A stretch of DNA of 64,000 bases, taken from positions 16,643 to 80,642 of the forward strand of contig JARGGB010000003.1 in the NCBI GenBank assembly GCA_029210815.1. The letters run 5' to 3'. Below the pieces are notes generated by a model. The model was given only the letters and a program-made list of their open reading frames with translations, made no database searches and was not told the DNA's origin. Positions 1 through 64,000 of this stretch are shown one piece after another. Numbering within the stretch: the first letter of the stretch is position 1; every line of letters starts with the position of its first letter. The DNA comes from Candidatus Brevefilum sp. GTDB lineage: Bacteria > Chloroflexota > Anaerolineae > Anaerolineales > Anaerolineaceae. Made by a program: the position numbers and the translations under genes.

Positions 1-1
1 A

Positions 2-958
2 CCTGTAGTTACTATGAAAGCGCTCCTCGAGAGCGGCGTCCACTTTGGTCACCGGACCAATAAATGGAATCCCAAGATGCGCTCTTACATCTTTACGGAA
101 CGCAATGGTATCCATATTATCGACCTTCAGCAAACTGTAAAATTGCTGGATGATGCTTACAATTTTGTGCGAGATCAAGTTGCCAATGGCGGAACCGTGT
201 TGTTCGTCGGCACCAAACGCCAGGCACAGGATACGATCCGTGAAGAAGCAGAACGCTGTGGAATGCCCTATGTCAATGAACGCTGGTTGGGCGGCACCAT
301 CACCAACTGGTTCACAATCCAAAAACGAATTTTTGAACTGGAACGTCTCGAACGCATGCGCGACAGCGGTCAAATTGACCTGCTGACCAAAAAAGAGGGT
401 CTGTTGATTGAGCGCGATATTGAACGATTGGATATGCGACTGCATGGTATCCGCACCATGAAACGACTGCCAGACGTCTTGTTTGTGGTTGATGTTATGC
501 GTGAGGACACTGCGGTGCATGAGGCGAATCTCAAGGACATTCCCGTGATCGCCATGATCGATACCAATTGTGATCCCAAAAACGTGGATTACGTGATCCC
601 CTCCAACGATGATGCCATCCGCGCGATCAAGCTGCTGGTTGGAAAAATCGCTGACGCAGTGATGGAAGGCAAAGCCATCCGCAGCAAGGATATTGAAGAT
701 GAGGAAATGTTGGCAGAATCCATGCCAGCAGAGGTTTCCATCTTTGTTGACGATGATGAAGACCTGGAAGATGAAGCGCTTCTGGGAGCATCGACCCTGA
801 AACACCTGGGAACCACAAAGAAAGCTAAACCCAAACGAAGCGATCTTGAGGACGAGGAAGAAGAAATCGTCGCCGAGGATGTCGAAGAAGAAATTGTCGC
901 CGAGGATGTCGAAGAAGAAATTGAAGCCGTTGTTGAAGACGACGACGAAGAAAATTAA
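2..958 (+). CDS. rpsB: 30S ribosomal protein S2 (5' end probably outside window), with acidic C-terminal repeat tail
   Basis: ORF has [21 protein letters not shown] and [35 protein letters not shown], typical of S2. The frame is open upstream (PVVT) to the window edge. Confidence 0.95.
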
Positions 959-1000
959 AATTAGGATCCGCTAAAGGATTTGAGATAGGAATAATTTAAG

Positions 1001-1627
1001 ATGACAGAAATTACCACTGAAATGATTAAAGAGCTGCGAGATGCAACCGGCTGCGGTATCCTTGACTGCCGCACTGCACTGCGTGAATCCAACGGTGATT
1101 TTGAAAAAGCCAGCGACTTCTTGCGTGAAAAAGGCCTGGCAAAGGCTGCTAAACGCGCTGAGCGCGTTGCCTCAGAGGGTGTGATTGAAGTTTATACCCA
1201 CGGTGAAGGGCGGCTGGCGGTTATGGTTGAATTAAACTGCGAGACGGATTTTGTTGGTCGTTCGCCCGAGTTTCTCAACCTGGCGCATGAATTAGCGCTG
1301 CAGATTGCTGCTGCAAACCCGCTCTACCTGACAGAAGAGAACATCCCCGAGTCAGCACTTGAGCGAGAAAAGAAAGTTGCTGTTGCTCGTGCTATGGAAG
1401 AAGGAAAACCGGAAAAGATCGTCCCAATGATCGTGGAAGGTTACCTCAAGAAATACAAAGAAGAAACTGTTTTACTCAACCAGGCTTATGTGCGTGACGG
1501 AAGCAAGACCGTCCAGGACCTGATCAACGAGCAGGTTGTTAAGATGGGAGAAAAAATTCTCGTCAGGCGCTTTGTCCGCTGGGAGCTCGGCGCTCAATCC
1601 GGTGAGGAAGACGTCAAAGAAGAATAA
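1001..1627 (+). CDS. tsf: Elongation factor Ts
   Basis: IKELRDATGCGILDCRTAL...NCETDFVGRSPEF; directly follows rpsB. Confidence 0.97.
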   Translation: MTEITTEMIKELRDATGCGILDCRTALRESNGDFEKASDFLREKGLAKAAKRAERVASEGVIEVYTHGEGRLAVMVELNCETDFVGRSPEFLNLAHELALQIAAANPLYLTEENIPESALEREKKVAVARAMEEGKPEKIVPMIVEGYLKKYKEETVLLNQAYVRDGSKTVQDLINEQVVKMGEKILVRRFVRWELGAQSGEEDVKEE

Positions 1628-1640
1628 ATTTAGAAATCTG

Positions 1641-1666
1641 AGACCAGCCGAAAGGTTGGTCTTTTG
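1641..1666 (+). terminator. Rho-independent terminator/attenuator-like hairpin between tsf and pyrH
   Basis: AGACCAGCC-GAAA-GGTTGGTCT followed by TTT; 9-bp stem with GAAA tetraloop. Confidence 0.65.
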
Positions 1667-1667
1667 A

Positions 1668-2447
<780 letters not shown>

Positions 2448-2488
2448 CCGTAAGGGATAAATAGAATAGAATTTAACGCCTGAAAAAA

Positions 2489-2561
2489 GCCCTCGTAGCT
2501 TAATGGATAGAGCAACTGCTTGCGGAGTAGTAGGTTGTGCGTTCGAGTCGCACCGAGGGTA
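2489..2561 (+). tRNA. tRNA-Arg (anticodon GCG)
   Basis: Full cloverleaf: acceptor GCCCTCG/CGAGGGT, D-stem GCTT/GAGC with GGA (A20), anticodon arm ACTGC-TTGCGGA-GTAGT, T arm GTGCG-TTCGAGT-CGCAC; no encoded CCA. Confidence 0.93.
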
Positions 2562-2680
2562 TTTTTTTATTTAACAGGGTGGAATTAAAAAATTTTTTTG
2601 GAGGAACAATCAGTTAACCTCAATTTTGGGATTAATCTGCATATATAAACTGGGAGTTTTAGTTGTTGAAGAAATTGTCC

Positions 2681-2709
2681 TTGACATCCCTTTTTTTATT
2701 GTGTAAAAT
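2681..2709 (+). promoter_or_regulatory. Sigma70-type promoter upstream of the 2754 gene
   Basis: TTGACA - 17 nt - TAAAAT, about 45 nt before the start codon. Confidence 0.75.
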
Positions 2710-2753
2710 GGATAAATACGGTCTAAAATATAATAATATAAAGGAGTGTTAAA

Positions 2754-3245
2754 ATGGTTGTAAAGAGAATTATGACTGGCCTTTTAGGCATTGTTGTCAT
2801 TGGGGCGGTTGCCTTTATTATTTTTGGCGGCAATTCTGATTTGGACAGCGTGCGTGCAGCTACGGAAGGATTGCAGACCGTTGAGGCTGCGCAGGCAGCA
2901 GGGCACGTCAATGTCAATGTTGATGGGTGTGTCGCCAGCCCCGAAGGTACAATGGGATACCACTATGTCAATTTCGACCTGGTTGATCTTGAATTGGATC
3001 CTGAGAAACCAGAAATCATGGTTTTTGTTCCTGACGAGGAAGGTGGGATGCGGCTGGGTGCTGTAGAGTTTGCCGTGCCGATTGATGCATGGGATGCCAA
3101 TAATGATGTGCTGCCAACAGTGTTGGGGCAAACCCTTCATCCGAATCCTGAATTGGGTTTGTATGTGCTGCATGCCTGGATTTTTGAAGAAAACCCATCC
3201 GGAGTTTTCGCTGATTGGAATCCTAATGTTGCATGCCTTGGATAG
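2754..3245 (+). CDS. Small membrane-anchored/secreted protein of unknown function (163 aa)
   Basis: SD AAAGGAG, N-terminal hydrophobic segment (IMTGLLGIVVIGAVAFIIF); a decayed paralogue lies at 12865-13384. Confidence 0.8.
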   Translation: MVVKRIMTGLLGIVVIGAVAFIIFGGNSDLDSVRAATEGLQTVEAAQAAGHVNVNVDGCVASPEGTMGYHYVNFDLVDLELDPEKPEIMVFVPDEEGGMRLGAVEFAVPIDAWDANNDVLPTVLGQTLHPNPELGLYVLHAWIFEENPSGVFADWNPNVACLG

Positions 3246-3267
3246 GTCATAAATTAAGGAAGTAAAA

Positions 3268-3369
3268 ATGAAGTTTCAGATCAGGAACCTTGAAAGCGCA
3301 GAAAATTCAATTGGCAAAGACTCTGTTTTTGAAGAAGTCACCAAACCTGGCTTTGGTCCACCCTTATAG
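3268..3369 (+). CDS. Putative small ORF, 33 aa: MKFQIRNLESAENSIGKDSVFEEVTKPGFGPPL
   Basis: Not in the ORF track. AAGGA SD 7 nt upstream of ATG, 22 bp after the previous gene, terminator 33 bp after the stop. Confidence 0.5.
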   Translation: MKFQIRNLESAENSIGKDSVFEEVTKPGFGPPL

Positions 3370-3402
3370 CCCCAAAAAATAACATCTTCGATGTAGAAAA
3401 AT

Positions 3403-3430
3403 TGCCCCGGTTTGATGGCCGGGGCATTTT
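3403..3430 (+). terminator. Rho-independent terminator
   Basis: TGCCCCGG-TTTGATGG-CCGGGGCA-TTTT. Confidence 0.75.
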
Positions 3431-3566
3431 GGGGATACGATCGGTAATCTTGATTTATCCTTTTCCAGAAAAGTATTGTTTGACATATTCAACAAGTTGA
3501 TCATGCGCTGATGGTGAAAAGCAAGCATCACCTGGAAAACAATCCCTTAATATTCAGGTCGATGCT

Positions 3567-5627
3567 TCAGGGTTGGTCCCTGACCCATATGGCATAGGCA
3601 CCTGCGAGGTTTTCGGCAATGGGTTTGCCCTGTACACGGTCCATATCATAAAGCCCCATGGTTTGTTCACGAGTGTGCGCAGTGTACCAGTCAAACATTG
3701 CCCACCATGTGATGCCGCCGATATAACCATTGGGATTAATCTGTTGGTCTGCACCCCAGGCAGCTGATTCCAAAAAGACAGGGAATAAAGCGTCGAATAG
3801 TTCCATCTGACGTTGTTTGCTGCTGTTCCCTCCTTTAGACCATATCCCGTATTCGGTGACCAGGATGGGCTTTTCGGGGAATGCGGCATGTGCCTCCTGT
3901 AAAAAAGTCATTGAATCATCGGCGTAATCTTCACCGTAGAACACACCAAAATACAATGTCCAACCAGCGATGTCCAGCGCGGTCTGTGTTGGGTCGCTGG
4001 ATCCGCCCCGGTCTGCAGCCGCGGATTGCATCAGCAGGCGACCATCTTGCAGATATTGCTCATAATCTTTGGTTAAGCGCTGTATGTATGCCTGCCGCTC
4101 CGGGACAGCCTGGGATTCGTTATGCATGCTCCATAGAATAATGGAGGGGCGGTTGCTGCCCATAAGAACCATTTCACGCCACATCTGGTCGGCGATCTGA
4201 CGCTGCTCCTGAGCAGCAAATTCAGCAGGACCATATTGCCAGACGGGTATCTCCACTGCGGCGAGCAAGCCCAACCGGTCAGTGAGCAGATAGGTGTAGG
4301 GGTGGTTAGGATAATGGGCGGTGCGCACAAAATTCGCATTGTGCGCTTTGATCATTTCCAGGTCGACAAGGATTTTGTCCCATGTGGCAGTACGTCCGCT
4401 GTCAGGCCATTCTTCATGACGGGCAATACCAGCCATGAAATAAGGATCACCATTTAGCAACCATTGATGACCGTTGGATTGCACCGTCCTGATGCCAAAT
4501 TGCGTCATAAAGGAATCGCTGGAATGGTTGGTCTTCAGGCTTGTTTCCAGTAGATAGAGGACAGGGCTTCCTGGGCTCCAAAGTTCGGGTTTGGGTATCG
4601 TGAGCTGAACATCGGGTATGACAAGCGCTTGACCAGGTTCAAGTTTTACCTCCATGCTGATTGGCTTGCCAGCGGCACTGGCTTTTATTGCGCTCGGCTG
4701 CGGGTTTGTCAGCCAGCCGGGTGCGTTTGGATCGGTAGAATGAACCTGCAAGGTGAGGGACCCTTTTTGGGATCGATCCCCGGAATTGTGTAGAACAACA
4801 TCGACCAGGATATCCCCTGATGTGTCAGGAATGCGCACATCTGTGCGCACGATCCACAGCGGTGGGGCAGCTTCCAGGTAAAAATCCTGAATGATGCCGG
4901 TATAGTTCCACCAGTCTGGGGTGAGACCGGGTACGATGTCGTTACGGCTGCCCCAGGGTGGATTATCCACCCGGATAGCGATTTTGTTTTCCTCACCGTA
5001 TATCAGCGATGGGGAGATATCCAAAGCAAAGGGTGTATAGCCGCCTTCGTGATACCCTACCCATTGATCGTTGACCCAAATATCGGCAACATAATTGATG
5101 GCTAAGGCATTAAAAGTCACACGCTGCCCTTTCCATTCAACGGGCACAAACACACTGCGGCGGTACCATACCCCGCCCTGGTAGTCTTCCGGTCCGTATG
5201 CAGTCATGACGTTCTCAGGCTTGGGCAGTTGGATTTCATCCCAATCACTGTCGTCATAATCAGCTTGGAAACGACCCATTGCTTCAGCTTCTAATGCAGT
5301 CAAACCATCACTACCGCGTCCGCTGAGGCTTAAAGAGCTGTCAGCTTCAAAGCGTTCCTTCAGCCAGGTTCCCGCAAGATCAATCCTTTGGCGCTCCTGT
5401 GGGTCGAAGCTTGCCAGGGGGTTACCCGCCTGCCAGGCGATTGGCACCGTTTCACCGTCAAGGGTTTCCGTCTCCTGGAAGCTCAGAGAGGGCAAAAGTG
5501 TATCGCTGTCCACACCTAGCGCAGCAGCACTTACTGATTCGGTTTGGGTGACCTGGTTTGGGGATTGACAACCTGAAAGTATCAACCCGAGACCAATAAC
5601 TATCAGAAACAAGAATTTTGCTTTCAT
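3567..5627 (-). CDS. Secreted lipoprotein glycoside hydrolase family 2 (beta-galactosidase/glucuronidase type)
   Basis: Lipobox LILSGC; GH2 sugar-binding and TIM-barrel motifs; candidate acid/base SMHNES and nucleophile VTEYG. Confidence 0.88.
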   Translation of the reverse strand: MKAKFLFLIVIGLGLILSGCQSPNQVTQTESVSAAALGVDSDTLLPSLSFQETETLDGETVPIAWQAGNPLASFDPQERQRIDLAGTWLKERFEADSSLSLSGRGSDGLTALEAEAMGRFQADYDDSDWDEIQLPKPENVMTAYGPEDYQGGVWYRRSVFVPVEWKGQRVTFNALAINYVADIWVNDQWVGYHEGGYTPFALDISPSLIYGEENKIAIRVDNPPWGSRNDIVPGLTPDWWNYTGIIQDFYLEAAPPLWIVRTDVRIPDTSGDILVDVVLHNSGDRSQKGSLTLQVHSTDPNAPGWLTNPQPSAIKASAAGKPISMEVKLEPGQALVIPDVQLTIPKPELWSPGSPVLYLLETSLKTNHSSDSFMTQFGIRTVQSNGHQWLLNGDPYFMAGIARHEEWPDSGRTATWDKILVDLEMIKAHNANFVRTAHYPNHPYTYLLTDRLGLLAAVEIPVWQYGPAEFAAQEQRQIADQMWREMVLMGSNRPSIILWSMHNESQAVPERQAYIQRLTKDYEQYLQDGRLLMQSAAADRGGSSDPTQTALDIAGWTLYFGVFYGEDYADDSMTFLQEAHAAFPEKPILVTEYGIWSKGGNSSKQRQMELFDALFPVFLESAAWGADQQINPNGYIGGITWWAMFDWYTAHTREQTMGLYDMDRVQGKPIAENLAGAYAIWVRDQP

Positions 5628-5960
5628 GATCGCCTTCTTTATGCAGTGATAATGGAATTGTATTATATATTTGGTTATGAGTAGACGATTTCAGCAATGA
5701 GTACATAATAATTTTGATCTTCAAAATCAATGGCTTTGTTAGTTTCATTACCAATTTAGAGTCCCCAAGTTTTGGAAGTCGTCAAGGCGATTTTTATTCG
5801 TAGTCTGCTGTGCTGATTTTTTACATTAAAATGATGGTATCTATATTACAATTCATATCATAGATTGACGCAAATAATTGATTGGATCAATCTGACCAAT
5901 CCATGATCCTCCAACTAGTTCTCTCTACATTGGTTCAAAATTGAGGAAGGAGTAATTATA

Positions 5961-8582
5961 ATGTTTCGTAAAATAATTATTTTGATCATATTTCTGAGTT
6001 TTACATTACCAATTTCTGCCTGTACGCCAACGGTTGAAGAAACGCCTACTCAGACTGCTGAGAGTGATACTCAAACTGAACCCACTTCAACAGCGACGAT
6101 TTCACCTATCGAAGAAATGCAGCCCGTATACCTGGTCCCTGAAGGTGATCCCAATGAAACTTATATCGCGCCCTTCCCGGTGACTGTCAGTTTGGATGGG
6201 GATTTGAGTGATTGGGAAGGTGTCCCACAGGTATCCATGGGTAATCCGGACAGCACGCAGATCAGCTTTGCTGTGGCTTCTGATGGGGATTTGATTTACT
6301 TCATGGCGGATGTCCTTGATTCAGCAATCATTTCTGGTGAGCATGGCGATCAATATTGGAATGAGGACTCTGTTGAGTTCTATATCAATGGTACAGGTGA
6401 TCTGTCACTGGCTGGATATACTGATGGGGTGGCACAAATCACTGTGCCGCCGCTGAATATTGGGAAGAGCAGCGAGGAAATTATTCTTGCTGGTGTACGA
6501 GTAGAAACCACTGATGCTGAGGTGGTTGTTTCAGAGACTGAACAGGGATATGCTGTGGAGCTCTCTGTACCGGTCTCAAATGATGTTTGGGATATCCCAA
6601 TCGTCCATAACCGAAGCATCGGGTTTAATGTCCATCTTAACGGTTCCAACAGTGGGAGTCGGGATATCAAATTGATCTGGTCGGCAGCCGATCAATCCGA
6701 TCAGTCTTATTTTAACCCAGGTGTTTTTGGACAATTGATCTTTGCAGAAATTGGCAATCAAAACCCCGTAGGACCACAGCCGACTGCCACGCCAGTCCCG
6801 ACTTTAACGCCGTTGCCAGAGGACTCCGTTTATCTTGACCCGAACGCACCCATCGAGGATCGAATTGATAACCTTATCGAGGAGATGAGCATTGAAGAGA
6901 AGATCGGTCAGATGACTTTGGTTGAAAAAGACAGCCTTCCTCTCAAGGATGTTGGCCCCTTTGGGATTGGTGGGGTTCTGAGCGGCGGTGGGGGTTATCC
7001 TGAAACTAACACATCACAGGCATGGGCTGATATGGTGAACGCCTTTCAGAGAGAAGCATTGAACAGCCGTTTGGGAATCCCCATCATTTATGGCGTTGAT
7101 GCTGTTCATGGGCATAACAATGTGAAGGGTGCCACCATCTTTCCACATAATATTGGGTTAGGTGCAGCCAATGACCAGGATTTGATGACCCGCATTGGAC
7201 AGATCACAGCGCAAGAGATGATCGCTACCGGGATTTACTGGAATTATGCACCGGCAGTTTCGATCCCACAGGACATCCGCTGGGGACGAACATACGAGGG
7301 CTACAGCGAGGATGGCGAGATCGTGACCAAGCTTGCCACAGCTTACTTATTGGGTTTGCAGGGGGATGACCTCTCAGATCCATTGACTGTTTTAGCTACC
7401 CCCAAACACTTCTTGGGGGATGGCGGTACAGCCTGGGGCACCTCGAATGTTCCTGGTTATCTCATCGATAGAGGTGATACCCAACTGACCGAAGCGCAAA
7501 TGCGCGAACTGCATCTCTTACCTTATATCAAAGCGATTGAAAATGGCGCGCAATCCATCATGGTTTCCTTTTCCAGCTGGAATGGTGAAAAAATGCACGG
7601 TCAGAAATACTGGATCACAGATGTTCTGAAGGGGGAACTTGGTTTCGACGGCTTCGTAGTCTCAGATTGGGGGGGCGTCGATGAGGTTGATTCGGATTAT
7701 TACATCGCTGTGGTCAATGCAATTAATGCTGGCATTGATATGAATATGGTCCCTTATGATCATGGACGCTTCATCAAAACGATGTTGGAGGCTGTTGTAG
7801 CAGGCGATATTCCCATGACGCGCATCGATGATGCTGTAAGCAGGATCCTGAGAGTAAAATACGCGCTTAATCTGTTTGAACAACCTTATTCAGATCCCTC
7901 TTTACTCAGTTCATTTGGCTCAGATGAGCACCGTGCAATCGCACAGGAGGCTGTTGCGAAATCCCTGGTTCTCCTTAAAGATGAAGGATCGATATTTCCA
8001 ATTTCAAAGGATGTTCCTTATCTTTATATTGGCGGCTCAGCGATGGATGATATCGGCATCCAATCCGGCGGCTGGACCATCACCTGGCAGGGTGAAGCGG
8101 GTGATATCACGCCAGGAACAACGATCCTGGAAGCAATTGAAAACACAGTTTCGGAGGAAACACAATTAGTAATTAATCAAGCTGGCCAATTTCCTGAAAC
8201 AGAGGAGGAGCGGCCCAGCCTGTGTCTGGCAGTTGTTGGTGAAACACCTTATGCGGAAGGTGTGGGCGATAATGAAAACCCGACGGTTTCTCTTGCTGAT
8301 AAAAGAGCCTTAAACAACATGGAAGAGTCATGTGATAAGATGGCAGTCATCCTTATTAGCGGCCGCCCATTAATCATCAATGACAGAATTGACAACTGGG
8401 ACGCCCTGGTTGCCGCCTGGCTGCCTGGAACTGAGGGACAGGGTGTAGCAGATGTCATTTTTGGCGATGTGCCTTTCACAGGAAAATTATCCTTCACCTG
8501 GCCAGTGAGCACCGAGCAGTTGCCGATGGGGAGCGGCGATAGTGATCCTCTCTTCCCCATTGGTTTTGGCTTGGTTGAGTGA
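5961..8582 (+). CDS. Secreted lipoprotein glycoside hydrolase family 3 (beta-glucosidase type) with N-terminal CBM9-like domain
   Basis: Lipobox PISAC; DGDLSDWEGVPQ (CBM9-like); EKIGQMTLVEK; catalytic-type VSDWGGVDEV; KHFLGDGGT. Confidence 0.9.
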   Translation: MFRKIIILIIFLSFTLPISACTPTVEETPTQTAESDTQTEPTSTATISPIEEMQPVYLVPEGDPNETYIAPFPVTVSLDGDLSDWEGVPQVSMGNPDSTQISFAVASDGDLIYFMADVLDSAIISGEHGDQYWNEDSVEFYINGTGDLSLAGYTDGVAQITVPPLNIGKSSEEIILAGVRVETTDAEVVVSETEQGYAVELSVPVSNDVWDIPIVHNRSIGFNVHLNGSNSGSRDIKLIWSAADQSDQSYFNPGVFGQLIFAEIGNQNPVGPQPTATPVPTLTPLPEDSVYLDPNAPIEDRIDNLIEEMSIEEKIGQMTLVEKDSLPLKDVGPFGIGGVLSGGGGYPETNTSQAWADMVNAFQREALNSRLGIPIIYGVDAVHGHNNVKGATIFPHNIGLGAANDQDLMTRIGQITAQEMIATGIYWNYAPAVSIPQDIRWGRTYEGYSEDGEIVTKLATAYLLGLQGDDLSDPLTVLATPKHFLGDGGTAWGTSNVPGYLIDRGDTQLTEAQMRELHLLPYIKAIENGAQSIMVSFSSWNGEKMHGQKYWITDVLKGELGFDGFVVSDWGGVDEVDSDYYIAVVNAINAGIDMNMVPYDHGRFIKTMLEAVVAGDIPMTRIDDAVSRILRVKYALNLFEQPYSDPSLLSSFGSDEHRAIAQEAVAKSLVLLKDEGSIFPISKDVPYLYIGGSAMDDIGIQSGGWTITWQGEAGDITPGTTILEAIENTVSEETQLVINQAGQFPETEEERPSLCLAVVGETPYAEGVGDNENPTVSLADKRALNNMEESCDKMAVILISGRPLIINDRIDNWDALVAAWLPGTEGQGVADVIFGDVPFTGKLSFTWPVSTEQLPMGSGDSDPLFPIGFGLVE

Positions 8583-8594
8583 GTATCCCACAAT

Positions 8595-8630
8595 AAGGGA
8601 CTACGTACACTCACGGTCCCTTTTTCTTTT
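8595..8630 (+). terminator. Rho-independent terminator after the GH3 gene
   Basis: AAGGGAC ... GTCCCTT followed by a T-rich tract (TTTTTCTTTTTT). Confidence 0.55.
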
Positions 8631-8749
8631 TTCCTTGAAAACCTGGCTGAACTTTTGAGTCACTCAAAGCCTGAATTTTGTTTATTTGTTCATTTCTTGT
8701 GGGTTTTAAATTACTGATTGGGACTTTTGATGTAACTGAAAATCCCTTT

Positions 8750-11700
8750 TTAGGCTTGCTTCAATTCAGCCAAAAGCAATTCAGCCATCTTCCATAGGGT
8801 ATCTTTTGGCTGTCGTTCTTTTACAATAATGTCTTCTGTGTCGATTAATGATAGCAATGGTTTTTTATAAACATCGGAAAACCAGACTGAATTTGAGACA
8901 AATTGCCAGCTGTTAATAAGGGAATAAACCTCCAAAGCTTTTTCGGTATTGCCGCGTACCGCCAGGAACAAAGCCGCCGATGCCAGGATATACAGCATAT
9001 TAAAAGGGAAGCCTGCAGTGATTGCTTCTTCCAGCCCTTCAATCAGTAATCTCTCAGCAACTTGATCGTTTCCATTGGCAATCTCTATCCGTGTCAATGC
9101 TGCCAGGCTTCCTGCAAGTTCGGGCTCTTCAGTTAATTCGCAAGTAATCTTCATAGCCTCAGACAATAAATGATTTGCTTGCTGATAGTCTTTTTTGGCA
9201 ATTAAAGTTAAGCCTAAAAACCAACGAGACCGCACTTCAAAATCTTTGAGACCCCCTTTTCCCATAACCGCTTTCCAACCATTCTTTTCTGCGCTGGCAT
9301 AATCGCCAATGTGATGATATGTTTCTCCAAGCTCCATATATACTACAGAAATACTGGCTGGGTCTCCTGATTTTTCCAGGAAGTGCAAACGTTTTTGCCT
9401 GAGTTCTAAAACTTCCTGGAAACGACCGTTGATATTGGCGATTTGTTCAAGGCAAATATTATAACGAATATAGCTATAGCCATCATCCAACTCAAGAAAA
9501 ATACGGCTGCTTTCTCGAAAGTAAGACTCAGCTTTTTCCAGGTCACCTTTACTATAGGCACAAAATACGCCTAACATCTCCAATGTCCTTGCCATCCCGT
9601 AGTGATCATTAAGTGTACGAGCGATCTTTAGGGCTTTTTGATAGTAAACATCGATTGTGTCAGATGCCATTTTTCCCGTCCAGGCAGCGTTGCCAAGAAA
9701 TCGATAAATGAGCTCACACCACCAATTTTCACCCAATTCCTCGAATAGATTGATTGATTGGAGGAAGAGTTTCTTAAAGACTGATAAATCTCCGTGAAAG
9801 CGATTGTAAATTCCTTTCAAAAATAAGTGAAAGGCTTGTGCATATTTTTCTTCACGCGTTTGGATTGGCTCTACGCGGTGCATTAAAGTAAGGCTTTCCC
9901 GGAACTTCTTTTCTCCCTGTTCATAATTTCCCAGGGAGAGATTGAGCCACACCAGATAACCTGTGAGCAAGGATAGAATCCGGACGCCCTGACGGGTTTC
10001 ATCTGAGATGTTTTTGGCTGCCATTTCAAACAGCGCAAGGCCTTCATCATCCCGAAAACTGTAATCAAAATACAAAATCAAGCCCCCAAGAGAGGTCTCT
10101 ATCAAATCCAGACGTTCAAAATGAAGGGCAACCTCCCAGGCATGACGGATGTTTTCAAAATCATCGCTGATTTTGATCATAGCCTGACGCAGTTTCCCGG
10201 TTTTTAAATCCTCTTGCCAACCCCCCATTTTTCTGGAATAATACTCAGCATAACGTGTTATTAAGTTTTGATAGCTTACCAGATTTGCTTGGAGCTTTTC
10301 AAACCCATACTGGCGAAGCAGTTCATGAATCTCAAACCTATCCTCTGGCGTGCGGTTGAGAATTGAGCGGTTAACAAATTTAACCAGTTGACGCAGAGAT
10401 ATTCCCACAATTCTTTCAGCTGCTTCGCGAGTAAATCCTCCTCGAAATATTGTGAGTTGGGAGAATTGTTCACGCTCTTTTTTATCAATTTTCTTCCATG
10501 AATAATCAAAAACTGCGTATAGGCTGCGCTGCCGTGCAGGTATATCGCAAAAATCCGTTTCAAAGAATGCAAGTCCACGGCGGATTTCCTTGACAATTTC
10601 TGATAGTGAAAGCATTTCCATCCATGAGGCTGCCATTTCAATGGCTAAAGGCATCCCTTCAACCAACCTGCATATTTCACCAATATATTGCCAGTCGTCC
10701 ATGGCAGGTATGAATAAGGGTTTGACTCGCTGTGAGGATCGTAAGAACAGCTTCACTGCACTAAAAGTACTAAAATCTTCAGTTGTTCCTTCCTCCGGAA
10801 AATTCAGTCCCTTTAAGTGGAAACGAGCCTCAGCTTTGATATTTAACGGAATTCGGGAGGTTGCCAGAATTTTGAGGTTTGGTGAAATTGCTAATAAATC
10901 TCTAATCCAATCTGACATAGTTGTCAAATGTTCAAGATTATCCAAAACCAGGAGCATTGATTTCTCCTGGAAGTAATCCATGAGTTGTTGGTTTAGGGGT
11001 TGCCCCCCAACACGCAGATAACCAATTGCATTGGCAAAATAACTTATAAACATCTCTGAGGTTTCAAGTGGGGCAAGGGGCACAAAAAGAATGCCATCTG
11101 AGAAATGTGACATCAATTTTCGGGCGATTTCAATGGCCAGACGGCTTTTTCCCATCCCGCCAGGTGCAAGGATGGTGAGTAGACGAGTGTCTGCACCTAA
11201 TAATAATTGTGAAAGCCTGGCAACTTCATCGATTCGCCCGACAAATGGGGTGACTTGAGCCGGTAATTTAGATCTTGTTAGTGGTTGGGATTCTTTAGGC
11301 TCGGTTTTTAGCTCAAGAGTACCACTTCGGATCATCTCATAAAGCTCCGTTGTAATACCTTCGGGTGAAATCTTGAGCTGCTGTTCAAGCAAGCCAACAC
11401 AACTGAGGTATTGTCGGATAGCAGCATTACGCTGCCCTTTGGCAGAATATAATCGCATCAATGCCCTGTGGGCATTCTCATTGAGTTCGTCCAACTGTAG
11501 CCAACGTCGGGCAAAGTAGATTGCTTGATCAAAGTCTTGTTTTTCTGAATACCAATCAACAAGTTGATTGTAAACACCACTAATTTCTCGGTTTAATTCT
11601 TCTTTTTGAAAATACTGCCAATTGTCAAATTCAGGGCTGTCTTTCAAGTTGAATCCAGCTAAAAAATCACCATTGAAGAGCAAAGACGCTTGTTTAAGAT

Positions 11701-12076
11701 TATCGAGACATTGTTCACAAACATTCCCGCTGGGATGACCATGCTTTTTTACCTTCTCTAATAGGTCATGAATTTCTGAGACATCTATGGAGATATTATC
11801 TCCTGGTGTCAACTGCAAGGATTCGCGACTTACTTCCAGCCCATTTTCTCCCAGAGAGCATTGAATATCCCAGATCGCCTGTCGAAGGTTGGCCAATGCT
11901 CTGGTTTGGGTATTTTCCGGCCAAAACATCGTTGCCAGGAATTCTCGTGAAGAACGTTCACCAGAGACAGCAAGAAAAACCAGCAGAGCTAAGGCTTTAT
12001 AGCGAGAAAAATTGATGGTTTCTCCTCCTAGCTCAACCCGGATACCCCCTAAGGTATTAATTCGCAATCTCTTCAT
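8750..12076 (-). CDS. SARP/AfsR-like transcriptional regulator: winged-helix + BTAD + NB-ARC/AAA ATPase + TPR
   Basis: N-terminal LRINTLGGIRVELGGE plus BTAD region (LDELNENAHRALMRLYSAKGQRNAAIRQYLSC); Walker A LAPGGMGKSRLAIEIARKL; VLDNLEHL; C-terminal TPR-like repeats. Confidence 0.88.
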   Translation of the reverse strand: MKRLRINTLGGIRVELGGETINFSRYKALALLVFLAVSGERSSREFLATMFWPENTQTRALANLRQAIWDIQCSLGENGLEVSRESLQLTPGDNISIDVSEIHDLLEKVKKHGHPSGNVCEQCLDNLKQASLLFNGDFLAGFNLKDSPEFDNWQYFQKEELNREISGVYNQLVDWYSEKQDFDQAIYFARRWLQLDELNENAHRALMRLYSAKGQRNAAIRQYLSCVGLLEQQLKISPEGITTELYEMIRSGTLELKTEPKESQPLTRSKLPAQVTPFVGRIDEVARLSQLLLGADTRLLTILAPGGMGKSRLAIEIARKLMSHFSDGILFVPLAPLETSEMFISYFANAIGYLRVGGQPLNQQLMDYFQEKSMLLVLDNLEHLTTMSDWIRDLLAISPNLKILATSRIPLNIKAEARFHLKGLNFPEEGTTEDFSTFSAVKLFLRSSQRVKPLFIPAMDDWQYIGEICRLVEGMPLAIEMAASWMEMLSLSEIVKEIRRGLAFFETDFCDIPARQRSLYAVFDYSWKKIDKKEREQFSQLTIFRGGFTREAAERIVGISLRQLVKFVNRSILNRTPEDRFEIHELLRQYGFEKLQANLVSYQNLITRYAEYYSRKMGGWQEDLKTGKLRQAMIKISDDFENIRHAWEVALHFERLDLIETSLGGLILYFDYSFRDDEGLALFEMAAKNISDETRQGVRILSLLTGYLVWLNLSLGNYEQGEKKFRESLTLMHRVEPIQTREEKYAQAFHLFLKGIYNRFHGDLSVFKKLFLQSINLFEELGENWWCELIYRFLGNAAWTGKMASDTIDVYYQKALKIARTLNDHYGMARTLEMLGVFCAYSKGDLEKAESYFRESSRIFLELDDGYSYIRYNICLEQIANINGRFQEVLELRQKRLHFLEKSGDPASISVVYMELGETYHHIGDYASAEKNGWKAVMGKGGLKDFEVRSRWFLGLTLIAKKDYQQANHLLSEAMKITCELTEEPELAGSLAALTRIEIANGNDQVAERLLIEGLEEAITAGFPFNMLYILASAALFLAVRGNTEKALEVYSLINSWQFVSNSVWFSDVYKKPLLSLIDTEDIIVKERQPKDTLWKMAELLLAELKQA

Positions 12077-12082
12077 GTGGAA

Positions 12083-12133
12083 ATTATACCGCGCAGTTTA
12101 ATATGAGACGTTCTTGAGACGATTTTTGAAACG
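12083..12133 (-). promoter_or_regulatory. Promoter of the SARP-like gene with heptamer direct repeats
   Basis: On the minus strand: CGTTTCA-N5-CGTCTCA-N4-CGTCTCA-N15-TATAAT-N6-ATG. On the + strand: TGAGACG at 12104 and 12115, TGAAACG at 12127. Confidence 0.6.
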
Positions 12134-12278
12134 AAAAAATTACGCACCATCCATATACTGTAAGCAAATAAGAATATAAGGAGGTAGTGATGCTTACTCA
12201 ATAAAGAACCATAATCCTTTGGTATCGCCTTGATCGAAATGGTAATAACTCAAATTAATTAGAAATCGGAGCAAAATC

Positions 12279-12785
12279 ATGATTAAGAAAACTAGTAAAT
12301 ACCTAATATTTTCAGGAGCACTGCTAATGTTTTCACTCTTGCTGATTTCGAGCCAATCAATGATAGCCTCCGCTGAAGAATATAAGCAGGCGAGTGAATC
12401 TCTAGGAGAATTGAGAGTGGATGATCCAACTGAAGCAGAGGTGATGTTGGATGCCTACTCACCTGGGATCGAAATGCGTCGAACATGGTTGGAATCAAGA
12501 TCTTTTTTGACTGTTTATACAGTTAGAAGTGATCGGCCAGCCTGGGTTGTCTTCCGTGCAGATGAGGATGGTTTACCCGGTGCAATTCTCCACTACATCT
12601 TTGTTGGAAGTGGAACCCACACAATTGCCAGAGTTGAAGACGCTCCAGCAATTAGTTCAGAACAAATTCATGTTATGCTGCATGAAGACTTTGGCAGGTC
12701 AAGTGTGTTTGAGTTCCCCGGCCCGGATGGACCAGTATACGTAGATAATAAGGTCGTCGATTTGCTTTGTTGCGGTCCCTATTAA
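12279..12785 (+). CDS. Secreted protein of unknown function (168 aa; possibly DUF7282-like)
   Basis: Signal peptide-like N-terminus; DRPAWVVFRADEDGLPGAILHYIFVGSGTHT. Confidence 0.7.
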   Translation: MIKKTSKYLIFSGALLMFSLLLISSQSMIASAEEYKQASESLGELRVDDPTEAEVMLDAYSPGIEMRRTWLESRSFLTVYTVRSDRPAWVVFRADEDGLPGAILHYIFVGSGTHTIARVEDAPAISSEQIHVMLHEDFGRSSVFEFPGPDGPVYVDNKVVDLLCCGPY

Positions 12786-12813
12786 AATTTGGATAATTTA
12801 AACTAGCAGCATC

Positions 12814-12840
12814 AAGACCATCCGTTTTGCGGGTGGTCTT
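12814..12840 (+). terminator. Hairpin, probable terminator
   Basis: AAGACCATCCG-TTTTG-CGGGTGGTCTT (11-bp stem, one G-T). Confidence 0.55.
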
Positions 12841-12864
12841 TGCTAATACCTCAATATAATGTAA

Positions 12865-13384
12865 TATGGACAGAAAAAATGGATTTGCATTATCTGTACT
12901 GCGGTTGCAATAGCGTTTGCAGTATTTGCCTTGCTTTCAGTAATTGTGGTTGGCGTAGGATTCCTGGTAGGCTTTCATGACCTTGATAAGGTGCGAGTGA
13001 CGACCAGGCAATTTAAGGACGCTGAGGCAGCAGAAACCGTCGGCTATTTTAATGTCAATGTCGGCGAATGCGTGGAAAGTTCTGAAGGCGTGATGGTTTA
13101 TCAAATTCTGAAGGAAGACCTGTCAGACCTGGAACTTGGCTGAAAACCTTGAGATCCTGGTTTACGCGCCCCAACAGGATGGGTGTCTAAAAATCGTGAC
13201 GGTTGAATATGCTGTGCCAATCGAATCTAGGGAGGCATAAATGGAAGGCGTTCCCTCTGTCCTCGGGCAAGATCTGCATTCTAATCTGGTCCTGGGTCTC
13301 TATGTGCTGCACGGCTGGGTCTGGCAAGAGAACCCATCCGGTGTGTTTGCGGATTGGAACCCAAGCCTTTCTTGTGTAAACTGA
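12865..13384 (+). pseudogene. Decayed paralogue of the 2754-3245 membrane protein
   Basis: Frame 1 gives FNVNVGECVESSEGVMVYQ...LSDLELG; a frameshift near 13141 gives ENLEILVYAPQQDG...VEYAVPIESREA, then in-frame TAA, then GVPSVLGQDLHSNLVLGLYVLHGWVWQENPSGVFADWNPSLSCVN. Matches 2754 product VLGQTLHPNPELGLYVLHAWIFEENPSGVFADWNPNVACLG. Confidence 0.85.
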
Positions 13385-13462
13385 GGGTTAGCACATCAGG
13401 CGTTGGAGATGCTTGCCAGGGGGTGTTCTCCGCCTGATAATAAACAAATTTGCTTTATGAAT

Positions 13463-13486
13463 CACCCCGGATTCGGGGTGGTTTTC
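13463..13486 (+). terminator. Rho-independent terminator
   Basis: CACCCCG-GATT-CGGGGTG-GTTTTC. Confidence 0.6.
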
Positions 13487-13659
13487 TATTGCCTGATTTA
13501 CACCTTATGATCGAATTGGTTTTGCCGCGAATAAAGTCTATTTCAACTAATCAGGGTAAAATGACTGGGTGATTGGCTAGTCGTGGTTTTGTTAATGCAA
13601 CACAAAAAATCCAGTAGAATCGCCCATTCAAATGACTATCAGAGGCTATGAGATAAACG

Positions 13660-15711
13660 ATGCCCTCAAAACTTGAACGAAGAATCATTCAATCTTGTTT
13701 ACCGGTTCCTCTGTTCCTGCTGATCTTGTGCGTTTTGGCTTACGGGCTGTTGATCCCCACATTGGGCTTTTACTGGGATGACTGGCCTTATGCTTATATC
13801 AATCACCTGTTCGGTCCGAGTGGATATCCTGACTTTGTCGCTTTAGATCGACCCTACTCCGCCTGGATTTTTATGGGATTGACAGTAATTTTGGGCGAGC
13901 GTCACTTGGGATACCACATCAGTGCCCTTTTGCTTTTCTGGGCATGCGTTTTTTTGTTTTGGTATCTGCTTCGATTATTATGGCCTCAACATAAAAATGA
14001 GGCATTGTGGGCAAGCCTTCTTTTTGCTGTCTATCCCGGTTTTCTTGGTCATCCCCAGGCGATCATTTACAATCACCATTTTATTGGGATGGCACTTTAC
14101 CTGTTTTCTTTCATTGGGATGGTGCGTGCCATCAAAGTACCGCTGAAAGGATGCCTGCTCTGGCGTAAGGTTGCCTGGCACCTGCCAGCTCTGGGTGCGC
14201 TTGTTCTCAGCCAGTTTTCGATCGAGTATTTTTTGGGTTGGGAAGCAATCCGACCTATTGTTATATGGATTGCACTTAAACAAAGCGATATCGACCTGGA
14301 GCGGCGGATTGGGCGGGGCATAATGCATATGACACTCTACTGGTTGTCTGCCCTGGGTTTCCTGGTTTGGCGAATTTTTATCTTTGGTTTTCCAACCTAC
14401 CAACCGCTCGGCGGTGAAGAAACTAAATTTGTGCTCCGAGACCGGTTGATGGATTTCTTGCTGCAGATACTGGAGACGGTTTTTGTCGCATGGGGGCGAG
14501 CATTTCCGCGTTTATCAAATCAGGAATTTAGTCAACTTTTTTGGCTGGCTTATATTGGATTGATTGGATTGACAACCGGATTTGTTTTTATCGTGCTTTA
14601 TTTTTATTCTCGAAAGAAATCTGAATATCAAGAGATTGAAACTAGTAGGGGTGTTTCATTTGGAAGGTACGCATTGTTGATTGCCTTTGTTGGTATAGTT
14701 TTTGCTGGTTTGACTTTCTGGTTAACGGATCTAAAAATTGATATTTGGTCAACATTCTACAGCAGGTTCACAATGCCTTTCATGCCCTGGGTAGCGCTGT
14801 TATTTACGGTTGTCCTGCATTATCTTTTTCGAGCTCGTCTAAAGTTGCCAACCTTAGCTATCATTGCCATGCTAATCGGTGGATCAACGGGCTTTCACTT
14901 TTGGAATGCCAATTTCTATCGAAATGAATGGGTAGTACTTCAACGTTATTTTCAGCAAATGATAAGGCGAATTCCAGGCCTGGTTCCTGGAACTTCGTTG
15001 GTCATTAATGATTTGCGTTCACTCACACTTTACCAGGATGACTCCCTGACTGCTATTATGAACTGGACCTATGCACCTGATAATGCTACCAATGAGCTTG
15101 ATTACATGGTGCAATACCTGAGTGTGCGATTAGGTGACGAGATACCAGCCCTGAAACCCGGTCAGCAAATTGAACATCCTATCAGGTCGCTTCATTTTTC
15201 AGGGTCAACAGATCAGATACTGGTTGTTTACTACGAGCCACCGGGCTGTTTACGTGTACTGGATGATGCATACCCTGAACGTCTTCCGGATGAATTTCCT
15301 GCTTTTATGCTGCCCGCCCTGCCCCTTTCTAACCTTTCCATTATCGAAACTTCTCCTGAAGAAGAGGCGAGACCACCAGCGAATCTCTTTGATGCGGTTC
15401 CCGGCGATACCTGGTGTTTCTATTTTGAAGAAGCTGAACTTGCCGCACAGATAGGGGATTGGGCGCGTGCGGCTGAATTAGGCGATAAAGCCTTTTATTT
15501 GAAAGATCAGTCCAATGAAGTCACAGAGTTATTTGTATTCATTGAAGCTTTTTTACGGACTGGGCAGCTAGAATCGGCTCTGTTTGCAAGTGAATATTTA
15601 CATGAGCGCAGCGGCGGATCTTATGACGGGGTTATTTGTGATCTTTGGAAGCAGGTAGAGGGGGAGCAGCCTGAATTATTTGGTACGGATTATAAAAAAT
15701 TTTGTCCGTAG
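13660..15711 (+). CDS. Polytopic membrane protein (683 aa), glycosyltransferase-like, with soluble TPR-like C-terminus
   Basis: Multiple hydrophobic helices; GFYWDDWPYAYINHLFG near the N-terminus; C-terminal helical repeat region. Confidence 0.65.
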   Translation: MPSKLERRIIQSCLPVPLFLLILCVLAYGLLIPTLGFYWDDWPYAYINHLFGPSGYPDFVALDRPYSAWIFMGLTVILGERHLGYHISALLLFWACVFLFWYLLRLLWPQHKNEALWASLLFAVYPGFLGHPQAIIYNHHFIGMALYLFSFIGMVRAIKVPLKGCLLWRKVAWHLPALGALVLSQFSIEYFLGWEAIRPIVIWIALKQSDIDLERRIGRGIMHMTLYWLSALGFLVWRIFIFGFPTYQPLGGEETKFVLRDRLMDFLLQILETVFVAWGRAFPRLSNQEFSQLFWLAYIGLIGLTTGFVFIVLYFYSRKKSEYQEIETSRGVSFGRYALLIAFVGIVFAGLTFWLTDLKIDIWSTFYSRFTMPFMPWVALLFTVVLHYLFRARLKLPTLAIIAMLIGGSTGFHFWNANFYRNEWVVLQRYFQQMIRRIPGLVPGTSLVINDLRSLTLYQDDSLTAIMNWTYAPDNATNELDYMVQYLSVRLGDEIPALKPGQQIEHPIRSLHFSGSTDQILVVYYEPPGCLRVLDDAYPERLPDEFPAFMLPALPLSNLSIIETSPEEEARPPANLFDAVPGDTWCFYFEEAELAAQIGDWARAAELGDKAFYLKDQSNEVTELFVFIEAFLRTGQLESALFASEYLHERSGGSYDGVICDLWKQVEGEQPELFGTDYKKFCP

Positions 15712-15795
15712 AAGATATGCTGGCTTCAATTAAGTGTTTTTTCAACCAGAATGGATATGATTCGCTTAAAAATCTTGGGGTGTTACAATACTCCC

Positions 15796-17004
15796 ATGCA
15801 TAAAAATATTCTGTTCCCGGTCCTATTGCTTGTTTTTTTTCTAGCGTCTTGTACGACAGTCGGCACTCCGGATTCCGTCGCTATTCTTGAATCACAGGAA
15901 AAAGAAGGTGCTGATTTTACAGAAGAATTAGCAAGTCCAACATTGGTTCAAACTGCAACACAAATTCCCACAGCATTGCCAACAGCGACTGCCACGCCGG
16001 GGCCAAGCCCAACGCCGGCACCTGCGACGTACTTCTATTTTGAGCAGGGCGTGAATCCGCTGACGGGATTGCCCGTCAGTGACCCAAGCATTCTCAACAG
16101 ACGCCCGGCGATGATCAAGGTTTCCAACTGGCCGCGCGAGGGGCGTCCCCATGCAGGGTTGACCAGCGCGGACCTTGTTTTTGAGTATTTCATTGGCTAC
16201 CAGATGAATCGGTTCCTGGCGGTGTATTATGGTGCGGATGCGGAAGTCGTTGGACCAGTGCGGTCAGGACGTCTGGTCGATGCCCAGTTAGCCCAGCTTT
16301 ACCAGGGAATGCTGGCATACGGCAATGCAGATCCGCAGGTGGATGAGGTTCTGGTTGAGGTTTTGGGCGAGCGATCCCTGACCTTCAATGCTTTGCCCTG
16401 CCCGCCGATGTGCGGGGAGTCAACCCATTCTGCAACCGGCGTGTTTGCTGATTCAGGTGCCTTGACAGCATACGCTCGCGAAAATGGGATTGATAACAGC
16501 CCGCCGGATTTACGCGGTATGTATTTTCAACCCGAGCCTCCGGTGGGGGATGCCAGCGGATTGAAACTGCGTGTGGAATACGCCAATTTCAGCATTATGG
16601 AATGGCGCTATGATCCCGAAATGGAGAATTATCAATTATGGGAGGAGTTCGATCGGGAGGGTGTGTTGGAAATGGGCTTGATAACCGATCGCAACAACGA
16701 CAAAGCCGTGGCATTTGAAAATGTGATCGTGATGTATGCAGAATATTTGGAATATGCGCCAAGCTTGCATGATATTGTCCTTCAAGGCGCACAGGGGTAT
16801 CAACCAGCCTTATTGTTCAGAGACGGCAGGGTGAATTATGCCACATGGCGCGCCCCGGAAGGTGAGCGCCCGATTATATTTGAAACACCAGATGGGCAGC
16901 CGTTACCCCTTAAACCGGGCAGAACCTGGGTTGTGATTTTGGGACAGTCCTCGCGCACAACGCAACCGGCAGGTGGCGATTGGACGATCTATTTTGATTT
17001 GTGA
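15796..17004 (+). CDS. DUF3048 (YerB-like) lipoprotein
   Basis: ATG 15796 gives MHKNILFPVLLLVFFLASC lipobox; NPLTGLPVSDPSILNRRPAMIKVSNWPREGRPHAGLTSADLVFEY. Confidence 0.85.
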   Translation: MHKNILFPVLLLVFFLASCTTVGTPDSVAILESQEKEGADFTEELASPTLVQTATQIPTALPTATATPGPSPTPAPATYFYFEQGVNPLTGLPVSDPSILNRRPAMIKVSNWPREGRPHAGLTSADLVFEYFIGYQMNRFLAVYYGADAEVVGPVRSGRLVDAQLAQLYQGMLAYGNADPQVDEVLVEVLGERSLTFNALPCPPMCGESTHSATGVFADSGALTAYARENGIDNSPPDLRGMYFQPEPPVGDASGLKLRVEYANFSIMEWRYDPEMENYQLWEEFDREGVLEMGLITDRNNDKAVAFENVIVMYAEYLEYAPSLHDIVLQGAQGYQPALLFRDGRVNYATWRAPEGERPIIFETPDGQPLPLKPGRTWVVILGQSSRTTQPAGGDWTIYFDL

Positions 17005-17187
17005 AAGATGGTGAGTGGGGAAAAATGTTATCAGGTAGCAGGAATCAGGTATTAGGCTTTCACGACCCGTCCTGAATAATGTCTGTAGATTTGTTTTGGG
17101 ATAAGTGTTTATTATGCCTATAGGCTGGTGCGTGGAAACCCCCCACGCACCTTACAGGAAAGATTTGATGAAATAAATCTCCGGGTG

Positions 17188-18006
17188 TTACCGGTTGAAT
17201 AATAATATGAGGTAATACCCCAGCATACCTGCCCAGATCCAGGTGTCGATTCGATCAAGGACGCCCCCATGGCCGGGTATCAAATTGCCGGTGTCTTTGA
17301 CGTTTGCGGTGCGTTTAATCAAACTGATGAAAAGATCTCCCAGGGGTGAAAGACACGAGACCACAATACCTGCCACCAAACCCTGCCAGAGCGGTGTATC
17401 GACCGCTAAAAATCCCACAGACCGCCACAGCAATAACAAAAGTAAGCCGCTCAAGCTGCCGGTGATGATGCCGCCCAGCAAGCCTGCCCAGGTCTTGCCG
17501 GGGCTGAGTCGTGGCGTCATCTTTCTTTTACCCAGCCAACGACCTATGGTGTATGCACCTGCATCTGCCAGCCAGGCTGCAGGGAGGGCGGTTAGCAGCC
17601 ATCCCAGACCTTCTGGCATCGCCCTTAACAATATAAAAAAGCTGCCAACCCATCCCAGGTAAAAGCCAACAACCAGGTGAATGGCCATGTTGAAGGAGGG
17701 GTCCTTTTCGCCGCGTTCATATGCAATCAGCGCAACGATGATCACCATCGTTAATAACAGTGTCAGGAATACGCCTGAATACTTTTCGCCAAAGAACCAG
17801 CGTTGAAAGACAATCAAGAGCATCCCGGCAGATGCAGTTAAAAAAGAAGGTCTGTAGCCGATGCGTTTAAACAATTGGATGAATTCATATGCAGCCAGGA
17901 GCAGCACAACAGCGATGAACAGGTTAAAGACCCACCCACCAATATAAATCAGGATTAAGACAAGCGGCACAAAAATCAGTGCCGCTTTTACTCGTTGGGA
18001 TAACAT
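17188..18006 (-). CDS. cdsA: Phosphatidate cytidylyltransferase
   Basis: Polytopic; DAGAYTIGRWLGKRKMTPRLSPGKTWAGLLGG...SPLGDLFISLIKRTANVKDTGNLIPGHGGVLDRID. Confidence 0.95.
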   Translation of the reverse strand: MLSQRVKAALIFVPLVLILIYIGGWVFNLFIAVVLLLAAYEFIQLFKRIGYRPSFLTASAGMLLIVFQRWFFGEKYSGVFLTLLLTMVIIVALIAYERGEKDPSFNMAIHLVVGFYLGWVGSFFILLRAMPEGLGWLLTALPAAWLADAGAYTIGRWLGKRKMTPRLSPGKTWAGLLGGIITGSLSGLLLLLLWRSVGFLAVDTPLWQGLVAGIVVSCLSPLGDLFISLIKRTANVKDTGNLIPGHGGVLDRIDTWIWAGMLGYYLILLFNR

Positions 18007-18025
18007 TTGGTTTCGTCTGGAAGGC

Positions 18026-18754
18026 TCAGGATTCTTCTTTTAATCCGCCAAAACGTCGTTCTCGATCTGCGTAATTCTCAAGTGCCTTCCGTAACTCCTC
18101 CTCGTTGAAATCGGGCCAATAGACTTCCGGGAAGTACCATTCTGAATAAACAGTTTGCCAGGTCAGAAAATTGCTGGTGCGCTGTTCGCCTGAGGTGCGG
18201 ATCACCAGGTCCGGGTCTGGCAGACCTTTTGTAAACATGTAATTACTGACCAATTCCTCATCCACATTTTCAGGCTTGACCTCATCACGAATCATGTTTT
18301 TGATGGCAATGATGATCTCATCCCGCCCGCCGTAGTTGAATGCGATAACAATGGTGATGCGCTTGTTGTCTTTGGTCAGTTCAATAGCGTTTCTTACTTT
18401 TTTTTGAAGATTATTAGGAAGCCCATCCAGGTGACCAACATGCATCAGGCGAGCGCCTTCCTCATGTAATTCCTTGAGTTCTCGGTCAATGACGTCCGCT
18501 AAAATATGCATCAAGCCGGTAACCTCTGATTTAGGCCTTGCCCAGTTCTCCGTCGAAAAGGCGTAAAGTGTCAGGACCTCGATGCCAAATTTCGCACTGG
18601 CACGAATGATTGTGCGCAGGTTTTCAGTGCCTGCTCGGTGACCAGCCAGCCGGGGCAAGCCGCGAGCTTTTGCCCATCGGCCATTGCCGTCCATGATGAT
18701 GGCAACGTGTTTGGGGACTTTATTAAGTTCTTGTGGATTTTCCTGGTTGGTCAT
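18026..18754 (-). CDS. uppS: Isoprenyl (undecaprenyl diphosphate) synthase
   Basis: HVAIIMDGNGRWAKARGLPRLAGHRAG; TLYAFSTENW. Confidence 0.96.
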   Translation of the reverse strand: MTNQENPQELNKVPKHVAIIMDGNGRWAKARGLPRLAGHRAGTENLRTIIRASAKFGIEVLTLYAFSTENWARPKSEVTGLMHILADVIDRELKELHEEGARLMHVGHLDGLPNNLQKKVRNAIELTKDNKRITIVIAFNYGGRDEIIIAIKNMIRDEVKPENVDEELVSNYMFTKGLPDPDLVIRTSGEQRTSNFLTWQTVYSEWYFPEVYWPDFNEEELRKALENYADRERRFGGLKEES

Positions 18755-18760
18755 GAAGTT

Positions 18761-19318
18761 CTAAACTTCCATAATTTCTTTTTCTTTTTTATCACCGATC
18801 TCCTGGACTTTGTCATTTATCTTATCGGTCAATTCCTGGAGTTCCTTTTCGCCGCGTTCCTGGTCATCTTCTGAAATCAAACCTTCTTTTTCAAATTCAC
18901 GTAAGTCGCGGATCAGGTCCCGGCGGATATTGCGAATCTTAACCCGTGTTTCTTCCATCCGGTTGTGAACAACGCGGACAAGTTCGTGTCGCCGTTCTTC
19001 TGTCAGCTGGGGCATGGTCAAACGGATTGCTTTGCCGTCGTTATTCGGGGTCAAACCCAGGTCTGATGCCAGAATGGCACGGTCAATATCCTTGAGGGTT
19101 GAAGGATCGAAGGGGCGAATTAATAATTGCCGGGGTTCAGGTACGCTGATTGACGCCAGTTGAATCAGGGGCGTGTTGGTACCATAATATTCCACGGGCA
19201 TCCGCTCGATTAAGGATGGTGATGCGCGTCCGGTTCGAATGGTGGATAAATCTTCTTCGAGCATATCTAAAGCTGCTTGCATGCGTTCTAGAGCTTCTCG
19301 TAATGTGTCTTTGATCAT
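18761..19318 (-). CDS. frr: Ribosome recycling factor
   Basis: LSTIRTGRASPSLIERMPVEYYG...LTMPQLTEERRHELVR. Confidence 0.97.
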   Translation of the reverse strand: MIKDTLREALERMQAALDMLEEDLSTIRTGRASPSLIERMPVEYYGTNTPLIQLASISVPEPRQLLIRPFDPSTLKDIDRAILASDLGLTPNNDGKAIRLTMPQLTEERRHELVRVVHNRMEETRVKIRNIRRDLIRDLREFEKEGLISEDDQERGEKELQELTDKINDKVQEIGDKKEKEIMEV

Positions 19319-19431
19319 GTCTTTAACCTCCTTGGTGCATAGCTTAGCTATGGGTATTCAGCATACGATAATAATTCTTACCAGTCAACAGTATTATATT
19401 TTCTTGCTTGCTAATACCCGGTGTACAATTT

Positions 19432-19728
19432 CTAATTTTGGGAAACCAGCCATTCAATCATGATCGTTTTTTCTTCCGGGCTGACATCAGCGCCTTTTTC
19501 GATCTTTTCATCGAAAACTTCTGACCATTCTTCCTGTGTGTAATCTCCACTGAAGACCCGGTCAGCAGAGTGGCATTCGCTGCATTTTTCGACAATCAGC
19601 GCGCGCGTATCCGTCGTGGCAGGTTCTGGCGTTGTCGATTGTGCACAAGCAGCAATCAGGGTTAATAAAATTAATCCGGTGAGTGAAATAATCATCCATC
19701 TCTTAATCATTTTGAGCGCCTTTCTCAA
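19432..19728 (-). CDS. Small lipoprotein cytochrome c-like protein
   Basis: Lipobox LIAAC; haem motif CSECH in VEKCSECHSADRVF. Confidence 0.75.
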   Translation of the reverse strand: MRKALKMIKRWMIISLTGLILLTLIAACAQSTTPEPATTDTRALIVEKCSECHSADRVFSGDYTQEEWSEVFDEKIEKGADVSPEEKTIMIEWLVSQN

Positions 19729-19800
19729 GAAAAAATCGTTAACATCTACAATTATAATCTGAGATTTGTTCTCCTTGCAATTTTAATCAGAGATTTCCTG

Positions 19801-20616
19801 TTATTCCGGGCAGCGTTGGCAAAACCGGTGCAGTGCGAGTGCCCCCAGATAAAACGCACCGGAAACCAGGATGATGGTAGCGCCAGAAGAAAGATTGAAA
19901 TAATAAGAGATCAATAAGCCGCCAACGGTAAAGATCAGGCTCAGTCCCGTTGCAAGCCACATGATGTGTTTCATATTTTTTAGATACATGGCACCGATGG
20001 CAGCCGGCACAGTCAATAACGCAATGATCATAATCAGTCCGACAACCCGCATCAACATCACGACCGATAGTCCGATCATGGCAACCAGGATTACATACAG
20101 CAGGTCAACCGGCAAATTGCGCACCCGTGCAAAAGTTTCGTCAAAGGCAGTTGCCTGAAGTTCCTTATAAAAGAGAGCGACCAGGCTGATGACCAATATG
20201 TCAACTGCCAGCATCAACAATAAATCGGTGTTTGTCACAGCCAGGATGCTGCCGAAAAGATAACTCATCAGGTCTGCTTTGTAACCGGGGGTTAAATCGG
20301 CAAAGATGATACCGATTGCCATGCCAATAGCCCACATCACGCCGATCAAGGTGTCCTGTCGCTGTCGTGTTTTCCGCTGCACATAACCCATTAAAAAGGA
20401 AGCCGTCAGGCTGAAGGCGACTGCCCCAAATATTGGGTTGACACCTAAATAAAAGGCAAGCCCAACCCCACCATAAGCGGTGTGGGCAACCCCGCCCGAG
20501 ATAAAAACCATGCGTTTTAAAACGACCAGGGTCCCGATGATACCGCTTGCCAGGCTGACAAGAACAGCAGCCATAAGGGCATTTTGCATGAAGCCGTAAC
20601 TAAGCAGTTCAGTCAT
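19801..20616 (-). CDS. znuB: Zinc/metal ABC transporter permease (ZnuB family)
   Basis: Polytopic; FISGGVAHTAYGGVGLAFYLGVNP...LTVPAAIGAMYLKNMKHIM. Confidence 0.88.
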   Translation of the reverse strand: MTELLSYGFMQNALMAAVLVSLASGIIGTLVVLKRMVFISGGVAHTAYGGVGLAFYLGVNPIFGAVAFSLTASFLMGYVQRKTRQRQDTLIGVMWAIGMAIGIIFADLTPGYKADLMSYLFGSILAVTNTDLLLMLAVDILVISLVALFYKELQATAFDETFARVRNLPVDLLYVILVAMIGLSVVMLMRVVGLIMIIALLTVPAAIGAMYLKNMKHIMWLATGLSLIFTVGGLLISYYFNLSSGATIILVSGAFYLGALALHRFCQRCPE

Positions 20617-21398
20617 TATCTTCCCTCCTGGTGTTCAGCTAAAACGCGGTGCGGCAAACCGTGGGCGATCAATTCAACGGGGCAGTTGTAGCCCGATTTC
20701 AGCATTTCTTCAGTGATCTCTTTTTTGCCGTGGTAGTGCAGGTTGCGATTCAAGCAGCCGATGGTTTTCACATAACTCGAGATCACATTCAGATCATGAG
20801 ACACCATCAGAATGGTCACACCTTGCCGGTTGATGTCGTGGAGTAGTTCATAGATCTTTGTCCTGGTTTCAAAATCGACGCTGACGGTTGGCTCGTCCAG
20901 CAAAAGTAATTCCGGCTCTGTCGCAAGTGCCCGGGCAATGTAAACCCGCTGGCGCTGCCCCCCGGAGAGCTCACGGATCCCCCGATTTTTAAAGTCGAGC
21001 ATGTCCATCCAGGCTAATTTTTCTTCAACAATGGCGTCGTCCTCATTGGTCAAGCGCTGAAAGACCCTCTTTCCGCTCAGACGTCCCATCTTAACAACAT
21101 CGAAAACGCTGATCGGAAAATCAGAATCAAAAATGGCAAACTGCGGCACATAACCAATGTGCTGACGTCCCTTTTGTGGCGGGTGACCCATCACCAGTAC
21201 ACTGCCCTTTTTGTAGGGCAGGAGCCCAAGGATGATCTTTAGCAAGGTTGTCTTGCCCCCACCGTTGGGACCAATTAATCCAATAAAGTCATTTTCATGG
21301 ATTGTCAGATTGATGTCTTCCAGGACGGTTTCATTGTCATAACCGCCAAATAAATTTTTGATTTCAACCTGTGTTGCAGATTTGATTTCTGTCATCAC
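20616..21398 (-). CDS. znuC: Zinc/metal ABC transporter ATP-binding protein
   Basis: GPNGGGKTTLLKIILGLL; LSGGQRQRVYIARALATEPELLLLDEPTVSVD. Confidence 0.9.
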   Translation of the reverse strand: MMTEIKSATQVEIKNLFGGYDNETVLEDINLTIHENDFIGLIGPNGGGKTTLLKIILGLLPYKKGSVLVMGHPPQKGRQHIGYVPQFAIFDSDFPISVFDVVKMGRLSGKRVFQRLTNEDDAIVEEKLAWMDMLDFKNRGIRELSGGQRQRVYIARALATEPELLLLDEPTVSVDFETRTKIYELLHDINRQGVTILMVSHDLNVISSYVKTIGCLNRNLHYHGKKEITEEMLKSGYNCPVELIAHGLPHRVLAEHQEGR

Positions 21399-21439
21399 GT
21401 GCTCTCTTCTGTGTAAATGCGAATGGTGAATTACCTCTA

Positions 21440-22366
21440 TTAATCTTCAAGGGCAGCGGCAAACGCCTTTGCTGCTGCCTCAAGGTTCGCCAGCCAATCT
21501 TCAGCCAGGGGGTCGACAACGGCTACCTGTGCATTGATTTCCCTGGCAATTGCTTCTGCATTGGCGGTGCTGAATGTGGGTTGAACGAAGATTACCCTGA
21601 TGTTTTCTTCCTCGGCGAGCTTAATCAACGCTGCTAATTCACTGGCGCTCGGCTCCTGACCGCCGACCTGCACAGCGATCTCCTCGAGATCGTATTGCTT
21701 GGCAAAATATCCCCAGGCAGGGTGAAAGACCATGAATTTTTGTTCGGCAAGGTCGCTGAGAGCAGCGTTAATGCGGGTATCTAATTCTTCAATATCTTTA
21801 ACCAGATTGTCAAAGTTTTCCTGAAATTCCTCGGCATGTTGAGGTGCAAGTTCACTTAACGCATTGAGGGTGTTTTCAGCAATGATACGGCCGTTGTCGG
21901 GGGACAGCCACATATGTGGATCTAAGCCCTCCTCCAAATCTTCTTCATCGTGATCCTCATCATCTTTGCGCGCATGGTCGGATGAAAGTGGGATTCGCTG
22001 GATTCCTTCAGCAGAGTCGATGATTTCTAAGCTCGGGTTGATATCTTCGAAACGCGGTACCCAAACGTTCTCATATTCGAGTCCAATGGTGAATAGAATC
22101 TGCGATTGAGAGAGGGATTTCATCTGCTCTGGTTTTGGTTCATAAGTGTGGGCTTCCTCGCCCGGACCAACCATGACATTCACGTCAACGAGATCACCTG
22201 CGATGCGTTCCACAAAATAGGCTTGCGGGAGAATGCTGACAGTTACCTGAAAATTCTCCTCGTTTGTCGAAAGCTCTGTGTTTGAAGGTTGACAGGCTGA
22301 TACGATAACCGCTATTAGAAAAAGGATGAAAATTCCAATAATTTTTTTGTAATTTAAATTGGTCAT
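21440..22366 (-). CDS. znuA: Zinc ABC transporter substrate-binding lipoprotein
   Basis: Lipobox IVSAC; VGPGEEAHTYEPKPEQM; charged H/D/E loop HARKDDEDHDEEDLEEGLDPHMWLSP. Confidence 0.9.
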   Translation of the reverse strand: MTNLNYKKIIGIFILFLIAVIVSACQPSNTELSTNEENFQVTVSILPQAYFVERIAGDLVDVNVMVGPGEEAHTYEPKPEQMKSLSQSQILFTIGLEYENVWVPRFEDINPSLEIIDSAEGIQRIPLSSDHARKDDEDHDEEDLEEGLDPHMWLSPDNGRIIAENTLNALSELAPQHAEEFQENFDNLVKDIEELDTRINAALSDLAEQKFMVFHPAWGYFAKQYDLEEIAVQVGGQEPSASELAALIKLAEEENIRVIFVQPTFSTANAEAIAREINAQVAVVDPLAEDWLANLEAAAKAFAAALED

Positions 22367-22789
22367 TTACTGCCTTTCTTCCTGGCATTTTGGACAGATG
22401 CCATAAAGCTGCAAAATGTGCTCGTTGATTTTGTAACCCGTTTCCTTCTGGATTTTAGTAATGAATTCCGATAAGTCAGCTGAGCCGGAGAACTCGACAG
22501 CTTTGCCGCACTTTCGGCAAACGAGGTGATGATGATGCCCCGGGGAGGCTAAAACATAACCGTGACATCCATCACGGCCGTGAACTCGGCGAACCAGGTT
22601 GAGTTCAGACAGCAATTCAAGCGTGCGATAAACGGACACAAGCCCGATGTCGGATTTTCTTTCAACTGAGCGTTGATAGATGGATTGCGGCGTCAGAGGG
22701 CTGGCGGCTGCGTTAAGGATCGCGACCACTTCACGGCGTGGTTGTGTAAGGCGTAAGCCTTTGTTGTGTAATTTTTCTTGCAATTCCAT
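22367..22789 (-). CDS. Fur-family metalloregulator (Zur/PerR-like)
   Basis: LRLTQPRREVVAILN; GHHHHLVCRKCGKAVEF; C-terminal CPKCQ. Confidence 0.92.
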   Translation of the reverse strand: MELQEKLHNKGLRLTQPRREVVAILNAAASPLTPQSIYQRSVERKSDIGLVSVYRTLELLSELNLVRRVHGRDGCHGYVLASPGHHHHLVCRKCGKAVEFSGSADLSEFITKIQKETGYKINEHILQLYGICPKCQEERQ

Positions 22790-22794
22790 TTAGT

Positions 22795-22825
22795 TTCCTT
22801 ATTGAAAATGATTTTCAATAAGGAA
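22795..22825 (-). promoter_or_regulatory. Perfect Fur-box-like palindrome immediately upstream of the fur-family gene
   Basis: TTCCTTATTGAAAAT-G-ATTTTCAATAAGGAA: 15-bp perfect arms, core TGAAAATNATTTTCA (7-1-7). Confidence 0.85.
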
Positions 22826-22873
22826 TTTTATTGGGTATATGGTTGAAAGTCAAGAGGTGGTGAATGAGGTAGC

Positions 22874-22939
22874 AGGAATCAGGTACTAGGAATCAGGTAC
22901 TAGGAATCAGGTACTAGGAATCAGGTACTAGGAATCAGG
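22874..22939. repeat. Tandem repeat of 14-bp unit AGGAATCAGGTACT (about 4.7 copies)
   Basis: Exact copies at 22874, 22888, 22902, 22916 and a partial copy at 22930; inverted related motif CCTGATTCCC at about 22991. Confidence 0.95.
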
Positions 22940-23155
22940 ACGGGTCAGGTCAACACAGGGTCAATCAGGACGGGTCACCAATACCCAATACCTGATTCCC
23001 AATACCCAATCACTAATACCTTTAAAAAAATTACCCCCGGCCGGCGTAAACCAGGGGTGAGGAGAATTGCAAGTTTATGGATTGAACTTTCTTTGATTGC
23101 CGAAAAGATTATATCATAAAAATTTTCTTGTGGTGATTTTTCCTGCTAACAATTT

Positions 23156-24022
23156 TTAATCCGGTGGATTCGTTTGCAAATCTTTGATCAATGGTATGAA
23201 TTTTTCTTGCAAGTCATCACGGGTATCAGTACCCAGGATTTCTGCCACCTCGCTGGACAACCGCGTAAAAAGCTTAATGGAATCTTCCAATGCGCGCCAG
23301 CTGTCCGCAGGATAAAACCGTCCAAACACGGTCATCAGGCTGGTGAAGGTTTCAGGCTCAATCCATGATTGTAAGCCTTTACCCTCATAGGCTGTGAAGG
23401 CTTGTTCTCTCCCCTTGAGCACGGCATGCCAGCCCATCATCTGAAGCAGGTCATCCTTAAGACGCCAATCGTGATGTTTTGCACGCCAAAGGTCTCTGCG
23501 CCATAAGTATTTTGCAACATGGTAGGCATCCAGCCAGAAACTTGCGAGGCTTTTCTGAAATATCTCAACCGAAGGGCTTTCAGGAGGTCGAGGGGTGCCT
23601 TCAGCCCGGGGTAGGGATTTTGCCCTTTTATCCTTATCAACCAGAACATCAAATCCCGGCTCAAAATGCTCTGGCAATTTATTCCGCAAGGTTTCCAAAG
23701 CCGTGATTGGATACATGAAAAATTCGACCAACAATCCGCCTTCATAGATGATGTTCCATGTAATATGGTCACTTTCGTCGTTGATGACAGCAAGCCACAC
23801 GGGGCCAAAGGTCTTGAACCAATCCTGGTTTTCCTTGAAATCATTAAGATTTTCGACAAACAGGTATAAATCAATATCAGAAAGGCGATCTGTCTGACCT
23901 TTATGAACGTGGGATCCCAGCAGGATCAAGGTTCGAATATTCGGCTGGTTTTTCGCCCATTTTTCGATTTTTTTTAGTAGTTTCCTGGGATTATCCATCA
24001 TAAATCTGCTTTTGATTTTCAT
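23156..24022 (-). CDS. Aminoglycoside 6-adenylyltransferase-like nucleotidyltransferase
   Basis: ANIRTLILLGSH-type motif (NIRTLILLGSHVHKGQTDRLSDIDLYLFV); overall ANT(6)/AadE-like layout. Confidence 0.8.
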   Translation of the reverse strand: MKIKSRFMMDNPRKLLKKIEKWAKNQPNIRTLILLGSHVHKGQTDRLSDIDLYLFVENLNDFKENQDWFKTFGPVWLAVINDESDHITWNIIYEGGLLVEFFMYPITALETLRNKLPEHFEPGFDVLVDKDKRAKSLPRAEGTPRPPESPSVEIFQKSLASFWLDAYHVAKYLWRRDLWRAKHHDWRLKDDLLQMMGWHAVLKGREQAFTAYEGKGLQSWIEPETFTSLMTVFGRFYPADSWRALEDSIKLFTRLSSEVAEILGTDTRDDLQEKFIPLIKDLQTNPPD

Positions 24023-24056
24023 GTATTGCGATAATCTTACCCTTAAAACAAAAAAG

Positions 24057-24129
24057 CTCCTCGACCTGGACTCGAACCAGGAACCTAGCGGTTAACAGCC
24101 GCTCGCTCTGCCAATTGAGCTATCGAGGA
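24057..24129 (-). tRNA. tRNA-Asn (anticodon GTT)
   Basis: Reverse complement TCCTCGATAGCTCAATTGGCAGAGCGAGCGGCTGTTAACCGCTAGGTTCCTGGTTCGAGTCCAGGTCGAGGAG; full cloverleaf. Confidence 0.97.
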
Positions 24130-24213
24130 AGGCGATAGATATTATACGAAAAAGCCCTCAAGGTGTCAAGCAAGTCATGGCAAAAATTGGCACCAATTCG
24201 TCACTTTTTTAGC

Positions 24214-25455
24214 TCAATCTCCGCTTCTGACATCGTCAATAATTGATCTTGCAAGCTGGTTCAGTTTTTCTTTTTTCTCCCTGTCCATGTCCTGACTGCT
24301 GGCATCCCAGTAGATGTCCAGAAGTTCCATCACGTCCAGGCTGCTGGCAGCGCGACCTTCTGGCAGTCGAACGCGCGCTTGCATTAACGGGCGTTTGACA
24401 AAATGAAATTCAAAAGTGGATGCTGTCAGTGTCCGTAAAGCTGCCTCGTCAATTAGCGATTCCCAATCTCGCTGATATTCCACCACCATCCGAACGATCG
24501 CATCTTTTAGCTTACCCTCAGGAGGTAAGGCGTCTTGCAGTTTTTGATTGATCCCCTGATCAGATTCGAGGTTAATGTGAATATCGATAAATGGGCGAAT
24601 ATTCTTTAATTCCCGCCATTCAACCTCGGTTTTCCCTTTGCTGACCTCTGCAATGATGTAATATTTTTTGTCGCCTGCTTCGCCGAAATCAACTCGTTCA
24701 ATAGAACCGGGGTAAATGATCGGTGGGTGGCTGTGTTCGTTGAGGTTTTGCGGTTTGTGAATGTGCCCCAGGGCAACGTAATCCAGCCTTTTGTCTTTGA
24801 CCAGGGCAGGCGGAAGGACCATATCATTCCCCAACATAACCATTCTCTCACTGCCGTACTGTGCTCCCTCAACTGAGGCGTGCGCGGTGAAAATAACAGG
24901 CAGCGTCGGGTCGGCTTCTAACAGCCAGTTTTCGATAAGTTCGCTGATCTGTTCCCCGAGGATTTTGTAAGTTTCGGAAGGATCAGTGCTGTCTATTTCG
25001 AGGGCAGCCACCATCCCGGAGCGTGATATCCAGGGCAGCGCGATCACCTGGATGGGCAAACCGCCCAGGTCATCCGTGGATAAGAATTGGGGTTTGTCCA
25101 GGACTTTCACATAGGGGACATCCAGGGTCTCAAATTCCTGGATCGCGTGGGCACGCCCGGTCGCAGGTGATATATCGTGGTTGCCCGTCAATAAAAGCGT
25201 TTGAATGCCTGCTCGTGACAGCTGCATGATGCGTTTTCCCCATTCACGCTGATAAGTCGGCGCAGGTGAGCGATCTTTATAAGCATCGCCAGCAAATATT
25301 ACCAGGTCAACTTGCGCATCAATCGCAGCCTGAACGATTTCGTCCAGAGACTTAAGAAAATCCATCACCCGCATGGGGAGACCTGATTCAGGGTCATGGC
25401 GGCCGTAATTAGCCATATCGATATGTGCATCTGCAAAGTGAAGTATTTTAACCAT
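24214..25455 (-). CDS. Metallophosphoesterase, SbcD/Mre11-like nuclease subunit
   Basis: ILHFADAHIDM, IFAGDAYKDRSPAP, LLTGNHDISPATGR, YVALGHIHKPQ, YPGSIERVDFGE. Confidence 0.85.
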   Translation of the reverse strand: MVKILHFADAHIDMANYGRHDPESGLPMRVMDFLKSLDEIVQAAIDAQVDLVIFAGDAYKDRSPAPTYQREWGKRIMQLSRAGIQTLLLTGNHDISPATGRAHAIQEFETLDVPYVKVLDKPQFLSTDDLGGLPIQVIALPWISRSGMVAALEIDSTDPSETYKILGEQISELIENWLLEADPTLPVIFTAHASVEGAQYGSERMVMLGNDMVLPPALVKDKRLDYVALGHIHKPQNLNEHSHPPIIYPGSIERVDFGEAGDKKYYIIAEVSKGKTEVEWRELKNIRPFIDIHINLESDQGINQKLQDALPPEGKLKDAIVRMVVEYQRDWESLIDEAALRTLTASTFEFHFVKRPLMQARVRLPEGRAASSLDVMELLDIYWDASSQDMDREKKEKLNQLARSIIDDVRSGD

Positions 25456-25523
25456 CTTTTATTTATTTCTTGTTGCGATGTTGTTTTTTATGTTGAAGCG
25501 TTAATCCCAAAACAAATTTTTGG

Positions 25524-26276
25524 CTAGTGGTTACTTTCTGCCGGTGCAATTGTTTCGTGATTTTCTGCAGCATTTTTTTGTTTTTCTTGTTTTCTTTCCA
25601 ACCGCTTTTCATCCAAAAGCTGCAGCTTGCGCGCTTGAATGCTCGTATTGATTAAGAAGTACAGCGTCATTAACAAAGCGATAAACCCGACAAATAATGT
25701 ATATAAGGTTGTAGGCCCAAAAATTGGCAGGTTGACCTTTGGATTCCCAATAATCAGCATGACTGTGTTTGCAAGGATTGCCAATACGCGGATCTCGGTT
25801 GGCCCGATTTTTGCGCTGGTGATATTGAATACCCCGGTGACATAAGTGATCAGGTACACCATGATCGAGACCAGCAAATAAGCGATCACGCCCATACTCG
25901 CAACAGTTATATCGACATAAGGTGAAATTCCTAAACCAATAAAAATGAGTACTGTACTGATAGCATCGACAAAATGGTCAATTAAGAATCCGAAACGCGG
26001 CCTTTCAATGTGTCTATAACGTGCCAGGGTCCCATCAAGACTGTCTCCGAACCAATTCAAAACAAAGCCAAAACTGGCCAGGATCAAGAAATATTCGCTG
26101 ACATTTGTAAGCGCATAGCTGATAAAAATCAGGATTGATGCAAGAATGCCGATCCATGTCAGAACATCCGGCGTGACCCAGGCAGGCATATGCGCCGCAA
26201 GCCATTTCAAGGCTGGCCTTTCAAGAAATCCCAACAGGATATCATTTTCTCTCTTATGATTTTCGACTTTTGACAT
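25524..26276 (-). CDS. CDP-alcohol phosphatidyltransferase family protein
   Basis: Motif DSLDGTLARYRHIERPRFGFLIDHFVD; polytopic. Confidence 0.88.
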   Translation of the reverse strand: MSKVENHKRENDILLGFLERPALKWLAAHMPAWVTPDVLTWIGILASILIFISYALTNVSEYFLILASFGFVLNWFGDSLDGTLARYRHIERPRFGFLIDHFVDAISTVLIFIGLGISPYVDITVASMGVIAYLLVSIMVYLITYVTGVFNITSAKIGPTEIRVLAILANTVMLIIGNPKVNLPIFGPTTLYTLFVGFIALLMTLYFLINTSIQARKLQLLDEKRLERKQEKQKNAAENHETIAPAESNH

Positions 26277-26303
26277 TTTTACCTTTCATTTTCTCTTGTA
26301 GGG

Positions 26304-27230
26304 CTACACACCCAAAAATTTTGGCCAAATTGGATAGAACATTGCCCATTGATTTGAATATTCTAAGATTATTTCTTCTGCTTCTTTCATTACCCGGTTG
26401 GCATTATGAATGATTTCTGTTTCAAGTTCGTCCTGGGATTCCATCCAGATCGGATCGGTTGCTTCGAGCATATACCTTCCACCGGGTTGGGAAGTTGCTG
26501 CAACAACGATCACTGGCGCCTCAGCTTCAATCGCCATTCTTACGTAGGTCACAGGCAGGTTTGCCTCATGACCAAAAAAGGTTGGCTGGTATTTATTTTG
26601 CTGATCCTCAGGCAGCGGCCTGTCCAAGCCCGTCAGGATGCTGCCGCCATTTTGAAGTCGCTTCCTGGCTTGGCGAAATGCACTCAGGGTCATCGGGGTA
26701 ACAATGATCCCCAGGCTCTCCCTCAACTGGTTCTGCATTTTATAGGAAGAAACCGGTTCAGGGTAAGAAAGCACCTGAACCTCAAAATTATTGAGCGCCA
26801 ATGCATAGCCCATCAAATCAAAGTTGCTCAGATGTGGGCATACAAATACAGAGGGCTGGTTTTTCCTGATTCGCTCAAAAGCCATTTTTGCCCTGGGGCT
26901 GAAATCAACAACTTCCTGGAGTCGGTCTGGCCTTGACAGGAAGTAAAAGTAATCAAAAATGCAGTTTGAAGCGGAGCGAAAAACAATTTTAGGTAGTTCT
27001 ATAAGCTCTTCCTGGCTGAGTGATTTATCTTTGATCACAAATTGGTTAGCACGGATTGCCCTGACCATTGAACTTTTCTTCCTGCGACCTAAAATGGTGC
27101 CAATCCAGGAGGAAATTTTTAGACCCGTCTGGCGGGATAATACGCGTCCCAGAAGAATTGCTATTTGTATAACAATTGATTGTTGAAGCAAATTTCTTAA
27201 TGATATTGCGCGCTTTTTGTTCTTTTTCAC
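26304..27230 (-). CDS. Lysophospholipid acyltransferase family protein (LpxL/HtrB-like)
   Basis: HLSNFD (HX4D-like) motif; overall LpxL/PatA-like layout. Confidence 0.8.
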   Translation of the reverse strand: MKKNKKRAISLRNLLQQSIVIQIAILLGRVLSRQTGLKISSWIGTILGRRKKSSMVRAIRANQFVIKDKSLSQEELIELPKIVFRSASNCIFDYFYFLSRPDRLQEVVDFSPRAKMAFERIRKNQPSVFVCPHLSNFDLMGYALALNNFEVQVLSYPEPVSSYKMQNQLRESLGIIVTPMTLSAFRQARKRLQNGGSILTGLDRPLPEDQQNKYQPTFFGHEANLPVTYVRMAIEAEAPVIVVAATSQPGGRYMLEATDPIWMESQDELETEIIHNANRVMKEAEEIILEYSNQWAMFYPIWPKFLGV

Positions 27231-27528
27231 GTTTCAGATTCCGATGATTTTGATAATGTTGTTGATCCGCCATTTTATCTGAGACTATATTTTACTTCAA
27301 ATATAAAAAAACATTAAAGCTGTGCGGATTATGTGACATGACGTGATTGAATTCTTATCCATTGCGAACTTTTTTCTTTGGATTATTCCATCATATTCCC
27401 ATCGCGGTCTTTAGAGAGTGCCCACGTTATGAGCTGAAAAAATTTGATTTATGGTATAAATGCAATTGAAAGTAATATAAGAACAAGCTTATTTCCTGAC
27501 AATTTTATTTTATTGCCCGCATCAAGGT

Positions 27529-28656
27529 TTGATGATGAAAATTTTTTGTATCGCAGCCTCTTTTGTGCCTTCGAACACCGCTAACAGCATTCAGGTTGTT
27601 AAAGCTGCTCATGCCCTGGCAGAAGTTGGCCATGACGTGCGTTTATTCGTGCCCGGGGACAACCCGGTATCCTGGGAGAATTTAAAAAATCATTATGGAT
27701 TAAGGCAGCCCTTTGAAATCCAGTGGGTCCATGAAAACCTGGCTTTTAAGCGGTATGATTTTGCCTTCAAGGCTGTTCAGGCTGGGCGCAGGATGGATGC
27801 GGATCTGATTTATACCTGGGCATTACAGGCGGCAGTATTGTCCTTATGGGGAGGCGTCCCAACGGTTTTAGAGCTGCATGACCGTGTCACCGGACGTATT
27901 GGACCCTGGCTTTTCCGTCAATTTTGGAAAAGCAAAACAAAAAAACGTTTACTGACCAATTCAAAGGCTTTAAAGACGCGATTGATCTCAGATTTTGACC
28001 TTGCGGCACATCAGGAAGAAATTCTTGTAGCGCCAAACGGGGTCGAACTGGAACGTTATGAAGACCTGCCTGCACCAGAAGAAGCCAGAAACCGTTTGGG
28101 TCTGGCGCCAGGGTTTACTGCCGGATACACCGGGCATTTTTATGCGGGTCGGGGAATGCAGTTAATGTTTGACCTGGCAAAAGCCTTGCCGGAGATCAAT
28201 TTTTTATGGGTGGGTGGTCAGCCGGAGGATGTGTCACTTTGGGAGAATCGCGCCAAATCTGCTGGACTGGCTAATTTATATTTGACGGGATTTGTCGATA
28301 ATGCGGATTTGCCGCTGTTCCAGGCTGCGGCTGATGCGCTTTTGATGCCTTATGGGCAGAAAATTGAAGGCAGCGGTGGTGGCAATTCGGCAGAAATTGC
28401 AAGCCCAATGAAAATGTTTGAGTATATGGCTGCTGGGCGGGCGATCATATCAAGCGACCTGCCAGTCATCCATGAAGTCCTGGACGCGGCAACCGCAGTT
28501 TTTTGTCCGCCGCAGGATCTTGCATCCTGGAAAGAGGCGCTGATTGACCTGAAAAATAATGAAGAAATGCGTATTGAACTTGGCAAGGAAGCACGGTCTT
28601 ATTCTCAAGCATTTACCTGGAAAAATCGCGCAATAAAGGCACTGGAACGTTTTTAA
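27529..28656 (+). CDS. Glycosyltransferase family 4 type protein
   Basis: VPSNTANSIQVVKAAHALAEVGHDV; EIASPMKMFEYMAAGRAIISSDLPVIHEVL. Confidence 0.88.
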   Translation: MMMKIFCIAASFVPSNTANSIQVVKAAHALAEVGHDVRLFVPGDNPVSWENLKNHYGLRQPFEIQWVHENLAFKRYDFAFKAVQAGRRMDADLIYTWALQAAVLSLWGGVPTVLELHDRVTGRIGPWLFRQFWKSKTKKRLLTNSKALKTRLISDFDLAAHQEEILVAPNGVELERYEDLPAPEEARNRLGLAPGFTAGYTGHFYAGRGMQLMFDLAKALPEINFLWVGGQPEDVSLWENRAKSAGLANLYLTGFVDNADLPLFQAAADALLMPYGQKIEGSGGGNSAEIASPMKMFEYMAAGRAIISSDLPVIHEVLDAATAVFCPPQDLASWKEALIDLKNNEEMRIELGKEARSYSQAFTWKNRAIKALERF

Positions 28657-28667
28657 TTCGTTGGCAT

Positions 28668-30011
28668 ATGAATAAATCGGGATCAAACAAAAAGCTGGGA
28701 ATATGGTTGGGGCTGGTTTTGATTTTAAGCCTCGTTCTCAGGGTGATGTTATTTGCGATCTATTCTCCGGTTTCCTTTAGTGATACCGGGGGCTATCAAC
28801 GATCTGCGCAAGCGGTCCTGAACGGCTTTGCAAATTACGACGGCACTCGCACCCCGATTTACCCAATTCTGATTGCCCTGACAGGTTCTGAAAAAATGCT
28901 TTATCTCAGCCAATTGTTTCTTGGGCTGGGCATGACGCATGCCTGGTTCATTATTGGATGGAAAGCAAGTGAAAAGCCTTTTATTGGGGCGCTAATTGCC
29001 TTAGCGCACACCCTGAACCCGGGTCAAATTTTCTTTGAAGCCAACCTGTTGACAGAAACACTGGCAGCTTTCTGGTTGATTTTATCTCTGCTTGGCGCTT
29101 ATTTTTGGCTAGCGGACAGGAAATACCAAACGATCTGGCTGGCACTGGGGATTGGGATTTCTGCATCCCTGGCAGCCCTGACCCGACCGCAGTTTATTTT
29201 TATGCCACTGTGGCTGGCGATTTTTCTGTCTTTTTCAAATCAGGTTCGAAACCCCCGATTTAATTTCAAGCCATTTGTTGGGGTAATGTTACCCGCACTC
29301 GTGCTAATTGGCGGCTGGATGGGCTGGGTTTATTCGCGGTATAACATTCTCAGCGTGACGACCATGTCCGGTTATCACCTTGTTCAGCATGCCGGTTATT
29401 ACTTTGAAGACCTTCCAGATGAATATGCTGCAATTCGTGATACTTACATAGCCTTTCGTGACACGCGGCTTGATACCTTTGGCACCCAGAGCAACACCAT
29501 CTGGGAAGCCATCCCCGCGATGCAGGAAGCCTCTGGATTGAACTTTTATGACCTTTCGAAAACCCTGCAAGATTTGTCATTAAAGCTGATCATTACTCAC
29601 CCATGGCAATATTTGGCAAGAATCCTTAAAGGGTGGATGTGGTTCTGGCGGGCACCGGTTTACTGGCGTCAAAGTGCTTTTTCTTTGCCAGGTATTTCAA
29701 GCGTAATGGTGTTGTGGGTTTGGCTTGCAAGGGGTTTAATGGTATTGATGAACCTTGTTTTTGTGCTTTCCAGCATTGCAGCCTTGATCTCTAAATGCCT
29801 GCGACATTTTTTCAACCTGAGCTCATTTCACTGGCTTTTAGCTGGTACTGTTTGGATAACGTCCATATTTACATCTTTGCTCGAGCATGGTGAAAATCAG
29901 CGTTTTCTCATTCCCCTGCAGACAGCAGTCATTTTTTGGACTTTGTGGATTATTTACTTCACATGGCAGGCACGGACGCTAAATCGTGACAAAGTAAGGT
30001 CTATCATTTAG
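28668..30011 (+). CDS. Polytopic membrane protein, glycosyltransferase 39-like
   Basis: SDTGGYQRSAQAVLNGFANYDGTRTPIYPILIAL; many TM segments. Confidence 0.7.
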   Translation: MNKSGSNKKLGIWLGLVLILSLVLRVMLFAIYSPVSFSDTGGYQRSAQAVLNGFANYDGTRTPIYPILIALTGSEKMLYLSQLFLGLGMTHAWFIIGWKASEKPFIGALIALAHTLNPGQIFFEANLLTETLAAFWLILSLLGAYFWLADRKYQTIWLALGIGISASLAALTRPQFIFMPLWLAIFLSFSNQVRNPRFNFKPFVGVMLPALVLIGGWMGWVYSRYNILSVTTMSGYHLVQHAGYYFEDLPDEYAAIRDTYIAFRDTRLDTFGTQSNTIWEAIPAMQEASGLNFYDLSKTLQDLSLKLIITHPWQYLARILKGWMWFWRAPVYWRQSAFSLPGISSVMVLWVWLARGLMVLMNLVFVLSSIAALISKCLRHFFNLSSFHWLLAGTVWITSIFTSLLEHGENQRFLIPLQTAVIFWTLWIIYFTWQARTLNRDKVRSII

Positions 30012-30027
30012 TAAATGGAAAAAGAAA

Positions 30028-31575
30028 ATGAAGAAAATAGTAATTCACATCATTTTAGCAGCTGTGTTGAGCTTTGCTTTAGCTTTATTTATCCAAGTGC
30101 TCTTGCCATTTGGCGATTTCTGGAAAGGTACATTCGCTGCATTTTATTTATTGTTTTTTGTGAGCCTTTTCCTTTATCTGGCATGGTGCCTTTTTGGGAG
30201 TTCAAAAAATCTTGCAAGGTTGATGATCCTCGCTTTTATTCTTCGGCTGGGACCGGGAATGTTCTTAACCTGGGGCTTGCCTCAATTCGGTTATGAGGAA
30301 GCGCCGCAGCAAGCCGGCTTTGTGTTTCAGGATGCTTATCTTCGGGAGGGAAGCGCCTGGAATTTAGCCCAATCGGGCGAGCCATTGACCAGGGCATTCA
30401 GTGATGATTACACTGCCGATCAATACGGGGGGCTTTTAGCACTGGATGCCTTTGTTTACCGCTATATCAGTCCGGATGCTTATCGACCTGTTTTAATTTT
30501 AATTCTCACTGCTGGGGCTATGGCATTAAGTCTGCCATTTTTGATGGCAGTGGTAAGGCGCAGCATTGGCGAGACCGCCGCTTTATGGGCAGGATGGATT
30601 TTTGCCCTGTATCCTGAAGGCATCTTACTGGGCGCCGCCCAGATGCGGGAACCATATTTGATTTTGTGTTTTAGTTTATTAACATGGTCCGTGGCACAAT
30701 TTTTAGATCGTCGACGTTTGAAAATTGCTGTTCCTGTGATGATTGCAGGCACACTGGGCTTGTTCCTGTTTTCGTACCGGGTAGCCCTGCCCCTTGTGGG
30801 GATCATTTCCGCCTGGATTTGGCTGATGGAATCGGCTAAAGTGAAACAAAACTGGGTGAAAGGTGTGATCTGGTTTCTTGCATTCGCAGCCCTGGGGGGG
30901 ATTGCCTGGTTTTACAGGGATTGGGTTCAGGAGGTAATGTCCTGGGATGCAAAATTAACATTACTTGCCTCTGGCAGGATTCAGTTTGAGCTTGAATCCC
31001 TGCCAACATGGCTTCATTTTCCCTTTATTGTGGCTTACGGCGTATTTCAGCCGGTATTGCCTGCCGCAATTGCTGCGCCAGCACCGTGGATATGGCGGGG
31101 TTTAGGGATTTTTAGAGCTGCGGGTTGGTACGCACTCCTGTCGCTTTTGGCTTATGCTTTTGTGCGAATCCTGCGTTTGCCGTCTTCGCGCAAAAAACGC
31201 TGGTTAGCAGTGATGATTTTTTTTGTCTGGGTATGGGTGTTCGTCGCGTCCGCTCGAGCGGGGGGTGATCAATGGGATAACCCTCGTTACCGAACGATCC
31301 TTCTCCCCTGGATGGCAATCACGGCTGCATGGGTGATCAATTTTGTCAAGGAAACAAAGGATCGCTGGTTGGGCAGAGCTTTATTGATAGAAGGGATCTT
31401 TCTCGCCTTTTTCACGGAATGGTACATCAGCCGATATTATCCAGTCATTCCGCGTTTGGATTTCTGGTTGATGATCGTGTTGATAATCCTGTTGAGCTTG
31501 TTGGTCATCATTGGGGGATGGCTGCGGGAAAAAAAGCAAAAGAAACAAGAACGAGAGTCTTTGATTAAGCGTTGA
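30028..31575 (+). CDS. Polytopic membrane protein, probable glycan biosynthesis
   Basis: About 12 hydrophobic segments; sits inside the glycan island. Confidence 0.6.
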   Translation: MKKIVIHIILAAVLSFALALFIQVLLPFGDFWKGTFAAFYLLFFVSLFLYLAWCLFGSSKNLARLMILAFILRLGPGMFLTWGLPQFGYEEAPQQAGFVFQDAYLREGSAWNLAQSGEPLTRAFSDDYTADQYGGLLALDAFVYRYISPDAYRPVLILILTAGAMALSLPFLMAVVRRSIGETAALWAGWIFALYPEGILLGAAQMREPYLILCFSLLTWSVAQFLDRRRLKIAVPVMIAGTLGLFLFSYRVALPLVGIISAWIWLMESAKVKQNWVKGVIWFLAFAALGGIAWFYRDWVQEVMSWDAKLTLLASGRIQFELESLPTWLHFPFIVAYGVFQPVLPAAIAAPAPWIWRGLGIFRAAGWYALLSLLAYAFVRILRLPSSRKKRWLAVMIFFVWVWVFVASARAGGDQWDNPRYRTILLPWMAITAAWVINFVKETKDRWLGRALLIEGIFLAFFTEWYISRYYPVIPRLDFWLMIVLIILLSLLVIIGGWLREKKQKKQERESLIKR

Positions 31576-31699
31576 GTTCCTGATCATTCTACGTAAATGA
31601 TGATGAAAACAACTTTACCTGGAAGCTCAGTAATCGGACTTCTAAAGCCGATAATGTTCCTATTTCCAAGGCGGATATATTATTGAACAACAGGTTTGC

Positions 31700-32792
<1,093 letters not shown>

Positions 32793-32801
32793 TTTATCGT
32801 T

Positions 32802-33650
32802 ATGGAAAACAGCCACCAGCAGGGTAAACAAAGTCCCATCATCTATTTGCGACCGTCCAAAGGATGGTTGTCGATTGATTTTAAGGAATTGTGGCGTTAT
32901 CGGGAATTGATTTTTTTCCTGACATGGCGAGATATCAAGGTGCGCTACAAACAGGCTGTCCTTGGGATTTCCTGGGCAGTATTGCAGCCTTTACTGACCA
33001 CCTTGATTTTCACAGTGATTTTTGGAATTTTACTCAAAACCCCATCACAGGATTTACCCTACCCTTTGTTTTCGATGTCAGCTTTGCTGCCCTGGCAGTT
33101 ATTTTCAACGGCATTACAACGGTCGAGCGTCAGCCTGGTTGGCAACGCCAACTTGCTTACAAAAATTTATTTTCCACGGCTTGCAATACCGCTCTCATCG
33201 GTTTTTGCTGCCCTCGTGGATTTTGCCGTATCTTTCGTGGTCTTACTGCTTGTGATGGCTTATTACCAGTATTGGCCGGGATGGAACATTCTCTGGCTTA
33301 TTCCCATTGTGCTGCTGGCATTGCTGACAGCGCTGGCGGTTGGACTGTGGCTGTCTGCCCTCAACGTGCAGTACCGGGATATTCAACACATGGTGCCATT
33401 CCTTATCCAGGTCTGGATGTATGCGTCCCCCATTGTTTATCCCATTGAGACCATCCCGGAAGGTATTTGGCGCTCATTATACGGCCTTAATCCCATGGTG
33501 GGTGTGATCCAGGGTTTCCGCTGGGCTTTATTAGGCGGCACACCCCCTGATATCACCATGCTGATCTCGATTATTGTGGTCGTGGTGCTTTTAATCAGCG
33601 GTTTGTATTATTTCCGGCGGATGGAAAAGACCTTCGCCGATGTTGTTTAG
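32802..33650 (+). CDS. Polysaccharide ABC exporter permease (Wzm type)
   Basis: FLTWRDIKVRYKQAVLGISWAVLQPL; ABC-2 membrane layout. Confidence 0.92.
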   Translation: MENSHQQGKQSPIIYLRPSKGWLSIDFKELWRYRELIFFLTWRDIKVRYKQAVLGISWAVLQPLLTTLIFTVIFGILLKTPSQDLPYPLFSMSALLPWQLFSTALQRSSVSLVGNANLLTKIYFPRLAIPLSSVFAALVDFAVSFVVLLLVMAYYQYWPGWNILWLIPIVLLALLTALAVGLWLSALNVQYRDIQHMVPFLIQVWMYASPIVYPIETIPEGIWRSLYGLNPMVGVIQGFRWALLGGTPPDITMLISIIVVVVLLISGLYYFRRMEKTFADVV

Positions 33651-33656
33651 GAACTT

Positions 33657-34940
33657 ATGTCAGAATTAGCAATACGTGTTGAAAACATATCAAAACAGTA
33701 TCGCATTGGTTTAGCCCAGGAACGCCCAGACACCTTGCGAGACTTGTTAACGATGGGTTTTCGACGTTTCAAACATAAACTAAGCCGAAAAGGGAGCGGA
33801 AGATACGATGACCCCGGGCATATCTGGGCATTGAAAGATGTCTCCTTTGAGGTTGAACGCGGCCAGGTTTTGGGGATTGTCGGTCGGAATGGCGCAGGGA
33901 AAAGCACGCTTCTAAAGATCCTTTCCCGTGTTACGGACCCGACGGAAGGCTATGGGGAAATTCATGGTCGTGTTGGCTCCTTGTTGGAAGTAGGCACGGG
34001 TTTTCATCCTGAACTTTCAGGAAGGGAAAACATCTACTTAAATGGCGCAATACTGGGCATGCGCCGTGAAGAAATTAACCGGAAGTTTGACGAAATCGTT
34101 GAATTTTCCGAAGTTGGTAAATTTATTGACACCCCGGTCAAACGTTTTTCGAGCGGCATGTATTTAAGGCTGGCTTTTGCCGTTGCTGCCCATCTGGAAC
34201 CGGAGATCCTGGTTGTGGATGAGGTTCTGGCGGTCGGTGATGCTGAATTCCAGCGCAAATGCCTGGGGAAGATGAACGATGTCGCCCAGGAAGGCAGGAC
34301 GGTTTTATTCGTCAGCCATAATATGTCCGCCATACTGCGCCTGACGCAAGAAACCATTGTTCTTGACCAGGGCAAGATTGTATTACGGGCGCCAACGCCA
34401 GAAGCTGTGGACCATTACCTGAACATGGGCTTGACCAAGCAGGGGGAACGTTTTTGGACGGAGGAAGAATTGGGCGGCAAATCGGACGCCTTCAAGCCAG
34501 CGGCATTGCGGGTTTTGAACACGGGTGGCAAAGTCGTTGACACCGTCAACGCTGCTGAAGGTTTTTCTGTCGAATTTGAGTATCAGCTAACAGAAGCAAT
34601 CAGCGGTTTAAGAGTTGGTTTGTATATGATGACCACCCGTGGGGAGTATGTTTTCACCACCTTTGATACCGATGATCCTGAGCTTTACCAGGAATACAGC
34701 CTTCGACCCGCCGGGTATTATATGAGTAAATGCCATATTCCGCCGAATTTGATGAATGAGGGACGTTTCATATTGGGCTTGAACGCCAGTGTCTATCGCA
34801 TTCGAAGATATTTTCAAGAAGATAAAGCATTAACCTTCACCGTGGATGCAACAGGTGCCCCGGGGACCCATTGGCCAGAACAGCGATTGGGACCTGTGCG
34901 TCCTCAATTTGACTGGTACATTGAGCACAAAGAAAAATAA
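33657..34940 (+). CDS. Polysaccharide ABC exporter ATPase (Wzt type) with C-terminal carbohydrate-binding domain
   Basis: GIVGRNGAGKSTLLKILSRVTDPTEG; FSSGMYLRLAFAVAAHLEPEILVVDEVLAVGDAEFQ; Wzt-C-like C-terminus. Confidence 0.93.
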   Translation: MSELAIRVENISKQYRIGLAQERPDTLRDLLTMGFRRFKHKLSRKGSGRYDDPGHIWALKDVSFEVERGQVLGIVGRNGAGKSTLLKILSRVTDPTEGYGEIHGRVGSLLEVGTGFHPELSGRENIYLNGAILGMRREEINRKFDEIVEFSEVGKFIDTPVKRFSSGMYLRLAFAVAAHLEPEILVVDEVLAVGDAEFQRKCLGKMNDVAQEGRTVLFVSHNMSAILRLTQETIVLDQGKIVLRAPTPEAVDHYLNMGLTKQGERFWTEEELGGKSDAFKPAALRVLNTGGKVVDTVNAAEGFSVEFEYQLTEAISGLRVGLYMMTTRGEYVFTTFDTDDPELYQEYSLRPAGYYMSKCHIPPNLMNEGRFILGLNASVYRIRRYFQEDKALTFTVDATGAPGTHWPEQRLGPVRPQFDWYIEHKEK

Positions 34941-34942
34941 TT

Positions 34943-36526
34943 ATGGAAAAACGTGCGATCAAAAAAGTTCTAGGCGAACTGCCTTATACCGTTGAACTCT
35001 ACTGGCAGCTCATCCAGCGGCACAAGCCCTGGCAGGCGCATTTCAATCTTGACTTCCTTGAAGCAGAATTAGCCGAGGCTGTTGCACAGGTGCAGCCCTT
35101 TGTTGAAAAAGCCCCGCGAGGCAAACGGATTTTTATTTTTGCGTCCCTTCATTATTGGATCGAGTATTCAACTTTCCTGGCGCTTGCACTGGCAGGAAAG
35201 GGGCACCAGGTGACATTTTCTTACATGCCCTATGGCAGCTGGGATAAACCGATCGAGAAGTTTGACCTTCGAGGGCAAAATTTATATGCTCGCCAGGTAT
35301 TAAGCCGGGCAGCTTCAGCAATAAAAATACAATCTTTGCTGGATATTCAGCCTTTATCAAGAAATTTACCGGTCGAATTAGAAGCTGCTGTAGAGGAAGT
35401 GAGCACTTTTGATACCCAGTACACCTTGCAAGTTGAGGATATTGACACCAGCAATCCCCTCTACCAGCTCCGATATGAACGCAACAATGAAGCCGCATTG
35501 AATGGGCGGGCATGGCTGTCGGCGCATAAACCGGATGTGGTCATATTGCCCAACGGTACCATTCAGGAGATGGGCGTCCTGTTCAGGGTGGCGAAATATT
35601 TAAAGATTCCAACAGTCACCTTTGAATTTGGCGATAAGCGTGAACATATCTGGCTGGCGCAAGACTCAGAGATTATGCGCCATGAGACGGACAGCCTGTG
35701 GAATGCACGTGGTGATCAAGCCCTTGATGAAGCTCAGCTTGAGCAATTGCATGCCTTGTTCTCTGCACGTGTGGATGCAAAAACATGGAAAAATTTCACA
35801 CGGAAATGGCAGGACACACCAACAAAAGGCGGCGCGTTTATCAGGAAAAAACTGAATCTGGATGATCGCCCTGTTGTTCTTTTAGCAACCAATGTCCTTG
35901 GGGACAGCTTAACCCTTGATCGCCAGGTCTTCAGTAAAACGATGGCGGATTGGATTGAGAAAAGTGTGCGTTTTTTTGTTGATCGCAAAGATGTCCAGCT
36001 TTTAATCCGCGTGCATCCCGGTGAAATGCTGACACACGGCACATCCATGGTCGATGTTGTTAAGGCTGAACTCGAGGAAATCCCTGAGCATATTCACCTG
36101 ATTGAGCCAGATGAAAAAATTAACACCTATGACATCATGGATATTGCTGACTTAGGGATGGTTTATACGACAACCGTTGGTTTAGAAATGGCAATGCGCG
36201 GCATCCCTGTGATTGTTGCAGGACAAACGCATTACAGAAATCGCGGATTTACCCATGATCCCGTTACCTGGGAAAGCTATTTTGACACTCTAAATGGACT
36301 ATTAGGAGATTTGGCTACTGCGCCTTTATCCCAGGATCAAATTGAACTTGCATGGCGCTATGCTTATTTATTCTTTTTTGAATTTCCCAAGCCTTTCCCG
36401 TGGCATTTGGTTGACCTCAAGAAGGATATTAAATCAAGACCCCTGGGCTTTGTCCTGGGTGAAGAAGGACAGCAGCGTTACGACCAAACCTTTGAGTATC
36501 TCACCGGAACCCCGCTTAAGTGGTAA
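34943..36526 (+). CDS. Surface carbohydrate biosynthesis protein, GT-B/KpsS-KpsC-like
   Basis: VQLLIRVHPGEM...YTTTVGLEMAMRGIPVIVAGQ motifs; paralogue at 48726. Confidence 0.65.
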   Translation: MEKRAIKKVLGELPYTVELYWQLIQRHKPWQAHFNLDFLEAELAEAVAQVQPFVEKAPRGKRIFIFASLHYWIEYSTFLALALAGKGHQVTFSYMPYGSWDKPIEKFDLRGQNLYARQVLSRAASAIKIQSLLDIQPLSRNLPVELEAAVEEVSTFDTQYTLQVEDIDTSNPLYQLRYERNNEAALNGRAWLSAHKPDVVILPNGTIQEMGVLFRVAKYLKIPTVTFEFGDKREHIWLAQDSEIMRHETDSLWNARGDQALDEAQLEQLHALFSARVDAKTWKNFTRKWQDTPTKGGAFIRKKLNLDDRPVVLLATNVLGDSLTLDRQVFSKTMADWIEKSVRFFVDRKDVQLLIRVHPGEMLTHGTSMVDVVKAELEEIPEHIHLIEPDEKINTYDIMDIADLGMVYTTTVGLEMAMRGIPVIVAGQTHYRNRGFTHDPVTWESYFDTLNGLLGDLATAPLSQDQIELAWRYAYLFFFEFPKPFPWHLVDLKKDIKSRPLGFVLGEEGQQRYDQTFEYLTGTPLKW

Positions 36527-36766
36527 GTGCATTTATATTTTTTTTATTGATCTTTTTCCCTAAAAAATCCCACTTGTTGTTTGAAATGCTTGCCCAATAG
36601 GTCATTGGCTGGGATAATAAAAGCTTGTCTGGGAAAGGATTATTTGTTCTCCCTGAAACGATTTTGTGGATTTTGAGAAATTGACGTTTTTCCAGAAGAC
36701 CCTAAGTGAATAGAACCGCCTATGCTAATTTGACGCGGACCAATTATAATGACTGCAGGTAAATAA

Positions 36767-37675
36767 ATGATGACTAAAGAAGACTCGAAAAAGGATGTTA
36801 AAGAATTTTTCAACCAGGTCGGCTGGAAACTCATAGACCAATCCCTGTATCAAAACGCTCAATTTGAGGATTTGCGACCCGTATCAAAAGAATACATCCA
36901 TCGCTGCCATATGAGGGTCAATAAACATCTCTCGCCAAAGGGGCGTTTCTTCCTGGATGCAGGGTCAGGGCCGGTACAATATCCAGAATACCTGACGTAC
37001 TCTGAAGATTATGATGCCCGTGTATGTATGGACATTTCTATTGTAGCATTGCAGGAAGCAAGGAAGCGGTTAGGGGATCACGGCAGGTATATTGTTGGAG
37101 ATATTGCTCGTCTACCTTTCAAAAAGGATGCTTTTGACGGGATCGTTTCCTTGCACACGATTCATCACGTCTCAATGGAAGACAAATTGCCTGCCTACGA
37201 GGAGCTTTATCGAACACTGACCCCTGGTCACTCGATGGTGGTTGTTAATGGCTGGACGAAAGCGCCCCTGATGACCCGGCTTTCACCTTTTATGGACTTT
37301 ATGAAACGCTTTAGGGGTTGGTGGCTGCGAAAAGTTAAAAAACAGCCATTAAAAGGTGCTGAGGCTATGGATAAGGCGGCGGATTTGAGCGAAGCCGCAG
37401 AAGCAGAGACGACAAAGCCGCCAGAAGGGACATATGTGCAAAAACTGACTGCAGCCTGGCTGACACAGGCTTTAGAGGGAAGAATGGATTACGAAATTCT
37501 TGTCTGGCGCAGCGTCAGTGTTCGGTTCTTACGCTCTGTAATTTACCCGGATTGGGGTGGACGTTTTTGGCTCAAGGTCTTGTTCTTGCTCGAGGAGATA
37601 TTCCCCCGTCTTTTGGGACGCATTGGGCAGTATCCCCTGGTCGTTGTCAATAAACCTCCAGAAGAAAAGAAATAA
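36767..37675 (+). CDS. SAM-dependent methyltransferase
   Basis: FLDAGSGPVQYPEY; IVGDIARLPFKKDAFDGIVSLHTIHHV. Confidence 0.85.
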   Translation: MMTKEDSKKDVKEFFNQVGWKLIDQSLYQNAQFEDLRPVSKEYIHRCHMRVNKHLSPKGRFFLDAGSGPVQYPEYLTYSEDYDARVCMDISIVALQEARKRLGDHGRYIVGDIARLPFKKDAFDGIVSLHTIHHVSMEDKLPAYEELYRTLTPGHSMVVVNGWTKAPLMTRLSPFMDFMKRFRGWWLRKVKKQPLKGAEAMDKAADLSEAAEAETTKPPEGTYVQKLTAAWLTQALEGRMDYEILVWRSVSVRFLRSVIYPDWGGRFWLKVLFLLEEIFPRLLGRIGQYPLVVVNKPPEEKK

Positions 37676-37723
37676 GAAATCGCAAGTAAAGTATAATTTT
37701 GTCAAAACCCCAGGAGTGATACT

Positions 37724-38731
37724 ATGGATTGGAAAGATAAAAGCGTATTGGTAACCGGTGGGACGGGTTCTTTTGGCCGAAAATTTGTTGAGGTCATGAT
37801 GAAATCCTACCATCCCCACCGCTTGATCGTTTACAGCCGTGACGAACTCAAGCAGCATGAAATGCGCACGTCCGGTTTAGACTATCCAAACTTACGCTAT
37901 TTTATTGGCGATGTGCGCGACTTGCCAAGGTTAACGCGCGCTTTTAATGGTGTTGATATTGTTGTCCACGCAGCCGCACTCAAACAGGTACCGGCTTGTG
38001 AATATAATCCGATGGAAGCAGTTAAGACCAACATTTTGGGCAGCAGCAATGTTGTTGACGCTGCGCTGGATGCAGGCGTCGAAAAGGTTCTTGCATTGAG
38101 CACGGATAAGGCGGTCAACCCGGTGAATTTGTACGGTGCAACAAAACTGGCTGCAGAAAAATTAATGGTTCAGAGCAACGCTTATGCCGGCGGGATGACA
38201 ACCCGATTTAGCTGTGTTCGCTATGGCAATGTGGTTGGTTCACGCGGCAGCGTTGTTCCATTGTTCATTCAGCAGCGATCCAAAGGCGAAATCACCCTGA
38301 CGGATGAGCGCATGACACGATTCTGGATTTCACTGGACCAGGGTGTTCAATTTGTGATTCGATGTATTGAAGAAATGCAGGGCGGTGAGGTCTTTGTCCC
38401 AAAGATCCCCAGCATGAAGATGGTCGACCTGGCGCATGCCCTTGCCCCGAGTGCTGAGATTAAAATTATTGGCATTCGTCCCGGCGAAAAGCTTCATGAA
38501 GTCTTGATCTCAGAGGATGAAGCGCGTTCAACCATTGAGCTGGAAGATATGTATGTTGTACAGCCGGCAGCGGCATTATGGTTTGGTCACGCATGGTCAG
38601 AAGCTGGCAAACCACTGCCTGACGGCTACCACTACGCCAGCGATAATAATGAAGATTGGCTAACCGTTGATGAGATCCACAAAATGGTCGCGCCAATTGA
38701 GATAAAAATGGAGAAAGGCATGCGCGCATAA
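37724..38731 (+). CDS. pseB: UDP-N-acetylglucosamine 4,6-dehydratase, PseB/FlaA1-like
   Basis: VLVTGGTGSFGRKFVEVMM...YSRDELKQHEM; LALSTDKAVNPVNLYGATKLAAEKL; VFVPKIPSMKMVDLAHALAP. Confidence 0.88.
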   Translation: MDWKDKSVLVTGGTGSFGRKFVEVMMKSYHPHRLIVYSRDELKQHEMRTSGLDYPNLRYFIGDVRDLPRLTRAFNGVDIVVHAAALKQVPACEYNPMEAVKTNILGSSNVVDAALDAGVEKVLALSTDKAVNPVNLYGATKLAAEKLMVQSNAYAGGMTTRFSCVRYGNVVGSRGSVVPLFIQQRSKGEITLTDERMTRFWISLDQGVQFVIRCIEEMQGGEVFVPKIPSMKMVDLAHALAPSAEIKIIGIRPGEKLHEVLISEDEARSTIELEDMYVVQPAAALWFGHAWSEAGKPLPDGYHYASDNNEDWLTVDEIHKMVAPIEIKMEKGMRA

Positions 38732-39648
38732 TGCGTTTGCTGGTTACCGGTGTCAGCGGTCTTTTGGGCTTGAATTTGGGTCTTCTGGCGCATCATTTGG
38801 GGTACGAGGTTATTGGGCTGGTACATTCGCATCAACTGCAAGGCGTCCCATTTAAAATTGAAGCAGTTGACCTTTTAGAAACACCAAAAGCGCTTGACAC
38901 TATAAAGGGCTTGCAGCCTGATGCGATTATCCACTGCGCTGCAATTGCCAATTTGCATCAAGCCGAGAAGTTCCCGGATCTTGCACTAACATTAAATGCC
39001 GACGTACCGGGGGAACTTGCCGAAGCCGCTTTTGAATGGGGTTTCCCTTTTTTGCATATTTCGACTGACGCAATTTTCGACGGAGAAAAAGGTGCATACG
39101 TTGAAACCGATCCCCCAAATCCATTGAGCGTCTATGCCCGCAGCAAACTGGCTGGTGAGCACCGTGTTCAAGAAGTAAATCCAAACGCCCTGATTGCCAG
39201 GGTGGTTTTTTATGGTTGGAGTCTTTCAGGGAATCGCAGTTTATCTGAATTTTTTTATAATAACTTAAAGAACCAGGTGCCGCATAAGGGATTCATTGAC
39301 ACCTTTTTCAGCCCGCTCTACGTGGAGGATTTGGTTGAAGTCTTGCTTGAAATGCTTGAGAAAAATCTAAAGGGTGTGTATCATGTGGTTAGCCCGGAGC
39401 ATTTGAGCAAGTATGAATTTGGTGTCAGGATTGCAGAAAAATTTGGTTTTGATCCAAACCTGGTCCAGCCCATTAAAATGAGCGAGATGAAGCGTGAAGC
39501 CCCACGTTCGCTAAAACTCATATTGGATCCTGGAAAAGTACAAAAAGACCTTGGTCATCCGCTGCCCTCTGTGGAGGGCGGTATTGATCGATTATATCAA
39601 CGATGGCAGGAAGGCTATCATCTAAAACTTCAGCGTTTTTCATGTTGA
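38731..39648 (+). CDS. SDR-family sugar reductase, RmlD-like
   Basis: RLLVTGVSGLLGLNLGLLAHHLG; FLHISTDAIFDGEKGAYVETDPPNPLSVYARSKLAGE. Confidence 0.82.
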   Translation: MRLLVTGVSGLLGLNLGLLAHHLGYEVIGLVHSHQLQGVPFKIEAVDLLETPKALDTIKGLQPDAIIHCAAIANLHQAEKFPDLALTLNADVPGELAEAAFEWGFPFLHISTDAIFDGEKGAYVETDPPNPLSVYARSKLAGEHRVQEVNPNALIARVVFYGWSLSGNRSLSEFFYNNLKNQVPHKGFIDTFFSPLYVEDLVEVLLEMLEKNLKGVYHVVSPEHLSKYEFGVRIAEKFGFDPNLVQPIKMSEMKREAPRSLKLILDPGKVQKDLGHPLPSVEGGIDRLYQRWQEGYHLKLQRFSC

Positions 39649-39678
39649 ATCATTTTCTTTTGAATTGAGAGGCGAGAT

Positions 39679-40749
39679 ATGACTTTAATAATTGGAAAAA
39701 ATCTGATTGGGAAAGATCATCCAACGTATTTCATTGCAGATATTGCAGCAAATCACGACGGGAGTTTAGAGCGTGCCAAGCTCTTGATACGTTTGGCAAA
39801 AGAAGCAGGGGCGGATGCGGCGAAATTCCAAAATTTCCAGGCACCAAAGATTGTTTCTGATTACGGATTCACACATATGAATGCCCAGGTTTCTCACCAG
39901 GCAAAATGGGAGAAATCAGTTACCGAGGTATACGCCTCAGCTTCGATCCCATTTGAATGGACACCGATCCTCAAAGAAACCTGTGATGAGGTTGGCATTG
40001 ACTATTTCTCGTCACCCTACGATTTTGAGGCGATTGATATGCTGGATTCCTATGTGCCGGCGTACAAAATCGGATCCGGTGATATCACCTGGATTGAAGC
40101 CTGTGAGAGGATCGCAAGCAAAGGCAAGCCCGTTCTGCTTGCCACGGGAGCGTCTGATATTAGCGATGTTCAGCGAGCAGTGCATGCCATCGTAAACATA
40201 AACCCTCAACTGGTTTTGATGCAGTGTAATACAAACTACACCGCAGCAGATGGCAATTTTGACAATATCCATTTGCTTGTCCTCAAAACCTACCAAAATA
40301 TGTTCCCGCAACTGGTTCTGGGATTATCAGACCACACCCACGGGCATGCCACCGTTCTGGGCGCCGTTGCTTTAGGCGCAAGGGTGATTGAGAAGCATTT
40401 TACTGATGACAATAATCGTGTCGGGCCCGATCATCCCTTTGCTATGAACCCTCAAACCTGGGCGGAAATGGTTACAGCCACCCGCCAGCTGGAGCGTGCA
40501 CTGGGCTCAGGGGATAAATTTGTCGCAGATAACGAGCAGGAGACGGTGATCATCCAGAGGCGCTGCCTCCGGGCTGCCCGGGCAATTCAACGCGGCGAAA
40601 CGATGATGCGCGATATGATCGAAGTTCTCAGGCCGGCAACACAGGGTGCGATCATGCCCTATGAAATTGAAGATCTGCTTGGGTTGAGAGCTATAGAACA
40701 AATTCCTGCCGGGCAGGAATTGCGCTGGACCCAGTTTGGTAATCCCTAA
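39679..40749 (+). CDS. NeuB/PseI-family nonulosonate synthase with SAF domain
   Basis: FIADIAANHDGSLERAKLLIRLAKEAGADAAKFQNF; IGSGDITWIEACERIASKGKPVLLATGAS; C-terminal SAF-like segment. Confidence 0.9.
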   Translation: MTLIIGKNLIGKDHPTYFIADIAANHDGSLERAKLLIRLAKEAGADAAKFQNFQAPKIVSDYGFTHMNAQVSHQAKWEKSVTEVYASASIPFEWTPILKETCDEVGIDYFSSPYDFEAIDMLDSYVPAYKIGSGDITWIEACERIASKGKPVLLATGASDISDVQRAVHAIVNINPQLVLMQCNTNYTAADGNFDNIHLLVLKTYQNMFPQLVLGLSDHTHGHATVLGAVALGARVIEKHFTDDNNRVGPDHPFAMNPQTWAEMVTATRQLERALGSGDKFVADNEQETVIIQRRCLRAARAIQRGETMMRDMIEVLRPATQGAIMPYEIEDLLGLRAIEQIPAGQELRWTQFGNP

Positions 40750-40778
40750 AATCACACCCCTGTCATAAGGATAATAAA

Positions 40779-41870
40779 ATGCGTGTGCTTTATTTCACGG
40801 AAGGGGACAGCCCACATGATCAGCGCTTTTTACGCGCCCTTTCTGGAACGGCTCATAATGTTTATGCCTTAAGGCAAAAAGAATGCACTCCAACCACACC
40901 AGATGGAATTGTTGAATTAGATTGGCCTGGCGGTCAACCCAATTGGCGCTATTGGGGTGGATGGGAAAAGGCTTTAATCCAATTTCAAAAGATCCTGGAT
41001 GAAATTCAACCAGATGTCGTTCATGCAGGACCCATACAGGGACCTGCCTTGTTGACTGCGCTTTCAGGTTTTCAGAACCTGGTGACCATGTCCTGGGGGT
41101 CAGACATATTAGCACGGGCACAGCGCAGCCCCTGGACACGGTGTGCAACAAAATATGCTCTTGATCACACAAAAGTGTTTTTAGGCGACTGCCAAACTGT
41201 GATTGACGCGGCAAAAACTTACGGCTTTCCCGAAGAAAGAAGCCTTCGTTTTCCATGGGGCGTTGACCTTCAACATTTTTCACCCCAAAATGGAAAAGCT
41301 GAAGGAGAGGCATTGCGGAGAAGCCTGGGATGGGACGATAAATTTATCATTCTGTGCAATAGAAGCTGGTATCCAATTTACGGTGTGGATGTTCTTGCAA
41401 AAGCTTTTGTGGCAAGCGCAGAGGAGAATAACGAATTACGATTGCTGCTTGTGGGCGATGGACCCCAATCCGATTATATCCACAGTATTCTAGTCCCTGT
41501 TGAGGATAAGGCGCATTTTCCCGGCTGGGAGGATCAAACGGATTTGCCAGGCGTCTATTGTGGGGCAGACCTTTTTGTTAGCCCCTCGCATTGTGATGGC
41601 TCATCCATCTCATTACTTGAAGCCCTGGCATGCGGACGTCCCGTGCTGGTTTCGGATATACCCTCGAATAAGGAATGGATCAAGCCGGGAGAGACAGGTG
41701 AACTTTTCACCGATGGAGATCCGGCAGCATTAATAGAAAAAATCTTATTGATGGCAGGTCATTTTGATCTGGCGCATTACGGCGAGAATGCGAGGTTTTT
41801 GGCCGAGGCGCAAGCAGATTGGGATCAAAACTTCGAAAAATTATTGCAGGCTTATCATATGGCTTTGTGA
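40779..41870 (+). CDS. Glycosyltransferase family 4 type protein
   Basis: DLFVSPSHCDGSSISLLEALACGRPVLVSDIPSNKEWI. Confidence 0.9.
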   Translation: MRVLYFTEGDSPHDQRFLRALSGTAHNVYALRQKECTPTTPDGIVELDWPGGQPNWRYWGGWEKALIQFQKILDEIQPDVVHAGPIQGPALLTALSGFQNLVTMSWGSDILARAQRSPWTRCATKYALDHTKVFLGDCQTVIDAAKTYGFPEERSLRFPWGVDLQHFSPQNGKAEGEALRRSLGWDDKFIILCNRSWYPIYGVDVLAKAFVASAEENNELRLLLVGDGPQSDYIHSILVPVEDKAHFPGWEDQTDLPGVYCGADLFVSPSHCDGSSISLLEALACGRPVLVSDIPSNKEWIKPGETGELFTDGDPAALIEKILLMAGHFDLAHYGENARFLAEAQADWDQNFEKLLQAYHMAL

Positions 41871-41932
41871 ATTTTGTTTCTGGTGATGATTGCATTAGAA
41901 TTTAAATCACAGATCAATAGAAAAGAAAAAGA

Positions 41933-42658
41933 ATGCAGGTTAACCTAATGAATAAAAAGAAAAAAGCTTTATTTGCTTCCATTTGTTTGGTATTAATGCT
42001 GACAATCATGGCCTGTCACATCCCATTGATCAGCCGTGCAACTAGCCCTGAAACTAAGGCGGTTGGAAATACCCCCACAGAAACAGTTGAACAACAGCCA
42101 ACGGAAGAAGCAGAAACCGCAGCTCTGCTGCAAGAAAAGGTATATCAGGATAATGGGGTTGAGATGACATTGCCAGCGACCTTTGTTTTGAGTGACGTTG
42201 AAAATGATTTCGAATCTCTCATGAATCAAGGTCAGTCACTTGGGGAGGAACAGGCTCAAACAATAAAGGGAATCTTTGAACATTATAAAGAAGATATCCT
42301 TATGTGGGCTTATGATCCTGTGGGTGATGGTCAATACGGCACTGGTTTGCTGGTGATGAAAAATGACCAATTCGCCGGAATGTCATTGATGCTCATTTCT
42401 ACATTTGCCAAATCGATCATTGGTGATCAGCTAGATCTTGTGGATCAAGAACGCATAAAGATGGACGACCGGGATGTCCTGAGATTTGAGACATCGACCG
42501 GGGACCTGGGCGTAAAGAGTTCCCAGGCGTTTTACATCTTCAATGAATCGGGCAAGTTGTGGATCATTGCATTTTTCACAGATTCTGACCAAATCCAGGA
42601 ATCTTTGCTGGAATTTGATCGGGCTGTGGAATCCTTTGAATTTGTTGGGGATGAGTGA
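41933..42658 (+). CDS. Lipoprotein of unknown function
   Basis: Lipobox TIMAC; T/E-rich linker; ATG at 41948 is an alternative start. Confidence 0.65.
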   Translation: MQVNLMNKKKKALFASICLVLMLTIMACHIPLISRATSPETKAVGNTPTETVEQQPTEEAETAALLQEKVYQDNGVEMTLPATFVLSDVENDFESLMNQGQSLGEEQAQTIKGIFEHYKEDILMWAYDPVGDGQYGTGLLVMKNDQFAGMSLMLISTFAKSIIGDQLDLVDQERIKMDDRDVLRFETSTGDLGVKSSQAFYIFNESGKLWIIAFFTDSDQIQESLLEFDRAVESFEFVGDE

Positions 42659-42667
42659 GATAAGCAA

Positions 42668-43441
42668 ATGTTAAGAACCAGAGATCCCGGGGTGATAGCA
42701 ATTATCCAGGCACGGATGGGGTCCAGCCGTCTGCCGGGAAAAGTCTTGCTGGATATTGGCGGTGAAACCATGCTTTATCGGGTTATTGTCCGCGCCAGGC
42801 GAGCTCAATTTGTAGGGCAGGTTGTGGTGGCGACAACAACAGACCCGAGCGATGACCCTGTCGAAGCTTTTTGCAAATCAAAGGGTTTTCCCTGCTTTCG
42901 GGGTGATCCCTTTGATGTGCTGGATCGCTATTACCAGGCTGCGCGCCTGTATGGCGGCAGCACGATTGTGCGCCTTACCGCAGACTGTCCATTGATCGAT
43001 CCGGCGGAGATTGATCGGACCGTGCAAGCTTTTTTCCAGGCAGACGTAGATTTTGCAGCCAACCGCCTTCCACCTCCCATGAAGCGCACCACGCCGATCG
43101 GGATGGACACGGAGGTCGTTAGCAGTAAGGCACTTAATATTGCATGGCAAGAAGCTGAGGAAAAATATGCCCGGGAGCATGTGATGCCCTATCTATACGA
43201 GACCCCTGGGCGATTTAAAATCTTGCTTGTGAATCACGATCCTGATTTGAGCCATTTACGATTGACGGTTGATACGCCGGAGGATTTAGCCTTAGTGAGA
43301 AAAATTTACCATCATTTTGATAACAGCGATGATTTTTCGTTGACTGAAATAATTGATTTTCTATATGATTCACCAGAATTGTTAGATATTAATGCAAATG
43401 TGACGCATAAAGGTTACCAGGACATTGACCAACGCGCGTAA
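42668..43441 (+). CDS. Cytidylyltransferase family protein (SpsF-like)
   Basis: VIAIIQARMGSSRLPGKVLLDIGGETML; RLTADCPLIDPAEID. Confidence 0.88.
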   Translation: MLRTRDPGVIAIIQARMGSSRLPGKVLLDIGGETMLYRVIVRARRAQFVGQVVVATTTDPSDDPVEAFCKSKGFPCFRGDPFDVLDRYYQAARLYGGSTIVRLTADCPLIDPAEIDRTVQAFFQADVDFAANRLPPPMKRTTPIGMDTEVVSSKALNIAWQEAEEKYAREHVMPYLYETPGRFKILLVNHDPDLSHLRLTVDTPEDLALVRKIYHHFDNSDDFSLTEIIDFLYDSPELLDINANVTHKGYQDIDQRA

Positions 43442-43488
43442 ACCGCCGGTGGTATAATGTGAAACCTTTTAAAAATAAAGAAGTGCAT

Positions 43489-44370
43489 ATGGATTGCTTG
43501 TTGTGTGGATCAGATCAAAAAAAAATCTTTACCCGCGTGGAATCATTTGGGTTTCCATTGGTTTATTATCAGTGTAAAAATTGTGGTTTGATTTATCAGT
43601 CACGAAAAGAGAGTCAGGCTGCGAACCCGGAATTTTATCGGAGGACATATCGCAGAATCTACCAGGCATGTGAGGAACCAACCCCAAAGGACCTTTGGGT
43701 TCAGGAGCAGCGCGCCCAGCACTTAAATGATATTCTCAGGTCTCATTTGGAAATCTTTCCTGAGAAAGTTTTGGATATCGGTGCGTCTGCAGGTATTTTA
43801 CTGCAGCAATTTCGAAACTCATTTGGCAGTGAGGTGGTTGGTGTGGAGCCGGGAGATGCTTACCGTGCTTACGCAGAAGAGTCTGACATTGAAATGAAGG
43901 AGTCGATAGGGGCTTTGTTAGCATCTGAGCATGGGAAATTTGACCTGGTCAGCATGAGCCATGTTTTGGAGCACCTGACAGAGCCTGTGGAAGACCTCAA
44001 AAGAATAAAATTGGAATTATTGAAAGACGGGGGAATCTTGCTGCTGGAAGTTCCTAATTTTTATGCCCACGACAGTTACGAGCTGGCTCATTTAGCCTGT
44101 TATACGCCCCATACACTGCGTGAAGTTCTGAAAAAAGCTGGTTTCAGATTGGTTTTTTTGAAAAGACATGGGGTGCCGCGATCAAAATTATTAAACTTGT
44201 ATTTGACGGGTGTTGCAAAAGTATCGCCAGAAGCGCATGGGACAGTCGAAATTAAAAATGATCGATTTGTTGGATTAAAACGAAATGTCAGCATGCTTTA
44301 TCGTCGATTGATGCAGAAAATTTCCCCACATAAAGCCTGGCTGCCGATACCCGTTATTGATCAAGAGTGA
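43489..44370 (+). CDS. SAM-dependent methyltransferase with N-terminal zinc-ribbon
   Basis: MDCLLCGS...YYQCKNCGLIYQ; VLDIGASAGILLQQF; MSHVLEHL. The longer 43459 GTG start overlaps a TATAAT. Confidence 0.82.
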   Translation: MDCLLCGSDQKKIFTRVESFGFPLVYYQCKNCGLIYQSRKESQAANPEFYRRTYRRIYQACEEPTPKDLWVQEQRAQHLNDILRSHLEIFPEKVLDIGASAGILLQQFRNSFGSEVVGVEPGDAYRAYAEESDIEMKESIGALLASEHGKFDLVSMSHVLEHLTEPVEDLKRIKLELLKDGGILLLEVPNFYAHDSYELAHLACYTPHTLREVLKKAGFRLVFLKRHGVPRSKLLNLYLTGVAKVSPEAHGTVEIKNDRFVGLKRNVSMLYRRLMQKISPHKAWLPIPVIDQE

Positions 44371-44374
44371 AATT

Positions 44375-45301
44375 ATGCCGCTGATAACCTTATTTACTGC
44401 ACCCAAACCCTTTCTTGATCCCCATATAAAGATCATTCAGGAGAACACCCTGGACAACTGGCTTGCCCTGGGTGAGGCTGTTCAGGTTGTAGTAATTGGC
44501 GATGAGCCAGGCATTGCAGAGGCTTGTACCGAACGCGGTATTTTGCATTTGCCAAATGTATGCTGCAATAAGATGGGAACCCCATTAATCAGTTCAATTT
44601 TCCAGCTTGCCAGGGATGTCAATGTTTCGCCATTTCTGATGTACAGCAATGCGGACATCTTGTTTTTTCCTGAGCTTTCATCCGTGGTCGAGATATTGTC
44701 ATCCAAAGCGGATCGGTTTCTTGGTGTGGGCGAACGATGGGATCTCGATATTGACCATCCTGTGGATTTCTCGGGGGATTGGGAGAAGTCATTAAGGACA
44801 GAATTGCAAGCAAACGGGAAACGGCATAAACGAACAGGCAGTGATTATTTCATTTATCCGCGCTCTTGTTTTACAGAAATCCCCGACTTTGCTGTTGGCA
44901 GGGCTGGCTGGGATAATTGGATGATCTTTAACGCCCGTTGGCAGGATTGCCCCCTGGTTGATCTTTCAAAAGGTTTAACCATTGTCCATCAAAACCACGG
45001 TTATGGGCATTTGCCAGACGGCATCATTCATTATTATCAGCCTGAAACAGAAGAAAATGTTAAGCTTGCTGGGGGTCGACGGACGATATTCACCTTAAGT
45101 GATCATACGCACACATTTGATGGTGAAGAACTTACCAGGAAAAAATTAGACTGGCAAGCATTTTGGCGGGAGGTAGAAATCTTTCCGCTGGTGAAACTGC
45201 ATTCGCACACTCTGGGATTCTTATTCTTTGCAATTTTCCATCCTCTAAAAGCCTATAAAGAGCTCAGGGGACGCTTGAAATATAAACTTGGGAAAAAATA
45301 A
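44375..45301 (+). CDS. Putative GT-A-like protein of unknown specificity
   Basis: ITLFTAPKPFLDPHIKIIQENTLDNWLAL; MYSNADILFFPEL (DXD-like region); in the glycan island. Confidence 0.5.
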   Translation: MPLITLFTAPKPFLDPHIKIIQENTLDNWLALGEAVQVVVIGDEPGIAEACTERGILHLPNVCCNKMGTPLISSIFQLARDVNVSPFLMYSNADILFFPELSSVVEILSSKADRFLGVGERWDLDIDHPVDFSGDWEKSLRTELQANGKRHKRTGSDYFIYPRSCFTEIPDFAVGRAGWDNWMIFNARWQDCPLVDLSKGLTIVHQNHGYGHLPDGIIHYYQPETEENVKLAGGRRTIFTLSDHTHTFDGEELTRKKLDWQAFWREVEIFPLVKLHSHTLGFLFFAIFHPLKAYKELRGRLKYKLGKK

Positions 45302-45329
45302 ACTCATTTTGAATTATTAGGATGACCTT

Positions 45330-46328
45330 ATGCCACGTATTGGAATGAACCCTTCAAGAGGGGTAAGCCTTGATTTTGAACCGGCGCGTACAACGGTTGC
45401 CGTTCTTGTATATGCGCCGCACCAAGCGGGATATTTTGAGAATCGGATGGACGTCACGAAGATGACCCTCCAGAGCATCCTCACAAATACAGAAGAGCCC
45501 TTTGACTTGCTTGTGTTTGATAACGGCAGCAGTCCTGAAATGGTTGAATATCTTCAAGGACTTTATAAAAATGGTTCGATTGATTACTTGCACCTTTCAA
45601 AAAGCAATATTGGCAAACTGAATGCGCTTAACATAATCTATAATATAGCACCCGGTGAAATTGTTGCCTATTGCGATGACGATGTTTTTCATCTTCCTGG
45701 TTGGTTGGGCAAGCACCTGGAAATCATTGACACCTTCCCGAATGTCGGGGCGGTGACAGGCTTTTACATTCGGGAACGGGTGGCACTCAGCTCGGAAAGC
45801 ACGCTGGCTTTTGCGAATCAGCCTGATGTAGAAGCTGTGCGAGGTTTGTTGATGCCCCGAAAGTGGGAAGAGGAATATCTCATCAATACGGGGCGCACCT
45901 GGGAACGCTATGAATCCGAGGTGGCAGGGATTGAAGATGTGATCGTCAAATATCGGGGATTGGAAGCCTGGGTTTCTGCGCATCATTTCCAGATGGTCAC
46001 GCCAAAAAAAGTGATGCAAGAAATTCTGTCGGAGATGCTGCCTGAGGGCTGGACCGACAGGGTCATGGGGCGGATGATTGAGATGGATGATCTCATGGAT
46101 GCAAAAGGTTACTTGCGGTTTTGTACCCGGGAGCAGACGATGCGCTTGATGGGAAATGCCATTTCCGATGAGGTTGCCCAAATCGCTCAAAAATCTGGTC
46201 TGACGGTCAATCCCGCCAACACAGGGAAGAAATCCCGTGGATTGATGAATCGCCTGGCACAGGTAAAGTGGATTCGGTACATCCTGCAAGGCACAGTCAA
46301 CCGCATCTACCGGTGGTTGAATAATTGA
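45330..46328 (+). CDS. Glycosyltransferase family 2-like protein
   Basis: DLLVFDNGSSPEMVEYL...SKSNIGKLNALNIIYNIAPGEIVAYCDDDVFHLPGWL. Confidence 0.82.
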   Translation: MPRIGMNPSRGVSLDFEPARTTVAVLVYAPHQAGYFENRMDVTKMTLQSILTNTEEPFDLLVFDNGSSPEMVEYLQGLYKNGSIDYLHLSKSNIGKLNALNIIYNIAPGEIVAYCDDDVFHLPGWLGKHLEIIDTFPNVGAVTGFYIRERVALSSESTLAFANQPDVEAVRGLLMPRKWEEEYLINTGRTWERYESEVAGIEDVIVKYRGLEAWVSAHHFQMVTPKKVMQEILSEMLPEGWTDRVMGRMIEMDDLMDAKGYLRFCTREQTMRLMGNAISDEVAQIAQKSGLTVNPANTGKKSRGLMNRLAQVKWIRYILQGTVNRIYRWLNN

Positions 46329-46467
46329 ATTTTTTAAAGACTTCAATCTAAATCATCCAGATAATGATGCCGCATATAAACATCATTCATTCTTAATGCC
46401 GTTATAACCGGGCATCCCACTGGTATAATATCAGTCTGATAAAGATGCTTTTGAAGGATTGTTATTG

Positions 46468-46602
46468 TTGAATAAAAATGAATTTTCGTTGGAAAATATT
46501 ACACCTGAAGAATGCCTTTTCACGATCTACTGCAGAGTAGAAAGAAACCATTCTTTTTATCAACTGTCTTTACAGAACGGAGGGATATCCTATGGCAACT
46601 AA
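46468..46602 (+). CDS. Possible small ORF (44 aa) overlapping the start of the neuA-HAD gene
   Basis: TTG start: LNKNEFSLENITPEECLFTIYCRVERNHSFYQLSLQNGGISYGN*; contains the SD of the next gene; TATAAT at 46424. Confidence 0.25.
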   Translation: MNKNEFSLENITPEECLFTIYCRVERNHSFYQLSLQNGGISYGN

Positions 46603-47815
46603 ACCAGAGGTTCTTGGAATTATCCCAGCCAGGGGTGGATCAAAAGGGATTCCACGCAAGAATATCCGAGATTTTGCCGGCTATCCCTTGATTGCGTATA
46701 GTATTGCGGCAGGACTGCAGTCCGAACACATCACCCGTTTAATTGTTACAACGGATGACCCTGAAATTGCTGAAATCGCACGATCCTTTGGTGCAGAAGT
46801 GCCATTTATACGCCCAAAATCCCTGGCACAGGATGACACCCTGGATTTGCCTGTTTTTCAACACGCCCTGAATTGGCTTGCAGAAGCGGAAGGATATCGA
46901 CCAGAGCTGGTTGTTCACCTTCGGCCGACTTCTCCCGTGCGGCCGGTTGGACTGGTTGACGAATCAATTGAGATCTTATTGGCGCATCCAGAAGCGGACT
47001 CAGTGCGGGGGATTGTCCCTGCAGGGCAGAACCCATATAAGATGTGGAAAATTAACGGCAATGGTCAGATGACCCCACTGCTTACGGTTGAGGGCATGGA
47101 TGAGCCTTATAATTCACCCCGCCAGTCTTTGCCAAAAGTTTACTGGCATACAGGAATTATTGATGTAATCCACCCCCGGGTAATTCTGGAAAAATCCTCA
47201 ATGAGCGGCGATCTGATTTTACCGGTCCATGTTGACCCGGTTTTTTCAGTGGATATTGATACACCCCTGGATTGGGCGCATTGTGAAAGCCTTATACGAG
47301 AACGAGATTTAGAGATGGTCTATCCCGGGAAACCTTTGCGGAAGTGGCCAGAGAAAGTTTCACTCGTAGTATTTGATTTTGACGGCGTTATGACGGATGA
47401 CAGGGTATGGGTGGACCAGGATGGGATTGAAAGTGTGGCTGCCAAACGCGGTGACGGCATGGGTATTGAACTCCTCTTAAAAGCGGGCTTCAATGCGGTT
47501 ATCATCTCGACTGAACCCAACCCGGTTGTTGCTGCACGAGCGAAAAAAATTGGATTACCTTATTTTCATGGTGTGGGTGACAAAACTAAGACACTGCAGG
47601 CTTACTGGGAGAAAGAAAATCTTTCCCCGGAAGAAACAATTTATCTAGGCAACGATATTAATGACGTGCCTTGTTTCCCACTGGTTGCCTTTGCTGCGGT
47701 CGTTGCCGATGCTCATCCTGATGCGCGCCGAAAAGCAGACATTGTTCTTAAGCGAAAGGGCGGGCACGGCGCAGTGCGGGAACTTTGTGATCTTTTGATA
47801 AACCGATATCGATAA
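46592..47815 (+). CDS. neuA: Bifunctional acylneuraminate cytidylyltransferase (NeuA) - HAD phosphatase (KdsC-like) fusion
   Basis: LGIIPARGGSKGIPRKNIRDFAGYPLIAYSI; C-terminal VVFDFDGVMTDD and YLGNDINDVPCF. Confidence 0.9.
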   Translation: MATKPEVLGIIPARGGSKGIPRKNIRDFAGYPLIAYSIAAGLQSEHITRLIVTTDDPEIAEIARSFGAEVPFIRPKSLAQDDTLDLPVFQHALNWLAEAEGYRPELVVHLRPTSPVRPVGLVDESIEILLAHPEADSVRGIVPAGQNPYKMWKINGNGQMTPLLTVEGMDEPYNSPRQSLPKVYWHTGIIDVIHPRVILEKSSMSGDLILPVHVDPVFSVDIDTPLDWAHCESLIRERDLEMVYPGKPLRKWPEKVSLVVFDFDGVMTDDRVWVDQDGIESVAAKRGDGMGIELLLKAGFNAVIISTEPNPVVAARAKKIGLPYFHGVGDKTKTLQAYWEKENLSPEETIYLGNDINDVPCFPLVAFAAVVADAHPDARRKADIVLKRKGGHGAVRELCDLLINRYR

Positions 47816-47835
47816 TTCGGTGATGAAATAAAAAT

Positions 47836-48723
47836 TTGGAGGAAAATATGACCCGAGAAATCAAGATTGGAAATCGCCTGGTTGGTGCCGGGCATCCAAC
47901 CTATATTATTGCAGAAATTGGCATCAATCACAACGGGAGTGTGCAGGTAGCCAAGGATTTGATCAAGTCTGCAGCTGACGCGGGCGTAGACGCTGTTAAG
48001 TTCCAAAAGCGCACGCCTGAAATTTGTGTGCCCGATCATCAAAAGAGCCAGATGCGAGATACGCCCTGGGGTTATATTTCTTATCTTGATTATCGTTACA
48101 AGGTTGAATTTGGCCAGGATGATTATGAGGAGATTGATGAATACAGCCGATCTCTTGGTATTGATTGGCTGGCATCCTCATGGGATATTCCATCCTTATC
48201 TTTTATAAATTCCTTTGATCCGCCAGCACATAAAGTGCCTTCTGCTTTATTGACGGACCATAAATTATTGAGGGCGATTAAGGATACAGGAAAACCCGTT
48301 ATTTTATCAACCGGCATGTCGACGATGGAGGAAATCCAGGAAGCTGTGGATATCCTGGGGACAGACAAGCTGGTTATTTGTCATACGACCAGCAGCTATC
48401 CCTGCCCGCCAGATGAATTAAACCTGAAAATGATCCAGACCTTGCAAGAACATTTTGACTGCCCGATTGGTTATTCCGGGCATGAGGTCGGCCTGGTAAC
48501 TTCTGCCCTCGCCGTAGCGATGGGTGCCTGTTTGCTGGAACGCCATGTGACCCTTGACAGGGCGATGTGGGGGTCTGACCAGGCGGCTTCAGTTGAGCCG
48601 CAGGGTGTGCGAACCCTTGTAAAATACATCCGTGTTACGGAAAAAGCGCTCGGAGACGGCAAGAAGAAAGTTTATGAGAGCGAACAATCTTCCCTGAGCA
48701 AGCTGCGCCGATACAGCGTTTAG
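47836..48723 (+). CDS. neuB: Short NeuB-family synthase lacking an obvious SAF domain
   Basis: YIIAEIGINHNGSVQVAKDLIKSAADAGVDAVKFQKRTPEICVP; ILSTGMSTMEEIQEAV; GYSGHEVGLVTSALAVAMGA; ends at 295 aa. Confidence 0.88.
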   Translation: MEENMTREIKIGNRLVGAGHPTYIIAEIGINHNGSVQVAKDLIKSAADAGVDAVKFQKRTPEICVPDHQKSQMRDTPWGYISYLDYRYKVEFGQDDYEEIDEYSRSLGIDWLASSWDIPSLSFINSFDPPAHKVPSALLTDHKLLRAIKDTGKPVILSTGMSTMEEIQEAVDILGTDKLVICHTTSSYPCPPDELNLKMIQTLQEHFDCPIGYSGHEVGLVTSALAVAMGACLLERHVTLDRAMWGSDQAASVEPQGVRTLVKYIRVTEKALGDGKKKVYESEQSSLSKLRRYSV

Positions 48724-48725
48724 AA

Positions 48726-50351
48726 ATGGGTTTCAGTATGAAGCTCTCGAATATTGCCCACGAATTTTTGCAAGAGCGACCCCAGCGAATGCAAATTAAT
48801 AAAGAACTCAAGCGCATGGCAAAAGAAGTTGCAAGAAATGCGCATGAAGCGGATGACCAAAAAATTATCGTTTCATTCAATGCATCGACCCGTATTACCG
48901 GATTGAGCGTCAATGCTGCTTTTGCTATGCTGACCGGCTGGTCACTTCGGCTGCAAGGGGCGAGGGTGGTGCATTTTGTGTGCAAGCGGGGAATGCCTCG
49001 CTGTGTATTGGGAACCGATCAGGATGATGTGTACCAGCTGCCGCCGTGCCAAAAGTGCCTGACGCAGACATCCGCGATTTATCACAAATCAGAGGTAAGC
49101 TGGTTGGATTATTTTCCCAGCGAAGACCTCGCGAAATTGCTGCAGAATACCAGCCTCTCAACACTGAGAAACTTTGTATTCGAGACCATTCCTTTAGGAA
49201 AATTATGCTTACCCTCGATGCGATGGCGCCTGCGCCTGCATCATTTGGAGGATAATGAGGATACACGAATTCTGTATCGATATTTCATCCTCTCAGCTTA
49301 TAAAGTTGCCAGGCAATTTGACCTTTTGTTGAAAGAATTGAATCCCGATTCGGTGATGGTTTTTAACGGGATGCAGTTCCCGGAAGCGACGGCAAAATGG
49401 GTGGCAGGGCTGCATGATATCCCTGTGTATTCCTATGAGGCAGGCATCCGCCCCTTTTCTGCCTTTTTTACTGAAGGCGAAGCAACAGCTTACCCGGTGA
49501 ATATTCCGAATGACTTTGCGCTGACGCCTGAACAAAATCAGCAATTGGACGACTATCTGTCAAAGCGTTTTGAAGGCAATTTCAGCATGGCTGGTGTGCA
49601 GTTTTGGCCTGAAATGTCCGGCCTGGATGAGGCATTTTTGAATAAGATCAACGCCTTCAAACAGGTTGTGCCGATTTTCACCAATGTGATTTTTGACACC
49701 AGTCAACCCCATGCGAATGTGATCTATCCGCACATGTTTGATTGGTTGGATGAGGTGTTAAATACAGCTAAAAAACACCCTGACACCTTGTTCGTCATTC
49801 GTGCGCACCCGGATGAGATCAGGCCCGGGAAAGCCAGCCGCGAGAGTGTTGCAGGATGGGTACGGGATCGGGATGCTGAGTCACTGCCGAATCTTGTTTT
49901 CATCAATTCTGATCAGTATTTCAGCTCTTATGAGATGATCCAGCGGGCGAAATTTGTGATGATTTACAATTCCACCATTGGGATGGAAGCATCCATTATG
50001 GGAAAACCGGTATTATGTGCCGGCAAGGCGCGTTTCACCCAGCTGGATACCGTATATTTTCCGCAATTTCGCTCGGAATACCTGGCTCAATTGGAGGAAT
50101 TTCTTGCTGCGGATGAGGTCCCAGTACTGCCGAAATACCAGGAAAATGCAAGACGATTTCTGTATTTTCAGCTTTATCACACGTCCCTTCCCTTCGATCG
50201 CTTTATCGAACCGGATAAAATCTGGCCTGGATTTGTCAGGTTGAAAGAATTCAATTTGGAGGATTTGCTGCCCGAAAATTCAGAAACGCTGAAGGTGATT
50301 TCGGAAGGCTTGCTTGAAGGGAAAGAATTTCTTCTTCCGTTAAATCAATGA
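48726..50351 (+). CDS. Surface carbohydrate biosynthesis protein, GT-B/KpsS-KpsC-like
   Basis: TLFVIRAHPDEIRPGK...MIYNSTIGMEASIMGKPVLCAGKAR; paralogue of 34943. Confidence 0.65.
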   Translation: MGFSMKLSNIAHEFLQERPQRMQINKELKRMAKEVARNAHEADDQKIIVSFNASTRITGLSVNAAFAMLTGWSLRLQGARVVHFVCKRGMPRCVLGTDQDDVYQLPPCQKCLTQTSAIYHKSEVSWLDYFPSEDLAKLLQNTSLSTLRNFVFETIPLGKLCLPSMRWRLRLHHLEDNEDTRILYRYFILSAYKVARQFDLLLKELNPDSVMVFNGMQFPEATAKWVAGLHDIPVYSYEAGIRPFSAFFTEGEATAYPVNIPNDFALTPEQNQQLDDYLSKRFEGNFSMAGVQFWPEMSGLDEAFLNKINAFKQVVPIFTNVIFDTSQPHANVIYPHMFDWLDEVLNTAKKHPDTLFVIRAHPDEIRPGKASRESVAGWVRDRDAESLPNLVFINSDQYFSSYEMIQRAKFVMIYNSTIGMEASIMGKPVLCAGKARFTQLDTVYFPQFRSEYLAQLEEFLAADEVPVLPKYQENARRFLYFQLYHTSLPFDRFIEPDKIWPGFVRLKEFNLEDLLPENSETLKVISEGLLEGKEFLLPLNQ

Positions 50352-50443
50352 TTCTTTCTGACCCATTGTTGGCGTATGCTGAAATTTGATTGCGTTATAA
50401 TACCTATTTAAATGAACGAAATAACATTTGTGGAAGAGATTTT

Positions 50444-51121
50444 ATGAAACCGAAAATTATCGCATTTGTGCCAATGCGACACCATTCAGCCCGAGTCCCT
50501 CAAAAAAATTTTCGGCAATTCGCAGGAAAGCCGCTGTACCATCACATTCTTTCAACCTTGATTGATGTTCCTGAAATCTCGACGATCCTTGTGGACACGG
50601 ACAGCCCTGTGATTTTGGAAGGTTTGGCAGGACATTTTCCTGAGGTCAAGGCTGTTTTACGCCCGGAGCACCTGCGCGGCGATATGGTGCCGATGAATGA
50701 CATTTTGCTGCACGACACCTCGCTGGTCGAAGCGGATTATTATCTGCAAACCCATTCTACTAATCCGCTGTTGAAAGCAGAAACGATCTCAAAGGCAATT
50801 GATACTCTTCTTGGCAGCACACCAGATTATGATTCTTTGTTCGGTGTGACACGCCTTCAAACTCGATTATGGGACCAGCAGGGTAAACCAATCAACCATG
50901 ACCCCGATATTTTGCTGCGAACACAGGATTTACCGCCCGTTTATGAGGAGAATTCCTGCGTTTATATTTTTCAACGGGAAACTCTTGTTGAGCGGCAAAA
51001 TCGCCTGGGTTATCACCCACTGATGTTTGAAATCCCCGCTTTGGAAGCCTGGGATATTGACGAAGAATCAGATTTTATTATGGCAGAGAACCTATATCGC
51101 CATTTGCACGAAGCGGAATAA
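50444..51121 (+). CDS. CMP-sugar cytidylyltransferase (NeuA-like)
   Basis: IIAFVPMRHHSARVPQKNFRQFAGKPLYHHIL; YYLQTHSTNPLLKAETI. Confidence 0.85.
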   Translation: MKPKIIAFVPMRHHSARVPQKNFRQFAGKPLYHHILSTLIDVPEISTILVDTDSPVILEGLAGHFPEVKAVLRPEHLRGDMVPMNDILLHDTSLVEADYYLQTHSTNPLLKAETISKAIDTLLGSTPDYDSLFGVTRLQTRLWDQQGKPINHDPDILLRTQDLPPVYEENSCVYIFQRETLVERQNRLGYHPLMFEIPALEAWDIDEESDFIMAENLYRHLHEAE

Positions 51122-51155
51122 TCTTTTTTGCCGACCTTTGCACAGGAGTAAGACG

Positions 51156-52130
51156 ATGAAAACAATTTTGGTTTCAGCACCATATATGCTGCCAGTCTTA
51201 GATCGATTTCGACCGGTTTTTAAGAAGTTTGACATTGAACTGATTGTCCCCGAAGTCAATGAACGCCTTTCTGAGGATAAAATTTTAATCCACGCAGGAA
51301 AGTTTGACGGTACGATTTGCGGCGATGACAGATATACACGACGGGTGATTGAAGCATGCGCGCCGCGCTTGAAAGTGATTTCCAAATGGGGGACAGGGAT
51401 TGATTCCATTGACCAGACAGCGGCAAGAGATTTTGGCATCATGGTTGGCAATACACCCAATGCTTTCACGGTTCCGGTTTCCGAAAGTGTGATTGGGTAT
51501 ATGCTGGCATTTGCACGCCAAATCCCCTGGCTGGACGATGCCATGAAAGCAGGGCGTTGGGAAAAGATCAACGGCAAAACCCTCAGTGAATGCACTTTAG
51601 GCGTGGTTGGTGTTGGCAACGTTGGTAAAGCAGTGTTAAGACGGGCGCGCGGCTTCGGAATGGAACTATTGGGCAATGATATTGTCGAAATGCCCCCTGA
51701 TTTTTTGCTTGAATTCGGCGTGGAAATGACCAGCCTGGAAGACTTGATGGCGAGGTCGGATTTTATCAGTGTCAACTGCTCGCTTAACCCTACCAGTTAT
51801 CACCTGATAAATCAGGACAGCCTGCAATACTGTCAGCCGACAGCCGTCCTGATCAATACTGCGCGCGGCCCAATTGTAGATCAGGGTGCTTTAGTTGATG
51901 CGCTGCAGGAAGGACGCCTGCGGGGTGCCGCGTTGGATGTGTTTGAAGAAGAACCCCTGCCCTTGGACAGCCCCTTGCTTACGATGGACCAGGTATTATT
52001 AGCGCCCCACAACACAAACGCAAGCCCCAGGTTTTGGGAAAGAGTTCATTGGAATACAATAAAGAACCTATTGGTTGGTTTGGGTTTACCCCTGGCTGAT
52101 TTTAATGAATTTGTTGGGGAGAGCCTTTGA
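51156..52130 (+). CDS. D-2-hydroxyacid dehydrogenase / phosphoglycerate dehydrogenase-like
   Basis: LGVVGVGNVGKAVLRRARGFGMELLGND; VLINTARGPIVDQGALVDALQEGRLRGAALDVFEEEPLP. Confidence 0.92.
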   Translation: MKTILVSAPYMLPVLDRFRPVFKKFDIELIVPEVNERLSEDKILIHAGKFDGTICGDDRYTRRVIEACAPRLKVISKWGTGIDSIDQTAARDFGIMVGNTPNAFTVPVSESVIGYMLAFARQIPWLDDAMKAGRWEKINGKTLSECTLGVVGVGNVGKAVLRRARGFGMELLGNDIVEMPPDFLLEFGVEMTSLEDLMARSDFISVNCSLNPTSYHLINQDSLQYCQPTAVLINTARGPIVDQGALVDALQEGRLRGAALDVFEEEPLPLDSPLLTMDQVLLAPHNTNASPRFWERVHWNTIKNLLVGLGLPLADFNEFVGESL

Positions 52131-52197
52131 TAAACAGGCTTTTTCCTCATGATAAGGATTAAATTGGAATGGAAAATTTAAATAAAAAGGAAGCGAT

Positions 52198-52968
52198 ATG
52201 ATATCCGAGAAGAAGTCACGAATCCTGTTGATCACCGGCGCGGCAGGTGGGATTGGGAAAGCGACGGTTAAGGTTTTTACTGAGGCAGGCTGGCAGGTGA
52301 TCGGGGTTGATCGTAAGCCAAAATATGAGGGTTTTCCTGAAAATGGAATCTATATCCAATCTGATATTTCACTGCCGGAGGCGATGGAAGAAATTTATGA
52401 AAAGGTTGAGGAATTCACCGAATCCCTGGATGCCGTCGTTCATAATGCGGGCGTCCAGGTTGCAAAACCCCTGATTGAAACCACAGCCGAAGAGTGGGAT
52501 CTGGTGATGGCGTCAAATTTGCGATCTGTATTTTTGGGTGCAAAGCTGGCATATCCTTTATTGAAGGCAAAGGACGGCGGTGCGATTGTCAATGTTTCTT
52601 CCGTTCATGCTATAGCCACATCGGCTGACATCGCCGCCTATGCCGCCAGTAAGGGCGGCATCCTGGCGCTTACCAGGGCGATGGCGATTGAGTTTGCAAA
52701 GGATGATATTCGGGTGAACGCAATTTTACCCGGTGCAGTGGATACGCCGATGCTGCGTGCAGGGCTTGGTCGGGGGCATGTGGGAGACGGCGATTTGATG
52801 GAACGCCTTGAAAACCTGGCACGAAAAACGGTCAATGGGCGCATCGGTCAACCAGAAGAGATTGCAAAGGCGATCTACTTTTTAGCGGATAACACCCAAT
52901 CTTCCTTTATGACCGGGCAGGCGCTGGTGGTAGACGGCGGTGCGACAGCCCGATTGAGCACGGAGTAA
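52198..52968 (+). CDS. Short-chain dehydrogenase/reductase
   Basis: LLITGAAGGIGKATV; NAGVQVAKPLIET; YAASKGGILALTRAMAIEFAKDDIRVNAILPGAVDTPML. Confidence 0.93.
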   Translation: MISEKKSRILLITGAAGGIGKATVKVFTEAGWQVIGVDRKPKYEGFPENGIYIQSDISLPEAMEEIYEKVEEFTESLDAVVHNAGVQVAKPLIETTAEEWDLVMASNLRSVFLGAKLAYPLLKAKDGGAIVNVSSVHAIATSADIAAYAASKGGILALTRAMAIEFAKDDIRVNAILPGAVDTPMLRAGLGRGHVGDGDLMERLENLARKTVNGRIGQPEEIAKAIYFLADNTQSSFMTGQALVVDGGATARLSTE

Positions 52969-52971
52969 ACT

Positions 52972-53811
52972 ATGTCAATTAAAGAGAGCATCAAAAAGAT
53001 TCTCCCTGAACCGGTATGGAAGCTGGCCTCTGACCGCTATTGGGCATGGTACAACCGTGACCGGCATTTGCTGGCACGTATTTTCTCGCCGGAATGGATG
53101 AGAAACAAAGGGCAATTGGAAACATGGCGTAATAAGTTTGAGGGGCAGCGCTGTTTTATTATTGGCAATGGACCAAGCTTGAAGCAAACGGATCTCAGTA
53201 AGCTGTCAAATGAATTCACCTTTGGGATGAACCGTATTTACCTGGCTTTTGACCAGTATGGTTTTATGACTTCCTGCCTTGTTTCCGTGAATGACCTGGT
53301 GCTTGAGCAGTGTCACGAGGATATGCGTGCTTTAGACCTTCCCAAATTTGTGACCTGGCGGTCACGTAAATATTTCCAAGCTTCGCCCGATACCATGTTT
53401 TTGGATACAGATTACACATTGCCCGAGGATTTTAATGGCGATGCCACAGGGCGCTTATTTGAGGGCTTTACTGTTACTTATGTATGCCTGCAGCTGGCGT
53501 ATTACATGGGTTTTAAGGAAGCAATTTTGATAGGTGTGGACCATAATTTTGTCACCAAAGGTCCAGCCAATACCACCGTTACTTCCCAGGGTGAGGACCC
53601 CAATCATTTTGCGGCGAATTATTTTGGCAAAGGATTCCGATGGCAGCTGCCGGACCTGGAAGGTTCAGAGCGTGCTTACCATATGGCAAAACAAGCCTAT
53701 CAGGTTGATGGGCGGCGAATTTTAGATGCAACTTTTGGCGGCAAATTAACAATTTTTCCCAAAGTTGATTATGACAAGCTTTTTAAAGGTGGTAAATCAC
53801 TAGATGAATGA
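52972..53811 (+). CDS. DUF115/MptE-like protein, candidate nonulosonate transferase relative
   Basis: [35 protein letters not shown]. Confidence 0.72.
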
Positions 53812-54796
53812 TTTAACAAAGCAGCCCCTCGTTTCGATCATCACCCCTTCGTTTAACCAGGCGGCATACCTGGAAGATACGATGCTTTCTGTGCTTTGTC
53901 AGGATTATCCAAAGATTGAATATATCGTGATTGACGGCGGGTCAACTGACGGCAGCCAGGAAATCATTCGCAAATACGAGGATCGGCTGGCTTACTGGAC
54001 CTCTGAAAAGGACCGGGGACAGGCGGAAGCGATCAATAAGGGCTTTCAACGGGCTTCCGGGGAGATCGTCGCCTGGATCAATTCCGATGACATGTACTAT
54101 CAATGTGATGTTGTTACCCAGGCAGCAGCGGCATTAACGGCTGAACCGAATCTGGGCATGGTTTATGGCAACGGCGTTATGGTGGATGGGGAAGGGTATT
54201 TACTTGACTGGCACCCTTATCGACAATATTCATTGGCGGATCTGCTGGCATTCAATGTCTTGCTGCAGCCAGCCGTATTCATGCGGCGTAGTGCATTGGA
54301 AAAAGCCGGCTACCTCAGGGCTGAAAGCCATTTGATCCTTGACCATGAATTGTGGGTTCGGATTGCCGCTAACTATCCCATTCATCATGTGGATGCCTAT
54401 TGGGCGGTTGAGCGAACCCATGAGGATGCAAAAACGATTGCACAGGCGGAGAACTTTGTTGACGAAGCCTTTGCCTTTATTGAAGAATTACGAACAAAAC
54501 CAGCATTTGCAAGTGTTTTTGAAAACCATCATCAAAAAATACGATCGGGTTTGCATGTTTTCTCCGCCCGGCGGTTGATTGATTCCGGCAAGCCAAAAGC
54601 AGCCCTCAGGCATTTTAAATATGCCTGGCATATTGAACCGGAATCTGTGCTTTCCGTCTGGTATAAATGGCTGCAAGCCCTGGGAGGGGCAATTGGACTG
54701 CAGGGTGTGTTTATTAAATATCGAGAAATTCGTCGTAAATTGCAGCACAAGAGGAAAAAACTTGTTGTGCAGGACAACAGGATTTATTGGGAATAA
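53804..54796 (+). CDS. Glycosyltransferase family 2
   Basis: [53 protein letters not shown]. Confidence 0.94.
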
Positions 54797-54898
54797 TAAT
54801 TAATTTTGTTTACCTGCTTTTTATCAGCCCCCCAAGTATAATAAGGGCAATTTTAAAAAGTTCAATTTTCATATTATTTTATTGATCAGGCTGTTTTT

Positions 54899-55681
54899 AT
54901 GTCAACACCCAGGGTTTCCATCATAACACCATCCTTCAACCAGGCGAAGTTTTTACACCGCACGATTGAGTCTGTCCTGTCACAGGATTATCCAGATATT
55001 GAATACATCATCATAGACGGCGGGTCAACGGATGGCAGCCTTGAAATTATTAAAGACTTTGAAAGTCGGCTGGCATATTGGGAATCGATCCCCGATCATG
55101 GCCAGACGGATGCCATCAACAAGGGCTTTGCTAAGGCAAGTGGAAAATACCTGGCATGGTTAAATTCCGATGATATTTACCAGCCAGGGGCAATTACAGA
55201 GGCGGTGACTTACCTGGAAAATCACCCCGACGTGGGGATGGTTTATGGTGACTGCACTTTCATTGATGCCCAGGATCAGCGGATTGGGCTTTTCCCGGCT
55301 GCCCAAACGGATTATGCCCGTCTGCGGCGTGGTTATGTGCATATTCCCCAGCAGTCTTCGTTTTTCAGAACAGATCTTTGGAAAAAGGTTGGTCCATTGG
55401 ATCCATCCTTTTATTTTGCAATGGATTATGATTTGTGGGTCAGGCTGGCAGGTGAAGCGCCCCTGGTTTATTTGCCCGGTCATTTATGGGCAAGTTTCAG
55501 GCTGCACGGCGATGCAAAAACCATCGCGGCTGATGATCGCTGCTGGCCGGAGATGCTGCGAGTGCATTACCGTGAGGGCGGACACTGGCTGTCACCCATC
55601 GTGATTAAATATGGCATCCGACGTATGGTCGCGCCGCTGATCAACTGGCGGCGAAAACGGATGTTTGATAAAAATCACTAG
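54899..55681 (+). CDS. Glycosyltransferase family 2 (tandem paralogue of 53804)
   Basis: [53 protein letters not shown]. Confidence 0.94.
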   Translation: MSTPRVSIITPSFNQAKFLHRTIESVLSQDYPDIEYIIIDGGSTDGSLEIIKDFESRLAYWESIPDHGQTDAINKGFAKASGKYLAWLNSDDIYQPGAITEAVTYLENHPDVGMVYGDCTFIDAQDQRIGLFPAAQTDYARLRRGYVHIPQQSSFFRTDLWKKVGPLDPSFYFAMDYDLWVRLAGEAPLVYLPGHLWASFRLHGDAKTIAADDRCWPEMLRVHYREGGHWLSPIVIKYGIRRMVAPLINWRRKRMFDKNH

Positions 55682-55698
55682 CATCAATAAGGCCAATT

Positions 55699-56091
55699 AT
55701 GTTTGCACCAAAATCGGAGGATAGGATGAAAGAACAATTTACTAGGTTCCTGGATAAATTTCGAAAAGATGATCAACTAAGTTTTGGCGGGATCATCGAA
55801 AATCTGCGTTTGATCTTTCGCTTAATGAAGGATCCGCGTGTCAACTCGCTGTTGAAACTCCTGCCGATTGGGGCATTGCTTTATTTGATTATCCCGATTG
55901 ATTTTCTTCCGATCAACCCGCTGGAGGATGCTGTTGTCCTGTGGTTGGGTGGAGCCCTGTTCATTGAGCTCTGCCCTGATGCTATCGTGCAGGAACATCG
56001 CCTTGCTTTGCAGCAATCAAAAAGCGGTGTGGAAATTGGCGAGGAGAAATCATCCGATGTGGTGGATGCTGAATACAAAGATGTTCAATAA
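55699..56091 (+). CDS. DUF1232 (YkvA-like) protein
   Basis: LLPIGALLYLIIPIDFLPINPLEDAVVLWLGGALFIELCP. Confidence 0.75.
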   Translation: MFAPKSEDRMKEQFTRFLDKFRKDDQLSFGGIIENLRLIFRLMKDPRVNSLLKLLPIGALLYLIIPIDFLPINPLEDAVVLWLGGALFIELCPDAIVQEHRLALQQSKSGVEIGEEKSSDVVDAEYKDVQ

Positions 56092-56132
56092 ACTGACGGG
56101 CAGCATTTTGGGTTCTTTTGATTGAAAAAGTT

Positions 56133-56160
56133 TTGATGATGAAATTTGATGTGTTATAAT
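56133..56160 (+). promoter_or_regulatory. Putative promoter of the 56208 gene
   Basis: TTGATG - 16 nt - TATAAT. Confidence 0.5.
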
Positions 56161-56207
56161 CTGTTTATCATTTATTGGTAGTTGCGTTTTCTAAACCGGA
56201 GGTAAGT

Positions 56208-56453
56208 GTGGCTTATCGAAATTGGGAAGTATTAAAAATCTCCTATTGTGAACGTGCAGGGGAAGAAGTTGCTCTTGAAGCTGAGATCGTTTATCCTGCA
56301 ACCTTTTTACCCGAACAAGCACCCAGGATCATGGCGCACCGCTGTTCGCGTGGGCTTGCCTGCAACAGCTTCCATCAGCCGGGATGCTGCTGGTCGGGAA
56401 CCAATCCCGGATATGATCCCTTCAAAGAACCCGAGGTTGAAAAACCTGCGTAA
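56208..56453 (+). CDS. Small Cys-rich protein of unknown function (about 81 aa, GTG start)
   Basis: SD CCGGAGG; contains HRCSRGLACNSFHQPGCCW; terminator follows. Confidence 0.6.
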   Translation: MAYRNWEVLKISYCERAGEEVALEAEIVYPATFLPEQAPRIMAHRCSRGLACNSFHQPGCCWSGTNPGYDPFKEPEVEKPA

Positions 56454-56472
56454 AAATAACCTCACCAACACA

Positions 56473-56514
56473 AACTCAAAACGCCCGCAAGGGCGCTTTG
56501 TGTTTAAATGCATG
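56473..56514 (+). terminator. Terminator hairpin after the Cys-rich gene
   Basis: AACACAAA...CGCCC-GCAA-GGGCG...TTTGTGTTT. Confidence 0.6.
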
Positions 56515-56578
56515 TTAGTTATGTATGGCTGCGTCATCCCACGCAGTTTCACTTCGCTCCAAGGGAAGGATTGTTTTA

Positions 56579-56742
56579 TCAGGTTGGAAACCTGACCTAC
56601 GGAAGAGTAATTGGTCCTTTGTAGGTCACGTATGGTTGCGTTAGCAACCTACGTGACACTGTTGCTGTAACTCTTATTCTAATCCGCAGGGTTAAAGAGC
56701 ATCTAAACTTATGGTTTTGTCAGGTTGGAAACCTGACCTACG
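56579..56742. repeat. Intergenic hairpin repeats: two copies of TCAGGTTGGAAACCTGACCTACG plus a 14-bp-stem hairpin
   Basis: Copies at 56579-56601 and 56720-56742; hairpin GTCACGTA-T-GGTTGC-GTTA-GCAACC-TACGTGAC at 56625-56657. Confidence 0.9.
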
Positions 56743-56828
56743 AAGTCTTTGGTGTTTTCGCGCTAGCAACTTTCGTTAAAAGATTAATTAATCTGCATTG
56801 GCGCTTATTCGCCCTGTTAAATTAAAAA

Positions 56829-56850
56829 GGGCAGGCACGGAGACCTGCCC
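56829..56850. terminator. GC-rich hairpin between convergent genes (terminator or dispersed repeat)
   Basis: GGGCAGG-CACGGAGA-CCTGCCC. Confidence 0.5.
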
Positions 56851-56868
56851 CTACGTTTGAATGGAGAC

Positions 56869-58050
56869 TTAGATTACTTCAAGTTCCTTGCCGACTTTTT
56901 CAAAGGCTTTCAGTGATTGCGCAATGTCGTCATCGGTATGCGCAGCCGAGATCATCACACGGATGCGTGCCTGACCCACGGGAACCGTTGGGTAGCCTAA
57001 AGCCATCGCAAAGACTTTTTCTTCATACAGCTTGCGGCTGAATTCTCTTGCCAATTTGGCACTTCCCAGCATCACTGGCGTGATCGGGGTCATGCTTTTG
57101 CCGGTGTCAAAGCCCAGAGATTCCATTTCACCCTTGAAGGTGGCGGCATTTGCCCAGAGTCTGTCAACCAGTTTGGTGGATTCTTCAAGAATATCAATGG
57201 CTGCAATGGTCGCAGCAACATCGGGCACGGTCACAGCAGACGAGAACAGGAAGGGCCGCCCACGCTGGCGCAGCCACTGGATGATCTTTGCATCTCCGGC
57301 AACGACGCCGCCCATGACGCCAAAGGCTTTTGAAAAGGTACCAACCTCAATATCAACCTTGCCGTGCAGCTTGAAATGATCCACAATACCGCGGCCACCT
57401 TCACCCAGCACACCTTCACCGTGGGCATCATCTACCATCAATATCAAGTCATATTTCTCTGCGATTTCAGTTAGCTTGTCCAGCGGCGGGTAGTCGCCAT
57501 CCATGGAGAAGACGCCATCCGTTACGATCAATCCTCTGCGATAACTGCCTTTGTTTTCCATGATCACAGTTTCCAATGACGCCGGGTCAGCGTGATCATA
57601 GCGCTTGATGGTCGCTCCAGAAAGCCGGCAGCCGTCGATGATCGAGGCATGATTGAGGGCATCCGAGAAGATTATATCCTCCTTGCCCATCAATGCAGGA
57701 ATGGTCCCCGTGTTGGCGGTAAAACCAGATTGGAAGGTGATTGCATCTTCCACCCGCTTGAATTTGGCAATGCGGCGCTCCAATTCAAGGTGCAGGTCCA
57801 TGGTGCCGGCAATGGTGCGGACTGCGCCGGGTCCAACGCCGTATTTTTCCATGGCTTCTTTGGCTGCGTTGACCAATCGGGGGTGGTTGGCTAAACCAAG
57901 ATAATTGTTCGAACAAAAATTGAGGACTCGTTTTCCGTCAACGACAAGCCAGGCGCCCTGTGGTGAGCCCAGGGTGCGGATTTCATTGTAAAGCCCGGAA
58001 TCTCTCAGGCTTTGCAGTTCCTCGTCGATCCATTTGAGTTTAGATGACAT
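56869..58050 (-). CDS. kbl: Glycine C-acetyltransferase (2-amino-3-ketobutyrate CoA ligase) / alpha-oxoamine synthase
   Basis: [49 protein letters not shown]. Confidence 0.9.
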
Positions 58051-58167
58051 AGCTCCCTCTATCGGTAGTGGTTGAATAAATGATTACGATAACATTATAC
58101 AGTAAATCTTTTGCCCACTGGAAGTTTTTATCAGATTTTTCTGATGATTGGCAAAAGCACTTTGAAT

Positions 58168-60306
58168 CTACTCAAAGGAAACTTCCCATAAATGAACATG
58201 GGCAATTTCACCATCATGGGGGTTTAAGATCTCGATTTCCAATTGGTCTATTGAAAGGGTAGTTCCAAATGTGAAGCTGATGTCCCTGGCGGTCGGCGAA
58301 CTCCCCACCTGGCGGGTAATCTTTTGGCGTTGATTTCCGCCTGAAACTGCGCTGACGGTGATTTGGGTGGGTGTGCCGCCGATTCTGAGGGTCACTGAAT
58401 TGATCGGCTTCATTTCGGAAAATGTCACAATGAGTTTAAGGGGGTTTGCCTCAAAGGTGCGGATCAGGCTGGTTGGATCACCATCAAATGCAGCCTGGAT
58501 TTCATTAATATCCAGTTCGGGATAGGCAACCTGGACATTTTCACCATGCCATACGACGTCTTCTGAGCGCAGCGTCTGGCGCGCTTCCCGTTCAACAGCC
58601 AGGATTTCTTTGATGTTTGGTACGTATGCCAGTCTGACGAAATAAAAACCTGTACTGCCGTCCGGATACGGAAGGGTTTCTTCTATTCTGACGTCAGTGA
58701 ATTTGCCGGACTCCGCAATCCATGCCAGATCTTCTTCGGTCATGATGAACAGGGTATGCGCATCAAGAGGCTTGTAGCTCAGCCCATAGGCGTTGATATT
58801 GCCCATTTCCAGGTTGGGAATCCCATCCCCGAAAAAGCGCAGGAACACATCGGTGCCGTTCGCCCAGGTTGAACTGACCAGCACCTTTGTGTCTGGTTGG
58901 AACCGGGCAATCTCAACCGCCCGGGTAAAGACCTGCTGCGCCCCGTACTGCATACCGCTCAAGCCGTAATCGGTGTACCATGTCGGGCTGTTTACCAGGG
59001 CGTCGGACAACATCCAGAAGCTGCTCAAAGCCAGGAGCAAAAAGGTGAGGCTACCAAGGATTTGAGGTTTTATATGCCACTGAAGGATAATCCAGGTATA
59101 CACTTTATCAAACCCAATAGCAATTAGCAGTGCTGCTGGGAGGATGAAAACCAAGCCCCGAGTGATGCCCCAATCCACGATGGCAGCACCGCTGGGAGCT
59201 GCAAGTAAAGCAAACAGCAGCACGCGATGTGCTGGGTCTTTGAAGCGCTTGATGGTGTGGACCAGGCCTATGATGAAGAAGGGAAAAGTCCCCCACAGGA
59301 TATGCCCATAGGCTTTCATGGTATGGCGGTCCAGATCGAACTGATTGGAAAACAGCCAGGTGGGAAGCGTAATATTCGGTGCCAGTCTCTCAAGGATTGA
59401 AGGCCTGGGATAAAACCAGTAGAAGGGGTTGAATCCTTTGAGATAGCGAATTGTAAAAGCAGCGAGCTTTTCTGTAGGCGGGATGTTTTTTACCCAATAT
59501 GAATTGAGCAGGCTCAGGTGGTAGAGGAGCTCATTTTTGTGAGTTAGCGTGAATCGGAGGTAAGGGAATGCAAGCAAGCCCAGCAAAACCATGCCAAGCA
59601 GGGCGGTCTTTCTATGCTTGAGGTGATAGCGGGCATCTGCGACCAGCAAGCACAGACCGGTCAGGACGACAATCATCTGTCCCGGACTGTAGGCGTAAAA
59701 AGCAAGCGCACCAAAGATCAGGGCAGGGTAGAGTCTGTTGAGTTTCCCCTGCCTGTAGGACAGGTAGCAATACAAAAAAGGGGCAAACATGGATGCCATC
59801 AGAACAGTTTCAAAGGCTGTTCTTGAATGAAGGAACCAGGCGGGTGTGATAGCAAGCAGGAGCGGTGCAGTCCACCAAAGCCGATTCTTCACGTGGTCCC
59901 GCAAGATCAAACCCAGGAAGATGGGGGTAAACAGGCTCAGGACAGCGGATGTAGCCCGGGTGACCCAGACGGATTTGCCAAACAGCAGGGTGGGGATCAC
60001 CTGGGCATAGACCGAAAGGCTCAGGTTGTACGGACCGCCGTTTTCAAAAAAAGTCGGCAGGAAGAACCCTTGAGGGTCGCGGAAACCGTTGGCAAGCAGG
60101 TCGGCAGCATGCTGGGATTGAATGGCTTCATCGGTGAAAAAGAAGATCGGGAAATCTGGCAGGCGGATCAGTCTAGTGAGGAGGTAGACGGCAAGGGAGA
60201 GAATAAATAAGCCTACAGCCAAGCATTTCTCATTTTCAGGTTCAACTTTGTGCACCTGTTCGTCTGTTATTTGCAGTGAGGGATGGTGGTTGTCATTAAA
60301 GGACAT
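58168..60306 (-). CDS. GT39/ArnT-like membrane protein with C-terminal discoidin-like domain
   Basis: FFTDEAIQSQHAADLLANGFRDPQGFFLPTFF; many TM segments; C-terminal AAFDGDPTSLIRTFEANPLKLIVTFSEMKPINSVTLRIG. Confidence 0.75.
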   Translation of the reverse strand: MSFNDNHHPSLQITDEQVHKVEPENEKCLAVGLFILSLAVYLLTRLIRLPDFPIFFFTDEAIQSQHAADLLANGFRDPQGFFLPTFFENGGPYNLSLSVYAQVIPTLLFGKSVWVTRATSAVLSLFTPIFLGLILRDHVKNRLWWTAPLLLAITPAWFLHSRTAFETVLMASMFAPFLYCYLSYRQGKLNRLYPALIFGALAFYAYSPGQMIVVLTGLCLLVADARYHLKHRKTALLGMVLLGLLAFPYLRFTLTHKNELLYHLSLLNSYWVKNIPPTEKLAAFTIRYLKGFNPFYWFYPRPSILERLAPNITLPTWLFSNQFDLDRHTMKAYGHILWGTFPFFIIGLVHTIKRFKDPAHRVLLFALLAAPSGAAIVDWGITRGLVFILPAALLIAIGFDKVYTWIILQWHIKPQILGSLTFLLLALSSFWMLSDALVNSPTWYTDYGLSGMQYGAQQVFTRAVEIARFQPDTKVLVSSTWANGTDVFLRFFGDGIPNLEMGNINAYGLSYKPLDAHTLFIMTEEDLAWIAESGKFTDVRIEETLPYPDGSTGFYFVRLAYVPNIKEILAVEREARQTLRSEDVVWHGENVQVAYPELDINEIQAAFDGDPTSLIRTFEANPLKLIVTFSEMKPINSVTLRIGGTPTQITVSAVSGGNQRQKITRQVGSSPTARDISFTFGTTLSIDQLEIEILNPHDGEIAHVHLWEVSFE

Positions 60307-61061
60307 GGACGTGTTCCGTGTGAAGGTTTGTCCAGATTATAGCACGATAAAGGTCGAGACCTGCTGAACCAACCAAGTATGAGGTGGAATAATCGAATGA
60401 ATCTAAATCTAATTAACTGAAATAATATGTAGAACTATTAATTATCTCTTAAATAACCTGATATTTTAAGGTTGTTCTATACCAAAACAGTGGAAAAGAT
60501 CAGGGAAATTTTATATAATAGCGGTATCAGAAATAAGTAGGGATTATCGAATTGTTGATCAGGGGATTGACGTTCATTTTCACCTTCATTGTTGTTTATC
60601 ATGCTCCCTCCTCACTATAAATAAATATATCCTTCATCGTGGACGACGTCCTGCCTTAATTTCTTTAATCGGAAGGCATTGGTTTTAAGTTCAGCGATAT
60701 TTTTGCTAAGCCATCCTTATTTTTGCATATGAAAAGGATGACATTCCTCCTGTTTTTAGGATATTTTAAGGTTAAAGATTAATATTACTCTGGACAAATA
60801 ATAAAAGGAGGTTTATGATTAAATTCAGTTAAACATTTAGGGCAATTGATGCCTGAGGTGGAAATTAGACGCATCGACATTCATTCCATCTACCCTTTGT
60901 AAAAAGCTCCTGATTGATCCTGCAAGGTGATGATTTTGTCCAGAAATCTTTACCGGTTTTGGTTTCGTGTTTAAGGAGGTGCATGGGAAAAATAATTTTT
61001 CAAGAAAAACTCAATTTTTCACCATAAAATTTTGAGAGAACTGATAAGGGAGAGTGATGAA

Positions 61062-64000
61062 ATGAATACGAAATTAAGTTTTAGGACAGCGGGGCTAATG
61101 GCTTATCGCGTGTTGAACTTGCTGCTGATATTGATGATGAGCGTTGGCTCGCCGTTGTCCGTAATTGCACAAACGATTGATGTGGAGGGAACGGAGCCCC
61201 CCGAGGCTGTCCCTGAAGTAGAGCAGCCTGACCCGGGTTTGGAATGGACGGAGCCGATTCCGCCGGATGCGCCGCCAGGCAGTACGATAACGATCAAAGG
61301 CGGCAACAGCGATGGCGCGGCTTATTTATTAGGTGAAACTGTTCATGTGGATGTTGTTGGTCCAAATGGATCCGAGTCGTTCTTTGAGGGAATAGACTAT
61401 TGTGATGCCGTTGTAATGGATGATCCTGCATCAGAATACTTGATCTGGGAATGTGATATCGTCCTGGCTGACAGCCCACTGGCGGTTGGTGACTATTCCT
61501 ATACAGCCACAGGTCTCACCAGCGGCGTTGTAGAAACCGGCATATTCAAAGACGCTTTTTCAGTCACGCCGCAGCATGTGAACCTTGATCCTGGTTATAG
61601 TGTAATCTTTGTTGCTTCAGGAGGATTTGAACCTTACTCCTTTGGTTTGTACCAAGATCAATCTGGTGCAACCATCAATGCAACTACCGGTGAATACACG
61701 GCTGGATTTTCTGGTTTAGGTACGGACATCATTGACATTGTCGAGGTCACGGATGACAACGGGAACAAATCCTATGCATATGTCTATGTTGGCGATATGG
61801 GCAATGGTGAGACGGTCGTGGATGCAGGTTGCGTAGGAGATCTATATGGTGATCCAACCCTGAACTGCACAGCGAATGATGTAGGTCTTGCCAGCGTCAC
61901 CAACATAATCATTGAAGATGATGGTTGTACTGCACCTGGTGATACGGTAACTTTTACTGCTGATTATGAGGTTATGACGACTGCCACAGAACGTTACGAT
62001 ATTGGATTGTATTTTTCCACAGATGGCGATCCAAATGGTGATGGCGCTTACACCGGCACCTGCAGTATTGCAACACTACCCTATGCCCCTGATCCACCAT
62101 GGCTCGATCTAGATGGAACAATTGCCGGTGTTCAGGACACTTGCGGAGATATTGGGACAAAAGCGCATGACAACGGTTCTGTTAATAACCCGGTTTATCA
62201 TTCCATAACATTAACTGTTGAGTGTGTTGACCATACAGGTGATGGCTATCTGGATCTACCCTATGTCGTTACCTGGTCGCAGGGTGCGGATTGGCTTTGT
62301 ACAAGCCCTCTGGATGCAATTGTGGGAACAACGTCAAAATGCAGTGGAGATGCTGGATATGATGTTCCTATACCGGTGCCCGGACAGATCATTGTGGATA
62401 AAGTGACAGTCCCCTCTGGTTCGTCACAGAGTTTTAACTTCTCAATCACAGGATCTGGCAGCTATCTCGATCCGTATGGGGACCCGGTTGAGGTTCCTGT
62501 CAATGATACCTTCGCACTTACAGATGCAGCAGTTCCCTGGGAGAGCGCAAGTTTGTATGCAGGAACATACACATTAGGAGAAACCTTACCAACAGGCTGG
62601 GATTTGACCTCGGTTGTTTGTACGAGTGACTTTGGGGATATTGAAACATATTCAGCTATTGATTTGGATCCCGGTGAGACGGTTACCTGTGTTTTCACTA
62701 ACACTCAAAAAGCCGATGTGACAATTGTCAAGGATACCGTGCCTGACAGTGAACAAGATTTTGATTTCGCTTTTACTGGCGGTCCTGACACAATTAATGA
62801 ACTTTTCTCACTGGATGATGATATCGATGAAACACTCCTTAATTCAAGGCAGTTCTTTGTAAAACCTGGGACCTATGATATTGTGGAGACCCCTGTAACG
62901 AATTATGCCACCAACTGGGCTTGTACTCAGGGTGGCACAGCATGGTTGTCAGGAAGCGGCGGGACCATTGACGATATCGTATTTGCAGCTGGTGGTACTT
63001 ATGTCTGTACCTTTACCAACCAGTTCCAATATGGTTACTTAACCCTGGAAAAGACAGTGGTCAATGATAACGGCGGTACTCTGGGGGCTGGCGATTTCCC
63101 TGTGTACATAAATGGTGAGTTGAAAGCCTGGTCTACGGAGTATCAATTGGAGCCGGGCACATACACTGCCAGTGAAACAGTACAGCCAGGCTATACAGCC
63201 TCTGTTTGGGGTGGTGATTGTTCTGAAGGCGGTGTGGTTACTATTGCAGCAACTGACCATAAGACCTGCACCATTACCAATGATGACCAGGCACCGAGCC
63301 TGACATTGATCAAGTCTGTCACTAATGACGACAGCGGCAATTCAGTCGAAAGTGAATGGACGCTGACGGCGACCGGCACAACCGGATTTAGTGGGTTGGG
63401 ACCTTCTGTAAGCAATGGTGCAAGCTTTGATGCAGGTACTTACGATCTGAGCGAAAGCGGACCTGGTGGTTACACAGCCAGTGACTGGGTATGTGTGGGT
63501 GGAACTCAGGATGATGCTGATACGATCACCCTTGGTTTAGGTGAGTCTGCAACTTGCACGATCAATAACGATGATATAGCCCCGACCTTGAAACTGGTTA
63601 AAGTTGTGAACAACAATGATGGCGGTGATGCGGTTCCTAATGATTGGACCTTATCTGCAACGGCAGAAGCGCCGGATGACGGACATAACTTCAGCAACCT
63701 GGGAGGATCAGGCGTCTTTGAGACGGTGTATGCCAATGTGGCATATACGTTGACGGAGAGCACAGTTGCTGGATACACAGAAGGAACATGGATATGCACA
63801 GGCGGCACGCTGGTTGGCAATGTACTGACCCTTGTTGAAGGCCAAACCGGGGTAACCTGTACGATCACGAATGATGATGTAGCACCGACCTTGAAACTGG
63901 TTAAAGTTGTGAACAACAATGATGGCGGTGATGCGGTTCCTAATGATTGGACCTTATCTGCAACGGCAGAAGCGCCGGATGACGGACATAACTTCAGCAA
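61062..64000 (+). CDS. Large secreted repetitive surface protein, SpaA/prealbumin-like repeats (3' end outside window)
   Basis: I translated this frame from ATG 61062 with no stop to the window end. Signal-like N-terminus VLNLLLILMMSVGSPLSVIAQ; repeats such as TLKLVKVVNNNDGGDAVPNDWTLSATAEAPDDGHNFSNLGG...CTITNDD. Not in the supplied ORF track. Confidence 0.88.
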   Translation, partial: MNTKLSFRTAGLMAYRVLNLLLILMMSVGSPLSVIAQTIDVEGTEPPEAVPEVEQPDPGLEWTEPIPPDAPPGSTITIKGGNSDGAAYLLGETVHVDVVGPNGSESFFEGIDYCDAVVMDDPASEYLIWECDIVLADSPLAVGDYSYTATGLTSGVVETGIFKDAFSVTPQHVNLDPGYSVIFVASGGFEPYSFGLYQDQSGATINATTGEYTAGFSGLGTDIIDIVEVTDDNGNKSYAYVYVGDMGNGETVVDAGCVGDLYGDPTLNCTANDVGLASVTNIIIEDDGCTAPGDTVTFTADYEVMTTATERYDIGLYFSTDGDPNGDGAYTGTCSIATLPYAPDPPWLDLDGTIAGVQDTCGDIGTKAHDNGSVNNPVYHSITLTVECVDHTGDGYLDLPYVVTWSQGADWLCTSPLDAIVGTTSKCSGDAGYDVPIPVPGQIIVDKVTVPSGSSQSFNFSITGSGSYLDPYGDPVEVPVNDTFALTDAAVPWESASLYAGTYTLGETLPTGWDLTSVVCTSDFGDIETYSAIDLDPGETVTCVFTNTQKADVTIVKDTVPDSEQDFDFAFTGGPDTINELFSLDDDIDETLLNSRQFFVKPGTYDIVETPVTNYATNWACTQGGTAWLSGSGGTIDDIVFAAGGTYVCTFTNQFQYGYLTLEKTVVNDNGGTLGAGDFPVYINGELKAWSTEYQLEPGTYTASETVQPGYTASVWGGDCSEGGVVTIAATDHKTCTITNDDQAPSLTLIKSVTNDDSGNSVESEWTLTATGTTGFSGLGPSVSNGASFDAGTYDLSESGPGGYTASDWVCVGGTQDDADTITLGLGESATCTINNDDIAPTLKLVKVVNNNDGGDAVPNDWTLSATAEAPDDGHNFSNLGGSGVFETVYANVAYTLTESTVAGYTEGTWICTGGTLVGNVLTLVEGQTGVTCTITNDDVAPTLKLVKVVNNNDGGDAVPNDWTLSATAEAPDDGHNFS
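63582..64000 (+). repeat. In-frame tandem repeat with 303-bp (101-aa) period
   Basis: 63582-63697 is identical to 63885-64000 over the 116 bp visible. Confidence 0.93.

Follow-up and report, generated by a model that had tools for sequence, protein, structure and literature searches.

Three direct heptamer repeats upstream of a gene for a SARP-STAND regulator of Candidatus Brevefilum sp. are very probably a docking site for the regulator's own protein, a prediction made because dozens of related regulators share the repeat type and its position, and the letters of their repeats vary with each regulator's own recognition helix. In our view the triplet likely serves as operator for the regulator gene downstream of it, and there the SARP would recruit RNA polymerase in positive autoregulation. 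In the window, that is, the whole analysed stretch of 64,000 nucleotides, the minus strand from 12133 to 12083 reads CGTTTCA-AAAAT-CGTCTCA-AGAA-CGTCTCA-N15-TATAAT, followed by TTCCAC (N6) and the ATG at 12076. These letters are as the original prediction had given them, and so are the copy-to-copy steps (12 bp from the first to the second and 11 bp from the second to the third) and the ATG, which starts at the seventh base after the −10 element. Its placement of the proximal heptamer at −35 holds for most of that position, with promoter coordinates assuming TATAAT at −12 to −7 (Table 1); the best −35 match at a spacer of 16–18 bp reaches only 2/6. Direct heptamer repeats spaced by one helical turn and overlapping −35, as expected of a SARP site, were found both in the window and family-wide.

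Table 1. Features of the regulator locus, in window coordinates
Feature	Position	Strand	Remark
SARP-STAND regulator, 1108 aa	8750..12076	-	N-terminal winged helix, BTAD, P-loop ATPase, TPRs
−10 element TATAAT	12083..12088	-	sequence read; without a good −35
Heptamer copy 3, CGTCTCA, proximal	12104..12110	-	about −34 to −28, over the −35 position
Heptamer copy 2, CGTCTCA	12115..12121	-	about −45 to −39
Heptamer copy 1, CGTTTCA, distal	12127..12133	-	about −57 to −51
Divergent gene, 168 aa exported protein with DUF7282	12279..12785	+	possible second operator target

SARPs have been studied as antibiotic switches of Streptomyces, and the library searched yielded no literature on SARP sites in Chloroflexota. 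The regulator has the order of a large SARP: an N-terminal OmpR-type winged helix is followed by a BTAD domain (PF03704, residues 117–250, E=5e-15), the winged helix resting on the alignment of residues 4–142 to AfsR in 8HVR (E=0.003), as Trans_reg_C was unreported by Pfam. A central STAND/NOD ATPase with the P-loop APGGMGKS and C-terminal TPRs (TPR_12, E=4e-14) come next, with NB-ARC itself unreported by Pfam. The NCBIfam AfsR model aligns to residues 3–335 with E=4e-20, far below its curated cut-off. The recognition helix reads LRQAIWDIQ and includes Q66 and W69. A single-sequence AlphaFold model of residues 1–249 was poor (pLDDT 44) and was left unused. The UppS protein encoded elsewhere in the window has its best matches in Chloroflexi/Anaerolineales assemblies (65–66%), and on this ground the host was assigned to the Chloroflexota.

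To begin with the genome itself, first-order shuffling of the 100 bp upstream produced a heptamer triplet of this quality, allowing any heptamer, in 8 of 20,000 trials. The perfect heptamer pair is found at one place only in the genome of 2.66 Mb, where the search for TGAGACG-N4-TGAGACG proposed with the original prediction matches the window copy alone and the pattern CGTYTCA-N3..6-CGTYTCA finds this triplet only. Sites with two mismatches are no commoner in the genome than those of a reversed-pattern control, and a relaxed CGTYTCN scan of six genomes gave mostly background, with counts in the larger genomes at the level of the control. Other pairs in the window, at 47395 and 33121 (minus), lie inside genes and were taken as chance. 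The regulator is adjoined by GH2 and GH3 (with CBM9) glycoside hydrolase genes at window 3567–8582, and the heptamer pair is absent from their promoters.

No close orthologue of the regulator was found in the genus, and a contig pattern search for orthologues was also empty; its best relatives share 30–48% identity in the DBD and BTAD part. The upstream regions of 172 BTAD-STAND homologues, reduced to 129 by clustering at 60% identity, were therefore the first set in which repeats were counted. Within 130 bp, heptamer pairs matching at 6/7 positions or more had a spacing of 11 bp in 78 of the 129 and of 12 bp in 42, while almost every other spacing between 8 and 40 bp gave 9 to 24 sequences (about 16); the 23-bp spacing, the sum of 11 and 12, gave 33. 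For perfect pairs the counts were 33 (11 bp) and 21 (12 bp) versus about 2–3 elsewhere, and the 11/12-bp excess is limited to about 180 bp before the regulator start. Pairs of the form CGTnnnn-CGTnnnn, in which the constancy of CGT is partly due to site-calling and bases 4–7 are free, precede 58/129 homologues versus 0/29 TetR and 0/28 OmpR-type promoters, and shuffles gave 0.48 versus the 58 observed. About half of the homologues are without a strict site. A hold-out of 38 homologues across the phylum, none more than 60% identical to the first set, carried 11-bp pairs in 22 and CGT pairs in 14 (Fisher p=5e-7 versus controls). The enrichment of CGT-start repeats at 11/12 bp, both order-wide and in the phylum-wide hold-out, bears out the conservation that was to be expected of a genuine site. 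A chance repeat could be entertained for a motif this short, and the single promoter alone is weak; with both the rarity in shuffles and the family-wide enrichment, chance is refuted for the family and is hardly credible for the triplet itself.

The distance from the heptamers to the −10 element is variable, at 6–87 bp in the family. Only 14/48 lie at 14–19 bp, a modest excess over the 5 expected (maximum 11 in 500 shuffles), and a fixed distance was consequently rejected. In a usual Streptomyces SARP promoter the 3′ repeat lies 8 bp from the −10 (PMC10936776); here the distance is 15 bp.

The letters of the heptamer co-vary with the recognition helix. Among 100 DBD columns, residue 66, which aligns with AfsR T88, is the best predictor of heptamer base 4 (z 14), R going with T in 21/23 and Q with C in 22/27, and at residue 69 W goes with T at base 5 in 13/17 and S with A in 27/31. 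In the cryo-EM structure, AfsR T88 contacts the afs box (PMC10936776). Whole helices pair with sites in the same manner: ALRRTLSxL with CGTTACG, YLRRTLWEL with CGTTTCG/C, NLRQTLSxLRK with CGTCAAA-like sites, NLRYALADLR with CGTGGGG, NLRVxLxxLR with CGTTCAG, and the LRQAIWDI of the window with CGTCTCA. Three of the four helices nearest to that of the window (L126, L088 and L116) carry CGTCTCA/G, with the rest of their DBD 32–41% identical. Once similarity over the remaining DBD was removed, helix similarity still predicted site similarity (partial r 0.33, 0/2000 permutations, the permutation ignoring phylogeny), and nearest neighbours chosen by helix gave only a slight gain over those chosen by the remainder of the domain (0.69 vs 0.63). 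A one-residue rule derived from the first set predicted base 4 in 8/15 of the hold-out (p=0.09, not significant) and gave no gain for base 5 there, which argues that the putative code either goes beyond single residues or is tied to lineages.

These data also bear on whether an OmpR/PhoB-type response regulator or some other common factor binds the 11-bp repeats, a reading we regard as very unlikely. PhoB/OmpR-type boxes resemble the triplet as 7-bp direct repeats with spacers of about 4 bp, bound by winged-helix dimers near −35; binding of such regulators to 7-bp repeats separated by 4 bp is described (PMC4832192), as is a site common to AfsR and PhoP (PMC10972967). The window regulator differs in having no receiver domain, and the CGT core was absent upstream of the tested OmpR-type genes. 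Moreover, paralogues of the same genome differ in bases 4–7 in a manner that fits each regulator's helix, as in G211 with CGTTACG, CGTTTCG and CGTTCAG, which argues that each protein reads its own promoter rather than that a shared factor does. In the genome of the window, the BTAD-STAND paralogues L010 and L011 carry upstream CGTGGGG/CGTTAGG-type heptamers at 11 bp, unlike the CGTCTCA of the window. The OmpR-type promoters (L355–L384) were themselves mildly enriched in 11-bp heptamer pairs (11/28), which lacked the CGT core; this suggests autoregulation by their own products.

For the preferred reading, that the regulator binds its own operator, AfsR of Streptomyces coelicolor is among the closest known systems. 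Both proteins have the SARP, NOD/STAND and TPR architecture, and the afs box likewise consists of 11-bp direct repeats that start with CGTT over the −35 region (PMC10936776, PMC10972967), its polarity toward the activated promoter being the same as the strand bias of the family heptamers (PMC10936776). The AfsR SARP dimer sits over −35 in contact with sigma R4, and ATP relieves it of inhibition by its NOD/TPR part (PMC10936776). The systems differ in that the studied target of AfsR is afsS and not afsR itself, and in that the AfsR box lies at −40 to −19 and the window repeats at about −57 to −28. Further, AfsR R92 contacts T at position 3 and its aligned residue in the window is D70, while the conserved Arg of the window family aligns with AfsR R87, not R92. 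By analogy, two or three winged-helix/BTAD (SARP) parts would bind side by side on one DNA face, one per heptamer, with the constant CGT as family-wide core and bases 4–7 (CTCA in the window) read by the regulator's own recognition helix through Q66 and W69. The promoter has a good −10 and lacks a −35 element, and SARP domains bound over the −35 position would most likely recruit RNA polymerase via sigma region 4, as AfsR does; the outcome would be positive autoregulation with the STAND ATPase/TPR part as its switch. We infer binding, activation and the ATP switch, and an AfsR-like sigma R4 contact and release by ATP from the NOD/TPR part may be expected on the same comparison.

A protein lying over −35 could also block RNA polymerase, and we see negative autoregulation as possible, though improbable. 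Copy 3 overlaps the −35 position next to a strong TATAAT, and a self-limiting switch could do without further targets in a genome with no other exact site; on the other side, SARPs act as activators in the mechanism characterised so far (PMC10936776), a review gives one negative case, Atr32 (PMC10972967), and many family sites lie upstream of −35. The autoregulation by a SARP that was originally proposed is hence upheld as to a self-recognised operator, through the family repeats, the hold-out and the helix co-variation, with the positive sign of control as a prediction. A poor −35 was considered as a sign of activation and found non-discriminating, because the few controls examined also have poor −35s, and it is therefore no proof of activator dependence. 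A leaderless transcript would fit the regulator's layout; as support for the SARP idea this was rejected, because the −10 ends 4–9 nt before the start in 8/29 TetR control genes of the same genomes, marking the layout as a lineage habit.

The site may also serve the divergent gene. By longest-ORF estimate, a divergent upstream neighbour was found for 22/24 homologues with a site versus 20/36 without one and 7/26 TetR genes, and the neighbours of site-bearing members often look like exported, membrane or cytochrome c proteins. As divergent neighbours are typical at the sites, it is plausible that the operator controls both genes. Among known operators, those of the SARP-LAL regulators PimR, SanG and PolR are alike in having 2 or 3 heptamers with 4-bp spacers beside or between regulator genes and differ in their consensus CGGCAAG; the PimR site controls pimM, with PimR bound beside its own gene without autoregulation (PMC3367932), and a SARP-adjacent site thus need not mean autoregulation. 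That the bound SARP serves mainly the divergent exported-protein gene, in the manner of PimR and with little or no autoregulation, nevertheless seems rather unlikely to us: the heptamers are on the regulator's strand in 72 cases and on the opposite one only in 3, they lie 37–123 bp from the regulator start with a distance to the divergent start that varies from about 17 to 330 bp, and the proximal copy in the window overlaps the regulator's own −35.

Exact CGTTACG or CGTCAAA pairs number 0–6 per genome, and 17/37 are at the regulator's own gene, the remainder being near unrelated genes; for the window operator, the self site is alone in its genome. We give an even chance to the wider proposal that Chloroflexota have many SARP-STAND regulators and that each of them has, at its own gene, a private CGTnnnn operator that insulates it from its paralogues and in which bases 4–7 co-evolve with the helix, so that a SARP code would be readable from genomes and many of these regulators would control little beyond themselves and a divergent exported protein. 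If true, many uncharacterised regulators of uncultured bacteria would carry a readable operator, making their targets predictable from sequence, and the heptamer–helix code would be open to testing with purified domains.

Several observations concern individual loci. Regulators of the CGTTACG class had recurrent divergent partners, three (L078, L084 and L089) a similar small membrane protein and three (L046, L048 and L096) a membrane-anchored cytochrome c-like protein. Guessing by no more than their initial residues, the genes downstream of exact CGTTACG pairs at L235, L236, L239 and L246 resemble those for an ABC permease, an acetyl-CoA synthetase, an MsrP-like protein and a benzoyl-CoA reductase/dehydratase subunit. 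On the plus strand at window 12178–12204, the divergent DUF7282 gene has a leader in which AAGGAGG is followed by the short frame ATG CTT ACT CAA TAA, which could be a leader mini-ORF.
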